DNA from: Serinicoccus marinus DSM 15273 | GTDB taxonomy: Bacteria; Actinomycetota; Actinomycetes; Actinomycetales; Dermatophilaceae | NCBI RefSeq assembly: GCF_008386315.1 | Contig: NZ_CP043808.1 | Span: 1,364,001 to 1,428,000 of the forward strand | Direction: 5' to 3' | DNA length: 64,000 nucleotides | In this document: positions 1 through 64,000 of the stretch, in pieces | Layout: each line of letters begins with the position of its first letter | Numbering within the stretch: the first letter of the stretch is position 1 | Translations under genes and position numbers: made by a program | The notes under the pieces: model-generated | Database searches by the model: none | Seen by the model: only the letters and a program-made list of their open reading frames with translations | What the model was told of the DNA's origin: nothing

Positions 1-1
1 G

Positions 2-1316
2 CTGGCTGGTCTGGCTGACTCCCTCGACCGCTCCACGACGGCGCTCGCGTCGCCGGCTCTGCTCCAGGAGAGCGAGCTGGGCGACGTGCTGGGCGCGCTG
101 GACGGGGTGGCGGCTCGGACGCACGCGTTGCTCGTCGCGGTGGCGCGCGAAGGGCTGGCGCGAGGGTTGCACCAGGAGGCCGGGTTCTCCGACGTCGACT
201 GGGTCCGGCTGGTATGCCCGGGGCTCGCCTCGCGCACCGCGATCGAGATCGCGATGGTCGCCCGTGCCGCGCAGCAGCGGGTCCACGCCCTCTGGGGGAC
301 GCCGTCCAGGACTCGACCGTGCCGGTGCACCGCGCCGCCCAGATCCTGCGGGCACTCACGAGGATCCGGCCCGCGCTCGGGAGAGCGAGTATGCCGAGGC
401 GACTGAGCTCCTGACCGCGGCCGCGGCGCGTGAGGAGTTCGACGAGCGGGACCTGGGCAGGATCACGTCCAAGCTCGTGGCGACGTGCCTGTCCGAGAAG
501 GAGCAGGTGGCGCGCGCCCAGGCGCGCCACGAGCTGCGTGACGTGCACGAGTCGTCGCTGGCCGACGGGTCGCTGCGCCGGTTCGTGCTGACTGTGGGCA
601 GCGACGCCGACTACGAGGCCATCAAGGCTGTGCTGATGTCGCCGCTGGCTGCACCGGCGCCTCGCCCCGATGCGACCACGGACGCGATCACCGAGTTGAG
701 CACGGATGCCGGGGGCGAGGCCGGCCCTGCCACCACCGGCGGTGGGGCTGCTGAGGCCGTCCACGCCACCACTGGCGGCGGACCCACGGTGGCCGGGCTG
801 GACCTGCGCACCGCGGGTCAACGGCGCTACGACGCGTTCATGACGGTCTTCCGCCGTGGCGTGGCGGGCACGCAGGGTCAGCCCACCACCCCGAAGGCGC
901 AGGTCATGGTGACCATCGGGCTGCAGGAGCTGCGCGGTGCCCTGGGTGGGACCGGGCGCACGGTGCACGAGGGCACGGTGCCGGCCCACGAGGTGCGTCA
1001 GCTGGCGTGCGAGGCCGACGTCATCCCGGCCGTGCTGGGCGAGGCGGGGCAGATCCTCGACCTCGGGCGGGCCAAGAGGCTGGTCACCCCGGGTCAGCGA
1101 CGGGCGCTGGCGCACCGGGACGGCGGATGCACCTTCCCCGGGTGTCACGTGCCCGCGACCTGGTGCGATGCGCACCACGTCGTGCACTGGGCCCGCGGTG
1201 GCCGCTCGGACCTGGGCAACTACGCGTTGCTCTGTCCTCGGCACCACACCTGGCTGCACCAGCACGACGCGACCGCCGACGTCGACGAGACCGGTGTGCG
1301 GTGGCGGCTGCGATGA
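2..1316 (+). pseudogene. DUF222/HNH endonuclease-domain protein (13E12 type), 5'-partial and frameshifted
   Basis: The reading frame is already open at the left edge, so the true start lies upstream. The N-terminal part is an alpha-helical DUF222-like region. The C-terminus has an HNH module: GGCTFPGCHVPATWCDAHH, then HWARGG, then LCPRHHTWLH, with cysteine pairs around the core histidines. These mobile 13E12-type genes are common and multicopy in actinomycetes. Their role is usually unknown; DNA cleavage is inferred from the HNH motif. The protein is read in three frames. The switches fall in a five-G run at 294-298 and at GGG 379-381, and adding one G at each restores a continuous frame. Either this is a pseudogene or the consensus dropped two bases. 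Confidence 0.8.
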
Positions 1317-1642
1317 CCCCGCCCCCGCACCCGGCCCGGGCGGGCCGGGCTGTCGGGCTGTGCGTCGGGACTCCGGGGCGCACGAGGAAGTGTCGTCGCC
1401 GGCCACAGCAAGGATCCCCGGGCTGACGAGGGCTCAGCCGATGGGGTCGGTCGTGGCAGCCGCAGGACCGGTGATCTCTGGAAGGTCCGGCAGGGACTCC
1501 CGCGTCGTCCCTCGAAGCATGACTGGTCCATCCCAGATGTCTGGGATGGCGGTGCCCGCCTCAGCACTGCCAGGGTCGTCGTCACGCCCGACGATGCCGG
1601 GCGGCAGGCGGCAGGGACCTACCGACACCCAGGAGATCGATC
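1317..1642. other. intergenic, no gene seen
   Basis: No open frame here has a convincing start, ribosome binding site or protein-like composition. The stretch separates the HNH gene from the lipoprotein gene. It ends with a good Shine-Dalgarno (AGGAGA, 1631-1636) for the latter and presumably carries its promoter. Confidence 0.5.
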
Positions 1643-2440
1643 GTGAACCCAGGAACGAGGCGACGAGAGGGCCGAAGCGACCTTCGACCCTGCCGAGGAA
1701 CCCGCCGGACAGGTCGTTCGTCGGTCGCCTGGGTGGCAATGGTCGCGGGTGTTGCGGTGCTGTCGGCCTGCTCCGGCAGCGGCGCTGACTCGGCGACGGA
1801 CGACGGAACCAGTCAGGCGACCGAACAAGAGGACGCCGCAGCGCAGGAGGCCGACGAAGCGGGCGCAGGTAGTGAGGAGGAGGGCACCCAGGAGCGGGAC
1901 AGCCAGGAGGAGGGCACCCAGGAGCAGGACAGCCAGGAGGGGGACGCCCAGGAGTCGTCGGAGGACACCGAGGCAGACCCGTCCGGCGGGATGGAGCCTG
2001 CGGGGGCAGACCCGGGTGAGGAGTCCCTCGAGGTGCTGCTGGCCGACGCGCAGGCTCTCTGTGACGCCTTGGACGAGCAGGAGCTACGCCCGGTGGTGGA
2101 CGACTTCGTCGAGCTGCGCGCCGACGAGGTGACCGAGGTCGACAGCCTGTGCTCTCTGCGCGACGAGCGTTTCGAGGTGGCACGCGTCTGGGTCCAGGCG
2201 GACTGGAGCGAGCGGGAGTTCCTTCAGAGCATGGCCGCGGACCCCTACGAGCCCTGCGAGATCTCCGGACGCCCAGCCGTCTGCCAGAGCCACGAGGGGG
2301 ACCCGGAGCTGGCCAACGGCTGGCCACGCGTCGCCATCCAGGTCGGGAGCATGGGTGTCGAGACCCAGGCGGCCGACCCGGCGGTGGCCCGAGAGCTCGC
2401 CGCGACGGTGCTCGACGACGTGCTGGCGCAGCCGGAGTAG
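1643..2440 (+). CDS. putative secreted lipoprotein with acidic repeat linker
   Basis: A 265-residue protein starting at GTG 1643, seven bases after AGGAGA. A basic N-terminus and hydrophobic segment end in the lipobox LSAC at about residues 40-43, so it should be lipid-anchored on the outer face of the membrane. A very acidic Gln/Glu/Ser/Thr linker follows, containing short repeats of the form QEEGTQERDS. The C-terminal globular part (about residue 130 onward) has four cysteines (LCDAL, SLCSL, EPCEI, VCQSH), possibly two disulphides. The layout resembles DUF3558-type actinobacterial lipoproteins, but I cannot assign the family with confidence. Function unknown. Confidence 0.75.
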   Translation: MNPGTRRREGRSDLRPCRGTRRTGRSSVAWVAMVAGVAVLSACSGSGADSATDDGTSQATEQEDAAAQEADEAGAGSEEEGTQERDSQEEGTQEQDSQEGDAQESSEDTEADPSGGMEPAGADPGEESLEVLLADAQALCDALDEQELRPVVDDFVELRADEVTEVDSLCSLRDERFEVARVWVQADWSEREFLQSMAADPYEPCEISGRPAVCQSHEGDPELANGWPRVAIQVGSMGVETQAADPAVARELAATVLDDVLAQPE

Positions 2441-2458
2441 CCCCACTAGCCTGGAGCG

Positions 2459-3607
2459 ATGGCGCGCAGACGGCGAGCGACGCTGGAGCGGTCCCGGCGA
2501 CAGGTGGCTGGCCTCGCCGAAGACGGTCTGCGGTGGGGGGACTTCGCCGCCGCCGCGCAGGAGGTCATCGACGGCATCGTCCCGCACGACGCCGCCGTGC
2601 TCGCGTTGGTCGACCCGGTGTCCGGCATCCTCACCGACACCTTTCGCACGGGGCTGGACGACTCGCTGGACGAGCTCTTCATCAGGCTCGAGCTCACCCA
2701 CCCCGACCCCATCACCATGACGACCCTGACCGGTCGCCCGGACGGCGTGGGCATCCTCGCCGACCACATCCCTGCGGGTCTGCACAGCACCCCCGGTGCG
2801 GGAGCTGCTGGCCCCCCACTTCGACCTCGAGCACGAGATGCGTTCGGTGGTGCGGTCCGGCGGCAGCATGGTGGCCGCGTGCGGGCTCTACCGCGCACCT
2901 CACCGACCCGGGTTCACCGCCGATGAGGCAGCCACGCTGAGTGCGCTCGAGGACCTGCTGGCGCCGGAGTGCGTGCGTCGGCTGCCGCCGCTGCTGGTGT
3001 CGCGGGTGTTGCGCGCGCGGCACCGGGCGTCGAGGAGGCCCAGGCCTCGGTGCTCGTGGTGGAAGCGGAGGGTCGGGCGAGCGGGACCACCGCGACGGCA
3101 CAGGCATACCTCGACCAGCTGGGAGGGGGACCCGGCGGAACGCTGCCCGCACCCGTGCGGATGGTCGCCGAGGCCTCTCGCCTGCGTCAGGCCGGTCACA
3201 TGGTCTCGCCCTTCGTCCGCGCCCGCACCCGTACCGGCCGGTGGCTGATGCTCCGAGCGGCGCCGCTGAGCGGTGACCCGGGCTCGGACCGGACGGTGGT
3301 CACGGTCGAGCCCGCGAGCGCCGAGCACACCATGGAGCTGGACCTCGACCTGTATGACGTGACTCCCCGGGAGCGGATGGTGGTGCGCGAGGTGGTCGCG
3401 GGGGCTGGGACGACGGCCATCGCCCATCGCCTGGCCATCAGCGCCTACACCGTCCAGGATCACCTCAAGTCGGTTTTCAGAAAGGTAGGGGTCCGCAGCC
3501 GGCGTGAGCTCGTCCACGTGCTCACCCACCCTGGTGCGCAGGGTCCGGTAATCGGCCTCGGCCTCGGTGCCACTGTCCGGAAGGAGATGCTGCGAGCCAG
3601 GACGTAG
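2459..3607 (+). pseudogene. LuxR-family regulator with N-terminal sensory region, frameshifted twice
   Basis: The C-terminus is a clear GerE/LuxR helix-turn-helix: TPRERMVVREVVAG, then the recognition segment ISAYTVQDHLKSVFRKVGV. The N-terminal 250 residues look like a GAF-type sensory domain. The frame shifts near the five-C run at 2790-2794 (one C too many) and shifts back near 3005-3020. The two changes compensate, so the original frame resumes and the DNA-binding domain is intact. If the shifts are consensus errors, the product is a transcription factor of about 382 residues. It starts 18 bases after the lipoprotein gene, and the two could be co-transcribed. Confidence 0.75.
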
Positions 3608-3617
3608 ATTGAGGTTC

Positions 3618-3842
3618 ATGACCCATGATTCCGACCAGGGCGGCACCGTCTCCGAGGGTGGCTCCGGCTCCCTCAACGAGGAGACTATCCGCGGGGGCGC
3701 CGACGCCGTCCCCGAGACCCCGGACACCAACGACACCGGCCCCGACGACGCCACGGCTGAGGACAAGCACGGCGACGAGGCGGAGGGCGATGCGACGGCC
3801 GCTCACGGTCGACAGAGCACCGTCGAGGACCGCGGGCGCTGA
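3618..3842 (+). CDS. small acidic hypothetical protein
   Basis: A 74-residue, strongly acidic, hydrophilic protein beginning MTHDSDQGG. The ATG at 3618 is preceded by GAGG at 3611-3614. It is rich in Asp, Glu, Gly and Thr, lacks a hydrophobic core and is probably intrinsically disordered. I do not recognise a family. Confidence 0.5.
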   Translation: MTHDSDQGGTVSEGGSGSLNEETIRGGADAVPETPDTNDTGPDDATAEDKHGDEAEGDATAAHGRQSTVEDRGR

Positions 3843-3905
3843 CCCGGACCTGACGGCCAGGACGACCCACGCCTCACCACCCGCACCTGAGGACCAGGAC
3901 CTGGC

Positions 3906-4248
3906 ATGAGCCGCATCTTCAGCGTCAGGGTCGCCTCGGTCTACCCGCACTACGTGACCAAGGCCGAGCGCAAGGGGCGGACCGAGGCCGAGGTGCGCGA
4001 GGTATTCGGGTGGTTGACCGGGTTCGATGACGCCGAGCTGAGCCGGCACCTGGCCGATGGGACGACCTTCGAGGACTTCTTCGCCGCCGCGGACCTCAAC
4101 CCGCGCGTGGACCAGATCACCGGCTCGGTGTGCGGTGTCAAGGTCCACGAGGTCGAGGACCCGGTTGATGGGGCAGATCAGCTACCTGGACAAGTTCGTC
4201 GACGAGCTGGCCAAGGGACGCCCGATGATCAAGGTGCTGAGGTCCTGA
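3906..4248 (+). pseudogene. DUF2200-family protein, single frameshift
   Basis: The sequence follows the DUF2200 family over its whole length: FSVRVASVYPHYVTKAERKG, WLTGFDDAEL, TTFEDFF, then VCGVKVHEVEDP and, in another frame, ISYLDKFVDELAKGRPM. One surplus G near 4163 causes the shift. Removing it gives a 113-residue protein, the usual family length. The family has no established biochemical function. An error in the consensus is as likely as true inactivation. Confidence 0.8.
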
Positions 4249-4294
4249 CGTCGACGCCCCGTCCTGCTCCGGGCGAGCCAGGGACGGGATCCGA

Positions 4295-4327
4295 GCGCCA
4301 GGTGGTCCTGAGATGGTCGCCTGGCGC
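4295..4327. terminator. hairpin between convergent genes
   Basis: A perfect 8-bp inverted repeat (GCGCCAGG and its complement) with a 17-base loop lies between the DUF2200 gene and the leftward ohr gene. It is placed to act as a two-way terminator. There is no U-tract, as is usual in high-GC actinomycetes. Confidence 0.4.
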
Positions 4328-4350
4328 CCGGGACGGCATACCTGTGTCTG

Positions 4351-4767
4351 TCAGGCGACGGTGAGGGTGACCTCGATGTTGCCGCGGGTGGCGTTGGAGT
4401 AGGGGCACACCTGGTGCGCCTGCTCGACGAGCTTCTCGGCATCGGCGCGCTCGACGTGGGGGAGCGTCACCTCCAGACCGACGGCAAGGCCGAAGCCGCC
4501 CTCCCCGTTGGGGCCGATCGCGACATCGGCGACCACCTCGGAGTCGGTCACGTCGGCGCCGGAGCGCTTCGCGACGCCGCGCAGCGCGGAGTGGAAGCAC
4601 GCGGCATACCCGGCGGCGAAGAGCTGCTCGGGGTTGGTCGCGCCGCCCGGGCCGCCCATCTCCTTCGGGCCGCGGACGTCGGCGGCGAGGATGCCGTCGC
4701 TGGACTCGATGCGGCCGTTGCGGCCGTCTCCGGTGGCGAGGGCGGTGGCGGTGTAGAGAGTGTCCAT
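4351..4767 (-). CDS. ohr: organic hydroperoxide resistance protein (Ohr/OsmC family)
   Basis: Ohr is a cytoplasmic thiol peroxidase that reduces organic hydroperoxides using a reactive cysteine pair. Both cysteines are visible: Cys57 in YAACFHSAL and Cys121 in HQVCPYSNATRGN. The length of 138 residues is typical. I chose ATG 4767 because the protein then starts MDTLYTATA, as in the family. The gene is divergent from a MarR-type gene, the standard ohr/ohrR arrangement, with an inverted repeat between the two starts. Confidence 0.93.
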   Translation of the reverse strand: MDTLYTATALATGDGRNGRIESSDGILAADVRGPKEMGGPGGATNPEQLFAAGYAACFHSALRGVAKRSGADVTDSEVVADVAIGPNGEGGFGLAVGLEVTLPHVERADAEKLVEQAHQVCPYSNATRGNIEVTLTVA

Positions 4768-4781
4768 GTGCGCAACTCTAT

Positions 4782-4804
4782 TTTGCGCAATCGAATGGCG
4801 CAAA
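4782..4804. promoter_or_regulatory. likely OhrR operator in the ohr/ohrR divergent promoter
   Basis: TTTGCGC and its exact complement are separated by nine bases. A further GCGCAA copy lies at 4770-4775, giving three copies of the half-site in 35 bp. The position between two divergent starts suits a MarR-family repressor that controls both genes. Confidence 0.6.
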
Positions 4805-4820
4805 CGGGTATGCTGGGCGT

Positions 4821-5276
4821 ATGGACGGCTACCCCCAACTCGCGCTCGACCAGCAGCTCTGCCTGCCGCTCTACGCCGCCTCCCGCGCCGTCACCCGGAG
4901 ATATGCCGAGCTGCTCGCCGAGGTCGGTCTGACCTACCCGCAGTACCTCACGCTCCTGGCCCTCTGGGACGCGCAGGAGCCGCCGAGCGTGCGCGAGCTC
5001 GGCAGCCGGCTGCACCTGGACTCCGGCACGCTCACCCCGCTGCTCAAGCGGATGGAGACCGCGGGCCTCGTCCGGCGGGTGCGCGACGAGCGCGACGAGC
5101 GGCGGGTCCTGGTCTCGGTGACCGACCGCGGCTGGTCGCTGCGCGACGACGTCGCCGACGTGCCGGAGCGGCTCGCCGGGGGCATGGGCATGAGCGAGGC
5201 GCAGCGCCGTGACCTGCGGTCGTTGCTGGACCAGGTGATCGAGTCGCTGGAGGGTGGGCGGCCGGAGGCCAGCTGA
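4821..5276 (+). CDS. ohrR: MarR-family peroxide-sensing repressor OhrR
   Basis: A 151-residue winged-helix protein. The redox cysteine of the OhrR family is Cys14 in DQQLCLPLYAASRAV, followed by the conserved YPQYLTLLALW. The recognition region SVRELGSRLHLDSGTLTPLL and the wing RDERDERRVLVSVT are both present. On peroxide oxidation, OhrR proteins leave DNA and release ohr, the divergent neighbour. No second cysteine follows Cys14, which suggests the one-cysteine type that pairs with a small thiol. Confidence 0.92.
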   Translation: MDGYPQLALDQQLCLPLYAASRAVTRRYAELLAEVGLTYPQYLTLLALWDAQEPPSVRELGSRLHLDSGTLTPLLKRMETAGLVRRVRDERDERRVLVSVTDRGWSLRDDVADVPERLAGGMGMSEAQRRDLRSLLDQVIESLEGGRPEAS

Positions 5277-5336
5277 GCCGCGAGCGGGGACGGGTGGAGG
5301 AGCGGTAGCTGGCAAGACTAACCCGGGTCGGCCGGG

Positions 5337-5932
5337 TCAGGCGACGATCTCTGTCGTGTCCTCGAGAGCCGTGTCGTCGAAGGCCGGGTGCCGGCTGCCG
5401 ACGTCCCGGGCCACGGCCAGGTGACCGCCGAGGTATGCCGCCACGCCGGACGCCCCGGCACCACCGAGTGCGAGCAGGGCGCCGAGCCGGTGGTGACCGC
5501 TGCGCCGCGCGAGCCAGGACGCGGCATACGCGCTGGCGGCGAGGCCGTTGCCGGTTGCGTGCACCAGGCCGACCCGCTTGTCGCGGGGACCGGTCTCCGA
5601 CCACTCCGCCCAGCCGGACCACGCCGTCGGTCCGGCGGTGAGGAGCCCCAGGCCCACCAGCCGCTGCGCCGCCGGTGCGGAGCCGGGCCCGCCGACGACG
5701 TCCAGGACGGTCGCCGAGGTCCACGACCCCATGGTGATGTCGGTGAGCAGCGGGTGCAGGGCGTGGCGCCGAGCCACTCGCCGCGCAGCACCCAGCCGGT
5801 GGTGCCGGACCCGAAGAGGGAGGTGATGGTCGGCTCGACGGCGCTCACCGCGCCGTCCAGCGCCTCGGTCTGTTCCAGGCGCCGGGTCCAGCGGACGACG
5901 GCGGGGACGGGCTGGGACTGGGTCTGCTCCAT
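5337..5932 (-). pseudogene. DUF2231 membrane protein, frameshifted
   Basis: The N-terminal part (MEQTQSQPVPAVVRWTRRLE, then GEWLG) and the C-terminal part (ALHPLLTDITMGSWTSATVL, then GLLTAGPTAWSGWAEW) match the order of DUF2231 proteins, small integral membrane proteins of unknown function. The two parts are in different frames. The join is at about 5765-5770, where two surplus or one missing base would restore one protein of about 198 residues. Four hydrophobic segments are visible in the second part. Confidence 0.75.
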
Positions 5933-6015
5933 CGCTCCATGGTGCGCCCGCACGTGCGGGCCCGCACCTCGAGGCGGAGGGTGTGCCGCCGCGGGCACCG
6001 GCCCGGAAGCGAGGC

Positions 6016-7197
6016 TCAGGGGACGAGGCGCCCCCGGAGCAGCGCGCGGAAGTAGAGGAGGGGCTCGACGTAGCGGTCGAAGAGCCACAGCGCGCGGCGC
6101 GGGACGCTCAGGTCGACCAGACGTGTCGTCGGTGCCTGCGTGCCGGTCCGGTCGAACTCGGCGAGCAGCAGCCGGCGCCGGTCGAGCGTGACGGGGACGA
6201 TGGTGTAGCCGTCGTAGCGACGCAGCGGCTGTCCCAGCCGGCTGCGGGCGATGTTGTCGGCCAGCACCTCCACCTGTCGGCGCAGCGCGCCCCCGGACGG
6301 CCGGGTGTCGAGCGCCGCGGCGTCGCCCAGGCTCCAGACGCGTGGTGCCGAGCGGTGGGCCATGGTCTCGGGGTCGACGTCGATCTGCCCGGACGCTTCC
6401 TCTCGGGCAAGCGGCGCGAGCCACCCCTGGCCCCGGTAGGGCGGCACCACGAAGGCGCGGTCGACCTCGTCGAGCACCGTGGGGGTCGGCCCGTCCACCG
6501 TCACCGTCCCTTGCCCGTGGTCGACCGAGGTCACCGTGCTCTCGCGGTGCACGCTGACCTCCAGCTCGCCGAGCTGTGCGTCCAACCGGTCGTCCGCGAA
6601 CGGCAACCCCAGGACCCCGGTGAACGGCGTCACGAGGTGCACGTCGAGGTCGTTCAGCACGCCGCGCCGGCGCCACTCGTCGCACGCCAGGAAGAACGGC
6701 TTGAGCGCCGTTCCGCCGCAGGGGGAGGGCTCGGGCGGGAGGGTGAAGACGACCCGGCCCCTCGACATACCCTCGACGGCCTCCCACACGGCCGGCGCCT
6801 GCGACTCCAGGTGGGCGGTCAGCGACCAGCCGGCCGTCATCGCCTCCGCCAGCCCGGGTACGGCGTCGAGGTTCTCCTCCATGCCAGGGGCCAGCACCAA
6901 GTCGCCGTAACCCACCCGAGCACCGCCGGACAGCTCGACCTCACGCTCGTCGGTGTGCACGGCCACCGCGCTGTCGCGGATCCAGACGCAACCCGCCGGG
7001 ATGACCGAGGCGGTGCTGCGCGTCAGCTCGCTCATCGTGGCCTGCCCGCCGGCGACGTAGTTGAGCAGCGGGCGAAACAGGTGCGGCCGGTCCGGCGAGA
7101 CGATGGCGACGTCCTTCGCGCCGACCCGCAGCAGCCGCGCCGCCAGGGAGACGCCGGCGTTGCCGGCTCCGACGACGACGACATCGTGGCGTGCCAT
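6016..7197 (-). CDS. FAD-dependent pyridine nucleotide-disulphide oxidoreductase, sulphide:quinone reductase-like
   Basis: A 393-residue flavoprotein. The N-terminal Rossmann motif VVVVGAGNAGVSLAARLL binds FAD. The second flavin motif is VWSLGDAAALDTRPSGGALR near residue 300. The sequence around HLFRPLLNYVAGGQ and the Pro-Cys-Gly stretch (PSPCGGTALKPFF) resemble SQR-like and FCSD-like enzymes. The paired cysteines needed for sulphide oxidation are not clearly all present, so the substrate could be another reductant feeding quinone. The gene appears to be monocistronic. Confidence 0.8.
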   Translation of the reverse strand: MARHDVVVVGAGNAGVSLAARLLRVGAKDVAIVSPDRPHLFRPLLNYVAGGQATMSELTRSTASVIPAGCVWIRDSAVAVHTDEREVELSGGARVGYGDLVLAPGMEENLDAVPGLAEAMTAGWSLTAHLESQAPAVWEAVEGMSRGRVVFTLPPEPSPCGGTALKPFFLACDEWRRRGVLNDLDVHLVTPFTGVLGLPFADDRLDAQLGELEVSVHRESTVTSVDHGQGTVTVDGPTPTVLDEVDRAFVVPPYRGQGWLAPLAREEASGQIDVDPETMAHRSAPRVWSLGDAAALDTRPSGGALRRQVEVLADNIARSRLGQPLRRYDGYTIVPVTLDRRRLLLAEFDRTGTQAPTTRLVDLSVPRRALWLFDRYVEPLLYFRALLRGRLVP

Positions 7198-7232
7198 GGT
7201 GCTCCCCTCGGTCGGTGCTTCGTCTCGTCAGA

Positions 7233-7658
7233 CTATCCGCGGCGCGGGTGGCCCGAGACCGCGACGAGCCTGCGCAGCGCCCACCGCGCGACCGGGCGGT
7301 AGAGCAGGACGACCGGCAACGGCCCCTGCAGCACGAGCCCGGCGTGGGTGTCCTCCGGGGATGCGTCGAGGGTGTGGAGCAGCTGCAGGGTGACGCCCAG
7401 CGCGCGGACCTCCCAGGACCAACGCCGGGCCGCCTCGTCGACGGCCTTGACCACGAAGTGCGCCCGCACCCCCACGGGTCCGAGCACCACCCCGGTCAGC
7501 CCGGGGTGCAGCCGCCTGTCCACACCGCTCGCCTCGATCTCGACGGCGCGCAGGTGCGGCGCCCAGGAGGACCACCGGTCGGGGTCGGCATACCGCTCCC
7601 ACGCCTCGTCGACCGGCAGCGGCCCGCTGGCGTGGATCCAGCGCTGTGCGTCAGGCAC
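7233..7658 (-). CDS. SRPBCC (START-like) family protein
   Basis: A helix-grip protein of about 141 residues, with WIHASGPLPVDEAWERYADP at the N-terminus and HAGLVLQGPLPVVLLYRPV near the C-terminus. Such proteins bind hydrophobic ligands or act as cyclases; the substrate is not predictable here. I chose GTG 7658 because it overlaps the stop of the upstream DCC gene by eight bases, which suggests translational coupling. An earlier start at 7709 would add a proline-rich, unlikely leader. Confidence 0.75.
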   Translation of the reverse strand: MPDAQRWIHASGPLPVDEAWERYADPDRWSSWAPHLRAVEIEASGVDRRLHPGLTGVVLGPVGVRAHFVVKAVDEAARRWSWEVRALGVTLQLLHTLDASPEDTHAGLVLQGPLPVVLLYRPVARWALRRLVAVSGHPRRG

Positions 7659-8049
7659 CCGACGACGGGGGCAGGGCGCAGGCGGCGGTGCCACCGGGCA
7701 GCCGACCACGGTTCGCGGCGACCAGCCGGTATACCGCTGCCCCCGGGACCTCCATGACGCGCGAGTCGAGCGCGGCGCCGATCAGCCGCCACGGCTGCGG
7801 CGAGCGCAGCAGGACCTGCGCCCACGCGTGGTGGCCGTAGGCGATCGTGCCGTCCTCGAGCACCACCGGCATCTCCAGGCCGGCACGGTCCTCGTCGACC
7901 CCGAGAGCCGCCAGGTCGTGGGACTGCAACGAGGACACCTCGACCTGCGCCCCGAGCCGCGGGATCCACCCGGCGGCGCGGGTGCAGAAGCCGCAGTCGG
8001 CGTCGTAGAGGACGAGGGCGACGGCTCGGGTGGCGCTGGCGGCGGTCAT
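7651..8049 (-). CDS. DCC-family thiol-disulphide oxidoreductase-like protein (DUF393)
   Basis: The signature YDADCGFCTRAAGWI, with the Asp-Cys-Cys pattern that names the family, lies near the N-terminus. Downstream are VSSLQSHDLAALG, GTIAYGHHAWAQVL and an Arg-rich C-terminal segment. At 132 residues it is the usual length. The fold resembles thioredoxin, and a redox role is assumed rather than shown. It forms a two-gene unit with the SRPBCC gene. Confidence 0.85.
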   Translation of the reverse strand: MTAASATRAVALVLYDADCGFCTRAAGWIPRLGAQVEVSSLQSHDLAALGVDEDRAGLEMPVVLEDGTIAYGHHAWAQVLLRSPQPWRLIGAALDSRVMEVPGAAVYRLVAANRGRLPGGTAACALPPSSGA

Positions 8050-8106
8050 GGATGCAGTCTCTCGCAGGGCACCTGCAGGTGCGAGCGCGAGCGGAGGTGG
8101 GCTCTG

Positions 8107-8349
8107 GTGATCCTGCGTCTCCGGTCGTTGATCGTCATCGCGCTGGTGCTCGCGATCTGGCTCCTGGGCACCGGTCGACGCGGCCAGCGGCAGACGGTCA
8201 CCTACGGCCCTCCCCCGACCACCACCCGGCACGACGAGGCGACGGCAGCGGCCCGCGAGCAGCTCCCGGACGACACCGACCTGCCCGTGGACCTGCTGAC
8301 GTCGCTGAGGCGAGCGCGACCGAAGGACGTCGGCGGCGGGGGAGGGTGA
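8107..8349 (+). CDS. possible small single-pass membrane protein
   Basis: An 80-residue frame from GTG 8107, about six bases after GGAGGTGGG. It has an N-terminal hydrophobic helix (SLIVIALVLAIWLLG) and a polar tail. Its last 150 bases overlap, tail to tail, the C-terminal extension of the leftward EamA gene, so at most one of the two overlapping ends is likely to be real. The good ribosome binding site supports it. Confidence 0.4.
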   Translation: MILRLRSLIVIALVLAIWLLGTGRRGQRQTVTYGPPPTTTRHDEATAAAREQLPDDTDLPVDLLTSLRRARPKDVGGGGG

Positions 8350-9220
8350 GGGACCTGGCGTCGGCCCCCTGCATGAGGAGCCCCAGGAGCAGCACGACGA
8401 GACCGGCCGCGCCGGTGAACCCCAGGTGCTCGTCGAGCACCGCGATCCCGAGGGCCGTGGCGACCAGTGGCTCGGCCAGCATGAGGGTCGCGACCGAGGC
8501 GGTGGGCAGGGTGGCCAGCCCGCGGGCGAAGAGCACATACCCCGTGGTCGTCGTCACCAGCCCGAGGTAGAGCGCCAGGCCCATCCCCCGGGCGCTGGCC
8601 AGCCAGTCGGTCGGCAGGGCCAGCAGGACGGGCACCAGCAGCGCACCCCCGAGCCCGAAGGCTCCCGCCATCACCGTGACGGGGGCGTGCCCCTCGCGAA
8701 GCTGCTGCTTGGCGAGCACCGTGTAGCCGGCGTAGGCGGCCGCGGCGGTCAGGGCGGCGGCGACGCCGGTCACGGAGAAGGCGGCGGACGACTCGCCCCC
8801 ACCCACGAGCAGCACGAGCCCCGACACGCAGACGCCGGTCGCGACCAGCCACGCCCTCGTGGGACGCTCGCCCAGCAGCACCAGCGCCAGCACGCCCGCG
8901 AGCACAGGTCCGGTCCCGATCGTCACCAGCGTGCCGACAGCCACGCCGGTCTGCCCCACCGCGACGAAGAAGCACAGCTGGTATGCCGCGGTGCACACCC
9001 CGGCGACCAGCCCGGCACGGGTGCGCCACAGCGCCAGCACGTCGCCGAACCTCGCCCCCATGAGGGGTAGCAGGGCGAGCAGGCCGAGGCCGCCCACGAC
9101 CAGCCGAGCGGCCCCGACCGCGAGCGGCGTCGTGCCCGCGGGTCCGAGGGCCTGTGCCGTCCCCGTGGTGCCGAACAGGGCTGCGGCCAGGAGGACCGCC
9201 AGCGGCCCGGCCGTCCTCAT
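8198..9220 (-). CDS. EamA/DMT-family transporter
   Basis: An integral membrane protein with about ten hydrophobic helices arranged as two EamA repeats, including GTTGTAQALGP near the N-terminus and VATLMLAEPLVATALG in the second repeat. Members export amino acids or other metabolites. The last 50 residues are basic, low-complexity and unlike the family, so the biological C-terminus may lie near 8350. ATG 9220 overlaps the TetR stop codon by four bases (ATGA), so regulator and exporter are co-translated. Confidence 0.88.
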   Translation of the reverse strand: MRTAGPLAVLLAAALFGTTGTAQALGPAGTTPLAVGAARLVVGGLGLLALLPLMGARFGDVLALWRTRAGLVAGVCTAAYQLCFFVAVGQTGVAVGTLVTIGTGPVLAGVLALVLLGERPTRAWLVATGVCVSGLVLLVGGGESSAAFSVTGVAAALTAAAAYAGYTVLAKQQLREGHAPVTVMAGAFGLGGALLVPVLLALPTDWLASARGMGLALYLGLVTTTTGYVLFARGLATLPTASVATLMLAEPLVATALGIAVLDEHLGFTGAAGLVVLLLGLLMQGADARSLTLPRRRRPSVALASATSAGPRAGRCRPGAARGPLPSPRRAGWWSGEGRR

Positions 9221-9795
9221 GCGCCGACCAGCTGGGCCGCGATCTCCCGGGCCTCGCCCAACGGGCCGAGGTCACCCTCCAGCCCCGCACGGGCCATCGA
9301 GCCCTCGAGGAGGAAGCTGAGGTGGACCGCCAGCGCGTGCGCCTGTGCCGGGTCCAGGACCGTGACGAGCTGCTCCTCGACCAGGTCCTGCACCTGACGC
9401 TTGTGCTCGCGCACGACGGCGCGCCCGGGGTCGCCGTCGGCGAGCTCGGCCGCCGCGTTGAGCAGACCGCATCCGCGAAAGCCGGTGGTCCGCGACGTCG
9501 CGGCGTGGTCGGCATACGCGTCGAAGACCGCCAGCACCCGCTCCTGTGGCGTCCTGGTCGGCGCGAGCCGGACGGCATACAGGTCCAGCCACTCCTCGTG
9601 CCGCCGCTGCAGGTATGCCTCGACCAGGTCCGCCTTGGACGCGAAGTTGTTGTAGAGGCTCATCTTGGCCACGCCGGCGTCCGCGGTGATCGCGTCGATG
9701 CCGGTCGCGGCGACGCCGGCGCTGTAGAAGCGTGCGGCGGCAGCCTCGAGCAGGCGCTCCCTCGCGCTGGGGCGGGTGGGGGACTGGGGGGACAT
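9217..9795 (-). CDS. TetR-family transcriptional regulator
   Basis: A 192-residue repressor. The N-terminal helix-turn-helix reads RERLLEAAAARFYSAGV, then GIDAITADAGVAKMSLYNNF. The C-terminal ligand domain includes TGFRGCGLLNAAAELAD, as in the YcdC/LmrA-like group. It is the first gene of a two-gene operon with the EamA transporter, so it probably controls export of a toxic compound and its own synthesis through the palindrome just upstream. Confidence 0.9.
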   Translation of the reverse strand: MSPQSPTRPSARERLLEAAAARFYSAGVAATGIDAITADAGVAKMSLYNNFASKADLVEAYLQRRHEEWLDLYAVRLAPTRTPQERVLAVFDAYADHAATSRTTGFRGCGLLNAAAELADGDPGRAVVREHKRQVQDLVEEQLVTVLDPAQAHALAVHLSFLLEGSMARAGLEGDLGPLGEAREIAAQLVGA

Positions 9796-9812
9796 GGGTA
9801 GCCTCCTGGGAG

Positions 9813-9832
9813 TAGGTAGATCAGTCTACCTA
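9813..9832. promoter_or_regulatory. palindromic operator of the tetR-eamA operon
   Basis: A perfect 8-bp inverted repeat (TAGGTAGA and its complement, four-base spacer) 18 bp upstream of the tetR start. A TetR dimer would block transcription there. It is the only A/T-rich spot in the promoter region. Confidence 0.7.
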
Positions 9833-9844
9833 ATCACTGACGTG

Positions 9845-10081
9845 GGAGGTCGGCTACCGCGGCTCCTCCCGCTTCGTCGACGAGATCAGCGACGCGCTGC
9901 AGCTCATGGCGTCCGGCGTCGACGTCGGGCCCGCTCGTGACGCACAGCTTCCCCCTTCGCCGACGCCGTCGAGGCCTTCGCCGTCGCCGCCGACCGGGGC
10001 ACCGCTCGAGGCAAGGTCATGCTCGAGCCGTCGACCCCCGCTCGGACCGACGGGCGTCCTCCACCTGGCCGTCCGCGCTGA
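9845..10081 (+). pseudogene. 3' remnant of a zinc-type alcohol/polyol dehydrogenase
   Basis: Read in shifting frames on the plus strand, the sequence gives GYRGSSRFVDEISDALQLM, then ASGVDVGPLVTHSFPFADAV, then EAFAVAADR and ARGKVMLEP. This is the C-terminal end of an L-idonate/sorbitol dehydrogenase-type protein. Two surplus C residues (near 9930 and 9953) break it, and there is no room for the first 280 residues. Only a tail survives, overlapping the 3' end of the opposite ctlX-like gene. It is probably a deletion relic. Confidence 0.55.
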
Positions 10082-10124
10082 CCGGGTGCTCGTCGATCGC
10101 CTCGGCCGTGGCGGTCGGGTGGGC

Positions 10125-11086
10125 GCCCCGGTCGGGCGCGGGTCGAGGTGCACGCCGGCGATCATGCAGCGCACCGACCCGCCGGCCAGCTCGATGGTGG
10201 GGATGTCGACCGAGACGATCTCGCAGGAGCGCTCGATGACGGTCAGCTGCTCGCCGGTGAGTCGCGCCGGGCGCGGCCCGACATCGCCATGATGTGGCGC
10301 TTGCGCCCCTCGGGCGTCCGCCCGCACAGCTCGACGGCGTTGCCCGCGAACTCGCGCACCTGCTCCTCGCTCAGCTCGACGATCTCCCGCCCGGTGACCT
10401 CCAGCCGCTCGCGCACCTCGCCCCCGCCACCACCCCCCCCCGCCGCGCTGCTCGTCGGCGATGAGGTCCAGCGCCACGAGCGCGACCTCGGTGCCGATGC
10501 AGGCGATGACGTTGGTGTGGTAGACCGGCACCCCGCCGGAGTCGATGGCGTCGAAGGGCATCGGCTCGTAGTTGAAGTCGCTGCAGAAGCGCTCCAGCAC
10601 GTGCGTGTCCGCACGGTGGCTGACCGCGGTGTAGGCGACCCGCGAGACGTGGTCGAGCACCATCGCCCCGGTGCCCTCGAGGAAGATCCCGTCCGGCTCC
10701 AGCCCGGAGTAGTCGACGATCGTCTGCAGCCGGTAGTCCGCCTTGAGCATCTCCAGGATGTCCCCGCGCCGCTCGTGCCGGCGGTTCGAGGCATACATCG
10801 GGTAGACCGCGACGTAGCCGCCCGGATGGGTCGAGAGCCAGTTGTTGGGGAAGACGCTGTCGGGGCGGGTGTGGTCGGAGTCGCCGAAGACGTGCACCCG
10901 CACGCCGGCGTCGCGCAGCGCCTGCGCCACCGCGTCCATCTCCGCCAGCGCCGCCGCCGAGGTGGCCTCCGTCGACTGCCCGACGGGCACGTCGTGCTGG
11001 AAGGCGTTGTCCGCCGCCGTGGCCGGGTTGGGCACGAACTTCTCGGCGCGGATGAGGATGACGGACGACGGGGCCTGGGCACTCAC
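10125..11086 (-). pseudogene. CtlX-type amidinotransferase/citrulline-utilisation hydrolase, frameshifted
   Basis: The sequence matches the CtlX branch of the guanidine-modifying superfamily: SVFPNNWLSTHPGGYVAVYP, EGTGAMVLDH, NYEPMPFDA and the C-terminal ELAGGSVRCMIAGVHL with the active-site Cys. Such enzymes hydrolyse guanidino or ureido groups. The middle part (VRERLEVTGREIVEL, then GRTPEGRKRHIMAMSGRAR) is in another frame. The shifts lie in a nine-C run at 10433-10441 and near 10263. The start is GTG 11086. The 3' end is uncertain because the last frame stays open beyond the family's normal end. Confidence 0.75.
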
Positions 11087-11170
11087 GCCAGGCAATGTAA
11101 GGCATCCCGGTGAAGGTCCCGAAAAACTTCGCGGCAGCTGTCGAGCGGCCCGAGATCGAAGGAGACCACG

Positions 11171-11965
11171 ATGAAGTACCTGGTGCTGCTCATGGCCGAC
11201 GGCGAGCTCCCGTCCTGGTCCGGCATGTCGCAGGAGGAGCAGGGGGTGATGATCGAGCAGTTCGAGGAGTTCGGCCGCGCCTGCGAGGCCCGCGAGGGCG
11301 TCGAGATCCTGTGCGTTGAGGCGCTCGGTGCCGGCGACACGGCGACCACGGTCCGCACCCGCGGCGGCGGCCCGGCGCTGGCCGGGGGAGGGCGTGCCCG
11401 ACAACCCGGCCGGGTGGCTGCAGACCGTCGCCCGACGCCGGGTGGTAGACCGGCTGCGCTCCGAGGCGATGGCGCACCGCCGCCACGCCCTGGTCGCCAC
11501 CGACCTGGACCGCCGGCCGCCCAGCGCCAGGGCCGACCCGGGCGGCCTCGTCGAGGACGACCTGCTCCGGCTGGTGCTCATGTGCACCCACCCGGCGCTG
11601 GCTCCCGAGGCCGCGAGCGCCCTCGCGCTGCGGCTCGTGCTCGGCGTCAGCACCCACGACATCGCGCGTCTCTTCCTCGTCCCCGAGCCCACGATGACAG
11701 CCCGCCTCACCCGCGCGAAGAAGACGATCGTCGCCTGGCACCGGGAGGAGATCGACGAGGCCCTGGGGCTGCTCACCTCGCCCGCGCTCGTGGACGCCGA
11801 GCTGCCCGACGGGGCGGCGACCTACCTGCTCCGGGCGCTCGTCGGCGCCGAGCACGCGACCGCCCCCTCGGCCGCGGCGACCCGGTGGGACCGCGTGACG
11901 CGGCACTACGACCAGCTGGTCCGGCTCGACCCGGGCTCGGCGGCGCGAGCTCGCGCGGTGAGACC
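11171..11965 (+). pseudogene. deletion fusion of a YCII-domain gene and an ECF sigma factor gene
   Basis: The first 70 codons (MKYLVLLMADGELPSW, then EEQGVMIEQFEEFGRA) are the start of a YCII/DGPF-type protein. The following part, in another frame, is the middle of a SigJ/ECF42-like sigma factor: GVPDNPAGWLQTVARRR, then LRLVLGVSTHDIARLFLVPE. These genes are normally separate neighbours. The YCII C-terminus, including its DGPF motif, and about the first 50 sigma residues are missing. The sigma C-terminal repeat domain is also cut off, just before nagA. It is a relic, not a functional fusion. Confidence 0.7.
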
Positions 11966-11976
11966 CCGGAGCGGGA

Positions 11977-13095
11977 TCAGGAGTCGTGCAGGATCTCCCC
12001 GCCGCGGACGACCAACCGGGTCTCGAGGTCGGCGTCGAGCCCGACGAGGTCGGCGCGGCCGCCCACGGTGATCTTCCCGGCGTCGAGCCCGAGGGTGCGT
12101 GCCGGGTCGCTGGTGGCGGCCACGAGAGCGTCCTCGGGGGCGAGCCCGGCGCCGACGGCCCGCCGCACGGCCCGGCCCAGGGTGAGCGTGCTCCCGGCGA
12201 TGCTCCCGGTGTCGACCGAGCGCGCGACGCCGTCCACGACGTCGACCTCCATCGAGCCCAGCGCGTAGCGGCCGTCCTCGGCGGCCGCCGCGGCCATCGC
12301 GTCGCTGATGAGCACCATCCGCGCCCGGGAGCTGCGGTGGAGCAGGTCGACGACGTCGTCGTGCAGGTGCACCCCGTCGACGATGAGCTCCAGGGTGAGC
12401 CGCGCGTCGGCCAGCGCGGCGATGACCGGCCCGGGGTCGCGATGGTGGATCGGGCGCATGGCGTTGCACAGGTGCGTGACGACCTCCGCGCCGGCGTCGA
12501 CCGCCGCCCGGAGCTGGTCGGCATCGGCGTCGGTGTGCCCGACCGCGACGACGACGCCGGCGCCCACGAGCCGGCGGATCGCGTCCAGGCTCCCCGGCAG
12601 TTCGGGAGCGATCGTCACCATGCAGATGCTCCCGGCGCCGGCCTCCAGCACGGCGTCGATCTCGGCCGGGTCGGGGTGGCGCAGCACCGCCGGGTCGTGC
12701 GCGCCGCGACGCGCCTCGTTGAGCCAGGGCCCCTCGAGGTGGATCCCGGCGATCATCCGCCCCCGCACCAGCGGTGCCAGGGCCCGCACCTGGGCGAGCA
12801 GCGTGTCCGGCGCCGCGGAGACCAGCGAGGCCATGACGGTGCTCGTCCCGGCGAGGTGGTGGGCCATGGCGGCGCTGCTCACCTCGTCCGGGTCGACGGT
12901 GGCGAAGCTGTGGCCGCCGCCGCCGTGGCAGTGGATGTCGACGAAGCCAGGGGAGAGGAGCGCCGTATGCCGGTCCGCCGGCTCGGTCGGGGCGCCTCGC
13001 CCCACGCGGGCGATCTGGCCCCCCTCCACGGCGACCCAGCCGCCGGAGAGGCTGCCGTCCGGCCACAGCACCTGCTCGGCCGAGACGAGCCTCAC
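11977..13095 (-). CDS. nagA: N-acetylglucosamine-6-phosphate deacetylase
   Basis: A 372-residue amidohydrolase-superfamily enzyme that converts GlcNAc-6-phosphate to glucosamine-6-phosphate and acetate. Visible motifs are the metal site GFVDIHCHGGGGHSF, the catalytic GIHLEGPWLN, the histidine in VAVGHTDAD, THLCNAMRP and the C-terminal Asp in VLISDAMA. GTG 13095 overlaps the stop of the GH3 gene by four bases (GTGA), so it is the last gene of the leftward recycling operon. Its product is the substrate of NagB, encoded in the opposite arm. Confidence 0.93.
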   Translation of the reverse strand: MRLVSAEQVLWPDGSLSGGWVAVEGGQIARVGRGAPTEPADRHTALLSPGFVDIHCHGGGGHSFATVDPDEVSSAAMAHHLAGTSTVMASLVSAAPDTLLAQVRALAPLVRGRMIAGIHLEGPWLNEARRGAHDPAVLRHPDPAEIDAVLEAGAGSICMVTIAPELPGSLDAIRRLVGAGVVVAVGHTDADADQLRAAVDAGAEVVTHLCNAMRPIHHRDPGPVIAALADARLTLELIVDGVHLHDDVVDLLHRSSRARMVLISDAMAAAAAEDGRYALGSMEVDVVDGVARSVDTGSIAGSTLTLGRAVRRAVGAGLAPEDALVAATSDPARTLGLDAGKITVGGRADLVGLDADLETRLVVRGGEILHDS

Positions 13096-14636
13096 GGCTC
13101 ACCGCCGAGGCCGCGCAACGCCGTGGCACCGGCCAGCGCGCTCACCCGGCCGCCGCCGTAGGTCCGCACGACGCGGGGCACGGCCAGGTCGGCGGGGAGA
13201 TCCCGGATACCGGTGTGCACGAGCGCGTCGGCACGGCCCAGCAGCCCGCGGATCGTGGGGTCGTCCCACTCACTGTGGTCGTCGCTCACGAGCACCAGTG
13301 GACCACGGTCGGTGCCCGCGGTCACGTCGTCCACCGCCTCGTCCACGGTCTGGTCCGGCGTGCGGACCCGGCCCGAGAGCTCTTGCGCGAGCACCTCGGA
13401 CACGACCTCCTGACGGGCGCCGCTGGCGATGTTGCCCCGCCTGCTGAGCGCCACCACGTCCGCCCCGGACAGCGACCCGCCCACCCCCGTGACGCGCACC
13501 GCTCGCGAAGCGACCCGCTGCCCCAGGTCGTCGGGCGCCTCCCGTGGCTGCGAGGTGGGGTCCCCGCCGTCGGCCGCCGCCCCGCCGTCACCTCTGCCAT
13601 GACCGGCACGTCGCGCCGCCTGCCGCGCTCCCAGCGCCCGCACCCGGCCGGCGGCCTCGGCCAGCCGGGCCGCGGAGAGCTCGCCGTCGCGCACCGCGGC
13701 CACCACAGCCTCCACCAGCCGCACGGTGTCCTCGGCCGCGTCGTAGTCGCCGGGGAAGACCGGGTTGCCGATGCAGAGCAGGTCGGCCCCGGCGGCCAGG
13801 GCGAGCACCGCGCTGTGCTCCCGCCCGTAGCGGTCGGCCACCGCCGCCATGTCGAGCGCGTCGGTGCAGATCACCCCGGTGAGGCCGAGCTCCTCGCGGA
13901 GCATCCCGAGCAGCGCCGGGTTGAGCGTCGCCGGCAGGTCGCCGTGCCCCGGCACGACCAGGTGACCGGTCATGATCGCGTCCGTCCCCGCGTCGACCGC
14001 GGCGCGGAAGGGCACCAGCTCACGACTCGTGAGGGTCTGTGGGTCGACGTCGAGGACGGGCAGGTCGAGGTGGGAGTCGAGGGTGGTCGACCCGTGACCG
14101 GGGAAGTGCTTGGCGCAGGACGCCACGCCCGCCTCCGCGAGTCCCGCAACGGCCGCGCTCACGTGCCGCGCGGCCAGCCCGGCGTCCGCCCCGAACGACC
14201 GCACGCCGATGACCGGGTTGTCCGGCTCGGTGTTGACGTCGGCGTCGGGCGCCGCGGTGAGGTCGATCCCGGCCGCGGCGAGCTGCTCGCCCAGCCCCCG
14301 GTATACCGTCCGCGTCGCCTCCGCGTCGTCGACGACCCCGAGCGCCCACGCACCCGGCCAGGGCGAGCCCTCGGCGTGGTGCAGCCGGGTGACGGTGCCG
14401 CCCTCCTCGTCGGCGCAGACCAGCGCCTCCGCGCGCCGCCCGTGCACCGCGTCGGTGAGCGCCCGCACCTGCGCTTCGTCCTCGACGTTGTGCCCGAAGA
14501 GCCACACCCCGCCCAGGCCCTCGTCGAGCAGCTGCTCCAGCCAGGGCGGCAGCGTCGTCCCGACGAAGCCGGGCGCGAGCACGCCGAGCGCGTCCCGCCG
14601 CAGGTCGTCCCCGGCGGGGAGGTCGGTCTGGTTCAT
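13092..14636 (-). CDS. nagZ: glycoside hydrolase family 3, NagZ-like beta-N-acetylhexosaminidase
   Basis: A GH3 enzyme of 514 residues. The NagZ signature CAKHFPGHGSTTLDSHLDLP carries the His/Asp acid-base dyad, and CTDALDM has the nucleophile Asp. The extra C-terminal domain (about residue 350 onward) resembles the second domain of Gram-positive two-domain NagZ enzymes. It would release GlcNAc from muropeptides. No signal peptide is seen, so it probably acts on imported disaccharides in the cytoplasm. I chose ATG 14636, which overlaps the upstream permease stop (ATGA). Confidence 0.88.
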   Translation of the reverse strand: MNQTDLPAGDDLRRDALGVLAPGFVGTTLPPWLEQLLDEGLGGVWLFGHNVEDEAQVRALTDAVHGRRAEALVCADEEGGTVTRLHHAEGSPWPGAWALGVVDDAEATRTVYRGLGEQLAAAGIDLTAAPDADVNTEPDNPVIGVRSFGADAGLAARHVSAAVAGLAEAGVASCAKHFPGHGSTTLDSHLDLPVLDVDPQTLTSRELVPFRAAVDAGTDAIMTGHLVVPGHGDLPATLNPALLGMLREELGLTGVICTDALDMAAVADRYGREHSAVLALAAGADLLCIGNPVFPGDYDAAEDTVRLVEAVVAAVRDGELSAARLAEAAGRVRALGARQAARRAGHGRGDGGAAADGGDPTSQPREAPDDLGQRVASRAVRVTGVGGSLSGADVVALSRRGNIASGARQEVVSEVLAQELSGRVRTPDQTVDEAVDDVTAGTDRGPLVLVSDDHSEWDDPTIRGLLGRADALVHTGIRDLPADLAVPRVVRTYGGGRVSALAGATALRGLGGEP

Positions 14637-15454
14637 CCCTTGGTCGCTCCTGCCATGAGGCCGCCGGACAGCCGGGACTGCACGGCGACGAAGAAGATCA
14701 TGACCGGCACGGTGATGATCGAGCTGGCCGCCATGACCGCGCCCCAGTCGGTGCCGCTGCGGGTGAAGAAGGTCCGCAGCCCGACGGCGGCGGTATACAT
14801 GTCGTCGTCCGCCATGAAGGTGAGCGCGAAGATGAACTCGTTCCACGCCAGGATGAAGCTGAAGACGCTCACCGCCACGAGCCCGGGGGCGACGAGCGGG
14901 AAGAGCACCTTCCAGAACATCTGCCACCAGCTCGCACCGTCGAGGTAGGCCGCCTCCTCCAGCTCGACCGGGACCGCCGCCACGAAGCCGCGCAGCGTCC
15001 AGATCGCGAAGGACAGGCTGAAGGCGATGTAGACCACCGACAGCCCGAGCAGGCTGTTGAGCAATCCCAGGGTCTTGGCCTGCAGGAACAGCGGGATGAC
15101 GAGTGCCTCCATCGGCACCATCTGCACGATGAGGATCATCATGAGGATCTTGGTGCGCCCGGAGAAGCGGAACCGCGCCACGGCGACCGCGGCGAAGAGC
15201 GCGAGCAGCCCGCTGGCGACGACGGTGACGACCGCGACGATGAGCGAGTTGAGCAGGTAGTCCGGGAACCGCGTCTCGGAGAAGATCCGGGCGAAGTGCT
15301 CGAACGAGATGCCGGCGGGTATGACGCCGCGCCCGCCCGCGTTCGCCGCCGGGTCGACGGCGGTGCCGAGCATGACGAAGACCGGGAAGATGCTGAAGAC
15401 GACGACCACGAGGCTGGCCAGCACCAGCCCGCTGCGTCCGAGCAGGCGCCTCAC
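14633..15454 (-). CDS. carbohydrate ABC transporter permease (second of pair)
   Basis: A 273-residue inner-membrane protein with six helices. The EAA loop LEEAAYLDGASWWQMFWKVL contacts the ATPase. It belongs to the MalG-like CUT1 family. It pairs with the permease encoded immediately upstream. No ATP-binding subunit is encoded here, as is normal for actinomycete sugar importers that share the MsiK ATPase (inference). Gene borders overlap by four bases on both sides. Confidence 0.92.
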   Translation of the reverse strand: MRRLLGRSGLVLASLVVVVFSIFPVFVMLGTAVDPAANAGGRGVIPAGISFEHFARIFSETRFPDYLLNSLIVAVVTVVASGLLALFAAVAVARFRFSGRTKILMMILIVQMVPMEALVIPLFLQAKTLGLLNSLLGLSVVYIAFSLSFAIWTLRGFVAAVPVELEEAAYLDGASWWQMFWKVLFPLVAPGLVAVSVFSFILAWNEFIFALTFMADDDMYTAAVGLRTFFTRSGTDWGAVMAASSIITVPVMIFFVAVQSRLSGGLMAGATKG

Positions 15455-16356
15455 AGCTCCTCCTCCTTGAACAGGGTGCGCAGGTAGACCGCGGTGATGA
15501 CGAGCAGCAGCAGGGTCAGCAGCACCGCGATGGCGGCGCCGAGGCCGAACTTGTTCTGCGACATCGCGGTGATGTAGCTCCAGGTGCCGAGGTTGAGCAC
15601 CTCACGGTTGGAGCCGTCGCCGCCGGGCATGAGGTAGATCTGGGTGAAGACCTTGAAGTCCCAGATCGTCGACAGGATGGTGACGATCGCGAAGACCGGC
15701 TTGAGCATCGGCAGCGTGACGTGCCGGAAGCGTTGCCAGGCGTTGGCGCCGTCGATCATCGCCGCCTCGGGCAGCTCGGTCGGGATCGTCATGAGCCCCG
15801 CGAGCACGGTGACCGCGACGAAGGGGAAGCCGTGGTGCACGACGTTGAGGGTGGCGATGGCGTAGAACCAGCCGCGCTCGGTGAAGAGGTTCTGGGTGGC
15901 GACGTCGACCAGGCCGAGCTGGCCGAGCAGCCCGGTGAGGAAGCCGGCGCGGGCGTCGAAGAGGTAGACCCAGACATACGTCCCGGTCACGGCGGGGACG
16001 GCCCAGGCGGCCATGACCGACATCGTCACCAGCGTCCGCCACCCCGGCGGCAGCCGGTGCAGCAGCAGCGCGACCAGCGTGCCGACGAGCACCGTGAGGA
16101 CGACGCAGACGAGCGCGAAGAGGACGGTGTTGGGCAGCGCGACCTTCCACAGCCGCTCGTCGGTGAGGACGTCGCGGTAGTTCTCGACCGCCACGAACTC
16201 CGCGCCGCCGCGGACGAGCTCGCGCAGCCCGAAGTCCTGGAAGGACAGGATGACCACGCGGAGCATCGGCCACAGCAGCAGGATGCCGATGACGGCCAGG
16301 GTCGGCGCGAGCAGCAGCCACGGCCGCCGCGCCGACCCCAGGGCGGGCGAGCTCAC
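15451..16356 (-). CDS. carbohydrate ABC transporter permease (first of pair)
   Basis: A MalF-like CUT1 permease of about 301 residues with six transmembrane helices. The EAA loop reads LPEAAMIDGANAWQRFRHVT. I set the start at GTG 16356, which overlaps the binding-protein stop (GTGA). A longer upstream frame would run back into the binding-protein gene. It is probably part of an importer for GlcNAc-containing oligosaccharides, judged only from the surrounding nagZ and nagA genes. Confidence 0.9.
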   Translation of the reverse strand: MSSPALGSARRPWLLLAPTLAVIGILLLWPMLRVVILSFQDFGLRELVRGGAEFVAVENYRDVLTDERLWKVALPNTVLFALVCVVLTVLVGTLVALLLHRLPPGWRTLVTMSVMAAWAVPAVTGTYVWVYLFDARAGFLTGLLGQLGLVDVATQNLFTERGWFYAIATLNVVHHGFPFVAVTVLAGLMTIPTELPEAAMIDGANAWQRFRHVTLPMLKPVFAIVTILSTIWDFKVFTQIYLMPGGDGSNREVLNLGTWSYITAMSQNKFGLGAAIAVLLTLLLLVITAVYLRTLFKEEEL

Positions 16357-17663
16357 GAGCCGAAGATCTCGTTCATCTCGTCCGCGGCGGTCGTGGTGGC
16401 CTCCTCGACGCTGGCCTTGCCGCCGAGGATCGACTCCATCATCGCCGGGATCGTCTGCGCGCCCTCGACCTGGCCCCACAGCGGGGTGACCGGGAGCGTG
16501 GCGCTGCCGTCCTGCATCTGCTGGGCGAAGGGCGCGACCAGCGGGTCGTCCGCCTCCTCCAGCTGGGTCAGCAGGTCGGTGGTGGCCGGGAAGAAGCCGG
16601 TCTGCTCGCCCCACTTCTCGGCGAACTCACCGGTGGTCATCATCTCCACGAAGGTCCACGCCAGCTCCTCGTTCTCCGTCGTCTCGAAGACCGACAGGTG
16701 CGAGCCACCCGCGAAGGAGGGGGCCATGCCGCCGTCCTGGCCGGGGATCGGCACCACGCCAAGCTTGCCCTCGAGGTCGCCGTTGGCCTCGATGATCGAC
16801 TTCGGCGTCCACGAGCCGCTGATGATCATGCCGGCCTCGCCGCGGGCGAAGGCGTCGCGGGTGTCCGCCTCGTTCCACGTGCTCGCGGCCGGGGTCGACA
16901 GGTCGTGCTCGCTCGCCAGGCTCTCCAGGAAGGTCAGCCCCTCGACCGCCTCGGCCGAGTCCAGGCCGGAGGTCCAGGTGTCGCCGTCCTGGGTGGCGAC
17001 CTCGCCGCCCGCGCCCCAGATGAACGGGGTCGTGGTGTGCGTGGAGTTCGGCACCGGGAAGGGGATGAGCTCGGGGTCGGACTCCTTGAGCGCCTCGCCG
17101 ACCGAGACGATCTCGTCCCACGTGGTCGGCGGCTCCACGCCGGCCTCCTCGAGCAGGTCGGTGCGGTAGACGATCGAGCGGACACCGGCATACCAGGGCG
17201 CGCCGTAGACGGCGTCGTCGTAGGTGCCGGCGTCGAGGACGCTGTCGACGTAGGCGTCGCCGAGGCCGGCCTCCTCGATGTGGCCGGAGAGGTCCATGAG
17301 CGCGCCCGCGTCGCCGAACTCGGGGGTCCAGGTGGTGCCGACCTCCGCGACGTCCGGGCCGGTGCCGCCGGCGATGGAGTTGGTGAACTTGTCGTGCGCC
17401 GAGGCCCACGGGACGAACTGGATGTCGAGGGTGGCTCCGGTCTCGTCCTCGAAGGCGGTGCTCACCTCGTCGAAGAAGGCGGTCGGGTCGGGGTTGGTGC
17501 CCTCCATGATCCAGACGGTGAGGGTCTCGCCCGAGGCATCACCACCGCCGCTCTCGCCGGAGCCGTCGCCGGAGCCGCCGTCGTCGCCGCCGCAGGCGGA
17601 CAGGGTCAGGGAGGTGATGGCCGCCAGCGCGAGGAGGCGGGTGGCACGGGATGCGCTCTTCAT
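16353..17663 (-). CDS. sugar ABC transporter substrate-binding lipoprotein
   Basis: A 436-residue extracytoplasmic binding protein. The signal peptide ends in the lipobox LSACGGDD, followed by a Gly/Ser/Asp-rich tether and then a COG1653-type fold (ETLTVWIMEG, GTGPDVAEVGTTWTPEF, WAWTF-like region LAWTFVEMMTT). ATG 17663 is preceded by a GAAAGGA-like ribosome binding site. It is the first structural gene of the leftward arm and would deliver the sugar to the two permeases encoded downstream. Confidence 0.93.
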   Translation of the reverse strand: MKSASRATRLLALAAITSLTLSACGGDDGGSGDGSGESGGGDASGETLTVWIMEGTNPDPTAFFDEVSTAFEDETGATLDIQFVPWASAHDKFTNSIAGGTGPDVAEVGTTWTPEFGDAGALMDLSGHIEEAGLGDAYVDSVLDAGTYDDAVYGAPWYAGVRSIVYRTDLLEEAGVEPPTTWDEIVSVGEALKESDPELIPFPVPNSTHTTTPFIWGAGGEVATQDGDTWTSGLDSAEAVEGLTFLESLASEHDLSTPAASTWNEADTRDAFARGEAGMIISGSWTPKSIIEANGDLEGKLGVVPIPGQDGGMAPSFAGGSHLSVFETTENEELAWTFVEMMTTGEFAEKWGEQTGFFPATTDLLTQLEEADDPLVAPFAQQMQDGSATLPVTPLWGQVEGAQTIPAMMESILGGKASVEEATTTAADEMNEIFGS

Positions 17664-17703
17664 GGTGTGTCCTTTCGAGGGGTGTCGCATGGTGCGGGAT
17701 GGG

Positions 17704-18608
17704 TCACCGGTGCTCGCCGGTGGAGGTGGGGAAGATGTCGACGAGGATGCGGTAGCGGTCACCGCGGTAGACCGACCGGACGAACTCGGTGACGCGCCCG
17801 TCGGCGACGCGCGAGGTCCGCTCGAAGAGGAACGCCAGGGAGCCGGGGTCGGTGGCGAGCTGCTCGGACTCCTCGGCGGTGACGAGGTGCGGCTCGATGG
17901 TCTGCGTCGCGGCGCTGATCGTCAGGCCGTAGCGCGACTCGAGCAGCTGGTAGAAGGAGGAGTCCTCGAGGTCGGCGCCGGTGAGCCCGGGCACGAGGTC
18001 GGCGGGCACGTGCAGGTCCTCCAGCGCCATGGGTTCGCCGTCGGCGGTCCGGACGCGGCGGACGTGCACGAGCGTGGCGGTGGGCTCGATCCCGAGCACC
18101 GAGCCGAGCATCATGCCGGCCGGCTGCTCCCGCGCCCACACGGTATGCGCTCCCGGCGTCATCCCCGGGAGCGCATGTCGGTGGAGAAGGACGTGGCGGA
18201 CAGCTGCTGGTCCACGCGCGCCGGGGCGACGAAGGTGCCGGCGCCGGGGCGCCGGATGAGCCGGTGGTCGGCGACGAGGGCCTCGACGGCGCGGCGCAGC
18301 GTCATCCGGGCGACGCCGAGCTCGGCGGCGAGGTCGCGCTCGGCGGGCAGCGGCTCGCCCGGGCTCATCGGGGCGATGAGGTCCTCGAGCCGCTGGCGGA
18401 CGACCTCGGCCTTGCCCACCCGGGCGCCGGCCGCCAGCCCCGCGGCCGTCTCGGCCGGGGGCGTGTCGCGCTTGGTGGGCTCGGCGCTCACCGGCCGCGC
18501 ACCGGGCGGGAGGGACGGGAGGGAGCGTGGTCGGTCGAGAGCACGACGCGGTTGCGGCGTCGGGGGTTCGGCTGGGGCATGTGCTCTCACGTCCTTGTCA
18601 GAGGGCAT
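17704..18608 (-). pseudogene. GntR/UTRA-family regulator of the amino-sugar locus, split by a frameshift
   Basis: The N-terminal half has the GntR winged helix (PAERDLAAELGVARMTLRRA, then VEALVADHRLIRRPGAGTFV). The C-terminal half is a UTRA ligand domain ending RSVYRGDRYRILVDIFP. It resembles DasR/NagR-type sensors of glucosamine-6-phosphate. The halves are in different frames at about 18160, where one G is missing from a GGGG run. By chance this leaves an ATGA overlap that looks like two coupled genes, but neither half would work alone. A disordered Pro/Arg-rich leader precedes the helix-turn-helix. Confidence 0.8.
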
Positions 18609-18611
18609 CTT

Positions 18612-18637
18612 TAGACCAACGGTGCTAGACCAACGGT
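18612..18637. promoter_or_regulatory. direct-repeat operator between the two arms of the amino-sugar locus
   Basis: TAGACCAACGGT occurs twice, at 18612-18623 and 18626-18637, spaced by 14 bp. TAGACCA is the right half of the known DasR site type (TGGTCTAGACCA). The repeats lie four bases upstream of the GntR start and about 25 bp upstream of the murK-murQ start. They could therefore control both directions. Confidence 0.6.
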
Positions 18638-18661
18638 CCAGACATTGGCATACTGCCTCCC

Positions 18662-20616
18662 GTGGTGTCAACGAGGACGACGAGATCTGACGGCGAGTCG
18701 CCCAGCCTGCTGGCGGTGGACCTGGGCAAGACCGGGGCGCGGGTGCGCGCGTGCGGACCGGAGGGGGTGCGCGAGGGCGAGGGGCCGGGTGTCGTCGGGC
18801 TCGCGGCGGCCGACGGGGTGCGGCAGGTGCTGGCCGCCCTGCGCGGTGCGCTCGAGGGTCTGGACGTCGGGCGGGTCGACGTGCTGGCGATGGGGCTGGT
18901 CGGCTACCACGCGGCGAGCGCGCGGCGGGAGGCGCTGGCGGAGGCGCTGCTCACGGAGCACGCCGACGTCGTGCTGCTCACCGGTGACGTGACGACGACC
19001 TACGTGGGGGCGATCGGTGACCGGCCCGGGGTCGTGGTGGCCGCCGGGACCGGGGCGGTGGCGCTCGGGGCGGACGCGACCGGGCGCACGGTGGTGCGGG
19101 ACGGCTGGGGCTTCCTCCTCGGGGACGACGGCAGCGGGTATGCCGTGGGCCGTGCCGGTCTGCGCGCGGCGCTGGAGCATCGCGACGGGCGGGGCGGGTC
19201 GGCGGCGCTGGAGCACGCTGCGAGGCAGCGCTTCGGTGACCTCGCCGGGCTTCCGGCGGCGGTGCACTCCGCGGAGCACCCGTCGCGGCTGGTCGCGTCC
19301 TTCGCGACGGACGTAGCGCGGGAGGCGGAGGCCGGCGACGAGGTGGCCGTGGGGATCTGGGCCGACGCCGGGGCGGGTCTCGCGCGGACCGGGCTGGCCT
19401 GTCGCGACGCGCTCGACCCCGCGCTGCCGGTGTGCCTGGCCGGAGGGCTGGCCCAGGTGGGCCCGCTGCTCACCGAGCCGTTCGTGGCAGCGGTGGGCGG
19501 AGAGGTGCTGCCGGCCGCCGGGACCTCCCTCGACGGGGCGGAGGCGCTGGCCCGGCAGGTGTGGTCGGGCGAGCTGAGCCCGGTGGTGGCCGAGCAGGTG
19601 GGTGTCAGCCGTGCTGCGGACGCTGTCGTGGGCGGTGGCGCGGCGGGGAGCCCCTCGGGGGGCGGCAGAGCAGGGCCCTTGTCCGGGGATGACGATCGGG
19701 CGGCCAAGGGCGAGGTCATCGGTGCGCTCGAGACCGAGGGCGTGCGGGAGGACCTGCTCGACCTCGACGAGCGCGACTCCGCGGCCGTGCTGACCGAGCT
19801 GTGGGAGGCCGAGGCGACGGTGGCGCCGGCGCTGCTGCGGGTCGTGCCGACGGTGGCCGCTGCGGTGGACGACATCGCTGACCGGCTCCGCGCCGGAGGG
19901 CGGATGTTCTACCTCGGGGCGGGCACACCGGGACGGCTCGCCTTCGTCGACGCCTCGGAGCTGCCGCCGACCTACGGCACCACGCCCGACCTCGTGCGGG
20001 CGCTGCCCGCCGGAGGGGTGGAGGCGATGGTGCAGGCGCGGGAGGGCGCCGAGGACGACGGCCCGGCCGGGTCCGAGATGGTGCGCGGCGCCGACGTGGG
20101 TCCCGACGACGTCGTGGTGGGGATCAGCGCGTCCGGCCGCACGCCCTACGTCCTGCACGGGCTGGCGGAGGCCGCGTCGCGGGTGCTGCGCTGACCGTCG
20201 CCGTGTCCGGCAACACCGGGGCGCGGGCGTCGGTCGGGGTGGACCACGCGGTGGAGGTGCCGACCGGCCCCGAGGTCATCAGCGGCTCCACCCGGTTAAA
20301 GGCCGGCACGGCGCAGAAGATGCTGCTCGGGGCGCTGTCGACCGCGGTCATGGTGCGGCTGGGCAAGACGCACGGGCCCTTCATGGTCGACATGCAGGCC
20401 TCCAACGTGAAGCTGCGCGACCGGGCGGTGCGGATGGTGCAGCGAGTGACCGGCTGCGAGTCGGGGCGGGCGACCGAGGCCCTCGAGGCCGCCGGCTGGA
20501 GCACGAAGGTCGCCGTGGTCATGGTGCTCGGCGACCACGACGCCGACCGGGCGCGCGAGCTCCTCACCCGGGGAGGCGACTCGGTGCGCGGAGCCCTGCG
20601 GCAGGTGCACGCGTGA
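18662..20616 (+). pseudogene. murQ: fused amino-sugar kinase (BadF type) and N-acetylmuramic acid 6-phosphate etherase, one frameshift
   Basis: The N-terminal 310 residues form an ASKHA kinase of the BadF/NagK/MurK type: LLAVDLGKTGARVRA (phosphate 1), VVVAAGTGAVALG and GFLLGDDGSGYAVG. A Gly/Ser linker leads to MurQ, which removes lactate from MurNAc-6-phosphate to yield GlcNAc-6-phosphate. Its motifs are GAGTPGRLAFVDASELPPTY and ISASGRTPYV, then after the shift LKAGTAQKMLLGALSTAVMV. One G missing at GGG 20180-20182 breaks the frame; adding it gives one protein of about 650 residues. GAGTPGRL has Pro where most MurQ have Ser. The start is GTG 18662. Confidence 0.85.
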
Positions 20617-21782
20617 TCGTCGTCGGGGTCGGCTCGGGCACGAGCGTCGACGGCATCGACGTCGCGGCCCTCGACCTGGAGCTGCGCGGCGAGGTCGTGC
20701 AGGCACGGATCCTCGGCTCGGGGACCGTGCCCTTCGACGACGCGCTGCGGGAGGAGGTGCTCGCGGCATACCCGCCCGGACAGGTGGGGATGGAGCAGGT
20801 GTGCCGGCTCGACACCCGGCTCGGCCAGGCGTTCGCCGATGCGGTGGCGGGGCTCGGCGCCGAGCTGGCCGGGGGAGCGCCCGACCTCCTCGCCTCGCAC
20901 GGCCAGACCGTCTTCCACGACGTCGTGGACGGACAGGTCACCGGGACCCTGCAGCTCGGGCAGCCGGCGTGGATCGCCGAGCGGACGGGTAGACCGGTGG
21001 TCTCCGACCTGCGGGTCGCCGACGTGGCGGCCGGGGGTCAGGGCGCGCCGCTCGCAAGCCTGTGGGACGCGCTGTGGCTCGGCGGACGGGGGAGGACCTG
21101 CGCCGCGCTCAACCTCGGGGGCATCGCCAACGTCACCGTGGTCGGCCCGCAGGAGGTGCTGGCCTTCGACACCGGGCCCGCCAACGCGCTCGTTGACGCG
21201 GTGGTCGCACGGCGGACCGCAGGACGGGCGCGCTACGACGCGGACGGGGCGGGCGCCGCCGCGGGGAGCGTGGACGAGGGGCTGCTCGCGGTCCTGCTGG
21301 CGGACGACTACTACCGGCGGGAACCGCCGAGGACGACCGGCAAGGAGCGCTTCAACCTCGGACACGTCGACGACGCGCTGGCCGCGCACGGTCGCCCGGT
21401 CGCGGACGCCGACCTGCTGGCGACGCTCACCACGCTGACCGCCCGCACGGTGGCCGACGCCCTGGCGCCGTTCGCGCCGCAGGAGGTCGTGACCAGCGGC
21501 GGAGGTGCGCACAACCCGACGCTGATGAGGATGCTGGCCGAGGCGATGCCGCAGGTGCGGGTGACGACGAGCGGGAGCCACGGCATACCGGTCGACGCGA
21601 AGGAGGCCTGCCTCTTCGCGCTGCTCGGCTTCCTCACCTGGCACGGCGTGCCCGGCACCCTGCCCGGGGTCACCGGGGCCCGCGACGCGCGGCTGGCGGG
21701 GCGCATCACCCCTGGTCACGGACCGCTGCGCCTCCCCGAGCCCGCGGAGGTCGCCCCGACCCGGCTGGAGGTGGTGGGCTGA
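20613..21782 (+). CDS. anmK: anhydro-N-acetylmuramic acid kinase
   Basis: A 389-residue enzyme that opens and phosphorylates 1,6-anhydro-MurNAc, giving MurNAc-6-phosphate for MurQ. The N-terminal GVGSGTSVDGIDVAALDLE matches the family phosphate loop (usually GTMSGTSxDGxD). Also present are LLASHGQTVFHD, NLGGIANVTV, FDTGPANALVD and VTSGGGAHNPTLMRML. GTG 20613 overlaps the murQ stop (GTGA). The Gly-Ile-Pro near 21583 uses the rare ATA codon inside a GGCATACC word. Confidence 0.94.
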   Translation: MIVVGVGSGTSVDGIDVAALDLELRGEVVQARILGSGTVPFDDALREEVLAAYPPGQVGMEQVCRLDTRLGQAFADAVAGLGAELAGGAPDLLASHGQTVFHDVVDGQVTGTLQLGQPAWIAERTGRPVVSDLRVADVAAGGQGAPLASLWDALWLGGRGRTCAALNLGGIANVTVVGPQEVLAFDTGPANALVDAVVARRTAGRARYDADGAGAAAGSVDEGLLAVLLADDYYRREPPRTTGKERFNLGHVDDALAAHGRPVADADLLATLTTLTARTVADALAPFAPQEVVTSGGGAHNPTLMRMLAEAMPQVRVTTSGSHGIPVDAKEACLFALLGFLTWHGVPGTLPGVTGARDARLAGRITPGHGPLRLPEPAEVAPTRLEVVG

Positions 21783-22567
21783 TGGAGGTCGTCATCTGCC
21801 GCGACGAGGAGGAGATCGGGCGGCTCGGCGCCGACGTCGTGAGCCGGCTCGTGCGGACCCGACCGGAGGCGGTGCTCGGCGTCGCGACCGGCTCCAGCCC
21901 GCGCCCGGTGTATGCCGAGCTCGTCGCCCGGGTGCGGGCGGGCGAGCTCGACTTGTCCGGGGTGAGCACGGTCTCGCTGGACGAGTACGTCGGGCTGCCC
22001 GAGGGGCACCCGGCCAGCTACCGCACCGAGATCCGGCGCGAGCTGACCGACCCGGCGGGCATCCCCCCGGAGCGGGTGCACAACCCGCAGGGGAGCGCGG
22101 GGGACCTGCCCGCGGCGGCGCGGGCCTACGAGCAGCGGATCGCGGCGGCGGGCGGCGTCGACGTGCAGCTGCTCGGGATCGGCAGCGACGGGCACATCGC
22201 CTTCAACGAGCCGGGCAGCTCGCTCGCGAGCCGGACCCGGATCAAGACCCTGACCCGGCGGACGCGGGAGGACAACGCCCGCTTCTTCGACGGCGACGCC
22301 GATGCGGTGCCGACGCACTGCCTGACCCAGGGGCTGGCGACGATCATGCAGGCCCGGCACGTCGTGCTCGTCGCGACGGGGGAGGGCAAGGCGCGGGCGG
22401 TCGCCCAGCTCGTCGAGGGTGCGGTCTCTGCGCGCTGGCCCGCGACCGTGCTCCAGTGGCACCCGCACGTCAGCGTGCTGCTCGACGAGGTGGCCGCGGC
22501 GGGGTTGGGGCTGGCGGGCTACTACCGGGAGGCGTGGGCGAACAAGCCCGACTGGCAGGGGCTCTGA
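21782..22567 (+). CDS. nagB: glucosamine-6-phosphate deaminase
   Basis: A 261-residue enzyme converting glucosamine-6-phosphate to fructose-6-phosphate and ammonia, the exit of the pathway into glycolysis. Motifs are VLGVATGSSPRPVY (phosphate loop), SLDEYVGL with the catalytic Asp, LLGIGSDGHIAFNEPGSSL with Asp/His, and the C-terminal VLQWHPHVSVLLDE. Its ATG shares a base with the anmK stop (TGATG). It is the last gene of the rightward operon. Confidence 0.95.
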   Translation: MEVVICRDEEEIGRLGADVVSRLVRTRPEAVLGVATGSSPRPVYAELVARVRAGELDLSGVSTVSLDEYVGLPEGHPASYRTEIRRELTDPAGIPPERVHNPQGSAGDLPAAARAYEQRIAAAGGVDVQLLGIGSDGHIAFNEPGSSLASRTRIKTLTRRTREDNARFFDGDADAVPTHCLTQGLATIMQARHVVLVATGEGKARAVAQLVEGAVSARWPATVLQWHPHVSVLLDEVAAAGLGLAGYYREAWANKPDWQGL

Positions 22568-22570
22568 GCC

Positions 22571-22602
22571 GCGGTCCCGGGCGTGCGGCGCTCGCGGACC
22601 GC
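22571..22602. terminator. hairpin after nagB
   Basis: GCGGTCC pairs with its exact complement 18 bases downstream, starting three bases after the nagB stop. It probably ends the murK/murQ-anmK-nagB transcript. No U-tract is present. Confidence 0.4.
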
Positions 22603-22634
22603 TGCCGTCCTCGGGGCGGACTAGGGTCACAAGT

Positions 22635-23363
22635 ATGCGGCTGGAGAACATCGTCATGCAGGCGCGGGACCCGCAGGCCACGGGCCGGTTCTGGTCGGCG
22701 GCGCTCGGGCTCGAGGACCTGGCTCCCGGCAGCCCGGAGGACTACGAGGGCCGGCTGCGGATCGACGACGACGTGTGGCTGGACATCTGCATCGAGCCGG
22801 TGACCGAGCCACCGCCATCGGGGTGGCGGCTGCACCTGGACCTGCGCGGCGGTGCTCAGCAGGCGGAGGTGGTGGAGCGGCTCCTCGGACTGGGGGCCAG
22901 GCATACCGACATCGGGCAGGTGGACGTGCCGTGGGTCGTGCTCGCCGACCCGGACGGCAACCCGTTCTGCGTCATGCAGGAGCGCGCGGCCTATACCGAC
23001 ACGGGGCCGATCGCGGCGCTGCCGCTCGACAGCGCCGACCCGGCGCGCGACGCCGAGCTGTATGCCGCGATCACCGGCTGGGTCCCGACCGAGGGGGTCG
23101 GACTCGTCACGCTGCGGCACCCGAGCCTGCGCGGTCCGCTGCTCGAGCTCTGCCCCGAGCCGGAGCCGAAGGTGCGCCAGAACCGCACGCACCTCGACGT
23201 CCGGCCGACCCGCGACGGGCCGGACCAGCGCGGTCTGGTCGAGCTCGCGCTCTCGCTGGGCGCCTCGCTGGCGACGGAGGACTGGACGCAGGGGCACCCG
23301 TGGACGGTGATGCGCGACGTGTCGGGCAACGAGTTCTGCGTGCTGGGCGACATTGCGGACTGA
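22635..23363 (+). CDS. VOC/glyoxalase-like family protein, two domains
   Basis: A 242-residue protein with two repeats of the beta-alpha-beta-beta-beta unit. The first starts MRLENIVMQARDPQATGRFW and ends VLADPDGNPFCVMQE. The second ends DVSGNEFCVLGD. This is the glyoxalase-like (PF18029) type common in actinomycetes. Few are characterised, and the substrate cannot be predicted. ATG 22635 has no strong ribosome binding site. Confidence 0.85.
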   Translation: MRLENIVMQARDPQATGRFWSAALGLEDLAPGSPEDYEGRLRIDDDVWLDICIEPVTEPPPSGWRLHLDLRGGAQQAEVVERLLGLGARHTDIGQVDVPWVVLADPDGNPFCVMQERAAYTDTGPIAALPLDSADPARDAELYAAITGWVPTEGVGLVTLRHPSLRGPLLELCPEPEPKVRQNRTHLDVRPTRDGPDQRGLVELALSLGASLATEDWTQGHPWTVMRDVSGNEFCVLGDIAD

Positions 23364-23379
23364 CCTGCACCGGGTGAGG

Positions 23380-23724
23380 TCAGGACGACTCTCTCGGTGC
23401 CGGCCAAGCCAGCGGCACGACAGCGGCGGTGACGACACCGAGCACCCCGGCGACGAGCACGCCGGCGCCCACCAGCGCGGCGAGTGCTGTCACCCCGGCC
23501 GCGAGGAAGAGCTGCACCACCTTGCGCCAGCCCGCCTGCTCGGCTGTCACGCGCCCGCTACCTCGGGTGGGAGGGATCAGCGCGGCGACGAGGATGACGA
23601 CGACCGCGACGGCGAGCGCCACGGGACGATCGTCCGGCTCCACCAGGCGGCGCAGGGCACGCAGCAGTGCCCACAGTGAGATGACGGCCGCGAGCCACCC
23701 CACTCGCGATCGCATCCAGGTCAT
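23380..23724 (-). CDS. small integral membrane protein
   Basis: About 114 residues with three or four hydrophobic segments (WLAAVISLWALLRAL, ALAVAVVVILVAALIPP, and a long C-terminal one including VGAGVLVAGVLGVVTAAVVP). No family recognised. A GTG three codons upstream (23733) is an alternative start. Confidence 0.55.
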   Translation of the reverse strand: MTWMRSRVGWLAAVISLWALLRALRRLVEPDDRPVALAVAVVVILVAALIPPTRGSGRVTAEQAGWRKVVQLFLAAGVTALAALVGAGVLVAGVLGVVTAAVVPLAWPAPRESS

Positions 23725-23889
23725 GCTGCCCACGCTAGTGGCCTAGCCGGGGGTGGCGGGGTCGGGTCAGGCAGCCATGAAGCGATGCTCACAGCGGGTT
23801 GTCCAGGACGCTGAGGCGGGGCAAGGACTCCGTGCCTGGCCACGCGACGGGCATACCCGGGACGAGCAGCATACCGTCCGCCGACGGGA

Positions 23890-24597
23890 CTAGAGCAGCT
23901 CGACGCGGTCGGCCTGCGGTCCCCGCGCGCTCTGGCGCACCTGGTAGCGCACCCGGTCACCCGGGTCTAGCGTCTCGCCGTCGCGCAGGACGGAGACGTG
24001 CACGAAGAGGTCCGCGCCTCCGGCGTCCGGGATGATGAAGCCGAAGCCCCGGTCCGCGTCGTAGCGCGCGACCACACCCTGGCCCCCTCGGGCCGGGCCG
24101 TCGGACGACCGCCGCGGCCCGGAGCGGGGGCGGGACGTCGACCGCGCGGGTGCGCCCCGACGTGCCGACCCACCGACGAGCCGCACGTCGCGAGCCTGCG
24201 GGCCCTCTCGCTGTCGACGACGAGGAAGGCGACGCCCTGGCCCTCGGAGACCAGACCGCCGGGCACGATGGCCGAGCTGTGCAGGAAGATCTCGTCACCG
24301 CCGTCGTCCGGGCTCACGAAGCCATACCCCTTGCTCGGCTCGTACCAGTAGACCGTGCCGAGCAGACCCAGGGGGGCGTCCGTGGGCTGCTCGGCCGTGA
24401 CCCTGACGCGGCGCGCCTGCGGGCCTCGGTCGCCCTCGCCGATCTCGAACTCCACCACCTGGCCCTCTCGCAAGACCCTCGTCGTGTCGTTGCTGACGAT
24501 CTCGGACGCGTGCACGTAGAGATCCTCCGCGTCCTCGCCGAGGACGATGAACCGAACCTCGGTCCGCGTCGAACCACCGCACGGTTCCTTCGGTCAC
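23890..24597 (-). pseudogene. triple cold-shock-domain protein, frameshifted twice
   Basis: Three cold-shock (OB-fold) modules can be read in order. The first is MTEGTVRWFDADRG with VLGEDAEDLYVHASEI. The second is GTVYWYEPSKGYGFVSPDD with EIFLHSSAIV. The third is GVVARYDADRGFGFIIPDAG with DLFVHVSVLRDG. RNP1-like (GYGFV, GFGFI) and RNP2-like (FVHVS) motifs mark nucleic-acid binding. Frame changes lie at about 24555 and at the GGGCCC near 24202. Cold-shock proteins usually have one domain of about 70 residues; three in one chain of about 235 residues is unusual. A basic Arg/Ser/Gly linker separates modules two and three. Confidence 0.75.
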
Positions 24598-24684
24598 GAC
24601 AGACTCCTCGTTGTCGTGGCGATCGGCATCGTCCTACCGTGGCCGGCGGCGGGGCGAGGAGCGATGCGCCCCCGCGTCAGCGCC

Positions 24685-25731
24685 TCACGAGTCGTGCGGC
24701 ACGATGACGGCGCGCGCGTCGAGCTCGCCGTCCCGGAGGCGTCGGTATGCCTCGAGCCCGTCGTCCAGCGAGTAGCGCTCGATCGCGGGCGTGATCTGGC
24801 CGGCGCGGTACATCGCCACCACCTCGTGCAGGTCCTCGATGGTGCCCCAGTAGGTCGAGGAGAAGTTGACCTCGTAGGGCACGGTGAAGAAGTTCCACGG
24901 GAAGGTGCCGCCGCCGATCCCGACGATCGTGACGGAGCCGCGCTGGGCGACCGTCGCGCCGGCGAGCTGCATCGTCGCGTCGACACCGACGATGTCGAAG
25001 ACGGCGTCCACGCCGCGCCCGCCGGTCAGCTCGCGGATCCGCTCGACCTGATCCTCGCCGGAGGGGACCGTGACGGCGCCAAGCTCCTCGGCCGCCGCCA
25101 TGGCCGCGGGCTTGGAGTCCGTGGCGATCACGGTGGCGCCGGTGAGCGCGCGCAGGATTTGGACGGCCACGAGGCCCAGGCCACCCAGGCCGATGACCAG
25201 GGCGGTGCGGCCGCCGCCGTCCAGGTGGGGGAGCACCCGCTTGATGGCGTGGTAGGGGGTGAGGCCGGCGTCCGCGAGCGGGGCCGCGGCGACCGGGTCG
25301 GCGTCGCCGAGCGGCACGAGGTTGCGCGCCGGGACGGCGAGATACTCCGCCATGCCGCCGTCGCGCCCGAGCCCGGCGGCGGCATACCCGACGGTCTGGG
25401 GCTGGGCGCAGTAGGTGTCCTGTCCGCGCGAGCACGCGGGGCAGCGGCCGCAGCCGATCGGGCCGTAGACGAGGTAGGCGTCGCCCGTCTGCAGGCCGGT
25501 GACGCCAGGTCCGAGCTCCTCGATCGAGCCGGAGGTCTCGTGACCGAGGACGAAGGGCGGGGTGAGCAGCCCGGTCGGGTCGGACTCGAACTCGGCGAAG
25601 AGGCCGACGTCGGAGTGGCAGGCGCCGGCGCCGGCCACCTTGAGCAGCACCTCGCCGGGGCCGGGCGTCGGGCGCTCGACCTCCCTCAGCTCGGGGAACG
25701 TCTGGTAGTCGGTGAAGACGATCGCGCGCAT
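24685..25731 (-). CDS. zinc-dependent alcohol dehydrogenase (MDR family), NAD(P)-linked
   Basis: A 348-residue medium-chain dehydrogenase. The catalytic zinc ligands are in GACHSDVG and GHETSG. The structural zinc lobe has four cysteines in CGRCPACSRGQDTYC. The nucleotide site is VIGLGGLGLVAVQILRAL. It resembles AdhP-type enzymes acting on primary alcohols or aldehydes. ATG 25731 is preceded by GAAGGAGAAGC. It is probably monocistronic. Confidence 0.92.
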   Translation of the reverse strand: MRAIVFTDYQTFPELREVERPTPGPGEVLLKVAGAGACHSDVGLFAEFESDPTGLLTPPFVLGHETSGSIEELGPGVTGLQTGDAYLVYGPIGCGRCPACSRGQDTYCAQPQTVGYAAAGLGRDGGMAEYLAVPARNLVPLGDADPVAAAPLADAGLTPYHAIKRVLPHLDGGGRTALVIGLGGLGLVAVQILRALTGATVIATDSKPAAMAAAEELGAVTVPSGEDQVERIRELTGGRGVDAVFDIVGVDATMQLAGATVAQRGSVTIVGIGGGTFPWNFFTVPYEVNFSSTYWGTIEDLHEVVAMYRAGQITPAIERYSLDDGLEAYRRLRDGELDARAVIVPHDS

Positions 25732-25799
25732 GCTTCTCCTTCGTCCGGATCGGCCGTTCTGCTGACCACGGCGGCCAGGCGGGGAGCCCGGGTCGATCT

Positions 25800-25814
25800 A
25801 CTACTTATGGTAGT
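25800..25814. promoter_or_regulatory. short inverted repeat upstream of the alcohol dehydrogenase gene
   Basis: ACTAC and its complement with a five-base spacer lie 69 bp upstream of the dehydrogenase start, in an otherwise A/T-poor region. A regulator site is possible, but the arms are only 5 bp. Confidence 0.3.
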
Positions 25815-25940
25815 GGATTGCGGCGGGGTGGATGAGCCTGGGTCGGACCGCCTCGGACGGGGGAACCCCGAAGTGGGATTCACTGATGGAGCCTGGCCCG
25901 CGGTTGTCTGGGACGATCTTGAGTGGGAGAGCGGAGAGCC

Positions 25941-26420
25941 ATGGATGGTGGCGACGGTATGCCCGTCAACGACGTGGATGATGCAGCCGCGGTCGCCGCG
26001 CTCCGCCGAGCCGCGAAGAAGCAGCGCGTGCTGATGCTTCCTGTCGTGCTCGTGGCCGGTGTTCTCTGGTCGGCGTTCATGGCCGTCGTCAACTCGTGGT
26101 CTTTCGCAGTGGCCGTGCTGGGGACGGCCATCTTCGCCGTCTTCATAGGGCTGGCCTGGTGGTTCCTCCTGATGCCGACCTGGGTGCGACGGCCTCCCAG
26201 CGCCCTGGCGCACGGCATCGTGATCTCGGTGAAGCTCGGCGTCCTGCACATTCGCGCCGGGGACGAGGTGCTCGTCATCGGGCGCGGTGGCGTGACGTCT
26301 GAGCTGGACGAAGGGGACTCCGTCCTGGTCACGCAACTCCATCGGCGGAACGCCGCAGTCGTCGTCATGCACGAAGACCGAGGCCCGGTCGTGGTGCCGG
26401 CCACACCGCGCCAGCTGTGA
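25941..26420 (+). CDS. membrane protein with cytoplasmic beta-rich domain, hypothetical
   Basis: About 159 residues from ATG 25941, five bases after GGAGAG. Two adjacent transmembrane helices (VLMLPVVLVAGVLWSAF and VAVLGTAIFAVFIGLAWW) are followed by a soluble domain (HGIVISVKLGVLHIRAGDEV, then VVVMHEDRGPVVVPATPRQL). No family recognised. It begins the stretch where the GGCATAC word becomes rare. Confidence 0.65.
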   Translation: MDGGDGMPVNDVDDAAAVAALRRAAKKQRVLMLPVVLVAGVLWSAFMAVVNSWSFAVAVLGTAIFAVFIGLAWWFLLMPTWVRRPPSALAHGIVISVKLGVLHIRAGDEVLVIGRGGVTSELDEGDSVLVTQLHRRNAAVVVMHEDRGPVVVPATPRQL

Positions 26421-26447
26421 CACATGGCGGTCTTCGGCTCGGGCTGA

Positions 26448-26894
26448 CTAGGGAAGCCGCTCTTCGAGGATCTCGACAGCCAGGTCGACGATGTCGGCTC
26501 GTGGGTGCAGGTCGGGGACGTCACTGAGGGGGAACCACTTCGCGAAGTCTGTCGTGCCGCCCGACTCCGTCGTGCCCAGTTCACCGGCGGTGATGGCGGC
26601 GTCGAGCAGGAAGCGCTGTGAGCGCAAGGGTCGGCGGGAGGCGGTGCGGGGGACCGTGAAGTGGTGCTCGGCGACGATCTGTCCGACCGTCACCGTGTAG
26701 CCGGTCTCCTCGAACACCTCACGCACGACAGCGTCATGGATGGACTCGTCGAACTCGACCCCGCCACCTGGCAGCGACCATGCGGCATTCTGTGCTCGAG
26801 CTCCTCCGTTGAACCACGTGAGCAGGACCTGCTGATCGTCCGTGGTCAGGAGTGCATAGGCGGCCAACCGGGTGTCGTACTCGCTGAAGTGCAC
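26448..26894 (-). CDS. NUDIX hydrolase
   Basis: A 148-residue pyrophosphohydrolase. The Nudix box is complete (GGGVEFDESIHDAVVREVFE, then ETGY), including the REVFEE metal ligands. The substrate is a nucleoside diphosphate linked to an unknown group. ATG 26894 matches the usual family length. It is convergent with the membrane protein gene to its left. Confidence 0.9.
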   Translation of the reverse strand: MHFSEYDTRLAAYALLTTDDQQVLLTWFNGGARAQNAAWSLPGGGVEFDESIHDAVVREVFEETGYTVTVGQIVAEHHFTVPRTASRRPLRSQRFLLDAAITAGELGTTESGGTTDFAKWFPLSDVPDLHPRADIVDLAVEILEERLP

Positions 26895-26971
26895 GTCGGA
26901 ACGCTACCGCTGGGCCCCGGGCGTCAGTGAGGCCCCGCGCAATGCCGGGGCCCAAGGCACAGGATTCTTGG

Positions 26972-27127
26972 TCAGAAGAGGGCCCAGAGCGCCACGAACG
27001 TCCCCATGATCATCGTCAGGAAGGCGGCTGCAAGTTTGGTCCTGACATCGGCCCGCTTGTCGTACACGGACCAGAGAAGGAACGCGAGGCACGGCAGCAG
27101 GAGCAAGGGGACGGACGAATCGGACAT
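26972..27127 (-). CDS. 51-residue two-helix membrane protein
   Basis: A short complete frame from ATG 27127 with the Shine-Dalgarno AGGAAGAG just upstream. The protein starts MSDSSVPLLLLPCLAFLLWS, has a polar turn (YDKRADVRTK) and a second helix (AAFLTMIMGTFVALWALF). Two transmembrane helices joined by a basic loop are predicted. Function unknown. It is short enough to be missed by many gene finders. Confidence 0.6.
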   Translation of the reverse strand: MSDSSVPLLLLPCLAFLLWSVYDKRADVRTKLAAAFLTMIMGTFVALWALF

Positions 27128-27358
27128 GTCTCTTCCTCGCTCCCGATTCTGGCTGCTCCTGGGGCTTCGTCCGGACAGGGTAGCGCCGCACAGCCCCGCG
27201 ATCGGTGCGGAGAGACCACGAATGATGGGGAGGCGCTGTGCTCTTCATCACTCAGCAGTGGACCGGTGCCGGTCGAATCCATGGGGCAGCGAGTCTTTCA
27301 GCCGCACTTTTCCGCGCCGTGGCCCTAGAGTGACAAGCCCAAAGGCGGGGAGGACGAC

Positions 27359-29551
27359 ATGGCGGGTCAGATGAGAGCATCGATGGCCAGGTGGACGGCG
27401 ATGACCGTGACGCTCTTGGTTCTCGCGGTGATGGGTATATCGCCGACGCAGGCGCTCGATGGGGGTCAGGATGCGGTTCGCGCGGGCCACGATTCCGCCA
27501 GCGCCAGGCCAGTCGCTGCCACCGACATCGCAGCAGCTGCCGCATCCACCGGTCGGGTCGGGGGCTCAGACCGTTACGCCACCTCGGCTGCAATCTCGCG
27601 CCGTGCCTTCCCGAACGGGTCCGACGTGGTCTATCTCGCCCGGGGAGACGAATTCGCCGACGCGGTAGCAGGTGGGATGCTGACTGACGGCCCCATCCTG
27701 CTCGTCCGCTCGTGCGGGGCCGTCCCGAGCGCTGTGAGGACCGAGATCTCGCGACTCGGTGCCCAAGAGGTCATCGCCCTGGGTGGGTCCGGGGCCGTGT
27801 GCGGGGAGACGCTGCGCAGCGCTGCCGCTGGTCGGGCCGCCGATCGGATCGCGGGCGAGGGTCGCTACGACACTGCTGCCCTGATCAGTGAGCGCGCCTT
27901 CCAGGGGCAGACCGATGGGCCCGTCTACCTCGCCAACGGCACTGCATACGCCGACGCGATCGCGGCCGGATCGCTGACGGACGGACCGGTCCTGCTGGTC
28001 CGTCCAGACGGCTCCTACCCTCGGTCGGTCCTGGTGGAGCTCGCCCGGCTGATGTCCCCGCTGGCGGTCGGTCTCGGCGGCTCGAGCGTCGTGTCCGACG
28101 CCACCCTGGAAGAATTGCCCTACGCAGGCCAGCGTCCTGATCGGATTCACGGGAAGAACCGGTACGACACCGCCGCCACCATCGCGGGGCGCGCCTTCCC
28201 CACGGCGCCCTCGACGGTATACCTCGCGCGTGGCGACACCCTTGCCGATGCGGTTGCCGCTGGCGTCCTGACCGACGGCCCCGTCCTGCTGGTCAACCAG
28301 CGCTGCGGCACCCTTCCCCAGAGCGTTTCTGCGTATCTGTCTCTGGTCACTCCAGACCGTGTGCTGGCGCTCGGCGGCTCGACGGCCGTCTGCGATGCCA
28401 CGCTGGAAGCCGCCTCAGCGGCCGCGCGCCCCGGCCAGCTGCCGGTGAACGCTGGTGTGGCGACAGGTGTGGCCACTTCGTGCGCGGTGACCGCTGCCGG
28501 GACGGTCCGCTGTTGGGGCGCCAACGGCAAGGGCGCACTCGGGGACGGCACGACGACCAGCAGCCCCACTCCGGTTTCCGTGACAGGGCTCGGAGCGGGA
28601 AGCACGCGGTCAGTGTCGGTGGGCGGCAGCTTCGCGTGTGCCCTGTCTACCGATGGCGCCGTGAAGTGCTGGGGCGCCAACGAGGATGGCGTGCTCGCCG
28701 GTCCCTACGGCTCGTATTCGACTGAGCCCGTCGACATCCCACGGCTCGGAGCGGGCACGACTGTGCAGCTCACCACGGGGAAGAAGCACGCGTGTGCGGT
28801 CTCCATCACGGGCGCCACGCGTTGCTGGGGCTCGAACTCCTCCAGCCAGCTGGGGATCGGTATGGCGAAGGGCGGCTCAGAGGTGATGCCTACCCTGGTC
28901 TCGGGACTGGGGCCGGGGACCACTCGGCAGGTCGACGCGAACTATCTCAGCACCTGCGTCGTGCGTGACGACGGAGCTGCCCTGTGCTGGGGCTCCAACG
29001 TGATCGGCACGCTTGGAGACGGCACCCAGACAGAGCGAACTCGGCCCAGCCAGGTGAGTGGTCAGGGGGCTGGCACCACTGCCCAGGTCTCGGTCGGCGT
29101 GCATGGTGCTTGTTCGTTGACGACAGCAGGAGCCGTCCGGTGCTGGGGCGACAACGCGGAAGGGGAGCTTGGCTTCCCGCACCCCGGCGGCGGCAACTAT
29201 TGGTCGCTGGTGCCTGTGGCGGTTGCCACCCTCGGCCCGGGCAGCACGGTCATGGTCGATGCCAGCGGCTCAGGCTTCAACTGCGCCCTGTCCGCCACGT
29301 CGGCCACCGTGTGCTGGGGCGCGAATTCCTTCGGCACCCTCGGGACTGGTGAATCCAGCGCGCCTCGCCCCACCCCCGGCCCCGTCGACGGGCTGGGCAG
29401 CGGCACGACCGCCCAGATCTCCACGGGCTCCCGACACGCCTGCGCTGGCACCTCCGGTGGTCAGGTTCGGTGCTGGGGCGACAACTCATACGGCCAGATC
29501 GGTGACGGCACCTACGAGCAGCGTGACGCCCCGGTGCGCATCAGCATCTAA
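27359..29551 (+). CDS. secreted cell-wall-binding-repeat protein with RCC1-like propeller
   Basis: A 730-residue exported protein. The signal peptide hydrophobic core is VTLLVLAVMGISPTQA. Three cell-wall-binding repeat 2 (PF04122) modules follow at about residues 60-345, each starting RxxGxxRYxTA (VGGSDRYATS, IAGEGRYDTA, IHGKNRYDTA) and ending LGGS or LGGSG. From about 365 to the end are about seven RCC1/BNR-like repeats, each with CWGxNxxGxLGDGT, a conserved cysteine pair and a preceding GLGxGTT linker. The CWB2 part should bind wall polymer and the propeller should face outward as an adhesion or ligand platform. ATG 27359 follows GGGGAGG. Confidence 0.9.
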   Translation: MAGQMRASMARWTAMTVTLLVLAVMGISPTQALDGGQDAVRAGHDSASARPVAATDIAAAAASTGRVGGSDRYATSAAISRRAFPNGSDVVYLARGDEFADAVAGGMLTDGPILLVRSCGAVPSAVRTEISRLGAQEVIALGGSGAVCGETLRSAAAGRAADRIAGEGRYDTAALISERAFQGQTDGPVYLANGTAYADAIAAGSLTDGPVLLVRPDGSYPRSVLVELARLMSPLAVGLGGSSVVSDATLEELPYAGQRPDRIHGKNRYDTAATIAGRAFPTAPSTVYLARGDTLADAVAAGVLTDGPVLLVNQRCGTLPQSVSAYLSLVTPDRVLALGGSTAVCDATLEAASAAARPGQLPVNAGVATGVATSCAVTAAGTVRCWGANGKGALGDGTTTSSPTPVSVTGLGAGSTRSVSVGGSFACALSTDGAVKCWGANEDGVLAGPYGSYSTEPVDIPRLGAGTTVQLTTGKKHACAVSITGATRCWGSNSSSQLGIGMAKGGSEVMPTLVSGLGPGTTRQVDANYLSTCVVRDDGAALCWGSNVIGTLGDGTQTERTRPSQVSGQGAGTTAQVSVGVHGACSLTTAGAVRCWGDNAEGELGFPHPGGGNYWSLVPVAVATLGPGSTVMVDASGSGFNCALSATSATVCWGANSFGTLGTGESSAPRPTPGPVDGLGSGTTAQISTGSRHACAGTSGGQVRCWGDNSYGQIGDGTYEQRDAPVRISI

Positions 29552-29706
29552 GGCACCGCCATGGGCCGGCCGCTGTCGTGGCGCAGCACCCGCTGCTGGT
29601 CTAGCGTTTGTGGCCACCAGCAGAATGGGGCACGGTGGTAAGTACAGACAGATGGTCACTGTGTCGTGCAGGAGCACCAACAAAGTGGCTGGAGGAGGCG
29701 TAACCC

Positions 29707-30159
29707 ATGGGCTCGAAGCGTGAAGTGTTTATGCTCGCCCGGATACCCGTGCTGTTGATTCTGCTGCTGGCGACGGGATCGGTGTCAGAGGCCAAGATGT
29801 CGGCGCTGGCCAGGGTTTCGATGGAGGACTATTGGGGAGCGTGGGCCATCTCTCTTGTTGTCAGCCTCGTCTTCGTCGTCGTGGTGTTGATCGGTCGGCG
29901 TCTGCCGCATCGGTGGCTCGTGCTGGCGGTCGAGGCAGTGGTCGCTGCCGTCATCGCCATCGTGCCGCCCATAGCCTGGGTCTTGTGGCTGGGTATCGGC
30001 GGAACATGGGTCACCGCGATGACCTATGGGGTCGCGCAGCCGCTGGCAATCACGTGGCTGACCATCGTCGGATTCTGTGCCTTCCGGCAACTGCGTGATG
30101 ACTCGACCTCTCGGGACCGTCGCACGAGCCTGAAGACCGTCCCGTCGGATGCGCGCTGA
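29707..30159 (+). CDS. membrane protein, hypothetical
   Basis: A 150-residue protein with four hydrophobic helices, including ISLVVSLVFVVVVLIG and VAAVIAIVPPIAWVLWLG. A GGAGGAGG ribosome binding site lies seven bases before ATG 29707. No family recognised. Its region has lower GC and ordinary codon use compared with the first 26 kb. Confidence 0.6.
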   Translation: MGSKREVFMLARIPVLLILLLATGSVSEAKMSALARVSMEDYWGAWAISLVVSLVFVVVVLIGRRLPHRWLVLAVEAVVAAVIAIVPPIAWVLWLGIGGTWVTAMTYGVAQPLAITWLTIVGFCAFRQLRDDSTSRDRRTSLKTVPSDAR

Positions 30160-30209
30160 CGGTCCTGCTCCGTGGCGAGTCGTGCTGCAGGGCCCGATAC
30201 AGTCGTCAG

Positions 30210-30668
30210 GTGCACCTAGAACCACGGGTTGGAGCCCGGCCGGCCACGTCCTCGGAAGGCCCGCATCGGCAGCTTGATCAGCAAGCGCCGCCGGCGATCT
30301 GGGGTGAGCTGGTCGCTCAGGTCTTCACGCTCGAGGGCGTCGTTGAGGGCATCAGCCAGGTTTCTCCCGTTTCTTCCAGAGCGGTCTACCTAGTGGATCT
30401 CGATGAGGAGGCTGGTCCTGGAAGGTCACTGGCGCCCGGGGGGCGCCTCGAACCGGTGCATCTGCATGGCGTGCAGGACACGAGCGCGCACTTGGTGCTG
30501 CCGATGGCTCGTGGTGAGGAGCTGGTGCGCCTGGGCTGGGCTGAACCGCACCAGTACGCGGACTTCGGCACCGAGTTCTTGGTCTTCGGTCCCCGCGATA
30601 GCGATGAACTCGGCACGGTGCTTTCAATCATCGAAGAGAGTCTCGCCTTCGCTCGCTCAGCCGCCTGA
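30210..30668 (+). CDS. luciferase-domain/DUF5519-like protein
   Basis: A 152-residue soluble protein from GTG 30210. The conserved core (RLEPVHLHGVQDTSAHLVLP, then GWAEPHQYADFGTEFLVFGP, ending ESLAFAR) matches the small luciferase-domain/DUF5519 family of actinomycetes. Its biochemical activity is not known. The three histidines in VHLHG and SAHL are the best candidates for a functional site. Confidence 0.7.
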   Translation: MHLEPRVGARPATSSEGPHRQLDQQAPPAIWGELVAQVFTLEGVVEGISQVSPVSSRAVYLVDLDEEAGPGRSLAPGGRLEPVHLHGVQDTSAHLVLPMARGEELVRLGWAEPHQYADFGTEFLVFGPRDSDELGTVLSIIEESLAFARSAA

Positions 30669-30755
30669 CATCGCCCGAGTAGCCGACGACCCATTCGTGG
30701 GCACTGGCTGGTGATCGTCAACAGATCCGCAATTGTCGGCGGGTTAGACTGACCT

Positions 30756-31247
30756 ATGGCAGCTCCGGACGTAGTAGCAGCCCGAAGGCGGGCCCAGTGG
30801 GGCATCGAGGAACTACCGCGACCGGCCTGGGTTCGACACCGGTGGGTGCTTCTCGGGATCGCGGCGATACTCGCGGTCGCGCATGTGTCACTGCCTTTGT
30901 GGGCGGAGCTGTTTGCCACGGGCTTTCCCGAGGTTGACTATCTCAGGGTCCCCTTCCTCGTGATCCTGGGTGCTTGCGCCGTCGCTGGCGAGCTCGTCCT
31001 GCTGATCGTGTGGGCGCTCGCTCCGGCGCTGGGTTCCACGTCACGCCTGACGCCTGGGCAGCACGTGGCGCTGGCTCTCGCCGTCGTCTTGCTGCTGGCA
31101 GTCGCGATGGCTTTTATAGGCGTCAACACCTACTTGAGCTCTATCGAGGCGAACCCGCCCTTGGTCTTCCTGGGGTTGCTGGTCGGCTCACTCGTATGCG
31201 TGTCTGTGGCAGTGGCCTTCGCGTACGCCCAGTGGCACCGCCGGTAG
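30756..31247 (+). CDS. four-helix membrane protein, hypothetical
   Basis: A 163-residue protein with four transmembrane helices (LLGIAAILAVAHVSLPLW, FLVILGACAVAGELVLLIVW, ALALAVVLLLAVAMAFIG and LVFLGLLVGSLVCVSVAVAF). No family recognised. It may be co-transcribed with the next small membrane gene. Confidence 0.6.
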   Translation: MAAPDVVAARRRAQWGIEELPRPAWVRHRWVLLGIAAILAVAHVSLPLWAELFATGFPEVDYLRVPFLVILGACAVAGELVLLIVWALAPALGSTSRLTPGQHVALALAVVLLLAVAMAFIGVNTYLSSIEANPPLVFLGLLVGSLVCVSVAVAFAYAQWHRR

Positions 31248-31329
31248 GGCCGATGGGCGCACGGCAACTCCTGGCCCGGTGGCGGTATCCCAGGATCGCC
31301 ACCGGCGGTGCTGAGAAGGAGGTGGGCCG

Positions 31330-31752
31330 TTGAGGCGTACCGATGACGGGGACTCGTCCAGATGGGGAGGCCCGCGCTGGCTGGGCCGGTTGGGATGGAT
31401 CTTGCTCGCGGCGACCCTGGTGATCTTTCTGATCTCAGTGGTGTCAGAAGGCGCGCTCACGTGGGGCTCGCTGGGGCGCGCTCTGTCGGGCCTGACGGCT
31501 GTCGGCGTGATCGTGCTCTCGCGGCTCGGTACTCGTGCCACGACGAGCGAGCTGGAGACGACGGGACGCGGCGTGCGGGCCCGCCGCATCCCGTGGGAGC
31601 AGGTGAGCGACCTGCGGGCCGATCAGCCGAACCGGTGGGCCGAGGTCGTGGAGGCGCACCTGGTGGATGGCTCGACCGTGCCCCTGGCGGGCGTCCCGCC
31701 GGCAGACCTTCCCCGACTGCAGGAGCTGCGTCAGCGGGCCACGCCTGGATAG
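31330..31752 (+). CDS. small membrane protein with PH-like tail, hypothetical
   Basis: About 140 residues from TTG 31330, with GGAGGTGGG upstream. Two helices (LGWILLAATLVIFLISVVS and LTAVGVIVLSRLG) precede a soluble tail. The tail pattern RRIPWEQVSDLRADQPNRWA, then VVEAHLVDGSTVPLAGV is typical of bacterial PH-like (DUF2581/bPH) domains. Function unknown. Confidence 0.55.
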   Translation: MRRTDDGDSSRWGGPRWLGRLGWILLAATLVIFLISVVSEGALTWGSLGRALSGLTAVGVIVLSRLGTRATTSELETTGRGVRARRIPWEQVSDLRADQPNRWAEVVEAHLVDGSTVPLAGVPPADLPRLQELRQRATPG

Positions 31753-31902
31753 GTGGCGGGCAGGCACCGAGCGCAGGAGCTGAGAGATGTGGGCGTCCGC
31801 CCATGGCACAGGAGCGATGCGAGTCGGAGCCCAGGACTAGGGCATGGCAGATCTGGCGGTCGCAACCGAGCGCACATGCCTGAGCGCATACCTGAGTCCG
31901 GG

Positions 31903-32757
31903 TCAGGATCGACCCGTCAGGAGGGCGCTGGTTCGGAGGGCTTGGACGATGCGTTCTGGCTGCCAGCTCAAGAGGTCATCGAGTTCGGTTCCGGCCTGCA
32001 TGATCTCGGTGACAACCTGATCACCGATCCAGTACCCGGCGCGGCCGGGCCACGGTTGGTCCTCAGTGACTCCGACGAACGCGTAGGTGAGGGTGGCGTC
32101 GCAGACCTCCAGATTGCGCAGCAGCGTCGGGGCGATCTGAGGTAGGGCCGCCCGGCACTGCTCGGGCCAGTCGTAGCCGGCCACGAAGAAGTAGTGGTGG
32201 GCGGGTCGATCGGGCAGCAGCTGGCGAGTAGCGGCGACGACCAGCCCCTCGAGCCAGATGCGCAGACCGAGGTGGTTCTCCAGTTCGGCTCGCCGGGCCA
32301 GGGCGGGCAGGAGGGCTTGCAGTTGGACCACGTGGACGAGCTCGTGCACCACCAGGATGTCGTCATGGCCCTCAGGTGGCAGCAACTCCAGGGCGACGAA
32401 CAGGACGGGAGTGCCGTCGACGGGTCTGACCCAGGCATTGGAGTGACCGGTCCCGACCATCAGCGTCACGTGAAGGTCGGTGCCACCAGGCAGTAGACCC
32501 AGGCCCTCGAAGTCACTGGCGGCATGCTCGAGGGCAAGCAGGGCGCGCGCTTCGCGCTCGCTGATCTCGGGGGCCAGGTCTGGCACGAGCGCCACGGCGG
32601 CGGGGTGACCGTCCCGGTGTCCGTAGCCGGCGTAGTACATCTCGAACAAATCGGCATACGCCTGCTCGTACCCTCTGACCCAAGCGCGCTCACGATCGCC
32701 CGGTGCCACGTCGAGCAGAGCGAGGTACTGAGGCACGGTCGATGTGACGCGCAACAT
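31903..32757 (-). CDS. putative zinc metallopeptidase-like protein (DUF2268/DUF5700 type), 5' end disturbed by an IS
   Basis: A protein of about 284 residues. The gluzincin motif HELVHVVQ with a downstream acidic helix suggests a metallopeptidase fold related to DUF2268/DUF5700. The pattern YWIGDQVVTEIM is also found in that group. ATG 32757 lies only nine bases from the left end of an IS3-family element. Joining the flanks of the IS keeps the frame open upstream, so the native protein may have started about 20 codons earlier, or its promoter may have been displaced. Confidence 0.65.
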   Translation of the reverse strand: MLRVTSTVPQYLALLDVAPGDRERAWVRGYEQAYADLFEMYYAGYGHRDGHPAAVALVPDLAPEISEREARALLALEHAASDFEGLGLLPGGTDLHVTLMVGTGHSNAWVRPVDGTPVLFVALELLPPEGHDDILVVHELVHVVQLQALLPALARRAELENHLGLRIWLEGLVVAATRQLLPDRPAHHYFFVAGYDWPEQCRAALPQIAPTLLRNLEVCDATLTYAFVGVTEDQPWPGRAGYWIGDQVVTEIMQAGTELDDLLSWQPERIVQALRTSALLTGRS

Positions 32758-32818
32758 GTCGGCACTGAACCGTCCCGGGTTTGGTGGAGGGTCTTGATCT
32801 CTACGGGAGAGTGGAGTC

Positions 32819-33142
32819 ATGCCTGCACCGAGGAAATACAGCGACGAGCTGCGTGAGCGTGCGATCCGCGCGGTGAACGAGACGATCCGGGAGAGTCCGG
32901 GGTTGCCGGTGAAGCGTGCTTGCGCCCAGGTGGGTGAGCAGCTGGGCATCCCGGGTGCCACGTTGCGGAACTGGTTCCGCGGGCCCGCACCGGCGGCCGG
33001 GTCGACTGCGACCGCGACCGATCCACAGGAGCGGCTGGTGCAGCTGGAGAAGGAGAACCGGGAGTTGCGCCGGGCGAACGCGATCCTGCGGTCGGCCTCA
33101 GCTTTTTTCGCGGCGGAGCTCGACCGCCCCACGAGTCGTTGA
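32819..33142 (+). CDS. IS3-family transposase OrfA
   Basis: A 107-residue DNA-binding subunit. The helix-turn-helix (YSDELRERAIRAV, then GIPGATLRNWFRG) binds the IS ends. The leucine-zipper-like ERLVQLEKENRELRRANAIL mediates dimerisation. The end overlaps orfB. A T-TTT-TTC heptamer at 33103-33109 is a classical -1 slippery site, so ribosomes can make the OrfAB fusion transposase. Confidence 0.93.
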   Translation: MPAPRKYSDELRERAIRAVNETIRESPGLPVKRACAQVGEQLGIPGATLRNWFRGPAPAAGSTATATDPQERLVQLEKENRELRRANAILRSASAFFAAELDRPTSR

Positions 33143-34116
33143 TCGCCTACATCGACGAGCACAAGGAGTCCTTCGGGGTCGAGCCGATCTGCACGGTCCT
33201 GTCCGAGGCCGGCGCGAAGATCGCCCCGAGCACCTACTACGCAGCCACGTCGCGTGCCCCCTCGAACCGGGCACTGGCCGACGCGGCCCTCGATGAGCGG
33301 ATCCAGTCGACCAACGACGCGAACTACGAGGTGTACGGGGTGAAGAAGATGTGGAAGGTGCTCAACCGGCAACAGGTCCTGGACGAGCACGGGAACCCCA
33401 CCGGGCGCACCTATCCACCGGTGGCGCGGTGCACCGTGGCCAGGCGGATGAAGGCCCTGGGCCTGGTCGGCGCGGTCGCCGGCGACCACAAGGCGCCCCG
33501 GACCACGGTGCCGGCCAAGGACGGCCACCCGGCCGACCAGCTCAACCGGGACTTCACCGCCGCGGCACCGGATGACCGGTGGGTGGCCGACATCACCTAC
33601 GTGCCGACCTGGGCCGGGTTCGTCTACGTCGCGTTCGTGATGGACCTGTTCTCCCGCCGGATCGTCGGCTGGCGCGTGGCTGCCTCGCTGCACACCGACC
33701 TGGCCCTGGACGCCCTGGAGCACGCGATCTGGCAGCGCCACCGCGACGGACGGGACCTGACCGGCCTGGTCCACCACGCCGACCGCGGCGTGCAATACCG
33801 AGCCATCCGGTACACCGAGCGCCTCGAAGAACTCGGCATCGTCGCCTCCGTCGGATCCAAGGGCGACAGCTACGACAATGCCGCCGCCGAGGCGCTCAAC
33901 CGCGTCTTCAAGACCGAACTCATCCGACGGCGCGGCCCCTGGAAAACGCTCGAGCACGTCGAGCTCGAAGTCCTTCGGTGGGTCGACTGGTACAACACGA
34001 CCCGCCCGCACTCATGGTGCGACTACCTCGCACCCGCAGCGTACGAACACGACCACTACGCTGCCCCCAACCCTTCGACGGCGACCGCCGACGAAGCACA
34101 CACGACTCTCCACTGA
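33139..34116 (+). CDS. IS3-family transposase OrfB (DDE integrase)
   Basis: A 325-residue catalytic domain (rve). The DDE triad is visible: Asp in DRWVADITYVPTW, Asp in VHHADRGVQY, Glu in the helix DNAAAEALNRVFKTELI. The frame is -1 relative to orfA and overlaps it, so the active protein is the OrfAB frameshift fusion. A TTG at 33139 could also start OrfB alone. Confidence 0.93.
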   Translation: MIAYIDEHKESFGVEPICTVLSEAGAKIAPSTYYAATSRAPSNRALADAALDERIQSTNDANYEVYGVKKMWKVLNRQQVLDEHGNPTGRTYPPVARCTVARRMKALGLVGAVAGDHKAPRTTVPAKDGHPADQLNRDFTAAAPDDRWVADITYVPTWAGFVYVAFVMDLFSRRIVGWRVAASLHTDLALDALEHAIWQRHRDGRDLTGLVHHADRGVQYRAIRYTERLEELGIVASVGSKGDSYDNAAAEALNRVFKTELIRRRGPWKTLEHVELEVLRWVDWYNTTRPHSWCDYLAPAAYEHDHYAAPNPSTATADEAHTTLH

Positions 34117-34131
34117 ACCCGGGGCGGTTCA

Positions 34132-34461
34132 CACTGTAGATGTGGATGGGTGGCGCACCCGCACCACCGCGTCGGACACGCAGCATGTGCTTCGATACCA
34201 AGGTGAGCAAGCGTGAGCCGAGCGGGCGGACTATCCGAGAGGCGGCAGCGCGAAGCGGGCACGGGGAGCGGGTGCGCGCGCTGTCGGCGAGTGGGCGAGA
34301 GCGGTATGCAGGTCTGCTCCAGCGTCTCGGACGCTGACCTTGGGAGTACCTGACCAAGCGCCTCAAGACCACGCGTCGGACCCTCTCATCGTCGTCAGAG
34401 GCACGGCGTGTCGACGGCGCTTGAAAACTGGACGGTTTCGGCGGTCGAAGAGTGGACGGTC
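34132..34461. other. intergenic after the IS, no supported gene
   Basis: A 65-codon frame (34140-34337, plus) ends in an Arg/Ala-rich segment but has no recognisable domain and overlaps the target site of the IS. Two related short words, TGGACGGTTTC and TGGACGGTCTC, occur near 34431 and 34452. They may be the end of a decayed mobile element. Confidence 0.35.
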
Positions 34462-35361
34462 TCAGTCTAGGGATTCTTGTTCGGCCTTGATGCGGGGCAG
34501 GGTCTCGACGCCGCGGTCGTGTTCCGGGAGCCTTTTGGTCTGCCGACCCCCATGCCTGGCGAGCAGCACCGCCGCCAGGAGCCACAGCACCCAGCCCAGC
34601 GCTTCGACGCGCCAGTCGACACCGCCTGAGTCGGCTACCGACTGCAGCTGGAAGACGCGGACGCTGTTGATCGCCCCGTGGACGAGTACGGGTGGCCACA
34701 CCGATCCAGAGACGAGTCGCAGGGCCACGAGGAAGGGCGCCCATGAGGCGATCCCCGCCAGATAAGCGGCAGACTCGGCCGAGATTGGGTCGGGCAGGAA
34801 CGTGAGCGCTGGAAGGTGCCATAGCGTCCAGGCCCCTGCCGAGATGGCTGCAGCTGCCGGGAACCCGAGGTGTCGGGTCCGGCTGAGCAGCCATCCGCGC
34901 CAACCGGTCTCCTCGCCGACGGCGAATGTTGCCTGCATCACTAGGAGGGGTAGGACGACGGATGCGGCAGTCAGGATCTCGGCGGTTGGTCGTGGGCGCC
35001 ACCCGAGGAGCAGCCCCGAGACCAGCTGGACTGCCCCAATCAGCACCAGGATGCCCACTCCCATGGCCGCCCAGCGACCGGAACGGTTCCAACGAAGCGC
35101 CAGCAGGTCGCGGGCCCGGCCGGGGCGCAGCACCCGCAAGAAGACGAGCGCGGCGAGTAGGGGTGTGAGCTGGGCAACTGGGACCAGCGCCGGGGCCACG
35201 TCGGCGTCGCTGAACCCCAGCATGGCCGGGGCGATCACGAGCCAGCACAGCCCGCTGGCCAGGACGATGTGGCCGGCGATCTCACGCCAGGACGGATGGG
35301 GGGCGGCCGGTCGGTCACGCTCACTGTGGGTGTTGAAGGGCTGGTTGCCGTGTGTCTGCAT
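34462..35361 (-). CDS. CPBP-family intramembrane metalloprotease
   Basis: A 299-residue membrane protein with about eight helices. The CPBP (Abi) motifs are GEETGWRGWLLSRTR (the EExxxR pair), WTLWHLPAL and LVHGAINSVRVF with the second His. Family members are Rce1-like proteases implicated in protein processing or bacteriocin self-immunity. It is first on the left of three leftward membrane genes. Confidence 0.9.
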   Translation of the reverse strand: MQTHGNQPFNTHSERDRPAAPHPSWREIAGHIVLASGLCWLVIAPAMLGFSDADVAPALVPVAQLTPLLAALVFLRVLRPGRARDLLALRWNRSGRWAAMGVGILVLIGAVQLVSGLLLGWRPRPTAEILTAASVVLPLLVMQATFAVGEETGWRGWLLSRTRHLGFPAAAAISAGAWTLWHLPALTFLPDPISAESAAYLAGIASWAPFLVALRLVSGSVWPPVLVHGAINSVRVFQLQSVADSGGVDWRVEALGWVLWLLAAVLLARHGGRQTKRLPEHDRGVETLPRIKAEQESLD

Positions 35362-35490
35362 GGTGCATCTCCTCGGTGCAGCGAAAGCGGGAAGGACCTG
35401 GGAGCGAACCTCCGATGCCTCGGGATACGACGCACCGCCCGCCCCCAGGAGTAGTGCTGGCCCGAACCCCCGGACGGGGACTCGGGAGGG

Positions 35491-36297
35491 CTAGGGAGCC
35501 AGGAAGAGCATCAGAACGAGAGTGAAGAGGAACAAGCTCTGCCCGCTGTGGGTGATGATCCCGACGAGGGCGCTTTGGTACCGGCGAGACGGTAGTGACA
35601 AGAGGAACGTGTCGATGAGGGCGATCGGGATCACCCAGGGGACGTGCAGGTGATAGACGGCGAAGAGGACACCGTTGGCGATCCAGTCCCACGATCCAAA
35701 GACGCCCCTCATCCGGGGCAAAAGGTAGCCCCGGAAGAGCAACTCCTCACCCAGGACTGTGTTGAAGACGAAGAAGGCCAGTAGAACCCCGAGCCAGAGC
35801 CAAGAGCCGGAGACCGTTGCCTGTCCGTCAGGGGACCCGAGAAAGTCGCCGAAGTCGCGCCCTGTGGCAGGGGCGAGCTCGAACGGAAGAAACTCCATGA
35901 GAGCGAACGCGATGACGCAGATTGGGACGACGAGCCATGTTCGTCCCCCGCGTCGGCCCGTGCGAGGGTCACGGGGAGCACGCAGCCAGAGCACGTCCCG
36001 GACGACGGACCACCTCAACGTCCGCTGCTCCTTGTATACGAGAAGTAGGACCAGGACGAACTGCCAGACCATGCCCGCAGTGAGCACCACGATGAGGGAC
36101 TGCGCGAGGGCGAGGGGAGAGTCCCATCCGGATGCGAGCAGTGGCGCGAGCACCCACGCCAACCCGGCCATGGGGATGGCGGCTGCTGCCCAGACTCCTA
36201 TCACCCCGGGGAGGGTGAGTTGCGGGATCGGGTTCTCGGCTGCGATGTCACGCTCCGCGCTGCCTTCGGCTGACGCGGGCGGAGGAAGGGATGTCAT
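35491..36297 (-). CDS. CPBP-family intramembrane metalloprotease, second copy
   Basis: A 268-residue protein of the same superfamily but not a recent duplicate of its neighbour. The motif GEELLFRGYLLPRMRGVFGS has the Glu-Glu...Arg pair, followed by AVYHLHVPW and a final ITHSGQSLF. Seven or eight helices. Two different CPBP proteins side by side suggest a self-immunity or processing role for a secreted peptide, but no peptide gene is visible. Confidence 0.9.
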   Translation of the reverse strand: MTSLPPPASAEGSAERDIAAENPIPQLTLPGVIGVWAAAAIPMAGLAWVLAPLLASGWDSPLALAQSLIVVLTAGMVWQFVLVLLLVYKEQRTLRWSVVRDVLWLRAPRDPRTGRRGGRTWLVVPICVIAFALMEFLPFELAPATGRDFGDFLGSPDGQATVSGSWLWLGVLLAFFVFNTVLGEELLFRGYLLPRMRGVFGSWDWIANGVLFAVYHLHVPWVIPIALIDTFLLSLPSRRYQSALVGIITHSGQSLFLFTLVLMLFLAP

Positions 36298-36337
36298 GAT
36301 CTGCTGCTCTCCGGCGGCAGGACAGCGAGGCGGGTAG

Positions 36338-36829
36338 TCATGCCTGCTGCGGCGCGGGGCGCCCTTCGGGGACCGAGGTCGAGGGTGATGCGGTGCGGCG
36401 TGGCCAGGCCCAGGCGGAGCGAAGGATGAAGGCGAGAACGCCGACTTCCAGTGCGACGCCGAGGACGTAGAAGTACATCCAGGGCTCGCCCAGTTCCCCC
36501 ACCGCGTTGAACGCCGCGAAGGGGACCTGTAGCGAGGCCACGACCAGGTTCGTGATGCGGTTTGCCCGCGCGGGAAGGCTCATCGAGAGCACGACCATGA
36601 GGATGGGTATGGCCAGGAGAGTCAAGGCCGAGATGGCCCAGGTGGGTGTGATGTCGAGCTCCCAGACGACCCCGGCCAGGATGCCGTCGACGACGCCGGG
36701 CTTGTAGAGGGCCAGGATGTCCACGTAGACGTAGAGGAACATGAAGCTGGTCCATGCTGCGGCGAGTTTGGCCTGCACGGGGATCGGTGGGGTATCGAGC
36801 CAATTCGGGGTGTTCGTTCGGTTGGTCAT
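36338..36829 (-). CDS. DUF6326-family membrane protein
   Basis: About 163 residues with four helices. The core FMFLYVYVDILALYKPGVVD, then MSLPARANRITNLVVASLQV and WMYFYVLGVALEVGVLAFIL is characteristic of DUF6326. I chose ATG 36829, which has GAAGAAGAA upstream, over an in-frame ATG 15 codons earlier. Function unknown; it is probably co-transcribed with the CPBP gene 40 bp downstream. Confidence 0.8.
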   Translation of the reverse strand: MTNRTNTPNWLDTPPIPVQAKLAAAWTSFMFLYVYVDILALYKPGVVDGILAGVVWELDITPTWAISALTLLAIPILMVVLSMSLPARANRITNLVVASLQVPFAAFNAVGELGEPWMYFYVLGVALEVGVLAFILRSAWAWPRRTASPSTSVPEGRPAPQQA

Positions 36830-36923
36830 CGGTTCTTCTTCCGGGGGAACGGGTCCCTCAGCCGCAGTGGGCATCAGGTCCGAGGGGGAAAGGGCATGAG
36901 GGGTCCTTCTTGTCTTTAAGTCC

Positions 36924-37955
36924 TCAGGTGGTGACCACGACCTTCCCCCGGGTGTGGCCGGCCCCGACGTGGCGGAGGGCCTCGGCCGCTTCGTCGAGGG
37001 GATAAATGCGGTCGATCACGGGTGTGATCTGCCCAGTCAGGAGGAGGTCGGCCACGGTGAGCAGGTCCCGGGGCTTTTCGACCGACACGAAAGGCTTCAG
37101 CTGCTGACGCGTGAATCCGGACAGCACGCGCGCTCTGATGATCCGACCGAGCGGGCCGAACCAGCGGCCGCCGCGTCCACTGTTGGGGATGAGCGTGCCG
37201 GTCGGCGTCAGCGCTCTGCGGACAGCTGCCAGAGGCTGGGCTTCCACGTTGTCGAGGATGACGTCGTAGCGTCTGTCGGTGCGCGTGAAGTCGGTCCTGG
37301 TGTAGTCCACGACGTGGTCGGCACCGAGCGAGCGGACCAGGTCGACGTTGCGGCTACTGCATACCCCGGTCACCTCGGCACCGAACGCCTTGGCGATCTG
37401 TACGGCGAAGGAGCCCACTCCGCCCGACGCTCCCGTAATCAGCACGGTCTGGCCAGGTCGAATCTCCGCGATGTCGCGCAATGCCTGCAATGCCGTCAAG
37501 GCCGACGTGGGAACCGCCGCCGCCTCCACGACTGATGTGCTGGCAGGCACGGGCACGATGTGGTCCCTCGGGACACAGGTGTACTCCGCGAGCGTTCCCG
37601 CTGTGCTCCAGCCGAACACCTCCTCGCCGGGGCGCACAGCGGTGACATTCTTCCCGACCGTTGCCACCACGCCGGCGAAATCCCGGCCAGGGATCCCGTG
37701 GCGCGGTCGGCGAAGCCCGAACACCAGGCGAAGCACGTACGGCTTGCCGGTCGTGACGAAGTAGTCCCCGGGATGTACCGAGGCCGCACCCACCTGGACG
37801 AGCACATCGCCTGGACCGGGCAACGGCACGTCGACCTCGATCGTCTTGAGCACCGAGGACGGGCCGTAGCGCTGCTGCGCGACGGCGCGCATCATTGCCG
37901 GTCTGTCCAGCGGCGCCTGGCGTGCTGGATCATCCGATGGCTGCGCGGCTTTCAC
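36924..37955 (-). CDS. NAD(P)H:quinone oxidoreductase-like MDR enzyme (no zinc)
   Basis: A protein of about 343 residues of the zeta-crystallin/QOR class. Marks are GRDFAGVVATVGKNVTAV, GTLAEYTCVP and the NADPH site TVLITGASGGVGSFAVQIAK. Zinc ligands are absent. GTG 37955 follows GAGGAGA. It diverges from a tetR gene across a region packed with GTACG half-sites, so it is the likely target of that repressor, perhaps a defence against an electrophile or quinone. Confidence 0.9.
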   Translation of the reverse strand: MKAAQPSDDPARQAPLDRPAMMRAVAQQRYGPSSVLKTIEVDVPLPGPGDVLVQVGAASVHPGDYFVTTGKPYVLRLVFGLRRPRHGIPGRDFAGVVATVGKNVTAVRPGEEVFGWSTAGTLAEYTCVPRDHIVPVPASTSVVEAAAVPTSALTALQALRDIAEIRPGQTVLITGASGGVGSFAVQIAKAFGAEVTGVCSSRNVDLVRSLGADHVVDYTRTDFTRTDRRYDVILDNVEAQPLAAVRRALTPTGTLIPNSGRGGRWFGPLGRIIRARVLSGFTRQQLKPFVSVEKPRDLLTVADLLLTGQITPVIDRIYPLDEAAEALRHVGAGHTRGKVVVTT

Positions 37956-37995
37956 CGACGTCTCCTCACGTCTTAGGAACAAGCTGTGACCGGTT

Positions 37996-38022
37996 CGTAC
38001 GGCGTACGAAGCGCCGTACGAC
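37996..38022. promoter_or_regulatory. palindromic operator between oxidoreductase and tetR
   Basis: A perfect 10-bp inverted repeat (TCGTACGGCG and its complement, spacer 7) within a stretch where GTACG-type half-sites recur through 38046. The spacer itself contains another CGTACG-type core. It is placed to control both divergent genes. Confidence 0.75.
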
Positions 38023-38078
38023 GTACTATCAACGTACGCTGTACGATTGTCAAGAGGGTTGAGGAAGGGAGGTCACCC

Positions 38079-38753
38079 GTGTCTGTGGGGAACGAGCGTC
38101 AGTCCGCATCGGAGACCGGTTTGAGCAGGCATCGGGTCGTGGCCGAGGCCGTCCGGCTCGCCGACCGCGACGGGGTCCACGGGCTGAGCATGCGCCGGCT
38201 GGCAGGCGCGCTCGACGTGGGCGCCATGTCGCTGTACCACTATGTGGCAAGCAAGGAGGAGTTGCTGGACGCCATGATCGACGTGGTGTTCGAAGAGATC
38301 GAGCTCCCGCCCGAGGAGAGCGACTGGCAGTCGGCGATGCGACGGCGGGCGGCATCGGCCCGGCAGGTTCTCGCACGCCACCCGTGGGCGACCGGCCTGA
38401 TCGAGTCGCGGACAACGCCGGGGCCCGCCAACCTCCGCCACCGCGAAGCGGTCACCGCCTGCCTGCGCAGGTCTGGCTTCACGGTCCTCATGGCGACGCA
38501 CGCCAACTGGTTGCTCGACAGCTACGTCTACGGACACGCCCTGCAGGAAGCCAGCCTGCCGTTCGACACCCCCCACGAGCTCGCGGACATGGTCGAGGAA
38601 GTCTACCTGCCCCAGCTTCCTCCCGACCAGTTTCCCTACCTCCACGAGTCCGCCGTGACGCTGGTCGCCGCCGGCTACGACCCGGCAGAGGAGTTCATCT
38701 TCGGCCTCGACCTCATCCTATCCGCGCTCGAGCCCCTGAGAGCCTCCGCATAG
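38079..38753 (+). CDS. TetR-family regulator (TetR_C_1 type)
   Basis: A 224-residue repressor. The helix-turn-helix region is SRHRVVAEAVRLADRDG, then LSMRRLAGALDVGAMSLYHY. The C-terminal half resembles the TetR_C_1 ligand domain (HPWATGLIESRTTPGPANLR, then LLDSYVYGHALQEA). I chose GTG 38079 because GGAAGGGAGGTC precedes it; a longer frame would run through the operator. It is predicted to repress itself and the divergent oxidoreductase. Confidence 0.9.
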   Translation: MSVGNERQSASETGLSRHRVVAEAVRLADRDGVHGLSMRRLAGALDVGAMSLYHYVASKEELLDAMIDVVFEEIELPPEESDWQSAMRRRAASARQVLARHPWATGLIESRTTPGPANLRHREAVTACLRRSGFTVLMATHANWLLDSYVYGHALQEASLPFDTPHELADMVEEVYLPQLPPDQFPYLHESAVTLVAAGYDPAEEFIFGLDLILSALEPLRASA

Positions 38754-38882
38754 TCGGACAGGCCGAGGGGCGGTCCTGCTCGGTAACTCAGGAATGTCTG
38801 TGAGACAGGCCACGGCCCGCAACCCCATCAGGACGACGAAGCCTCCCCATACCGTCTCGGGCGGCCCTGCCGCAGGCGCAGC

Positions 38883-38918
38883 CAGCGCTGCTCACAGCAG
38901 CGCTGCTTTGAGCAGCGC
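38883..38918. promoter_or_regulatory. overlapping inverted repeats upstream of the clpP pair
   Basis: CAGCGCTGCT pairs with its complement across CAC (38883-38905). The right arm also pairs onward (GCGCTGCT across TTG) to 38918. The element therefore has three AGCAGCGC-type half-sites in 36 bp, 38 bp before the first clpP start. It is a good candidate operator for the ClgR-like protein encoded after the pair. Confidence 0.6.
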
Positions 38919-38956
38919 CGTGACGTCTGGGCCGAATCCTCACTGAGAGTGGTCAC

Positions 38957-39577
38957 ATGAGCACCAAATCAGCACCGGCGGGTCGATCTCTGGACGAGGA
39001 GATGTATCGGCGACTGTTTGAGCGTCGAACGCTGCTCCTGGGCGAACCGCTGGAGGACTGGAACGCCAACCGCTTGTGCAATGGCCTGCTCTTGCTGGCC
39101 GTCGAGAACCCGGCCGCGGACATCAGGCTACTCATCAACTCACCCGGCGGCTCGGTGCCGGGCATGCTCGCGATCCGCGACTGCATGCGAGCGATCGGGA
39201 ATGACGTGGTCACAGTCAACGTCGGCATGGCCTACAGTGCCGGTCAGTTCCTGCTGTCCTCCGGCACCCCGGGAAAGCGGTTCGCGATGCCACGCTCCAA
39301 GGTGCTGCTGCACCAGGGGTCGGCCGGCATCGGTGGCACGGCAATGGACATCGCCATCCAGGCCGACGACCTGCGGCATACCCGGGACACCGTCCTGAGC
39401 CTGATTGCCGAGGACACCGGTCAGGACGTGACCACCGTGGAGCGCGACTCGCGGCGGGACCGATGGTTCGATGCGCACGAGGCGATCGACTATGGGTTCG
39501 TGGACCACGTCATCGACAACATCGACCAGGTGATGCCGGTCGCCAGCCGGCCGGTCGGCCTCGGAGGACGTCCATGA
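38957..39577 (+). CDS. clpP: ATP-dependent Clp protease proteolytic subunit-like protein (first of pair)
   Basis: A 206-residue serine peptidase of the ClpP fold. The nucleophile is Ser in [16 protein letters not shown], the His is in [11 protein letters not shown], and the third residue is probably Asp in [35 protein letters not shown] is the conserved substrate strand. The motif around the serine (YSAGQ) differs from the usual ASMAA of housekeeping ClpP, so this is a divergent accessory copy. Its stop overlaps the next clpP start (ATGA), suggesting a hetero-oligomer. Confidence 0.88.
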
Positions 39578-40175
39578 GCAGCTACCCCATCCCCTACGTC
39601 ACCACCCGCACCCACCAGGGAGAGCGCACGGTCGACATCTACTCCAGGCTGCTCGCCGACCGGATCGTCTACCTCGGCACCCCGATAGACGACGGGGTCG
39701 CCAACGCGATCATCGCCCAGCTCATTCACCTGGAGTCCGACGATCCAGACCAGCCGGTCCAGCTCTACATCAACTCCCCGGGCGGCTCGATCCCCGCGAT
39801 GCTGGCGATCTACGACGCGATGCAGTTCGTGCGGGCGGAGGTTCACACCACCTGCGTGGGACAAGCTGCCTCCACGGCGGCTGTGCTGCTCGCCGGTGGC
39901 GAGGCCGGGCGTCGGGCGATCCTGCCGCACGGCAGGGTCGTCATCCACGCGCCTGCCGCCGAGGGACGAGGCGCGATCCCCGACCTGATTCTGGAGGCCG
40001 ACGAGGTCGAACGGGTCCGCACCATGCTCGAGGAGGTGCTTGCCACTCATACCGGCAAGCCACGAGAGCAGATCCGGAGGACACCGAGCGCGACTTGATC
40101 CTCACTGCAGAGGGGGCCGTGAACTACGGCGTCGTCGACGCCGTCTACACCAGCCGCGTCAGCAATGGCGAGTGA
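39574..40175 (+). pseudogene. clpP: ClpP-like protease subunit (second of pair), one frameshift
   Basis: ClpP fold with Ser in [17 protein letters not shown], His in [11 protein letters not shown] and the family segment [20 protein letters not shown] at the end. One G appears to be missing near 40078, so the uncorrected frame stops at 40098 and loses the Asp and the last helix. Restoring it gives about 200 residues. Twin clpP genes form mixed tetradecamers in many actinomycetes, which fits this pair. Confidence 0.85.
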
Positions 40176-40178
40176 GCG

Positions 40179-40475
40179 TCAGGCCGCCAGGCAGACCGGG
40201 CCGCGACTCATCTGCGTGGCAGCCCGCCGCGTGACCTCACCAGCACCAAGGTCCAAAGCGCCGGCGACCGCGCTGTGCACTTCGGAGGAAGGGTCCTTGC
40301 GGCCACGCTCAATCTCCGAAAGATACTGCGGCGCAATGCCCGCGCGCTCGGCGACGTCAATGATCCGCTCGCCCCGGTCGAGTCGCTCCTGCCGGACGGT
40401 GTCACCCACCGCCTCACGCCACAAGGGCTCGGCCAACGTTGTGTGACGGCTCGGGAAGCGGATCACCTCGGACAC
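40179..40475 (-). CDS. ClgR-like XRE-family regulator
   Basis: A 98-residue helix-turn-helix protein from GTG 40475. The core VGDTVRQERLDRGERIIDVA, then AGIAPQYLSEIERGRKDPSS and SAVAGALDL matches the ClgR family, which controls clp genes in actinomycetes. It is convergent with the twin clpP genes, its stop four bases from theirs, so the three form a compact regulated unit. The upstream inverted repeats at 38883-38918 are the likely target. Confidence 0.82.
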   Translation of the reverse strand: MSEVIRFPSRHTTLAEPLWREAVGDTVRQERLDRGERIIDVAERAGIAPQYLSEIERGRKDPSSEVHSAVAGALDLGAGEVTRRAATQMSRGPVCLAA

Positions 40476-40722
40476 ATTGCCCAGCCTACCCAACGGCAAC
40501 CTGCCATCCGGTCCCACGAGACTGATGCTCCGTTCTGCCGCTTGGCAGCGCATAGGAACATCATGCTGCGGCCCGGGCCGAGCAGCCTGAGCCTGAGAGA
40601 TCCTGCCGGCAAGACCGCACGCGTACCCGTCCCAATGCGCGCGACTGGCGGCGGTATGACGCGCTTCCAGAGGGATCGACCGGCGGCATGTGCGTGCGTT
40701 TCCCGCCGTGAGCAGGTGCGGC

Positions 40723-41381
40723 CTAGTTGCCGTTGAGCGCGCGTGCCACGAGTGGTGACACATCGGCAGCGGGATTGCGCCAGTCGACCCGTGATGGATG
40801 AGTGACTGAAACCACCTTGAGTCCGTCTCGCCCAAGATGGGTGTGGCTGGTCCAGCCGCGGTTGTTCTGCTCTACGAATTGGTCAATTTGTTCGTGGGCG
40901 TCGAGTCGTCTGCGCACGTAGGCACCGGTCTTCTTGCCAAGGCACACGATGACGTCCACGTCGAGGCTGTCGACCACCGTTTGGTGGAATGGCCAGCATA
41001 GGTCTGCGAGGCGGTCGAAACTCCCCACGAGGTCCGCTTCCCCTCGTGTCCGACTGAAGATCAGGCAACTGGCAGGGACCTCCGTCGGGTTGAGAGAGAG
41101 TCGACGCAGGAGTGGAGCACGCTGTGATCAATGCGTCCGGCCAGCTTCCACGTATGTGTCAGAAAGGCGGAGTACGCGGACGGCCCGTTCCTGATGTTGT
41201 GCAACTGCTGACGGACCGTCTCCGGGCCGTCGCTGCCGGGGTTCTCCGCAAGCAAGTAGAGCCGAGACCGACCAGCGAAAGCGGCTTCTCCGGAGTAGAA
41301 CGCGTGGCCAGGGACGTCCATCAACTCATCCGGGATGAGTGCGGCGAGTCGATCGACGGCAGGAGTGGGCCTCGTTGACAC
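40723..41381 (-). pseudogene. uracil-DNA glycosylase-family-like protein, one frameshift
   Basis: The N-terminal part (AFAGRSRLYLLAENPGSDGP, then SAYSAFLTHTWK) and the C-terminal part (SLDVDVIVCLGKKTGAYVRR, then GLKVVSVTHPSRVDWRN) resemble UDG-superfamily proteins with a final His-Pro-Ser motif. The two parts are in different frames; one C seems to be missing near 41110. Restored, the protein is about 219 residues. Base-excision activity is not certain because the first motif is not canonical. Confidence 0.6.
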
Positions 41382-41544
41382 GCTCGTCAGACTAACGAGC
41401 GAACCGCGCGATCGCCGTTCAGGACCATTCGGACAGCGGCGCCAGCGCGCCCACCGCGCCCACCGCGCGGCCCGCGGCATGTGCGTGCGCCAGGATCCTG
41501 GCGCTAGCCGACGTCTCGGGACCTCGTCCAGTAGGTTCACGACC

Positions 41545-41715
41545 ATGGGCAAGTACTGGGACCGAACGCTCGAGTACCTGGGTTTCCGACGCCCGCAGCG
41601 CGACGGCTATCACCAGTCGAGGTATCAGTGGGTGTGCGATCGCTGTGGTGCCACAATTCAGCCTGAGCAGCACGACCGGCACGATGCTTGGCACCGGCAA
41701 CTAGCTGCCGGCTGA
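41545..41715 (+). CDS. small C2H2-type zinc-finger protein
   Basis: A 56-residue protein from ATG 41545. WVCDRCGATIQPEQHDRHDA, then WHRQL contains a Cys-Cys...His-His arrangement that can bind one zinc. The basic N-terminus (GFRRPQRDGYHQSRYQ) may bind nucleic acid. Such tiny proteins are common and uncharacterised in actinomycetes. Confidence 0.6.
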   Translation: MGKYWDRTLEYLGFRRPQRDGYHQSRYQWVCDRCGATIQPEQHDRHDAWHRQLAAG

Positions 41716-41731
41716 GACGAACGAACCCCCC

Positions 41732-41760
41732 GCGGCAGTAGCGTGCGGACCACGCTCAGT
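41732..41760. repeat. 29-bp hairpin repeat, single copy next to the left long repeat
   Basis: One unit of the family described at 48739. It starts GCGGCAGTAGCGTG and contains an AGCGTG/CACGCT stem with loop CGGAC. It abuts the left 346-bp direct repeat exactly. Confidence 0.85.
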
Positions 41761-42106
41761 GCGGCATGAGAGTAAGGCCCGGAGTCTGTGCGTCGCTTAA
41801 CCATCTGGAGTATGTCGAGACGGGCGTGATCGCGCAGTCGCGTTAAGACGAGGGCACAGTGGCCGGCCATTTGCCCTCCTGACGGGCCGTGATGTGAGGA
41901 TTGGGGACATGAAGACCGTCATCCTTGTCTTGCTCGCCCTCTGGCTCGTGTTCGCCGTCCTCGGGGCGGTGCTCGAGGGTCTGCTCTGGTTAACGATCAT
42001 CGGCCTCGTGGCCTTCGCGGCCACCGCCGCCTGGGGCTGGCTGAAGCTGCGCCGCTGACCGCACGACACAACTACATGCAGGCTGCTATTGGACGCGCGG
42101 GTCGCG
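41761..42106. repeat. long direct repeat, left copy (346 bp)
   Basis: Identical to 47532-47877 except for three visible substitutions, in the same orientation, 5771 bp apart. It starts GCGGCATGAG directly after a 29-bp repeat unit and ends GTCGCG. It includes a complete small membrane-protein gene and its upstream region. Confidence 0.95.
41909..42058 (+). CDS. 49-residue hydrophobic protein, left copy
   Basis: Starts MKTVILVLLALWLVFAVLGA and ends WGWLKLRR. It is almost entirely two transmembrane helices with a basic C-terminal anchor, like short hydrophobic proteins found across actinomycetes. GAGGA lies about ten bases upstream. The protein is identical to the one encoded at 47680-47829. 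Confidence 0.75.
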   Translation: MKTVILVLLALWLVFAVLGAVLEGLLWLTIIGLVAFAATAAWGWLKLRR

Positions 42107-42124
42107 TCATGTCAGGATGTGGCT

Positions 42125-42791
42125 GTGAACGGTGCAGGTCAGGGAGCGCCGCTGGTTGCGGGTCGGTTGTCCGTGCATCAAGTGATGAAGGCGCTTAGCG
42201 AGCTCCGCCCCGTCTTTCACTCAGAAGCCGACCTGCAGCACTCGTTCGCCAGGACTCTTTGGGAGACCGATACCGCCATCCACACGCGGCTTGAGACTAG
42301 ACAAGGAGACCACGGGAGTACCTTGATCTCCTTGCGACCAGCCCTCATGCGCAGACGGCGATTGAGTTCAAGTATTGGACGCGGAATTGGGTCGGCACCG
42401 CGGGACAAGGCGCTGAGAGTTACTCGCTGCGCAACCACTCAGCCACCGACCTGGCACGACGCAACTTCGTGTTCGACATAGAACGGTTGGAACGCTTCGC
42501 GGTGGGCGGGGAGCGAACGGACTCGCCGTCCTACTAACGAATGAACCGTCACTATGGACCCCACCGCGGACCCAGCGGTCCACACGTGATGGCGAGTTCC
42601 GACTGCACGAGGGGCGGGTTCTGTCTGGGACCCTCCTTTGGGGAAACGGAGACTACCCAGCCAACACTCGTCACCTGGACGGTGAGTACCCGTTGCGCTG
42701 GTGCGACTACTCGGAGTTGCCCGGGGCGGGTGGCAAGTTCCGGTACCTCGTGGTGGAGACGAACCCGACCAAGCCTGGGCTGCCGGGGTAG
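42125..42791 (+). pseudogene. conserved hypothetical protein with possible PD-(D/E)XK nuclease core, frameshifted twice
   Basis: Reading across two frame changes (near 42313 and 42515, each one missing base) gives a continuous protein of about 220 residues: LQHSFARTLWETDTAIHTRL, REYLDLLATSPHAQTAIEFK, YWTRNWVGTAG, AVLLTNEPSLWTP, LHEGRVLSGTLLWGNGDYPA and KFRYLVVETNPTKPG. The Asp in YLDLL and the Glu-Phe-Lys of AIEFKYW fit a PD-(D/E)XK nuclease active site (inference). GTG 42125 is the likely start. The gene lies just inside the left long repeat. Confidence 0.55.
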
Positions 42792-42915
42792 CGCGCTGGG
42801 CGCAGGCCACAAATGGTGTCCGACCCGAAGTTGCCGCTCGGCGGCAGAAGAGGATGCTTTTCGCGTGCTCCCGTGAGCTGTCGCGACCCCGACTTCCCGC
42901 GATTTGACCGACCAC

Positions 42916-43803
42916 CTATTCCTGGTTTGGGTCTGCAAGGGAGAGGGCCTGGATGACCGCGCTGATGGCGGGGCGGCTTTGGCCGCCGGTGCGGGTGGCG
43001 GTGAACACGCGTCGACGCGGCCGTCCCGGCAGTGGAATGATCCGGACGGCTGGCCGTTGGGCGGCCTCGGCCAGTTGCGGGAGCAGTGCGGCTGCGAGCC
43101 CGTTCTCGACCATGCGTAGTTGCACCTGCAGGTCGGTCGTGGTGATGAGCACGTCGGGTTCGAACCCGGCCTCTCGGCAGGCCCGGACGGCCCACTCGTG
43201 CGCCGGGGTTCCTGGCGGCTCCATGGCCATCGGACGCCCCGCCAGGTCGCTCAGCCGAACTTCACCCCAGCCCCGGGGCACGATGAGGTGCAGTCCGTCG
43301 GTGAGCAGGTCCTCGCGGGTAACACCGAGAGTGCGGGGCAGCGGATGTCCGGGGTACTCCTCAGCGAGCACCAGGTCGTAGTCGCCGCCCGCCAGCGTCG
43401 GCAACGACACGTCGGGCTCGAGCTCGGTGACCTCCACCCGCAGGTCCGGGTGCCGCCCGCGCAGGTCGATCAGGGTCGGGGGCAGCAGCGCCAGCACCGC
43501 GCTCTGGAACGCTGCCACCCGCACTCTCCCCGTCACCTCAGCGCCCAGTGCTGCCAGCCCCGCCTCCGCGCGCTCGAGCTCGGCCAGCAGCCGCACCGCG
43601 TGCGTGACGAGCAGCTCGCCCGCCGCCGTCAGCCGCACGCGCCGCCCGACCGGCTCCAGCAGCGCGACCCCGGCCTCCTTCTCGAGCGCGCCGAGCTGGG
43701 AGGAGACCGTCGAGGGGCTGTAGGACAGCGCCTGCGCGACCGCGCCGACCGTGCCGCGGCGCGAGAGCTCGACGAGCAGCCGCAGGCGTCGCAGTTCCAG
43801 CAT
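42916..43803 (-). CDS. LysR-family transcriptional regulator
   Basis: A 295-residue regulator. The winged helix is LRLLVELSRRGTVGAVAQAL, then SYSPSTVSSQLGALEKEAGV. The periplasmic-binding-like effector domain follows. It diverges from the diaminopropionate ammonia-lyase gene with a LysR-type box between them, so it is the probable activator of the three-gene catabolic operon. Confidence 0.92.
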   Translation of the reverse strand: MLELRRLRLLVELSRRGTVGAVAQALSYSPSTVSSQLGALEKEAGVALLEPVGRRVRLTAAGELLVTHAVRLLAELERAEAGLAALGAEVTGRVRVAAFQSAVLALLPPTLIDLRGRHPDLRVEVTELEPDVSLPTLAGGDYDLVLAEEYPGHPLPRTLGVTREDLLTDGLHLIVPRGWGEVRLSDLAGRPMAMEPPGTPAHEWAVRACREAGFEPDVLITTTDLQVQLRMVENGLAAALLPQLAEAAQRPAVRIIPLPGRPRRRVFTATRTGGQSRPAISAVIQALSLADPNQE

Positions 43804-43823
43804 GTCCCCACCTCGCAGCCGAT

Positions 43824-43840
43824 GTTCGGGTATGCCGAAC
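43824..43840. promoter_or_regulatory. LysR-type operator in the divergent promoter
   Basis: GTTCGG and its complement with a five-base spacer, including a T-N11-A core (T at 43826, A at 43838), lie between the LysR gene and the ammonia-lyase gene. The spacer contains a GGTATGCC word. Confidence 0.6.
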
Positions 43841-43899
43841 GGTTTCGTGCGATTCTAGGCGCTAGACGTGGACGGTTGCTGGCGCCGAGACTGGCCGGT

Positions 43900-44967
43900 A
43901 TGACGTCCTGGTACAGCAACCCTGCCGCGCGGCACCGGTCCATGCCCAACGAGGCGTCGGGCGCGGCGCGGGAGTTCCACCGCACACTGCCCGGTTACCA
44001 GCCCACCCCGTTGGTCGACCTGCCCGCCATGGCTGCCGAACTCGGTGTAGGCCGTGTCCTGGTCAAGGACGAATCGTCGCGGCTCGGGCTGCCCGCGTTC
44101 AAGATCCTGGGTGCCTCGTGGGCCTGTCGGCAGACACTGGAGCACCACCCCGGCGCGCGCCTGGTCACCGCCACAGATGGCAACCACGGTCGGGCGGTCG
44201 CCCGGACGGCCCGCGAGCTGGGCACTGCGGCGACGGTCTTCGTCCCCGACGTCATGCTCGAGAGCACCGCCGCGCGCGTCGTGGACGAAGGTGCGCAGGT
44301 GGTCCGGGTCGACGGCGACTACGACGTGACCGTGCGTGCCGCGGCCGCGCACGCCGACGCCGACCCGGGCCGCGAGCTGGTGCAGGACACGGCCTGGGAC
44401 GGCTACGAGCAGGTGCCGCAGTGGATCGTGGAGGGCTACCGGACGCTGCTCGCCGAGGTCGACGAGGCGCCCGGTCGGAAGCCGGACCTCGTCGCGGTGC
44501 CGGTCGGCGTCGGGTCCCTGGCGCAGGCCGTGGTCGAGCACTACCGCAGTGGTGAAGCACCGCACGCCGTGACGTCCCCAGCGGGCAGCGACGTCTACCC
44601 CACACGTGTGCTGTCCGTCGAGCCCGACACCGCCGCGGGGCTGCTCGCGAGCCTGCGCGCCGGCACACCCGTGCCGGTGCCGACCGCCTCGACCGTCATG
44701 GCCGGCCTCAACTGCGGCACCGTCTCCAGCCTCGCCTGGCCGGTGCTGCAGCGCGGCTGCGACGCCGCCGTCGCCGTCACCGATGAGGCGGCGCTGGCCG
44801 CATCTCGCGACCTGGAGACACTCGGCGTCTCCTCAGGCCCGTGCGGCGCCGCCACCCTGGCCGGGGTCCGCGCTGCGCTCGCCGACCCCGGCCGGCGTAC
44901 CGACCTCGACCTCCCCCAGGACGCCGTCGTCGTCCTGCTTTCCACCGAAGGACTGGACTCCGCATGA
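43900..44967 (+). CDS. diaminopropionate ammonia-lyase-like PLP enzyme
   Basis: A 355-residue fold-type II PLP enzyme. The Schiff-base lysine is in ESSRLGLPAFKILGASW. The catalytic stretch TATDGNHGRAVARTARELG and the phosphate-binding region VPVGVGSLAQ follow. The pattern matches diaminopropionate ammonia-lyases (YgeX type), which turn 2,3-diaminopropionate into pyruvate and two ammonia; serine/threonine dehydratases are the nearest alternative. ATG 43900 gives MTSWYSNPAA. Its stop overlaps the next start (ATGA). Confidence 0.85.
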   Translation: MTSWYSNPAARHRSMPNEASGAAREFHRTLPGYQPTPLVDLPAMAAELGVGRVLVKDESSRLGLPAFKILGASWACRQTLEHHPGARLVTATDGNHGRAVARTARELGTAATVFVPDVMLESTAARVVDEGAQVVRVDGDYDVTVRAAAAHADADPGRELVQDTAWDGYEQVPQWIVEGYRTLLAEVDEAPGRKPDLVAVPVGVGSLAQAVVEHYRSGEAPHAVTSPAGSDVYPTRVLSVEPDTAAGLLASLRAGTPVPVPTASTVMAGLNCGTVSSLAWPVLQRGCDAAVAVTDEAALAASRDLETLGVSSGPCGAATLAGVRAALADPGRRTDLDLPQDAVVVLLSTEGLDSA

Positions 44968-46270
44968 GCAACGCCAACCCCACGACTGCCACGACCCTGC
45001 GCATCGACCGCGACCGGCTCTGGGCCCGCTCATGGAGCTGAAAGCGATCGGCGCCTACCGCGACGAGGCCACCGGCCTGGACGGTGTGCGCCGGCTGGCG
45101 CTGACCGACGCCGACGCGCAGGCCCGTCGTCGGGTGGTCGAGTGGATGCTCGAAGCCGGGCTGGAGGTGCGCGTTGACCGGATTGACAACGTCTACGCCA
45201 CCCGCCCCGGCAACGACCGCTCCCTGCCGTGCGTGCTCATGGGCTCGCACATCGACACGGTCGCCACGGGCGGGGCGTTCGACGGGACGCTCGGCGTGCT
45301 CGGCGGCGGCATCGAGGTCATTCGCACGCGCGACGAGGCCGGGGTGCAGACGCTGCGCGACGTCGAGGTCGGCTTCTCCACCGAGGAGGAGGGCGTGCGG
45401 TTCGGCACCGACATGCTCGGCTCGGCCGTCACGGCCGGCCGCATCCCGATCGAGCACGCCTGGCAACTCACCGACAACGACGGGAAGAGCGTGAAGGAGG
45501 AGCTGGAGCGGATCGGCTTCGACGGGCCCGCGCACGAGCTGCGCCCGGTCCCGCACGCCTACGTCGAGTGCCACATCGAGCAGGGACCGATCCTCGCGGA
45601 CGCCGGGGTGAGCGTGGGCATCGTCGGCGGCGTGCAGTCCATCTCCTGGCAGCGGCTGACCGTGCACGGCGAGGCCGCGCACGCCGGGACCACGCCCATC
45701 GGCTCGCGGCACGACGCCGGGCTGGTCGCCGCGCACGTGGTCGTCGAGGCACGGCGGATGTGCGACAGCGGCGACTACGGGCAGCTGCGCGCGACCGTCG
45801 GCACCTTCGACATCGGCGGGGGTCAGACCAACGTCATCCCGCACCACGCGATGCTCACCATCGACCTGCGCAACCCCGACGACGGGCAGATGACCCGCGC
45901 AGAGAAGGACCTGGCGGCCTACGTCGACGCCCTCGCCGAGCAGCACGGCGTGCGCGTCAAGTGGGAGCGGATGGCCAAGACCGCGATGGTGCCCTTCGAT
46001 GCCGGCGTCCAGGACCTGCTCGACGGGACAGCCGACGACCTCGGACTGGCCTACGTGCGGGCGATTAGCGGGGCAGGGCACGACGCCCAGGAGATCGCCG
46101 CGACCTGCCCGACCGCCATGGTCTTCGTCCGCGGCGAGCACGGTGGCATCAGCCACACCCCACGCGAGTACTCCACCCCCGAGTCCTGCGGCGACGGCAC
46201 CGACCTGCTCGCCAACGCCATACTCCGGCTCGCCAACCAGGCTCCCGACCACACCGCCGACCCGCGCTGA
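44964..46270 (+). pseudogene. N-carbamoyl-L-amino-acid hydrolase-like M20 enzyme, frameshift at the N-terminus
   Basis: A di-zinc hydrolase of the AmaB/allantoate amidohydrolase type, about 435 residues. Zinc ligands are in GSHIDTVATGGAFDGTLGVL, FSTEEEGVRFG, VECHIEQGP and GEHGGISHTPREYS. The first 21 codons (MSNANPTTATTLRIDRDRLW) are in another frame; one base is missing at about 45026. It would remove a carbamoyl or ureido group from an amino acid, possibly supplying the lyase encoded upstream. Confidence 0.85.
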
Positions 46271-46278
46271 GGCGCACC

Positions 46279-47451
46279 ATGGACCTCCTCCTCGACACCG
46301 CGCTCGACGCCCGCCCGCGCGCCTGGCGCCACCACCTGCACCGCCACCCCGAAACCGCATTCACCGAGCACACGACCGTCGACTACCTGGCCGGCGTACT
46401 CGAAGACCTCGGGTATGACGTCGCGCGCGGCATCGGTGGCACCGGAGCCGTCGCCTCGCTGACCCACGGCACCTCCGGACGGGCGGTGGGCCTGCGCACG
46501 GACCTGGACGCCCTGCCGATCCAGGAGGTGGAAGGCCGTGAGCACGGGTCGGTCAACGCCGGGGTCATGCACGCTTGCGGGCACGACGGACACATGGCCA
46601 TGGTCCTCGGCGCGGCCGCAGTGCTGGCCGAGGAGGGCGGCTTCGACGGCACCGTCCGCCTGGTGCTGCAGCCGGCCGAGGAACCCGGTCGGGGCGCGCA
46701 GGCGATGCTGGACGACGGGCTGCTGGAGCGCTTCCCGCTCGACGTGCTCTACGGGCTGCACAACCTGCCCGGCCTGCCGGCCGGTCACCTGCACGTGCGG
46801 CCGGGCGGGATCATGGCCAGCGAGGACAACTTCACGATCACCGTCCACGGCCGGGGCGGTCACGCCGCCCGGCCGGAGGCCGTCGTCGACCCGCTGGTCG
46901 CCGGGGCCGAGATCGTCCTGGCCCTGCAGACGGTCGTCGCCCGCAACGTCGACCCCGTGCACCCGGCGGTCGTCTCGTGCACCGGCTTCGAGACCGACGG
47001 CGCACGCAACGCCATACCCTCCACCGTGCGGATCACCGGTGACACCCGGAGCTTCCATCCACAGGTCCAGGAGCTGCTCGAGCGACGGATCCGCGAGGTC
47101 GCCACCGGGGTCGCTACGGCGCACGGGGCGCGGGCAGAGGTGACCTACACGCACGAGTTCGCTCCCACGATCAACGACCCCGAGGTCACGGAGCGTACGA
47201 TCGCCGCCGCCGTCGCCGCGCTCGGCGCCGACCACGTCGTCGGTCATTGCGACCCGATCATGCCGAGCGAGGACTTCGGCATCCTCGCCCGCCACGTCCC
47301 CGCGTGCTTCGCCCTCCTCGGCAACGGCACCGAGCCCGGCCGGGGCGGCACCCCGCTGCACAGCGCCGACTACGACCTCAACGACGACATCCTGCCCTCG
47401 GGCGTCGCGTTCTACGTCCACGCCGTCCGAACCGAGATACCAGCAACATAG
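46279..47451 (+). CDS. M20-family metallo-amidohydrolase
   Basis: A 390-residue aminoacylase/hippurate hydrolase-type enzyme. Zinc ligands and the catalytic Glu are in MHACGHDGHMAMVLGAA, VLQPAEEPGRGAQAML, GLHNLPGLPAG and DPIMPSEDFG. The dimerisation domain starts near VHGRGGHAARPEAVVDPL. It would cleave an N-acyl group from an amino acid. It is the last gene of the three-gene operon, which resembles the ygeX-ygeY-hyuA neighbourhood of enterobacteria. Confidence 0.92.
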   Translation: MDLLLDTALDARPRAWRHHLHRHPETAFTEHTTVDYLAGVLEDLGYDVARGIGGTGAVASLTHGTSGRAVGLRTDLDALPIQEVEGREHGSVNAGVMHACGHDGHMAMVLGAAAVLAEEGGFDGTVRLVLQPAEEPGRGAQAMLDDGLLERFPLDVLYGLHNLPGLPAGHLHVRPGGIMASEDNFTITVHGRGGHAARPEAVVDPLVAGAEIVLALQTVVARNVDPVHPAVVSCTGFETDGARNAIPSTVRITGDTRSFHPQVQELLERRIREVATGVATAHGARAEVTYTHEFAPTINDPEVTERTIAAAVAALGADHVVGHCDPIMPSEDFGILARHVPACFALLGNGTEPGRGGTPLHSADYDLNDDILPSGVAFYVHAVRTEIPAT

Positions 47452-47531
47452 GCAAACTCGCCTTCCTCTCGAACGCACAGGAACAGGTGACGCGCCCGCC
47501 CCGATTCGGTCCAGATGCAGGATTTCGCCAC

Positions 47532-47877
47532 GCGGCATGAGAGTAAGGCCCGGAGTCTGTGCGTCGCTTAACCATCTGGAGTATGTCGAGACGGGCGTGA
47601 CCGCGCAGTCGCGTTGAGACGAGGGCACAGTGGCCGGCCATTTGCCCTCCTGACGGGCCGTGATGTGAGGATTGGGGACATGAAGACCGTCATCCTTGTC
47701 TTGCTCGCCCTCTGGCTCGTGTTCGCCGTCCTCGGGGCGGTGCTCGAAGGTCTGCTCTGGTTAACGATCATCGGCCTCGTGGCCTTCGCGGCCACCGCCG
47801 CCTGGGGCTGGCTGAAGCTGCGCCGCTGACCGCACGACACAACTACATGCAGGCTGCTATTGGACGCGCGGGTCGCG
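47532..47877. repeat. long direct repeat, right copy (346 bp)
   Basis: Second copy of 41761-42106, same orientation, three substitutions. It starts 81 bp after the M20 amidohydrolase stop. Here GCGGCATGAG is not preceded by a full 29-bp repeat unit. Confidence 0.95.
47680..47829 (+). CDS. 49-residue hydrophobic protein, right copy
   Basis: Encodes the same protein as 41909-42058; the only coding change (GAG to GAA) is silent. Two helices and a C-terminal KLRR. The in-frame open sequence extends upstream, but only ATG 47680 has a ribosome binding site (GAGGA). Confidence 0.75.
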   Translation: MKTVILVLLALWLVFAVLGAVLEGLLWLTIIGLVAFAATAAWGWLKLRR

Positions 47878-47951
47878 GCAGAAGAGTGCGCTCCCGATCA
47901 TCGCGCAGGTAGGCAGGTGCACCGAAACGCTCCGGGGCTACTGTGGCCCGC

Positions 47952-48149
47952 ATGGACGAGCAGCGCCGCCGGATGGTCTCCGTGGTTGCCGTGCTGAATA
48001 TCGTGGTGGGCGCCTGCCTCATCGGAGCCGGACTCGTGTCCGGAGCCTCGTTGCGGTGGCTGTGGGTCGCGCTGGGCGTCTTGTTCTTGGTACTGGCGAT
48101 CGGCAATCTATTACGGGTCAGGCGGAGTGCGCAGGCCGGTTACTGGTGA
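47952..48149 (+). CDS. small two-helix membrane protein
   Basis: A 65-residue protein, MDEQRRRMVSVVAVLNIVVG at the start, with a second helix LWVALGVLFLVLAIGNLLRV and a basic tail. GTG 47943 is an alternative start. No family recognised. Confidence 0.5.
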   Translation: MDEQRRRMVSVVAVLNIVVGACLIGAGLVSGASLRWLWVALGVLFLVLAIGNLLRVRRSAQAGYW

Positions 48150-48365
48150 GTCCTGTACGGCCCACGCTGTTTTCGGCCCGGCCGCCAGAACGGGGGGTCT
48201 GGGTAGCGGTCAGCCGAACACGGACCGGGAAGGCGAGTCGCTGCTGCATCGTGTCGACCGCGTGGGGCTGCCATGCCCAGCCCATGCCTCGCGACGCCAA
48301 GGGCTCGATCAGTCAATCGCTACATCAACGACAGATAGGTGCCTACGCCGTGGAAGGAGTGCCGG

Positions 48366-48701
48366 GTGACGGGACGCAGGATGAATCTGCTCGCTCTGCT
48401 ACTGACATCCATGGTGTCCATCGTTGGGCTGGCGTGGAGTTCCTATCGGCTTTATTTCGCGGTCAGCTGTGTCGTCAGGCTAGGGTTGGCCGCAGCGCTT
48501 CTGCGTAAGCATCAGCAATCGCAGCGAAGTCGCGCGGTTGCTGGTTACGATCCTTGTCCGCGGTGCGGCTCCCTAGCGGTCGAGCGCGCGGCAGATGAGA
48601 TCCACTACGTCCCCTCGCCGGCTGGGGACATCGTGCGTCACTTCGTGCGGTGCTCGGACTGCGGAAACGATTTCGAGAGCAGGGTGGGAGGCGGGTTCTG
48701 A
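48366..48701 (+). CDS. membrane-anchored zinc-ribbon protein, hypothetical
   Basis: About 111 residues from GTG 48366, seven bases after GAAGGAG. An N-terminal hydrophobic segment (NLLALLLTSMVSIVGLAWSS) and a second one precede a zinc ribbon with CPRCGSLAVE and CSDCGNDFES. Function unknown. Confidence 0.55.
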   Translation: MTGRRMNLLALLLTSMVSIVGLAWSSYRLYFAVSCVVRLGLAAALLRKHQQSQRSRAVAGYDPCPRCGSLAVERAADEIHYVPSPAGDIVRHFVRCSDCGNDFESRVGGGF

Positions 48702-48738
48702 TTTGGGCCGGCGTTCGGTACGCCCGGACGCCCCACTC

Positions 48739-48890
48739 GCGGCAGTAGCGTGCGGACCACGCTCAGTGCGGCAGTAGCGTGCGGCCACGCTCAGTGCGGC
48801 AGTAGCGTGCGGACCACGCTCAGTGCGGCAGTAGCGTGCGGACCACGCTCAGTGCGGCAGTAGCGTGCGGACCACGCTCAGTGCGGCAGA
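48739..48890. repeat. tandem array of five 29-bp hairpin repeats
   Basis: Units at 48739-48767, 48768-48795 (28 bp, one A missing), 48796-48824, 48825-48853 and 48854-48882, then a partial GCGGCAGA. Each unit starts GCGGCAGTAGCGTG and ends CACGCTCAGT. Inside is a 6-bp stem (AGCGTG/CACGCT) with a five-base loop. There are no spacers, so it is not a CRISPR array. The same unit recurs at 41732, 53567, 54336 and 55061. Confidence 0.95.
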
Positions 48891-49140
48891 TGAGGGCGTT
48901 CGAGCCCAAGGTGACGGGGCCCTGGGCACAGCACAAGCTTCCGATGCGCATCGTCGAGCAAGGCGAGTCAGTTTCACCTGGCCGTGCTGCCGCCTCAGTA
49001 GGCTTGTGCGGCCGCCGACTGAAAGGGTCGGTGGGCGTCAGGATGGAGCGTCGGGTTGCGTTTGTACAGTGTGGCTTGGCCGCAGCAGTTGACCCTTGCA
49101 CGCGTCGAGTTGCGCAGGAGGGTCTGAGGAAAGGGCGAGT

Positions 49141-50157
49141 GTGAGCTTTCGCGGGATCATCATCGAGCAGGATCTGCAGGCTGGCCGGATCCAGGATCAC
49201 CGTGCTGAGGTCACTGACCTGTCCGAGAGTCTGCTTGTGGGCTCGGGGGGTGATGAGCCTGTCGACATCGACGTCATGTATTCGGGTCTGAACTACAAGG
49301 ACGGGCTGGCGATCGCGGGCAGGCCCGGGGTCGCGAGGATTTCGCCGCTGATCCCGGGCATCGACCTGGTGGGTCGGGTGTCGGCATCGAAGGATGCGCG
49401 CTTCGCGCCTGGCGAGACCGTGGTCCTGACCGGCGGTGGCATCGGTGAGTCAGCGCACGGCGGGCTCGCGACGAGGGCGCGGGTCTCCGGGAACTACCTG
49501 CTCGCCCTGCCCGAAGGCGTCAGCGCCCGGCAGGCGGCGGTCATCGGGACTGCCGGCTTCACCGCGATGCTCTCGGTCCTCGCCCTGGAGCGGGAGGGCG
49601 TCGCCCCGGACCAGGGGCCAGTGGTCGTCACGGGTGCCAGCGGTGGCGTGGGATCGGTCGCCGTCGCCGTCCTCGCGCATCTGGGGTTCGAGGTGGTTGC
49701 TGCGACGGGACGCGTCGACAGCGAGGGGGACTACCTGCGTGGGCTCGGCGCCTCGCAGGTCCTGGACCGTCGCGAGCTCGCCGACCCTGGCCCGGCGCTG
49801 CAGAAGCGACGTTGGGCCGGAGGCGTGGACACCGCAGGTTCGCACACCCTGGTCAACCTGCTAGCCCAGACCAGGGACGAGGGCGTCCTCACGACCTGTG
49901 GTCTGGCCCAGGGCCCGGATCTTCCGGGCAGTGTCATGCCCTTCATCCTGCGTGGGGTGAGCTTGGTCGGCATCAACTCCGTGACCGCATCCCGCGACCT
50001 GCGGCAGCGGGCGTGGAGGCGTCTGGCCGACGATCTGAGCAGCGACCTGCTCGAGACCATGACCAGTGAGATCTCGCTCGATGAGGTGCCGGCCCGAGCC
50101 GAGGACATCCTGCAGGGCCGTGTGCGCGGGCGCACGGTGGTCTCTGTGCAGGGCTGA
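49141..50157 (+). CDS. acuI: acrylyl-CoA reductase-like MDR enzyme (AcuI/YhdH family)
   Basis: A 338-residue NADPH-dependent reductase without zinc. VMYSGLNYKDGLAIAGRPGV, FGLATxx-like GLATRARVSGNYLLALPEG, TAGFTAMLSVLALE and VVVTGASGGVGSVAVAVLAH are typical of AcuI/YhdH, which reduces acryloyl-CoA to propionyl-CoA. The product removes toxic acrylate made by DMSP lyases. I chose GTG 49141, which has GAGGAAAGG upstream. It is followed after 15 bp by a DMSP-lyase-like gene, the usual acuI-ddd pairing. Confidence 0.88.
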   Translation: MSFRGIIIEQDLQAGRIQDHRAEVTDLSESLLVGSGGDEPVDIDVMYSGLNYKDGLAIAGRPGVARISPLIPGIDLVGRVSASKDARFAPGETVVLTGGGIGESAHGGLATRARVSGNYLLALPEGVSARQAAVIGTAGFTAMLSVLALEREGVAPDQGPVVVTGASGGVGSVAVAVLAHLGFEVVAATGRVDSEGDYLRGLGASQVLDRRELADPGPALQKRRWAGGVDTAGSHTLVNLLAQTRDEGVLTTCGLAQGPDLPGSVMPFILRGVSLVGINSVTASRDLRQRAWRRLADDLSSDLLETMTSEISLDEVPARAEDILQGRVRGRTVVSVQG

Positions 50158-50172
50158 GGAGGTGTCACGGGG

Positions 50173-50838
50173 ATGGGCACATCACGGCTGAACGAGCATC
50201 CGGACCTGAAGTACACGATCAGTGACTTCGACGCCCTCTACCGGTATGGCTCGGCCGGTGGCAGCCGCCCCATCCGCACACACATGCGCCGGGTGCGCGA
50301 GACCATCGCCGACGTCCTCGAGGACAACCCGGAGGTCCTCGAGCGAGAGCCCGCTCGCCTGCCGGTGGTGAACCACCTCGGCCGGGCGCTGGACCTGGGC
50401 TCACGTGGCGACCTGAACACGCTCAGCGACTCGCTGCGCCGGATCTCGGACCGGCTGACCTGGGAGCAGGGATACGAGAAAGTCCCACGGGGTCTGTCGA
50501 GCAAGTACGGCTACTGCGAGGTGGTCGGCCCCCGGGGGCCCGTGCTGACCGACCGCATCGTGCTGGGACTGGTGCTCTTCGCGCCCGAGACCGTCTACCC
50601 CCAGCATCACCATGCAGGCATCCAGGAGTCCTACGTCGCGATCGCCGGTGGGTGGTCGGAGAACGACGCCGCCGTGCACGCCCCTGGTTCGCTGATCCTG
50701 AACGAGGCAGGACAGGAACACCGCATCACGACCGGGCGCCAGTCACCGTGCCTGCTGGCGTACTCGTGGCTCGGGCCGCCCGAGCGGCTGACCACCCCGG
50801 CCATGCGCTTCTCATCCGCACGCCGTCGCACCCCGTAG
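50173..50838 (+). CDS. dddL: dimethylsulphoniopropionate (DMSP) lyase, DddL-like cupin
   Basis: A 221-residue protein of the DMSP-lyase cupin family, which splits DMSP into dimethylsulphide and acrylate. The N-terminal helical part (DALYRYGSAGGSRPIRTHMR, then WEQGYEKVPRGLSSKYGYCE) leads to the cupin. Cupin motif 1 is FAPETVYPQHHHAGIQESY, with the metal histidines, Glu and the Tyr expected for catalysis. Motif 2 is NEAGQEHRITTG with the last His. ENDAAVHAPGSLILNE fits DddL as I know it. Adjacent acuI strongly supports the role. A GAGGAGG site precedes ATG 50173. Confidence 0.8.
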   Translation: MGTSRLNEHPDLKYTISDFDALYRYGSAGGSRPIRTHMRRVRETIADVLEDNPEVLEREPARLPVVNHLGRALDLGSRGDLNTLSDSLRRISDRLTWEQGYEKVPRGLSSKYGYCEVVGPRGPVLTDRIVLGLVLFAPETVYPQHHHAGIQESYVAIAGGWSENDAAVHAPGSLILNEAGQEHRITTGRQSPCLLAYSWLGPPERLTTPAMRFSSARRRTP

Positions 50839-50959
50839 ACCGAAGCGACAGCCACGCGGACAGGTGACGTCGATCATCGACGTAGCGCGCGTAGCCCACT
50901 GCGGTGGAGGTCGAGGCACGCGGCTGACGCGGCACCGGGCGGGGAGGTACGTTCAGGGC

Positions 50960-51499
50960 GTGGAGCAGCGACGGGTGGTCCTGGTGCGCGCGGTCAACGT
51001 CGGTGGCACCGCGACGTTGCCGATGGCGCTATGGCGGGACCTGGCGGCCTCGCTCGGCGCGTCCGACATCGTGACCTACATCGCATCCGGCAACATGGTG
51101 TGCTCGGTCCCGGGGGATGGCCAGGCCTTCGACCGCGGCCTCGAGCAGGCGGTCGAGCAACGCTGCGGGTTCTTCCGTGGGGTCGTCAGCCGGACACCGC
51201 AGGAAGTCGCCGCAGCGCTGGAGCAGCACCCCTTCGAGATCGTCGACCCCGCCTTCTCCTACGTCTGCTTCCTCAATGCCGAACCCACCGAGGAAGCAGT
51301 CGCTGCGGCTCGCGAGCTCCCGACGGGCGAGGGCCGGTGGCACATCATCGGTCGCGAGATGCACCTGAGGTATGCCCGTGGCGCCGGCCGACCCCAGATG
51401 AGCGACGCGGCCATCGGGAGAGCGCTCGGCGTGTCAGGCACCGCGCGCAACCTCAGGACGGTGCGCAGGCTCATCGACCTGGCGGGCCGCACGCCCTGA
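50960..51499 (+). CDS. DUF1697-family protein
   Basis: A 179-residue protein. VVLVRAVNVGGTATLPMALW, then SDIVTYIASGNMVCS and SYVCFLNAEPT follow the DUF1697 pattern (normally LLRGINVGG...YIQSGNVVF). The C-terminal ARNLRTVRRLIDLA matches the family's usual ending. Function unknown. I chose GTG 50960 because upstream codons do not fit the family. Confidence 0.85.
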   Translation: MEQRRVVLVRAVNVGGTATLPMALWRDLAASLGASDIVTYIASGNMVCSVPGDGQAFDRGLEQAVEQRCGFFRGVVSRTPQEVAAALEQHPFEIVDPAFSYVCFLNAEPTEEAVAAARELPTGEGRWHIIGREMHLRYARGAGRPQMSDAAIGRALGVSGTARNLRTVRRLIDLAGRTP

Positions 51500-51695
51500 G
51501 CCGGCCACGTCGGGCGCCCACGCGGGCTGACCGCCGCCCTCTGGGTCGGTGGGGGATCTCTGCGGCACCGGGGCGTCCGGACGGTGCACGGTGAACGTGC
51601 CGGACGAGGAACCCGCCTGGGTCACGCTCACGCCCTGGGCGGGGCCCGTCAGGCACCACCCACCGGCTGGCGCTCCGCGGCATTTCCGGGTGTCC

Positions 51696-51850
51696 TCAGG
51701 ATGCGTCGCCGAGTTTGCGGATGACGTTCTGGTTGAGGCTGAGGTGCTCTTCGGCTGCCTTCGTGGCGAGTTGCCGGTGGGGGCGTTCACCGACGCGGAG
51801 ATGGAATCTTCCTGCATAGGTGCAGGACGATCAGGCGCGGACCGCGGCTC
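51696..51850 (-). pseudogene. C-terminal remnant of a HicB-type antitoxin
   Basis: On the minus strand, GRFHLRV, then RQLATKAAEEHLSLNQNVIR and KLGDAS before the stop is the ribbon-helix-helix tail of a HicB-family antitoxin. There is no start codon. Upstream, the sequence runs directly into the 3' end of the integrase gene, so its N-terminus was lost at that junction. Confidence 0.5.
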
Positions 51851-51852
51851 TG

Positions 51853-52782
51853 TCAGGTGCCGGAGGCCATGTAGGCGGCGAGGATGTAGTTGGGATGTCG
51901 GTCGAGGTTCGTGCGGGCCCGGTCATACCGCATGGTGGTGCGGGGGTCGGCGTGGCGGGCCGCGATCTGGACGTCTCGCAGGTCCACGCCGGCGTCGAGC
52001 ATGGTGGTGACGAAGGTGTGCCGGAGCATGTGCGGGTGCATCCGCGGCAGGTTGATGCCTGCGTCGTCGGCCAGGTGATGCAGCCGTCGGGTCGCGGCGT
52101 GACGGTCCATCCGACCGCCCTGCCGGTTACGCAGGACCGGACCGTCTACACGGCTGTCGACGGAGCGTTCGATCGCGCGCTGCACCGCTGGCGGCAGGGG
52201 CGTCAGGACGACCTTGCCTCCCTTGCCGCGGACCTTCAGCACCCGGTGCCCGTGCTCCTCGCGCAGGTCGTCGATGTTGGCGCCACACGCTTCGAAGATG
52301 CGAAGTCCCAGCAGCCCGAGCATGCAGACCAGTGCGAAATCGTTGATGTTGCTGCTGACCCTTGCTGCCTGGAGCATCGCTTCGAACTGCAGATGGGACA
52401 GGCCGAGAGTGGGTGATTCGGGTGGCACGTGCGGTCGCCGGACGTGGTCGGCTGGCGAAGAAGGTAGGACACCGTCGATGACTGCGGTGCGGTAGAACCC
52501 GATCACCACGGACAGCCGCCGCGAGATGGTCGCCGGCTTGTATCCGCGCGTCTCCTGCATCCACCGCACGTAGAGCTCGACGTGCACCCGGTGGACGCTC
52601 AACGGGTCCAGGTGACGTTCGGCGCACCACCTCATGAAGGCGCGCAGGTCCGACTCTGTGTGGGTGCGCGTCTGCCCGGTGTATCGGGCCAGGTGCGCGG
52701 CTATCGCCTGGCGCAGCGCAGCACCGCCCGGGTTGTCAGTCGAGACGGGAACGAGCGCGGAGGTGATCTGGAAGGTGTTCAT
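51853..52782 (-). CDS. tyrosine recombinase (XerD/phage-integrase family)
   Basis: A 309-residue site-specific recombinase. The N-terminal SAM-like core-binding domain spans about residues 15-110 (RAFMRWCAERHLDPLSVHRV). The catalytic set is visible: Arg in LLGLRIFEACG, Lys in VRGKGGKVVLTPL, His-x-x-Arg in HPHMLRHTFVTTML, His in ARHADPRTTMRYDRA and Tyr in the same segment. Its own 3' end abuts a hicB remnant. It probably belongs to a mobile element or integron-like insertion that brought the downstream toxin-antitoxin pair. Confidence 0.93.
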   Translation of the reverse strand: MNTFQITSALVPVSTDNPGGAALRQAIAAHLARYTGQTRTHTESDLRAFMRWCAERHLDPLSVHRVHVELYVRWMQETRGYKPATISRRLSVVIGFYRTAVIDGVLPSSPADHVRRPHVPPESPTLGLSHLQFEAMLQAARVSSNINDFALVCMLGLLGLRIFEACGANIDDLREEHGHRVLKVRGKGGKVVLTPLPPAVQRAIERSVDSRVDGPVLRNRQGGRMDRHAATRRLHHLADDAGINLPRMHPHMLRHTFVTTMLDAGVDLRDVQIAARHADPRTTMRYDRARTNLDRHPNYILAAYMASGT

Positions 52783-52925
52783 GCGCCATCGTGACCCGCA
52801 GATCAGCGCGGCCGCTGTTGACGTCAGCCAGTTTCCTCGACGTCGACAACTCATCGCGCGAGGCGCGGCAAGTCCGACGAGCGTAGCCGTCCTGCGCGCA
52901 GACCACGCTTGCCGGGAGGGCGATA

Positions 52926-52943
52926 TGTCAACTACAGTTAACA
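52926..52943. promoter_or_regulatory. operator of the higBA-type pair
   Basis: TGTCAACT and AGTTAACA form an inverted repeat (one mismatch, two-base spacer) ending two bases before the toxin start. The antitoxin, alone or with the toxin, would repress its own operon there. Confidence 0.6.
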
Positions 52944-52944
52944 T

Positions 52945-53250
52945 GTGGTGGAGGTCGTCCGATCGGGAACGTTCGATTGGTGGCTGACCAGGCTGAAGGA
53001 CAAGCGCGCGGCCGCGCGCGTGCTGGTCAGGATCGACCGGCTGGCGGCAGGCAACCCGGGCGACGTCAAGCCCGTCGGGCAGGGCGTCAGCGAGATGAGG
53101 ATCAACTACGGTCCCGGGTACCGCGTCTACTACCTGTCGCACGGCGACCAGATCGTGCTGCTACTGACCGGTGGTGACAAGTCCACGCAGGAAGCCGATA
53201 TCCGCAAGGCCCACGAGGTCGCGGCCGAATGGAGGAAGCACCGATCATGA
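52945..53250 (+). CDS. higB: RelE/HigB-family toxin (Gp49-like)
   Basis: A 101-residue mRNA interferase-like toxin. FDWWLTRLKDKRAAARVLVR, then NPGDVKPVGQGVSEMRINYG, GYRVYYLSHG and LLLTGGDKSTQEADIRKA are all typical. It precedes its antitoxin, the reversed order characteristic of HigBA systems, and shares ATGA with it. Start GTG 52945. Confidence 0.92.
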   Translation: MVEVVRSGTFDWWLTRLKDKRAAARVLVRIDRLAAGNPGDVKPVGQGVSEMRINYGPGYRVYYLSHGDQIVLLLTGGDKSTQEADIRKAHEVAAEWRKHRS

Positions 53251-53543
53251 CCAACGAAACCTTTGCGCCCTTCGACAACGCGGACTACCTCAACACGTTC
53301 GAGGACGTGGCCGCGTACCTGGAAGCGGTCATGGAGGTCGCCGAGGACGACCCAAAGGTGATCGCCGCAGCGCTGGGGGCCATCGCTCGGTCTCGCAACC
53401 TGAGCCAGATCGCACGACAGGCCGGGATGAGTCGCGAAGGCCTATACAAGGCACTCTCCGCAGACGGCAACCCATCATTGGCGACAGTCGTGAAAGTAGC
53501 CCATGCCCTTGGCCTCCGACTGCACTTCGAAGCCATCGCGTGA
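53247..53543 (+). CDS. higA: HigA-like antitoxin (addiction-module antidote)
   Basis: A 98-residue XRE-type protein. The N-terminal acidic part (FAPFDNADYLNTFEDVAAYL) probably wraps the toxin. The helix-turn-helix is SQIARQAGMSREGLYKALS, followed by the conserved GNPSLATVVKVAHALGLRLH. ATG 53247 overlaps the toxin stop and has GGAGGAA upstream. Confidence 0.92.
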   Translation: MTNETFAPFDNADYLNTFEDVAAYLEAVMEVAEDDPKVIAAALGAIARSRNLSQIARQAGMSREGLYKALSADGNPSLATVVKVAHALGLRLHFEAIA

Positions 53544-53566
53544 AAGAGCAGAGCACCACTCTGCAA

Positions 53567-53595
53567 GCGGCAGTAGCGTGCGGACCACGCTCAGT
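53567..53595. repeat. 29-bp hairpin repeat, single copy after higA
   Basis: One complete unit of the family, 24 bp after the antitoxin stop, followed by a partial GCGGCAGA. The position suggests it could also serve as a transcription end. Confidence 0.85.
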
Positions 53596-53713
53596 GCGGC
53601 AGATGCGTGCGTCTATCTTCGGTGGAGGTGGCGTGGGGCTGCCGAGAGCCGGGCCATGCGAGCGAGGCCCGCCCTCGCACCCGGTCTGCTGGGCGAGTGC
53701 CATGCTGTGGCGC

Positions 53714-54295
53714 ATGCTTGTGCTGCTGTTCGGGCCCCCGGCTGTCGGAAAGATGACGGTGGGCCGCGCAGTCGCTGCAAACAGTTCGTTCCGCTTGTTC
53801 CACAACCACATGACGATCGAACCGCTCCTCGAGACCTTCGGCTACGGCACCCCACCCTTCAACACTCTCAATACCGAGTTTCGGCGCCGCGTGTTGGAGG
53901 AAGCCGCCGCGCATGACATCGATCTCATCTTCTCCATCGTGTGGGCGCTCGACTCCCAGGACGATCTAGCGGAGATCGCCTCCTACGTCGGTATCTTCGA
54001 GAGCGTCGCCTTCGTAGAGTTGCGGGCAGATCTGAGCACGCGGTTGGCGCGGAACCGCACGCAGGAGCGGCTCCTGCACAAGGCTTCGAAGAGAGATGTC
54101 GACTGGTCGGACGACAACGTGAAACAGATGGAGACCGACTGGCAGATGACCTCTGTCGATAGTCACGGCGTGGCCAGCGAGCTTCTCGCTCGGCACCCAC
54201 ACCTGGTTCTGGACACGGTTGGCGTATCACCGGAAGAGTCCGCCGCGAGGATCATCCAGTGGGTCAACGCCACACGCGAGACCCCCATCAGCTGA
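53714..54295 (+). CDS. P-loop nucleoside/sugar kinase-like ATPase
   Basis: A 193-residue protein. The Walker A motif LLFGPPAVGKMTVGRAVA has Met in place of the usual Ser/Thr after Lys. The lid-like region RLARNRTQERLLHKASKRDV and the overall size resemble shikimate or gluconate kinase-like proteins. ATG 53714 (MLVLLFGPP) is preferred to ATG 53702. The substrate is unknown. Confidence 0.7.
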   Translation: MLVLLFGPPAVGKMTVGRAVAANSSFRLFHNHMTIEPLLETFGYGTPPFNTLNTEFRRRVLEEAAAHDIDLIFSIVWALDSQDDLAEIASYVGIFESVAFVELRADLSTRLARNRTQERLLHKASKRDVDWSDDNVKQMETDWQMTSVDSHGVASELLARHPHLVLDTVGVSPEESAARIIQWVNATRETPIS

Positions 54296-54335
54296 ACGCC
54301 GACGGCCCAACATCGCGAAGGTGCCCGAGCGGCCA

Positions 54336-54486
54336 GCGGCAGTAGCGTGCGGCCACGCTCAGTGCGGCAGTAGCGTGCGGACCACGCCCAGTGCGGCAGT
54401 AGCGTGCGGACCACGCCCAGTGCGGCAGTAGCGTGCGGACCACGCTCAGTGCGGCAGTAGCGTGCGGACCACGCTCAGTGCGGCAG
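54336..54486. repeat. tandem array of five 29-bp hairpin repeats (second array)
   Basis: Units at 54336-54363 (28 bp, one A missing), 54364-54392, 54393-54421, 54422-54450 and 54451-54479, then a partial GCGGCAG. Units two and three share CGCCCAGT in place of CGCTCAGT. Each can form the same 6-bp stem. The array sits between the kinase-like gene and the leftward SRPBCC gene. Confidence 0.95.
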
Positions 54487-54524
54487 AAGAGCGCGCTGGC
54501 GTGACGCGTCGAAGACAGGGTGCC

Positions 54525-55016
54525 TCAGGTGTCGGCGGTGAGGAGGTTGTGCGTCTCGTACAGTCGCCAGAATGCCTGCGGGGGCAGCGGAGTCGTCTCG
54601 AGCGAGGCCTCGAAGTACGTCAGGTGAGTGATCCACCCAGGCAGGTAGGAACTTGTCAGGTCCCCGAGCTCGGAATGGCGCAGGTGCAGTAGGCAGCGCT
54701 CCTTTGCGTCCTGCTCGTCCGTCACCGCCTCCACGACCACTGAGAGGCGCGATGGTGCCTCGTCCGGGAACTCCCACGACATGCTCAGGCGGCGGTTGTC
54801 ATCGACGGCATCCACCACGCTCGTGCACAGGTAGCCGTCTCCGTGGTCGACGACGAGTGTGTCTCCGCTGCAGAACCCGCCCGAGCGTGCCTGGCCGAGC
54901 CACTCGGGCAGGCGGCGCGCATTGGTCAAGTGATCCCAGACATTCGGGACGCTGGGCGCCAACTTCCACGTGATGCTGATGGATTTGGAGTCTCGGGTGT
55001 AGCCCACCAACGGCAT
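54525..55016 (-). CDS. SRPBCC/AHSA1-like domain protein
   Basis: About 163 residues. ISITWKLAPSVPNVWDHLTN, then RRLPEWLGQA and the final LPGWITHLTYFEASLETTP fit the AHSA1/START-like fold. I chose ATG 55016, which has GGGGAGGAT upstream. Function unknown. Confidence 0.8.
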   Translation of the reverse strand: MPLVGYTRDSKSISITWKLAPSVPNVWDHLTNARRLPEWLGQARSGGFCSGDTLVVDHGDGYLCTSVVDAVDDNRRLSMSWEFPDEAPSRLSVVVEAVTDEQDAKERCLLHLRHSELGDLTSSYLPGWITHLTYFEASLETTPLPPQAFWRLYETHNLLTADT

Positions 55017-55060
55017 GTCGCCATCCTCCCCCATAAACTACGGGGCGGGGCAACCGACCG

Positions 55061-55089
55061 GCGGCAGTAGCGTGCGGACCACGCTCTAT
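55061..55089. repeat. 29-bp hairpin repeat, single variant copy
   Basis: One unit ending CTCTAT instead of CTCAGT, followed by GCGGCATGAG, the same junction word that begins both long direct repeats. Confidence 0.8.
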
Positions 55090-55425
55090 GCGGCATGAGC
55101 GTGACGGACAGCAAACGGGCTGGCGAGGGCCCTTGGTCAGCCTGTGCACCTGCGTCAAATGCATCGACCATCTCCCGGCTGCAAGTTTGGGCTTGTGCGT
55201 GGGGCTTCTGATCGGGGCGGGTAGCCATCTCCAACTAGCGACCCTGCCGATCGACCTCATCAGACAGGAAGATTCGCCCGGGCGCATCCGCTGGACCCAC
55301 CAAGCGTCGTGGTCAATGACGCCTGCGGCAGGGGCCGTCTCTTCAACGCGATGCGGGCGACACGATGGCGGCTTTGCTGGATCCGATCGCAGCCTGAGCC
55401 GCGCCTCGTGGGCCAGAATGTCCCT

Positions 55426-56265
55426 GTGACTGACCTTGAACCAGCGCTAGCCCTTGCTTCGTGTGAGACCGCCCTCCGCGAGTTGATGACATCCTCCTAC
55501 ATGCAAGAATACGGTGCCGGTTGGCTCAACAGAGTGGCCACTAGCGACCGCTTGGCAGCCTGGGAAGCGCGAGAGAACGAGGAGATGCGAGCTCGCGGCC
55601 CCAAGGGCGTACTGGCCGTTCCCAACACAGGCTTGAGCTACGCGAACTTCTACGAACTAGTGGCCATCGCCGAAAAGCACTGGGAACCGCTGGCACCCGC
55701 GTTCGGTAAGCGAGCCTCGACGCTGCCACTTCTGAAGAGGCTCGATAACCTGCGGAATGCAGTAGCGCACAACCGCCCCCTGCTTCAGTTCGAGCGAGAT
55801 CTACTAGCAGGTATCGCCGGGCAGATCCGAAATCAGGTGACGATCTATATGAGTACCCACGACGAGGTTGGTGACATCTATCCACGCATCGAGTCGATCA
55901 TGGATTCATTCGGCCGACGGGTGGAGTCAAGTCAAGTAACCGGAGAGATAGCGGGGTCCGTGTCTACATACGACGTGGTAGTCCACCCTGGTGACGCAGT
56001 CACGTTCGAATGTCAAGGTGTGGATCCACGCGACCGTGATATCAGCTGGAGACTCGTTCGATGGAGTCGCGGCCCAGGGGAGACTGTCAGTCGCTCGGGC
56101 CAGCCTGCCACTCTTCGATGGGAGTTCAGCGAAGAAGATGTCACGGAGACGTTCACCTTAGGGATATTCATGTCTTGCTACGAATCGAAATATCATCGAT
56201 TCGGCTCTTTCGATCATCGTGCTCACTTCGCTTATCGCGTCAGGCCGCCACGTCGCAATGATTGA
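55426..56265 (+). CDS. HEPN-domain protein, candidate defence or stress RNase
   Basis: About 279 residues from GTG 55426. The N-terminal two-thirds is helical and carries the HEPN signature RNAVAHNRPLL (Arg-x4-His) after LLKRLDNL, with a Swt1-like layout (GWLNRV, FYELVAIAEKHWEPL). HEPN proteins are often metal-independent RNases in phage defence and toxin systems. The C-terminal 100 residues are beta-rich (YDVVVHPGDAVTFECQGVDP) and unassigned. Base composition is clearly lower in GC than in the first 26 kb, suggesting transfer. Confidence 0.6.
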   Translation: MTDLEPALALASCETALRELMTSSYMQEYGAGWLNRVATSDRLAAWEARENEEMRARGPKGVLAVPNTGLSYANFYELVAIAEKHWEPLAPAFGKRASTLPLLKRLDNLRNAVAHNRPLLQFERDLLAGIAGQIRNQVTIYMSTHDEVGDIYPRIESIMDSFGRRVESSQVTGEIAGSVSTYDVVVHPGDAVTFECQGVDPRDRDISWRLVRWSRGPGETVSRSGQPATLRWEFSEEDVTETFTLGIFMSCYESKYHRFGSFDHRAHFAYRVRPPRRND

Positions 56266-56271
56266 AGGAGT

Positions 56272-56658
56272 TCATGTCCCTCGGGCACCCCGCCCTTGTT
56301 GGAACTTGGGGATGGCAGGGCCATCGGGATGAGCGAGGCGACCGTCGCGAGATGGCGATCCCAGTTTTCGGGTGGCCACGTCTCGTCTGGGTCCCCCATG
56401 GACGGTGTAGCCGGCCGCGACCGGCGCCCCGACGCAGGGGCCACGATCGGCTCCAATGCCGACCATGTTCTGGGCGGTTGGGCTGGCCGGGTCGAAGTCG
56501 GCTCGCTCCGGTGGTTCGTGCTTGGCGAGCAGCATGTGCAGGCGAGTCACGCACCCCAGGCCTTCGGGTAGTCGTCTTCGCGCTAGCACCTTGCCGCCCT
56601 TTTCGACGACCTCGACGTCTTGGTGGTCCTCGGCCCAGTCATTACCCACGAACCGCAT
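56272..56658 (-). pseudogene. truncated IS110-family transposase (N-terminal fragment)
   Basis: MRFVGNDWAEDHQDVEVVEK, then GKVLARRRLPEGLGCVTRL and MVGIGADRGPCVGAPVAAGY is the DEDD nuclease N-terminus of IS110 transposases, including the first Asp. After GYTV the frame degenerates, and the C-terminal transposase_20 domain is absent. It is a dead element beside the HEPN gene. Confidence 0.7.
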
Positions 56659-56993
56659 CGCACTGTTCCCCTTCACCCTTTTCGCGATCTTGCTCGGCAG
56701 CGTGGAGGAAACTTCCGGCATCCTGTTGTCGAGTGCTCAGCCGCACCATCCTGGGAACGTCATCCCAGCATCGATCACGCCTCCTCGCGACCGGCGGGCG
56801 CACGGTCTGCCGCGAGATCTCAAGTAGCGGAGGGTGCTGACCGGCCGGCTGCTACCGGGCCCGAGCCTGCCGGATGCGCGGGCAAACCCAATTAGTGGCG
56901 GACGGCGGTGAAGTGCGCCCATCAGGCCCAAGCGAGACCCGCCTTAGTGATTGCGCTATTCGTCTGACCCGGTTGACGCCGGACACTGACCCG

Positions 56994-57749
56994 TTAGGCA
57001 GGTAGGCCCCAACCCACCATGGGAATCGGGCTTGACCCCCGTTTGAGCACATGGAGTCTCAAGGCGCCGTAGATCAGTAGGAGTGCCTGCGCTAAGTGAA
57101 AACCCTCGCCGAGGCGACTTGACTCAGGAAACAGTGGCTTGCGGCTGTAGCCTTCCGCGGCGCGACTGCTCACCCGAGCCGCTTCGCCCGGGACAACCTT
57201 GAAGTTTGTAACAACACCTCGCTGCATGGAAATGATCGAATCTACGCGACTGCCCCAATCGCGGACTTCCTCAGATTGATCGATTGCTTTCACCAAATTA
57301 TCTAGGGTCGTCGACCTGTAGCCGAAAATGAAGCCTGTGGGCACGTGCGGTGTCGGATCCTTGGCCTGCAGGTCTTTGAGTTTGTGAATCTTGGCGGCGT
57401 CGGTCTTTAACTTCTTGGCTGAAAGTGTCGTGGTCACTTCCACCACCATAAGGCAGCCCTCGTACGGGAGTAGAACCGAACCGGGCGATCTGTTCACGAC
57501 CGGAGTCGTCATGCTGTCCCAGATCAAAATGTCGTGCTGCGCAGAAAAGTTCCCCTCTGCTGTGATGACTTCGCCGGGGGCCACCTCGAACCTTCGAGGG
57601 AGAAAGTCTCGCAAGAGAGAGCGCAAGTCCTCCTCGTGCATCTCACCCCGCTCGCCTTGGTGATTTCGAAGCTTGTGCTCCAAACGAGCCGCCATGGCAG
57701 AGGCGGCAGCACCTGCCGATCGCGACAGCAGGTTATCGACGGCATCCAT
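56994..57749 (-). CDS. DUF6602-family protein, nuclease-like
   Basis: A protein of about 251 residues. GEMHEEDLRSLLRDFLPRRF, then SAQHDILIWDSMTTPVV and CLMVVEVTTTLSAKKLKTD match DUF6602. The Asp in HDILIWD and the acidic residue of MVVEVTT resemble a PD-(D/E)XK core with a missing Lys, so activity is uncertain. Such proteins occur in defence-rich islands. Composition is A/T-richer than the window average. ATG 57749 is used; a TTG six codons earlier is possible. Confidence 0.65.
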   Translation of the reverse strand: MDAVDNLLSRSAGAAASAMAARLEHKLRNHQGERGEMHEEDLRSLLRDFLPRRFEVAPGEVITAEGNFSAQHDILIWDSMTTPVVNRSPGSVLLPYEGCLMVVEVTTTLSAKKLKTDAAKIHKLKDLQAKDPTPHVPTGFIFGYRSTTLDNLVKAIDQSEEVRDWGSRVDSIISMQRGVVTNFKVVPGEAARVSSRAAEGYSRKPLFPESSRLGEGFHLAQALLLIYGALRLHVLKRGSSPIPMVGWGLPA

Positions 57750-58447
57750 GTTCACATCATGCCCCAATGAACCATCGATGCGAACCCACGTCTTTGCGCC
57801 TCCATCACGTGGACAGCGCGGCCCGAGGATTGGGGAGTGACTCTCTTAGCCACTCCCCAACGACACCCACAACCCACTTCTGGCTTGCGCGGGGTCAAGC
57901 CGTCCAGCCGTGGAAAGCGACCGCTCTTCGTTTGCAAGCGATAGACCTGCCACGATGATCGCTGCTCGGCTAGCATGCACCGTGCGGCCTGGTCTGGGAC
58001 AGGATGCCGCCTGCCAAGCCACAGCCAATGTTATAGCAGGTCTTAGCGACCCATCCGCTGACTCTCGTCATACGCATCGCTCCCTTCAACTTCCTTCCTG
58101 TTCTCTGAATGCGGACCTTGAATCCGCGCACCATGGTGAGGAACAGAGGTGAGATGATGAGAAACAAACAGGCTGCGACTCCACTGGAGTCGAACCAGCA
58201 GCCAGACCCAAGCCAGGCTGCACGGTGCCCCTACAATCTAACAGGCACTGGTGGTGATCTATGCGGGCTCGAGTGGGCATGTCCGGGACGCTTCTCGTGA
58301 CCGCAAATCGACTTCATGGCGGCATCCTTGTGACGCTCACGATTGAGCGACAGGTAGGAGCTAGGGTCGGCGCGGGTGGTCCGAAGCCGGCATGCAGCCT
58401 TACCGCTCATCGGCATGAGCGGACGGTCACGACCCCGGCCATCGACG
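57750..58447. other. gene-poor stretch with inverted repeats and hairpins
   Basis: No supported gene in about 700 bp. GCACCGTGCGGCCTGG (57977-57992) has a near-exact inverted partner at 58214-58229 (15 of 16). Between them are hairpins: CGACTCCA and its complement near 58177-58193, GCGGA/TCCGC near 58110, and the palindrome CACCATGGTG. I tried tRNA and tmRNA readings and none fit. It may be a small mobile element end or a structured RNA. Confidence 0.4.
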
Positions 58448-60928
58448 TCAGCCGACAGCAGCGATCGGGGCGGCTGCGGGCATACCTGAGCCGTCGCGCT
58501 TGTCGTTGGTCTCGGGCAGCTCGACGGCGACACCGTTGCCGGAGGCGGCGCGCGGGGGAGCGGCGCCGGCCCAGCCGAGGACCAGGGCGTCCTCGCCGCG
58601 CAGCAGACGGTGGCAGCGGACGCCGCCGGTCGCGCGCCCCTTCGTGGGGTATGCCCACAGGTCGGTGACCTTCACCGAGCCCGTCTGGGTGCCGGGCAGC
58701 GAGCCGGAGGTGCCAGCGACGGTCACGACGACGTTCTCCGCCGAGGTGTCGACGGCGGCGAAGCCCACGACAACGGCGCCCGCACCGAGCTTGATGCCCG
58801 CGATGCCACCGCCGGAGCGCCCCTGCGACCGCACCAGCGACGAGGAGAAGCGCAGCAGCTGCGCATCCGAGGTGATGAAGACCAGCTCCTCCTCGCCCGT
58901 GGCCAGCTCGACCGCGCCGACGACGCTGTCGCCGTCCTTGAGCGAGATGACCTCGAAGGAGTCGCGGTTGGCGGGGTAGTCCGGGTTGACCCGCTTGACC
59001 ACGCCGTGCTTCGTCCCGAGCGCCAGACCCGGACCGTCACCGGTCAGCGAGCACAGCCCGAGCACTTGCTCACCCGGGGGCAGGTCGACGAAGGCCGACA
59101 GCGGAGCGCCGCCGGACAGGTTGGGCGCCTCCGCCGAGGGCGGCAGCGAGGGCAGCTCCACGACCGACAGGCTCACGACCCGCCCCGCGGTGGTGAGCAG
59201 CCCGACGTGCCCGCGGGCGGTCGTCCGCACGCTCGAGGTGATGACGTCGTGCTTCGCCCGCCGGCCGCCGGTGCCGAGCGGATCGTCGTCGGTGCTCGCG
59301 GTGCGGGCCAGCAGCCCGGTGGAGGAGAGCAGCACCCAGCACGGGTCGTCCGTGACCTCCAGGTCCATCCCCGACGCCTTGCCACCCGTCGTCGGGCCGG
59401 CAGCAGAGGAGGACGCGCCCGTCCCGTCGCTCTCCAGCAGCACGGTCCGCCGCGGGGTACCGTGCTCGGCCGCGACCGCGGCCAGCTCGTCCGAGACCAC
59501 CTTGAGCAGCAGCTGCGGGTCGGCGAGGATCGCCTCCAGCGCCTCGATCTCGCGCTGCAGCTCGTCCCGCTCGCTCTCCAGCTCGATCCGGGAGAACTTC
59601 GTCAGCTGCCGCAGCGGGATCGCGAGGATGTCGTCGGCCTGCCGCTCGGAGAGGTCGAAGACCTGCATCAGCCGGGTCTTCGCCTCGGCGGCGTCGTCGC
59701 TGGACCGGATGAGCTGGATGACCTCGTCGATGTCGAGGATCGCGAGCAGCCGGCCCTCTACGATGTGCAGCCGGTCCTTCTTCTTCCCCAGCCGGTGCTC
59801 GGTCCGGCGCCGCACCACGTCGGTGCGGAAGTCGACATACACGCCCAGCAGGTCGCGCAGCCCGAGCGTGCGCGGCTGCCCCTCGACCAGCGCGACGTTG
59901 TTGATCCCGAAGGACTCCTCCATGGGGGTGAGCTTGTAGAGCTGCTCCAGCACCGCCTCGGGGTTGAAGCCGGTCTTGATCTCGATGACCAGGTGCAGCC
60001 CCTTGGTCCGGTCGGTGAGGTCGATGATGTCCGAGATCCCCTGCAGCTTCTTGCTCTGCGCGAGCTGCTTGACCTTCTCGATGACCTTCTCCGGCCCGAC
60101 GAGGTAGGGCAGGTCGGTGACGACGATGCCCTTCTTGCGCGGCGTGACGTTCTCGATCCGCGCGGTCGCGCGCGTCTTGAACGACCCGCGCCCGGTCTCG
60201 TAGGCCTCACGGATGCCGTCCAGCCCCACGATCCGCCCGCCCAGCGGCAGGTCCGGGCCGGGGACGAAGCGCATGAGCGCCTCCAGGTCGGCATCCGGGT
60301 TGGCGATGAGGTGCCGCGCCGCACCGATGACCTCGACGAGGTTGTGCGGCGGCATGTTGGTCGCCATCCCGACCGCGATGCCGGTCGCGCCGTTGACCAG
60401 CAGGTTCGGGTATGCCGCGGGCAGCACGTCGGGCTGGTAGAGCTGGTCGTCGTAGTTGGGGACGTAGTCGACGGTGCTCTCGTCCAGGCTGCCGGTCATG
60501 AGCAGCGCGGCCGGCGCCATCCGCGCCTCGGTGTAGCGGCTGGCCGCCGGGCCGTCGTCCAGCGAGCCGAAGTTGCCGTGCCCGTCCACCAGCGGCAGCC
60601 GCATCGTGAACGGCTGCGCCATCCGCACCATCGCGTCGTAGATCGCGGTGTCGCCGTGCGGGTGGTACTTACCCATCACCTCACCGACGACCCGCGAGCA
60701 CTTGACGTGCGCCTTCTCCGGGCGCAGCCCCAGCTCGTGCATGCCGTAGAGGATGCGCCGCTGCACCGGCTTCAGCCCGTCGCGCGCGTCCGGCAGCGCA
60801 CGAGAGTAGATGACCGAGTAGGCATACTCCAGGAACGCCCCCTCCATCTCCTCGACAGCGTCGACCTCGAGGATCTTCTCCTCGACGTCGAAGAGGTCCT
60901 CGCTCTGCGGGCGCTTGCGACGGGCCAT
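58448..60928 (-). CDS. parC: DNA topoisomerase IV subunit A
   Basis: The 826-residue breakage-reunion subunit. The active-site Tyr132 lies in ASRYTEARM. The quinolone-resistance region is [19 protein letters not shown]. The C-terminal beta-pinwheel carries GyrA-box-like repeats ([40 protein letters not shown]). It decatenates chromosomes with ParE, which is not in the window. ATG 60928 starts [11 protein letters not shown]. The [10 protein letters not shown] segment and length favour ParC over GyrA. Confidence 0.93.
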
Positions 60929-61066
60929 GGGGTGGCGGTGCTCCTGGGTCGGTCAGGTCGGGCGGGCGCGGCCCTGCCCCGGATCACGCGGGGCGGGCGT
61001 CTGAGGGCAAGGGTATGCCGCGCCCCCGCCCGGTCGGTGGAGGCGCGGCGGCCCTGTGGACGCCGG

Positions 61067-62789
61067 TCAGCCGTCGCGCATGTCGGAGATCGTCGTCATT
61101 GTGTAACCGTGGCTGCGCATCGTGCGCACGATCTGGGGCAGCGCCTCGGCGGTCCGGTAGCCGCCGATGTGCGCCAGGACGATGCTGCCGCTGGCGGGCA
61201 GCGGGTTCGTCGTCCGCGCCACGATCTCGGCGGCGGAGGTGTCCGGGCTCCAGTCGATCGTGTCCCTGGCCCACATCGCGGTGACCGGGAAGCCCTCGCT
61301 CGCGGCGATGCCGCGGACCCGTGCGTCCTGCGCGCCGTAGGGCGGCCGCCACATCGGGGTGACCGGCATACCCGTGAGGTCGCGCAGCACCGGGGTGGCG
61401 CCGGCGATCTCGGCGCGGACCACCGCGTCGGTCATCCGGCGTCGGCACGGCTCGCCGCTGGGGGAGCCGCCCCCGCCGCGCACGAGGTCGCAGTGGTGGA
61501 CGGTGTGGTTGCCCACCTCGAAGAGTTCCGGGTGAGCCCTGATCTTCGCCATGACCGCCCGGCCCTCGCTGGTGTTGGCCATCTGGCTCGTGGAGAAGAA
61601 CGTCGTGCACACCTGGTCCTGGACGAGGTAGTCGACGAGGCCCTGGGCACCGGTGAGCCGTCCGCCCATGTCGAGGGTGAAGGCCATCTTCCGGCTGTCG
61701 GTGCCGCCCACGACGGAGAGGACCTTCTGGCTCTCCCGCGCCGAGTAGGTCGGACCGGCCCAGCAGATGCCGCGCTCGCGCTGGACCTGGCGGGCGACGT
61801 CGATGGACAGCGCACCGCTCCCGCCCAGCAGGTATGCCGTCCGCGGAGTGAGCCGGTCCAGGTCACCCCCGACGCCGCCGGGGAGGCCGTCGGCGCGGGC
61901 GAGCAGGATGGGGCCGCGGGTGGTGGCCGTCGCCGGCACGGCAGCGAGGGCGTCCGGGAAGGCGGACCCGGTGGCGATGACGACGCCCGGGCGGCTGGGG
62001 CCGAAGACCCGGCGGGAGACCGCCAGTGCGGTGGAGTAGCGGTTCGCCCCGCTGACCCGCTCGGTCACGGCATATCCCTGGAGCTGGCGGACCACCGCCT
62101 CGGAGACCGCCGAGCTGCCGCCGACGACGATGATCCGGTCCGGGTCGAGCCGGGCGATCTCCGCGCCCACCGCGGCGGGCAGGCGGCCGGGCTCGGTGAG
62201 CAGCACCGGGGCGTCCTGCACCCCGGCCGCGGCGCCGGCGGAGAGCGCGTCCGGCCAGTCCGCGCCGGTGGAGACGTAGACGACGTCGGCGCCGGGGGAA
62301 GGCGCGTCGGCTCACCGCGACCGAGGTGTCGTAGCGCGTGCCGCCGGACACGCGGTGGACCGACCCAGAGGTATAGCCGCGCAGCGCCGCGATCACGTCG
62401 TCGCTGACCACGCCGGTGCCGCCGACGACCACGATGCTGCGCGGCTGCAGCCGGCGCAGCTCGGCGGCCGTCGGCCCGGGGACGGTGCCGTGCCGCACGA
62501 AGAGCACCGGCCCGCCCTGCCGGTCCGCGGCGGGACCGGCCGACAGGGCGTCGGTGAAGGTGCCGCCGGCGGCGACGTAGGCCACCGGGACGCGCGGGGA
62601 GTGGAAGCGCGCGCTGACGCGGGCGGCGGTGGCATACCGGTCGCTGCCGGCGAGACGCTGCACGCGGAAGTCGGGATCGCCGGCGTCCGGTGCGGCCACG
62701 GCCGGCTGCTCCACGGCCGGTGCGGCGAGCGGGCTCGCCGCGACCACGGCGGCGGCGAGCAGGGTGCTGAGCAGGCGGGATCGTCGCAT
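61067..62789 (-). pseudogene. secreted CWB2-repeat polysaccharide deacetylase, one frameshift
   Basis: The signal peptide (RLLSTLLAAAVVAASPLAAP) is followed by three cell-wall-binding repeat 2 modules, each with a RxxGxxRYxTA start (LAGSDRYATA, VSGGTRYDTS, VSGANRYSTA). A NodB deacetylase domain follows, with AFTLDMGGR as motif 1, GNHTVHH as the zinc motif and MWRPPYGAQD as motif 3. It would deacetylate wall glycan or another polysaccharide outside the cell. A five-G run at 62294-62298 carries one surplus base and breaks the frame between modules one and two. About 573 residues when restored. Confidence 0.85.
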
Positions 62790-62934
62790 GACGCGCTCCT
62801 TCACGGGATGGGCACCACGGTGTGCCTCATCCGGTATGTCGCGCGCCGGGCGCAGAAGGTTGCTCCCGTGAGGCGGTCGGTGGGGAGCCACACCGTCGGT
62901 GGGCCCGTGGGTGGCACGCAGTAGCGTGACCGGC

Positions 62935-64000
62935 ATGACCAGCACCCTCTTCAGCGGCGGCACCGTGGTCGACGGCACCCTCGGCGAGCCGGCGGTCGCC
63001 GACGTCCTGGTGCGGGACGGTCGGATCGTCGACGTCGGCCCCTCGCTCGGTGTTGACGCGGACGTCGTCGTCGACTGCTCCGGGCGGACCGTGACGCCGG
63101 GGCTGTTCGACTGCCACGTGCACGTGATGTTCGAGCAGCCGAGCATGGTCCAGGTGCTGCAGACGCCGTTCAGCCTGCCGTTCTTCGAGGCGGCGGACCG
63201 GCTGCGCCGGACCCTGGCCACCGGCGTGACCTGGGTGCGGGACGCCGGCGGGGCCGACCTCGGCGTCGCGGAGGCGGTGCGCCGCGGGCTGACGCCGGGG
63301 CCGCGCCTGCAGATCGCGGTCAACATGATCAGCCAGACCGGTGGTCACGGCGACGACTGGCAGGCCTGCGGCGCCCACGTCGGGCTCATCCAGGAGCACC
63401 CCGGCTGCCCGTCAGCCGTCGTCGACGGCCCGGTGGAGATGCGCAAGAAGGTGCGTGAGCTCATCCGCGCCGGCGCCGACGTGCTCAAGGTCGCGACCAG
63501 CGGCGGCGTGCTCTCGCCGCGCAGCAACCCGCTGCACGGCCACCTGCGCGACGACGAGCTGGACGCCCTGGTCACCGAGGCCACCGCGGCGGGCCTGCAC
63601 GTCATGGCGCACGCGCAGGCCACCGACGGCATCAAGGCCGCGGTCCGCGCCGGCATCCGCTCCATCGAGCACGGCATCTACCTCGACGACGAGGCGATCG
63701 AGATGATGCTCGACCGTGGCACCTGGCTGGTGCCGACGCTGCTCGCGCCCCGGGCTGTGCTCGCGCAGGCGGATGCAGGCATACCCCTCCCGGACGCGGT
63801 CGTCGCCAAGGCGCGCATGGTGTCCGAGGCGCACGACGACTCGGTCCGGCGCGCGATCGCCGCGGGCGTCAAGGTCGCGATGGGCACCGACTCCGGGGTC
63901 GGCGCCCACGGCACCAACCTCGACGAGCTCGCGATCATGCGCGACCTTGGCATGAGCGAGCTCGAGGCCTGGCACGCCACGACACAGGTCGCCGCCGAGC
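62935..64000 (+). CDS. amidohydrolase-superfamily enzyme (prolidase/imidazolonepropionase-like), 3'-partial
   Basis: Open from ATG 62935 to the window end, 355 codons without a stop. Metal ligands are in GLFDCHVHVMFEQ, the bridging Lys in VLKVATSGGVLS, His in HVMAHAQATD and SIEHGIYLDD, and Asp in VAMGTDSGVGAHG. This is the subtype that includes Xaa-Arg/Xaa-Pro dipeptidases and organophosphate-degrading enzymes; the substrate is not predictable. The Gly-Ile-Pro near 63778 uses the rare ATA codon in a GGCATACC word. Confidence 0.9.
   Translation, partial: MTSTLFSGGTVVDGTLGEPAVADVLVRDGRIVDVGPSLGVDADVVVDCSGRTVTPGLFDCHVHVMFEQPSMVQVLQTPFSLPFFEAADRLRRTLATGVTWVRDAGGADLGVAEAVRRGLTPGPRLQIAVNMISQTGGHGDDWQACGAHVGLIQEHPGCPSAVVDGPVEMRKKVRELIRAGADVLKVATSGGVLSPRSNPLHGHLRDDELDALVTEATAAGLHVMAHAQATDGIKAAVRAGIRSIEHGIYLDDEAIEMMLDRGTWLVPTLLAPRAVLAQADAGIPLPDAVVAKARMVSEAHDDSVRRAIAAGVKVAMGTDSGVGAHGTNLDELAIMRDLGMSELEAWHATTQVAAE

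Follow-up and report, generated by a model that had tools for sequence, protein, structure and literature searches.

Does an actinomycete carry genes for the cleavage of DMSP, and how did such genes come to lie in its chromosome? Through the release of dimethyl sulphide (DMS) from DMSP, organisms send a large flux of sulphur into the air. The question is raised by a gene pair within a stretch of 64,000 nucleotides from Serinicoccus marinus DSM 15273, called the window in the following; all coordinates refer to it. The genes concerned are:

49141..50157, + strand: acuI, acryloyl-CoA reductase (YhdH/AcuI, MDR family), GTG start, TGA stop, 338 aa
50158..50162, + strand: GGAGG, likely ribosome-binding site, abutting the acuI stop, 10 nt 5' of the dddL ATG
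50173..50838, + strand: dddL, cupin DMSP lyase gene (PF16867), ATG start, TAG stop, 221 aa
50960..51499, + strand: gene of a DUF1697 protein (PF08002 107.1 bits, read from 50864)

The original prediction of an AcuI/YhdH gene, followed after 15 bp by a cupin gene with lyase motifs, was borne out by the coordinates and the profile searches. According to the ORF coordinates, acuI and dddL are separated by 15 bp and share a reading frame. They probably form a two-gene unit with translational coupling, which we presume to be expressed. A sigma-70 scan, a weak test in actinomycetes, found no promoter for the pair.

By sequence the cupin is a DddL-type DMSP lyase with predicted activity, which adds one more member to a known family of enzymes. 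It matches the Pfam family DMSP_lyase (PF16867) with 147.8 bits (E 3.1e-43, cut-off 27) over essentially the full length of the profile (positions 2–162 of 162). NCBIfam gave no match at E ≤ 0.001. The identity to a protein of Cereibacter sphaeroides named DddL (P0062) is 62% over 214 residues, and that to five source-named DddL proteins among the matches listed is 59–62%; some of the relatives are already called DMSP lyase family by the automatic annotation of the source. A DddL that is 46.98% identical to Sulfitobacter DddL was functional in E. coli (PMC6309047). The motifs YPQHHHAGIQESY and GQEHRI correspond to residues 142–154 and 180–185. H145, H147, E152, Y154 and H183 are invariant across 32 aligned DddL sequences and align with H, H, E, Y and H in 4b29 and in DddQ chains, so that the metal and tyrosine positions are kept at this level. 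A PDB search with the cupin returned four distinct sequences at E ≤ 0.001, every one named DMSP lyase or DddQ; the DddQ chains are far weaker matches (23–27 bits), so that, with the identities above, the cupin groups with DddL. In line with what we take to be the roles of these residues in cupin lyases, H145, H147, E152 and H183 would bind the metal and Y154 would take part in cleavage.

Cupin lyases are promiscuous, and the protein could instead be a DddL-fold enzyme for another β-substituted substrate, with slight or absent DMSP cleavage. PF16867 indeed has matches at E ≤ 0.001 in 21 of 186 genomes of the family (above the cut-off in six); four are full-length (138.1 to 148.5 bits), and the other 17 genomes contain partial cupins of 28.3 bits and below. 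Likewise, none of the four BCCT transporter genes of the genome adjoins dddL. We nevertheless regard another substrate as unlikely, given the 62% identity to a proteobacterial DddL, the conserved active-site positions, the full-length profile match and the adjacency to acuI as in Rhodobacter (Cereibacter) sphaeroides (PMC3017554).

The reductase contains the Pfam domains ADH_N and ADH_zinc_N of the MDR family. Its score against the acrylyl-CoA reductase family TIGR02823 is 386.3 bits (cut-off 297.25). The narrower AcuI equivalog model NF051456 gave 422.4 bits and its cut-off of 440 was missed by 17.6 bits; we therefore file the enzyme under the AcuI/YhdH family and not as the equivalog. Its best PDB matches are YhdH and AcuI structures, and it is the sole AcuI match of the genome at E ≤ 1e-15.

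DMSP is taken up by BCCT or similar carriers. Based on these assignments we propose the following pathway. After import, DMSP would be cleaved by DddL to DMS and acrylate. A putative CoA ligase would convert acrylate to acryloyl-CoA, which AcuI would reduce to propionyl-CoA. In this way carbon would be gained and a toxic intermediate avoided. AcuI has been proposed as a protection against acryloyl-CoA (PMC3338564), and R. sphaeroides uses acuR-acuI-dddL for its DMSP pathway (PMC3017554). The earlier statement that the pair yields dimethyl sulphide and propionyl-CoA is thus retained for the AcuI step, whereas DddL would stop at acrylate and a separate CoA ligase is required. Neither a CoA ligase nor a regulator was recognised among the genes neighbouring the pair, and no DMSP-specific transporter was identified. 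A marine or saline host is plausible, considering the relationship to Serinicoccus and the four BCCT transporters.

In the sampled genomes dddL is rare and patchy. At E ≤ 1e-20 we found it in one of 394 sampled genomes of the class (the present one) and in three of 396 of the order. Named actinomycetes among the best 120 of 933 protein matches are Aeromicrobium sp. CnD17-E (86%), Pseudonocardia alni subsp. carboxydivorans (85%), Corynebacterium sp. USCH3 (76%) and Phycicoccus flavus (69%). Genome contigs (six loci) add Serinicoccus kebangsaanensis (91%) and Phycicoccus avicenniae (67%). As of 2018, Gram-positive bacteria had no known functional ddd gene, according to PMC6309047; in the same source, DMS was formed from DMSP by Actinobacteria, including an isolate of Phycicoccus, and one Microbacterium contained no more than a weak dddD-like gene. 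A 2021 paper stated that all known lyase genes are absent from these DMS-producing actinobacteria, and reported DddX in Firmicutes (PMC8163506). According to a review of 2026, the hosts of ddd genes are Alpha- and Gammaproteobacteria (PMC13360808). S-methylation was described in 2025 as another source of DMS in Actinomycetota, for a strain without ddd genes (PMC12904073). Within the listings and passages of the open-access literature searched, we found no report of DddL in Actinomycetota. This host group of the enzyme is little recognised. The actinomycete clade with its two Phycicoccus members provides a candidate lyase for some of the DMS-releasing marine Actinobacteria.

To place DddL we used a careful, unrooted tree of 41 DddL rows, 18 of them without a taxon name and none of them DddQ, DddW, DddK or DddY. 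A single branch (support 98/91, present in 200 of 200 bootstrap trees) splits the seven named Actinomycetota from the 16 named Pseudomonadota. This tree supersedes a quick first one of 129 rows with outgroups on branches of length 10, in which the named actinomycetes needed four label changes against all others, mostly unnamed rows. The 88 rows left out include L004, L006, L007 and both outgroups. A tight clade (100/99) unites the window protein with those of S. kebangsaanensis, Aeromicrobium, Pseudonocardia and Corynebacterium and with one metagenome protein. Its genera are spread over four orders (Micrococcales, Propionibacteriales, Pseudonocardiales and Mycobacteriales), which points to transfer among Actinomycetota. 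These data support the view that DddL represents an actinomycete lineage that moved between orders and spread within the phylum.

AcuI also groups with actinobacterial reductases; its nearest named relatives are those of Actinomycetaceae bacterium L2_0104 and Leucobacter (74%). In the AcuI tree (30 rows) the dddL-linked reductases of Nisaea and SC52 are placed apart from the window AcuI. The label of dddL linkage needs at least two changes on this tree, and a single change was sufficient in 0% of 200 bootstrap trees. One of the rows labelled as linked is a metagenome AcuI (P0122, 82%), labelled so on a hint: its C-terminus, MSRLKDHPDFT, looks like the start of a DddL. Most simply, there would have been two separate acuI-dddL pairings, an actinomycete and a proteobacterial one.

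The same pair in marine Alphaproteobacteria could suggest a direct acquisition of the operon from that source. It occurs in R. sphaeroides (PMC3017554), and acuI lies upstream of dddL in two of the three proteobacterial loci with readable upstream DNA (Nisaea L005 and SC52 L070, not L004). The pairing had been called well known in marine Proteobacteria; it does occur there, but in 2012 it was known from R. sphaeroides only, according to PMC3338564. Both DddL and AcuI fall with actinomycete proteins and not with the proteobacterial pair, which makes a direct transfer of the latter unlikely. The window AcuI is only 51% identical to the dddL-linked SC52 AcuI over 317 residues, and the GC3 values of the pair (83.5 and 86.9%) lie inside the span of the eight genes of the region (69.7–94.4%). 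Transfer of the operon with a later replacement of acuI is possible, but a direct proteobacterial origin as such appears very improbable. Of the transfer originally proposed, signs of mobility and a spread within Actinomycetota are left, together with the supported position in an accessory region of a high-GC actinomycete.

In S. kebangsaanensis (L002/L040) the lyase is 91% identical to that of the window. The DNA match starts 36 nt before the acuI end, with the first 18 nt identical, and spans dddL (636 of 722 columns). No acuI (E ≤ 1e-10) and no core site of the type described below (> 10 bits) was detected in the 20 kb read at this locus, nor in the 20 kb at each of the Phycicoccus loci L041 and L042; the window has both. 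The remnant of the acuI end suggests that acuI was once present in S. kebangsaanensis and was then probably lost. The cassette setting is consequently known from the present genome alone, and the pair was found in no second actinomycete genome. Plasmid- or phage-borne dddL was also considered and rejected: tblastn against plasmids gave three records, all from Alphaproteobacteria with less than 60% identity, and phage records and viral contigs contained no DddL relative.

The pair is located downstream of what had been described as a tandem array of hairpin repeats. The array is real (11 copies of a 29-nt unit in the window at up to three mismatches, none in shuffles), but its nature is different: it consists of recombination sites that border the pair. 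The core site comprises 28 bp with two inverted 11-bp arms around a 6-bp spacer, GCGGCA. The 29-nt unit is composed of the spacer, the right arm, one base and the left arm, i.e. of back-to-back sites with no gene between them. The sites and the segment that they delimit are:

48728..48899, + strand: six back-to-back 28-bp core sites (the former hairpin array), left border of the cassette; starts at 48728, 48757, 48785, 48814, 48843 and 48872 according to the site model
48883..51676, + strand: acuI-dddL-DUF1697 cassette, from the spacer GCGGCA at 48883 to just before the spacer at 51677
51666..51693, + strand: core site, right border of the cassette, 21.1 bits
53556..53612, + strand: two core sites (site model)
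54325..54496, + strand: six back-to-back core sites (site model)
55050..55106, + strand: two core sites, end of the dense array (site model)

The core site was derived from 14 recombinase loci including the window (up to 8 kb each). On the 5' side of the recombinase gene, there are 152 occurrences of GCGGCA on one strand and 63 on the other, and the consensus around it shows the two inverted arms. A site model of 28 positions was trained on the 13 other loci (114 sites; 112 + and 2 − above 12 bits), with the window left out. It found 26 + and one − sites above 14 bits in the window, compared to a mean of 0.3 in 20 first-order shuffles. At the same threshold there are 12 + and no − sites in a second cluster of the genome (L039) and 8 + and no − in G118 (L043). 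Eleven recombinase loci of other genera contain 30 + and no − sites above 10 bits, a count given without a shuffle baseline; L079, L080, L085 and L086 contribute five each and the remaining seven one or two. Five of these loci (L082, L083, L086, L087 and L088, one genus from another family of the order) mostly have the spacer GCGGGA instead of GCGGCA. The spacer may follow the lineage of the recombinase.

The 24-nt core of the repeat has 14 matches in the genome, all on the + strand and in two clusters, and the 29-nt repeat occurs in three of 31 congeneric genomes. A loose core pattern with one mismatch was not specific genome-wide (15 and 3 in the own genome, 6 and 3 in controls; 181 of 186 genomes matched) and is not relied on. 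A search for multi-copy, species-specific repeats beside the recombinase in other genomes was abandoned, as k-mer counts revealed few of them; the site model resolved the matter. The second cluster (G000:C1:250001-269000) lies about 1.14 Mb away and contains transposase-like ORFs and no recombinase. Two neighbouring ClpP protease genes (39002–40098) are found directly ahead of the array in the window. After it, from 58448 onward, follows a gene encoding a DNA gyrase C-terminal domain; in L056 and L067 the same stretch is 5–8 kb away from the recombinase, and the array may therefore occupy a fixed chromosomal place.

The sites at the two ends of the acuI-dddL-DUF1697 cassette score 24.5 and 21.1 bits; inside it, neither strand has a site above 9.5 bits. 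Among the compared loci, the acuI-dddL segment was not found duplicated or as a cassette in another genome. That it moved as a cassette itself is what we infer from the behaviour of other segments, in the first place from two copies within the window:

41761..42103, + strand: 343-bp cassette, copy 1, encoding a 54-aa hydrophobic protein, 99.1% identical to copy 2 over its full length
47532..47874, + strand: 343-bp cassette, copy 2, 99.1% identical to copy 1

The identity of the two copies runs from site to site, and their 60-bp flanks are unlike. The second cluster contains two copies of a 665-bp cassette (99.4%), and G116 contains one (92%). In L058, two cassettes, 594 and 617 bp long, each occur in two copies of 100% identity with their order swapped, and a 331-bp cassette is common to L061 and L063 (95%). 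About 300 bp at a site in L056 are missing exactly there in L067. In total we counted 106 segments between consecutive sites above 12 bits, with lengths of 60–6000 bp and a median of 698. The association was also seen in 61 shared BLAST segments that had been chosen independently of the sites, with a minimum length of 150 bp and located outside the recombinase. Of these, 23 begin and 20 end within 30 bp of a site; for the starts, 1000 draws of random places gave 4.1 on average and 11 at most. More than half of the 61 do not end at sites; several of these are long and repeat- or backbone-like. A large site-bounded segment of the window (42841–47531) encodes a PLP enzyme (PF00291) together with two M20 hydrolases, and may be a unit for the catabolism of amino acids or amides.

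Next to the acuI-dddL cassette we found a candidate for the mover, together with a toxin-antitoxin pair:

51853..52782, − strand: XerD-like tyrosine recombinase, candidate cassette mover, PF00589 93.3 bits
52945..53250, + strand: RelE/ParE-type toxin, TIGR02683
53229..53543, + strand: antitoxin, TIGR02684

The best NCBIfam models for the recombinase are tyrosine recombinase, XerD and XerC, none above its cut-off. Relatives of 88–92% identity and near full length occur at nine places in eight other congeneric genomes, and at E ≤ 1e-40 the recombinase is present in 18 of 31, the present one counted. In eight of 13 congeneric loci it resides in a site-bounded segment of 1.65–1.71 kb and in one in a segment of 2.46 kb; none was found in four. 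The segment of the window also contains the toxin-antitoxin genes, and its right border is decayed (GCGGCA at about 52860, below 9.5 bits). About 520 bp that are present 3' of the recombinase in relatives are missing from the window unit (51806–51852). The enzyme is expected to act on the core sites, where it would excise and insert cassettes, probably by exchange in the GCGGCA spacer.

Tandem 29-nt hairpin copies recall REP elements, and the GCGGCA sites could be dispersed repeats of this kind, or IS ends, with no part in gene movement. Two repeat-bearing genomes (G118 and G119) indeed gave no match to the recombinase at E ≤ 1e-40. Such repeats would hardly explain the near-single orientation, the 11-6-11 geometry with its inverted arms, the cassettes duplicated or shared exactly from site to site and the difference between L056 and L067 at a site. 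Nor would they account for the recombinase being site-bounded in several genomes and accompanied by sites in other genera. We thus consider this explanation quite unlikely and return to recombination sites. Taken together, it is probable that the locus contains a DMSP-cleaving pair of actinomycete lineage inside a core-site cassette moved by the XerD-like recombinase. The cassette array is the more surprising part of this result; it suggests how DMSP genes may spread in Actinomycetota. In the open-access titles and abstract openings searched we found no description of such an array.

The closest known counterpart of the pair is the acuR-acuI-dddL operon of R. sphaeroides, in which acuI is also directly 5' of dddL and the enzymes are homologous (DddL 62%). 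That operon includes acuR (PMC3017554), whereas no acuR-like regulator is present in the cassette. The window pair further differs by its actinomycete AcuI and DddL lineages and by its cassette setting.

The array itself can be compared with integrons and with dif modules. As in integrons, cassettes of the same direction lie next to a gene on the opposite strand that encodes a tyrosine recombinase. Integron attC sites contain the boxes RYYYAAC and GTTRRRY. Within 40 bp of 161 core sites above 12 bits these are mostly missing (GTTRRRY at 13, RYYYAAC at 9). An integron with a folded attC, suggested by the 29-nt hairpin, was rejected for this reason and in view of the inverted arms round a fixed spacer at the 152 + strand GCGGCA places, which identify the hairpin as two arms of neighbouring sites. 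Integron integrase models also fit the recombinase worse than XerC/XerD models (TIGR02249 57.1 bits with a cut-off of 265, PRK15417 38.7 with a cut-off of 435). Unlike in integrons, cassettes are found on both sides of the recombinase, which is itself site-bounded in several genomes. No complete integrons were found in Actinobacteria, according to PMC9024848.

The core sites share their geometry with the second system and are presumably unlike chromosomal dif. In the dif modules of Acinetobacter (pdif, XerC/XerD), 28-bp sites with two 11-bp arms and a 6-bp centre accompany adaptive genes (PMC6449649). The sites of the window have the same 28-bp, 11-6-11 layout. Flanking sites of dif modules are inversely oriented, however, whereas 26 + sites face a single − site here; the near-constant spacer GCGGCA and the XerD-like recombinase encoded within the array are further differences. 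The array thus resembles both integrons and dif modules and fails a defining feature of each. We lean towards the view that acuI-dddL is a passenger of an undescribed Actinomycetota platform with direct 28-bp sites, a near-constant spacer and a XerD-like recombinase that is itself a cassette. If this is true, the platform would spread metabolic traits, DMSP cleavage among them, and would functionally correspond to the integron in a phylum from which complete integrons are reported to be absent.
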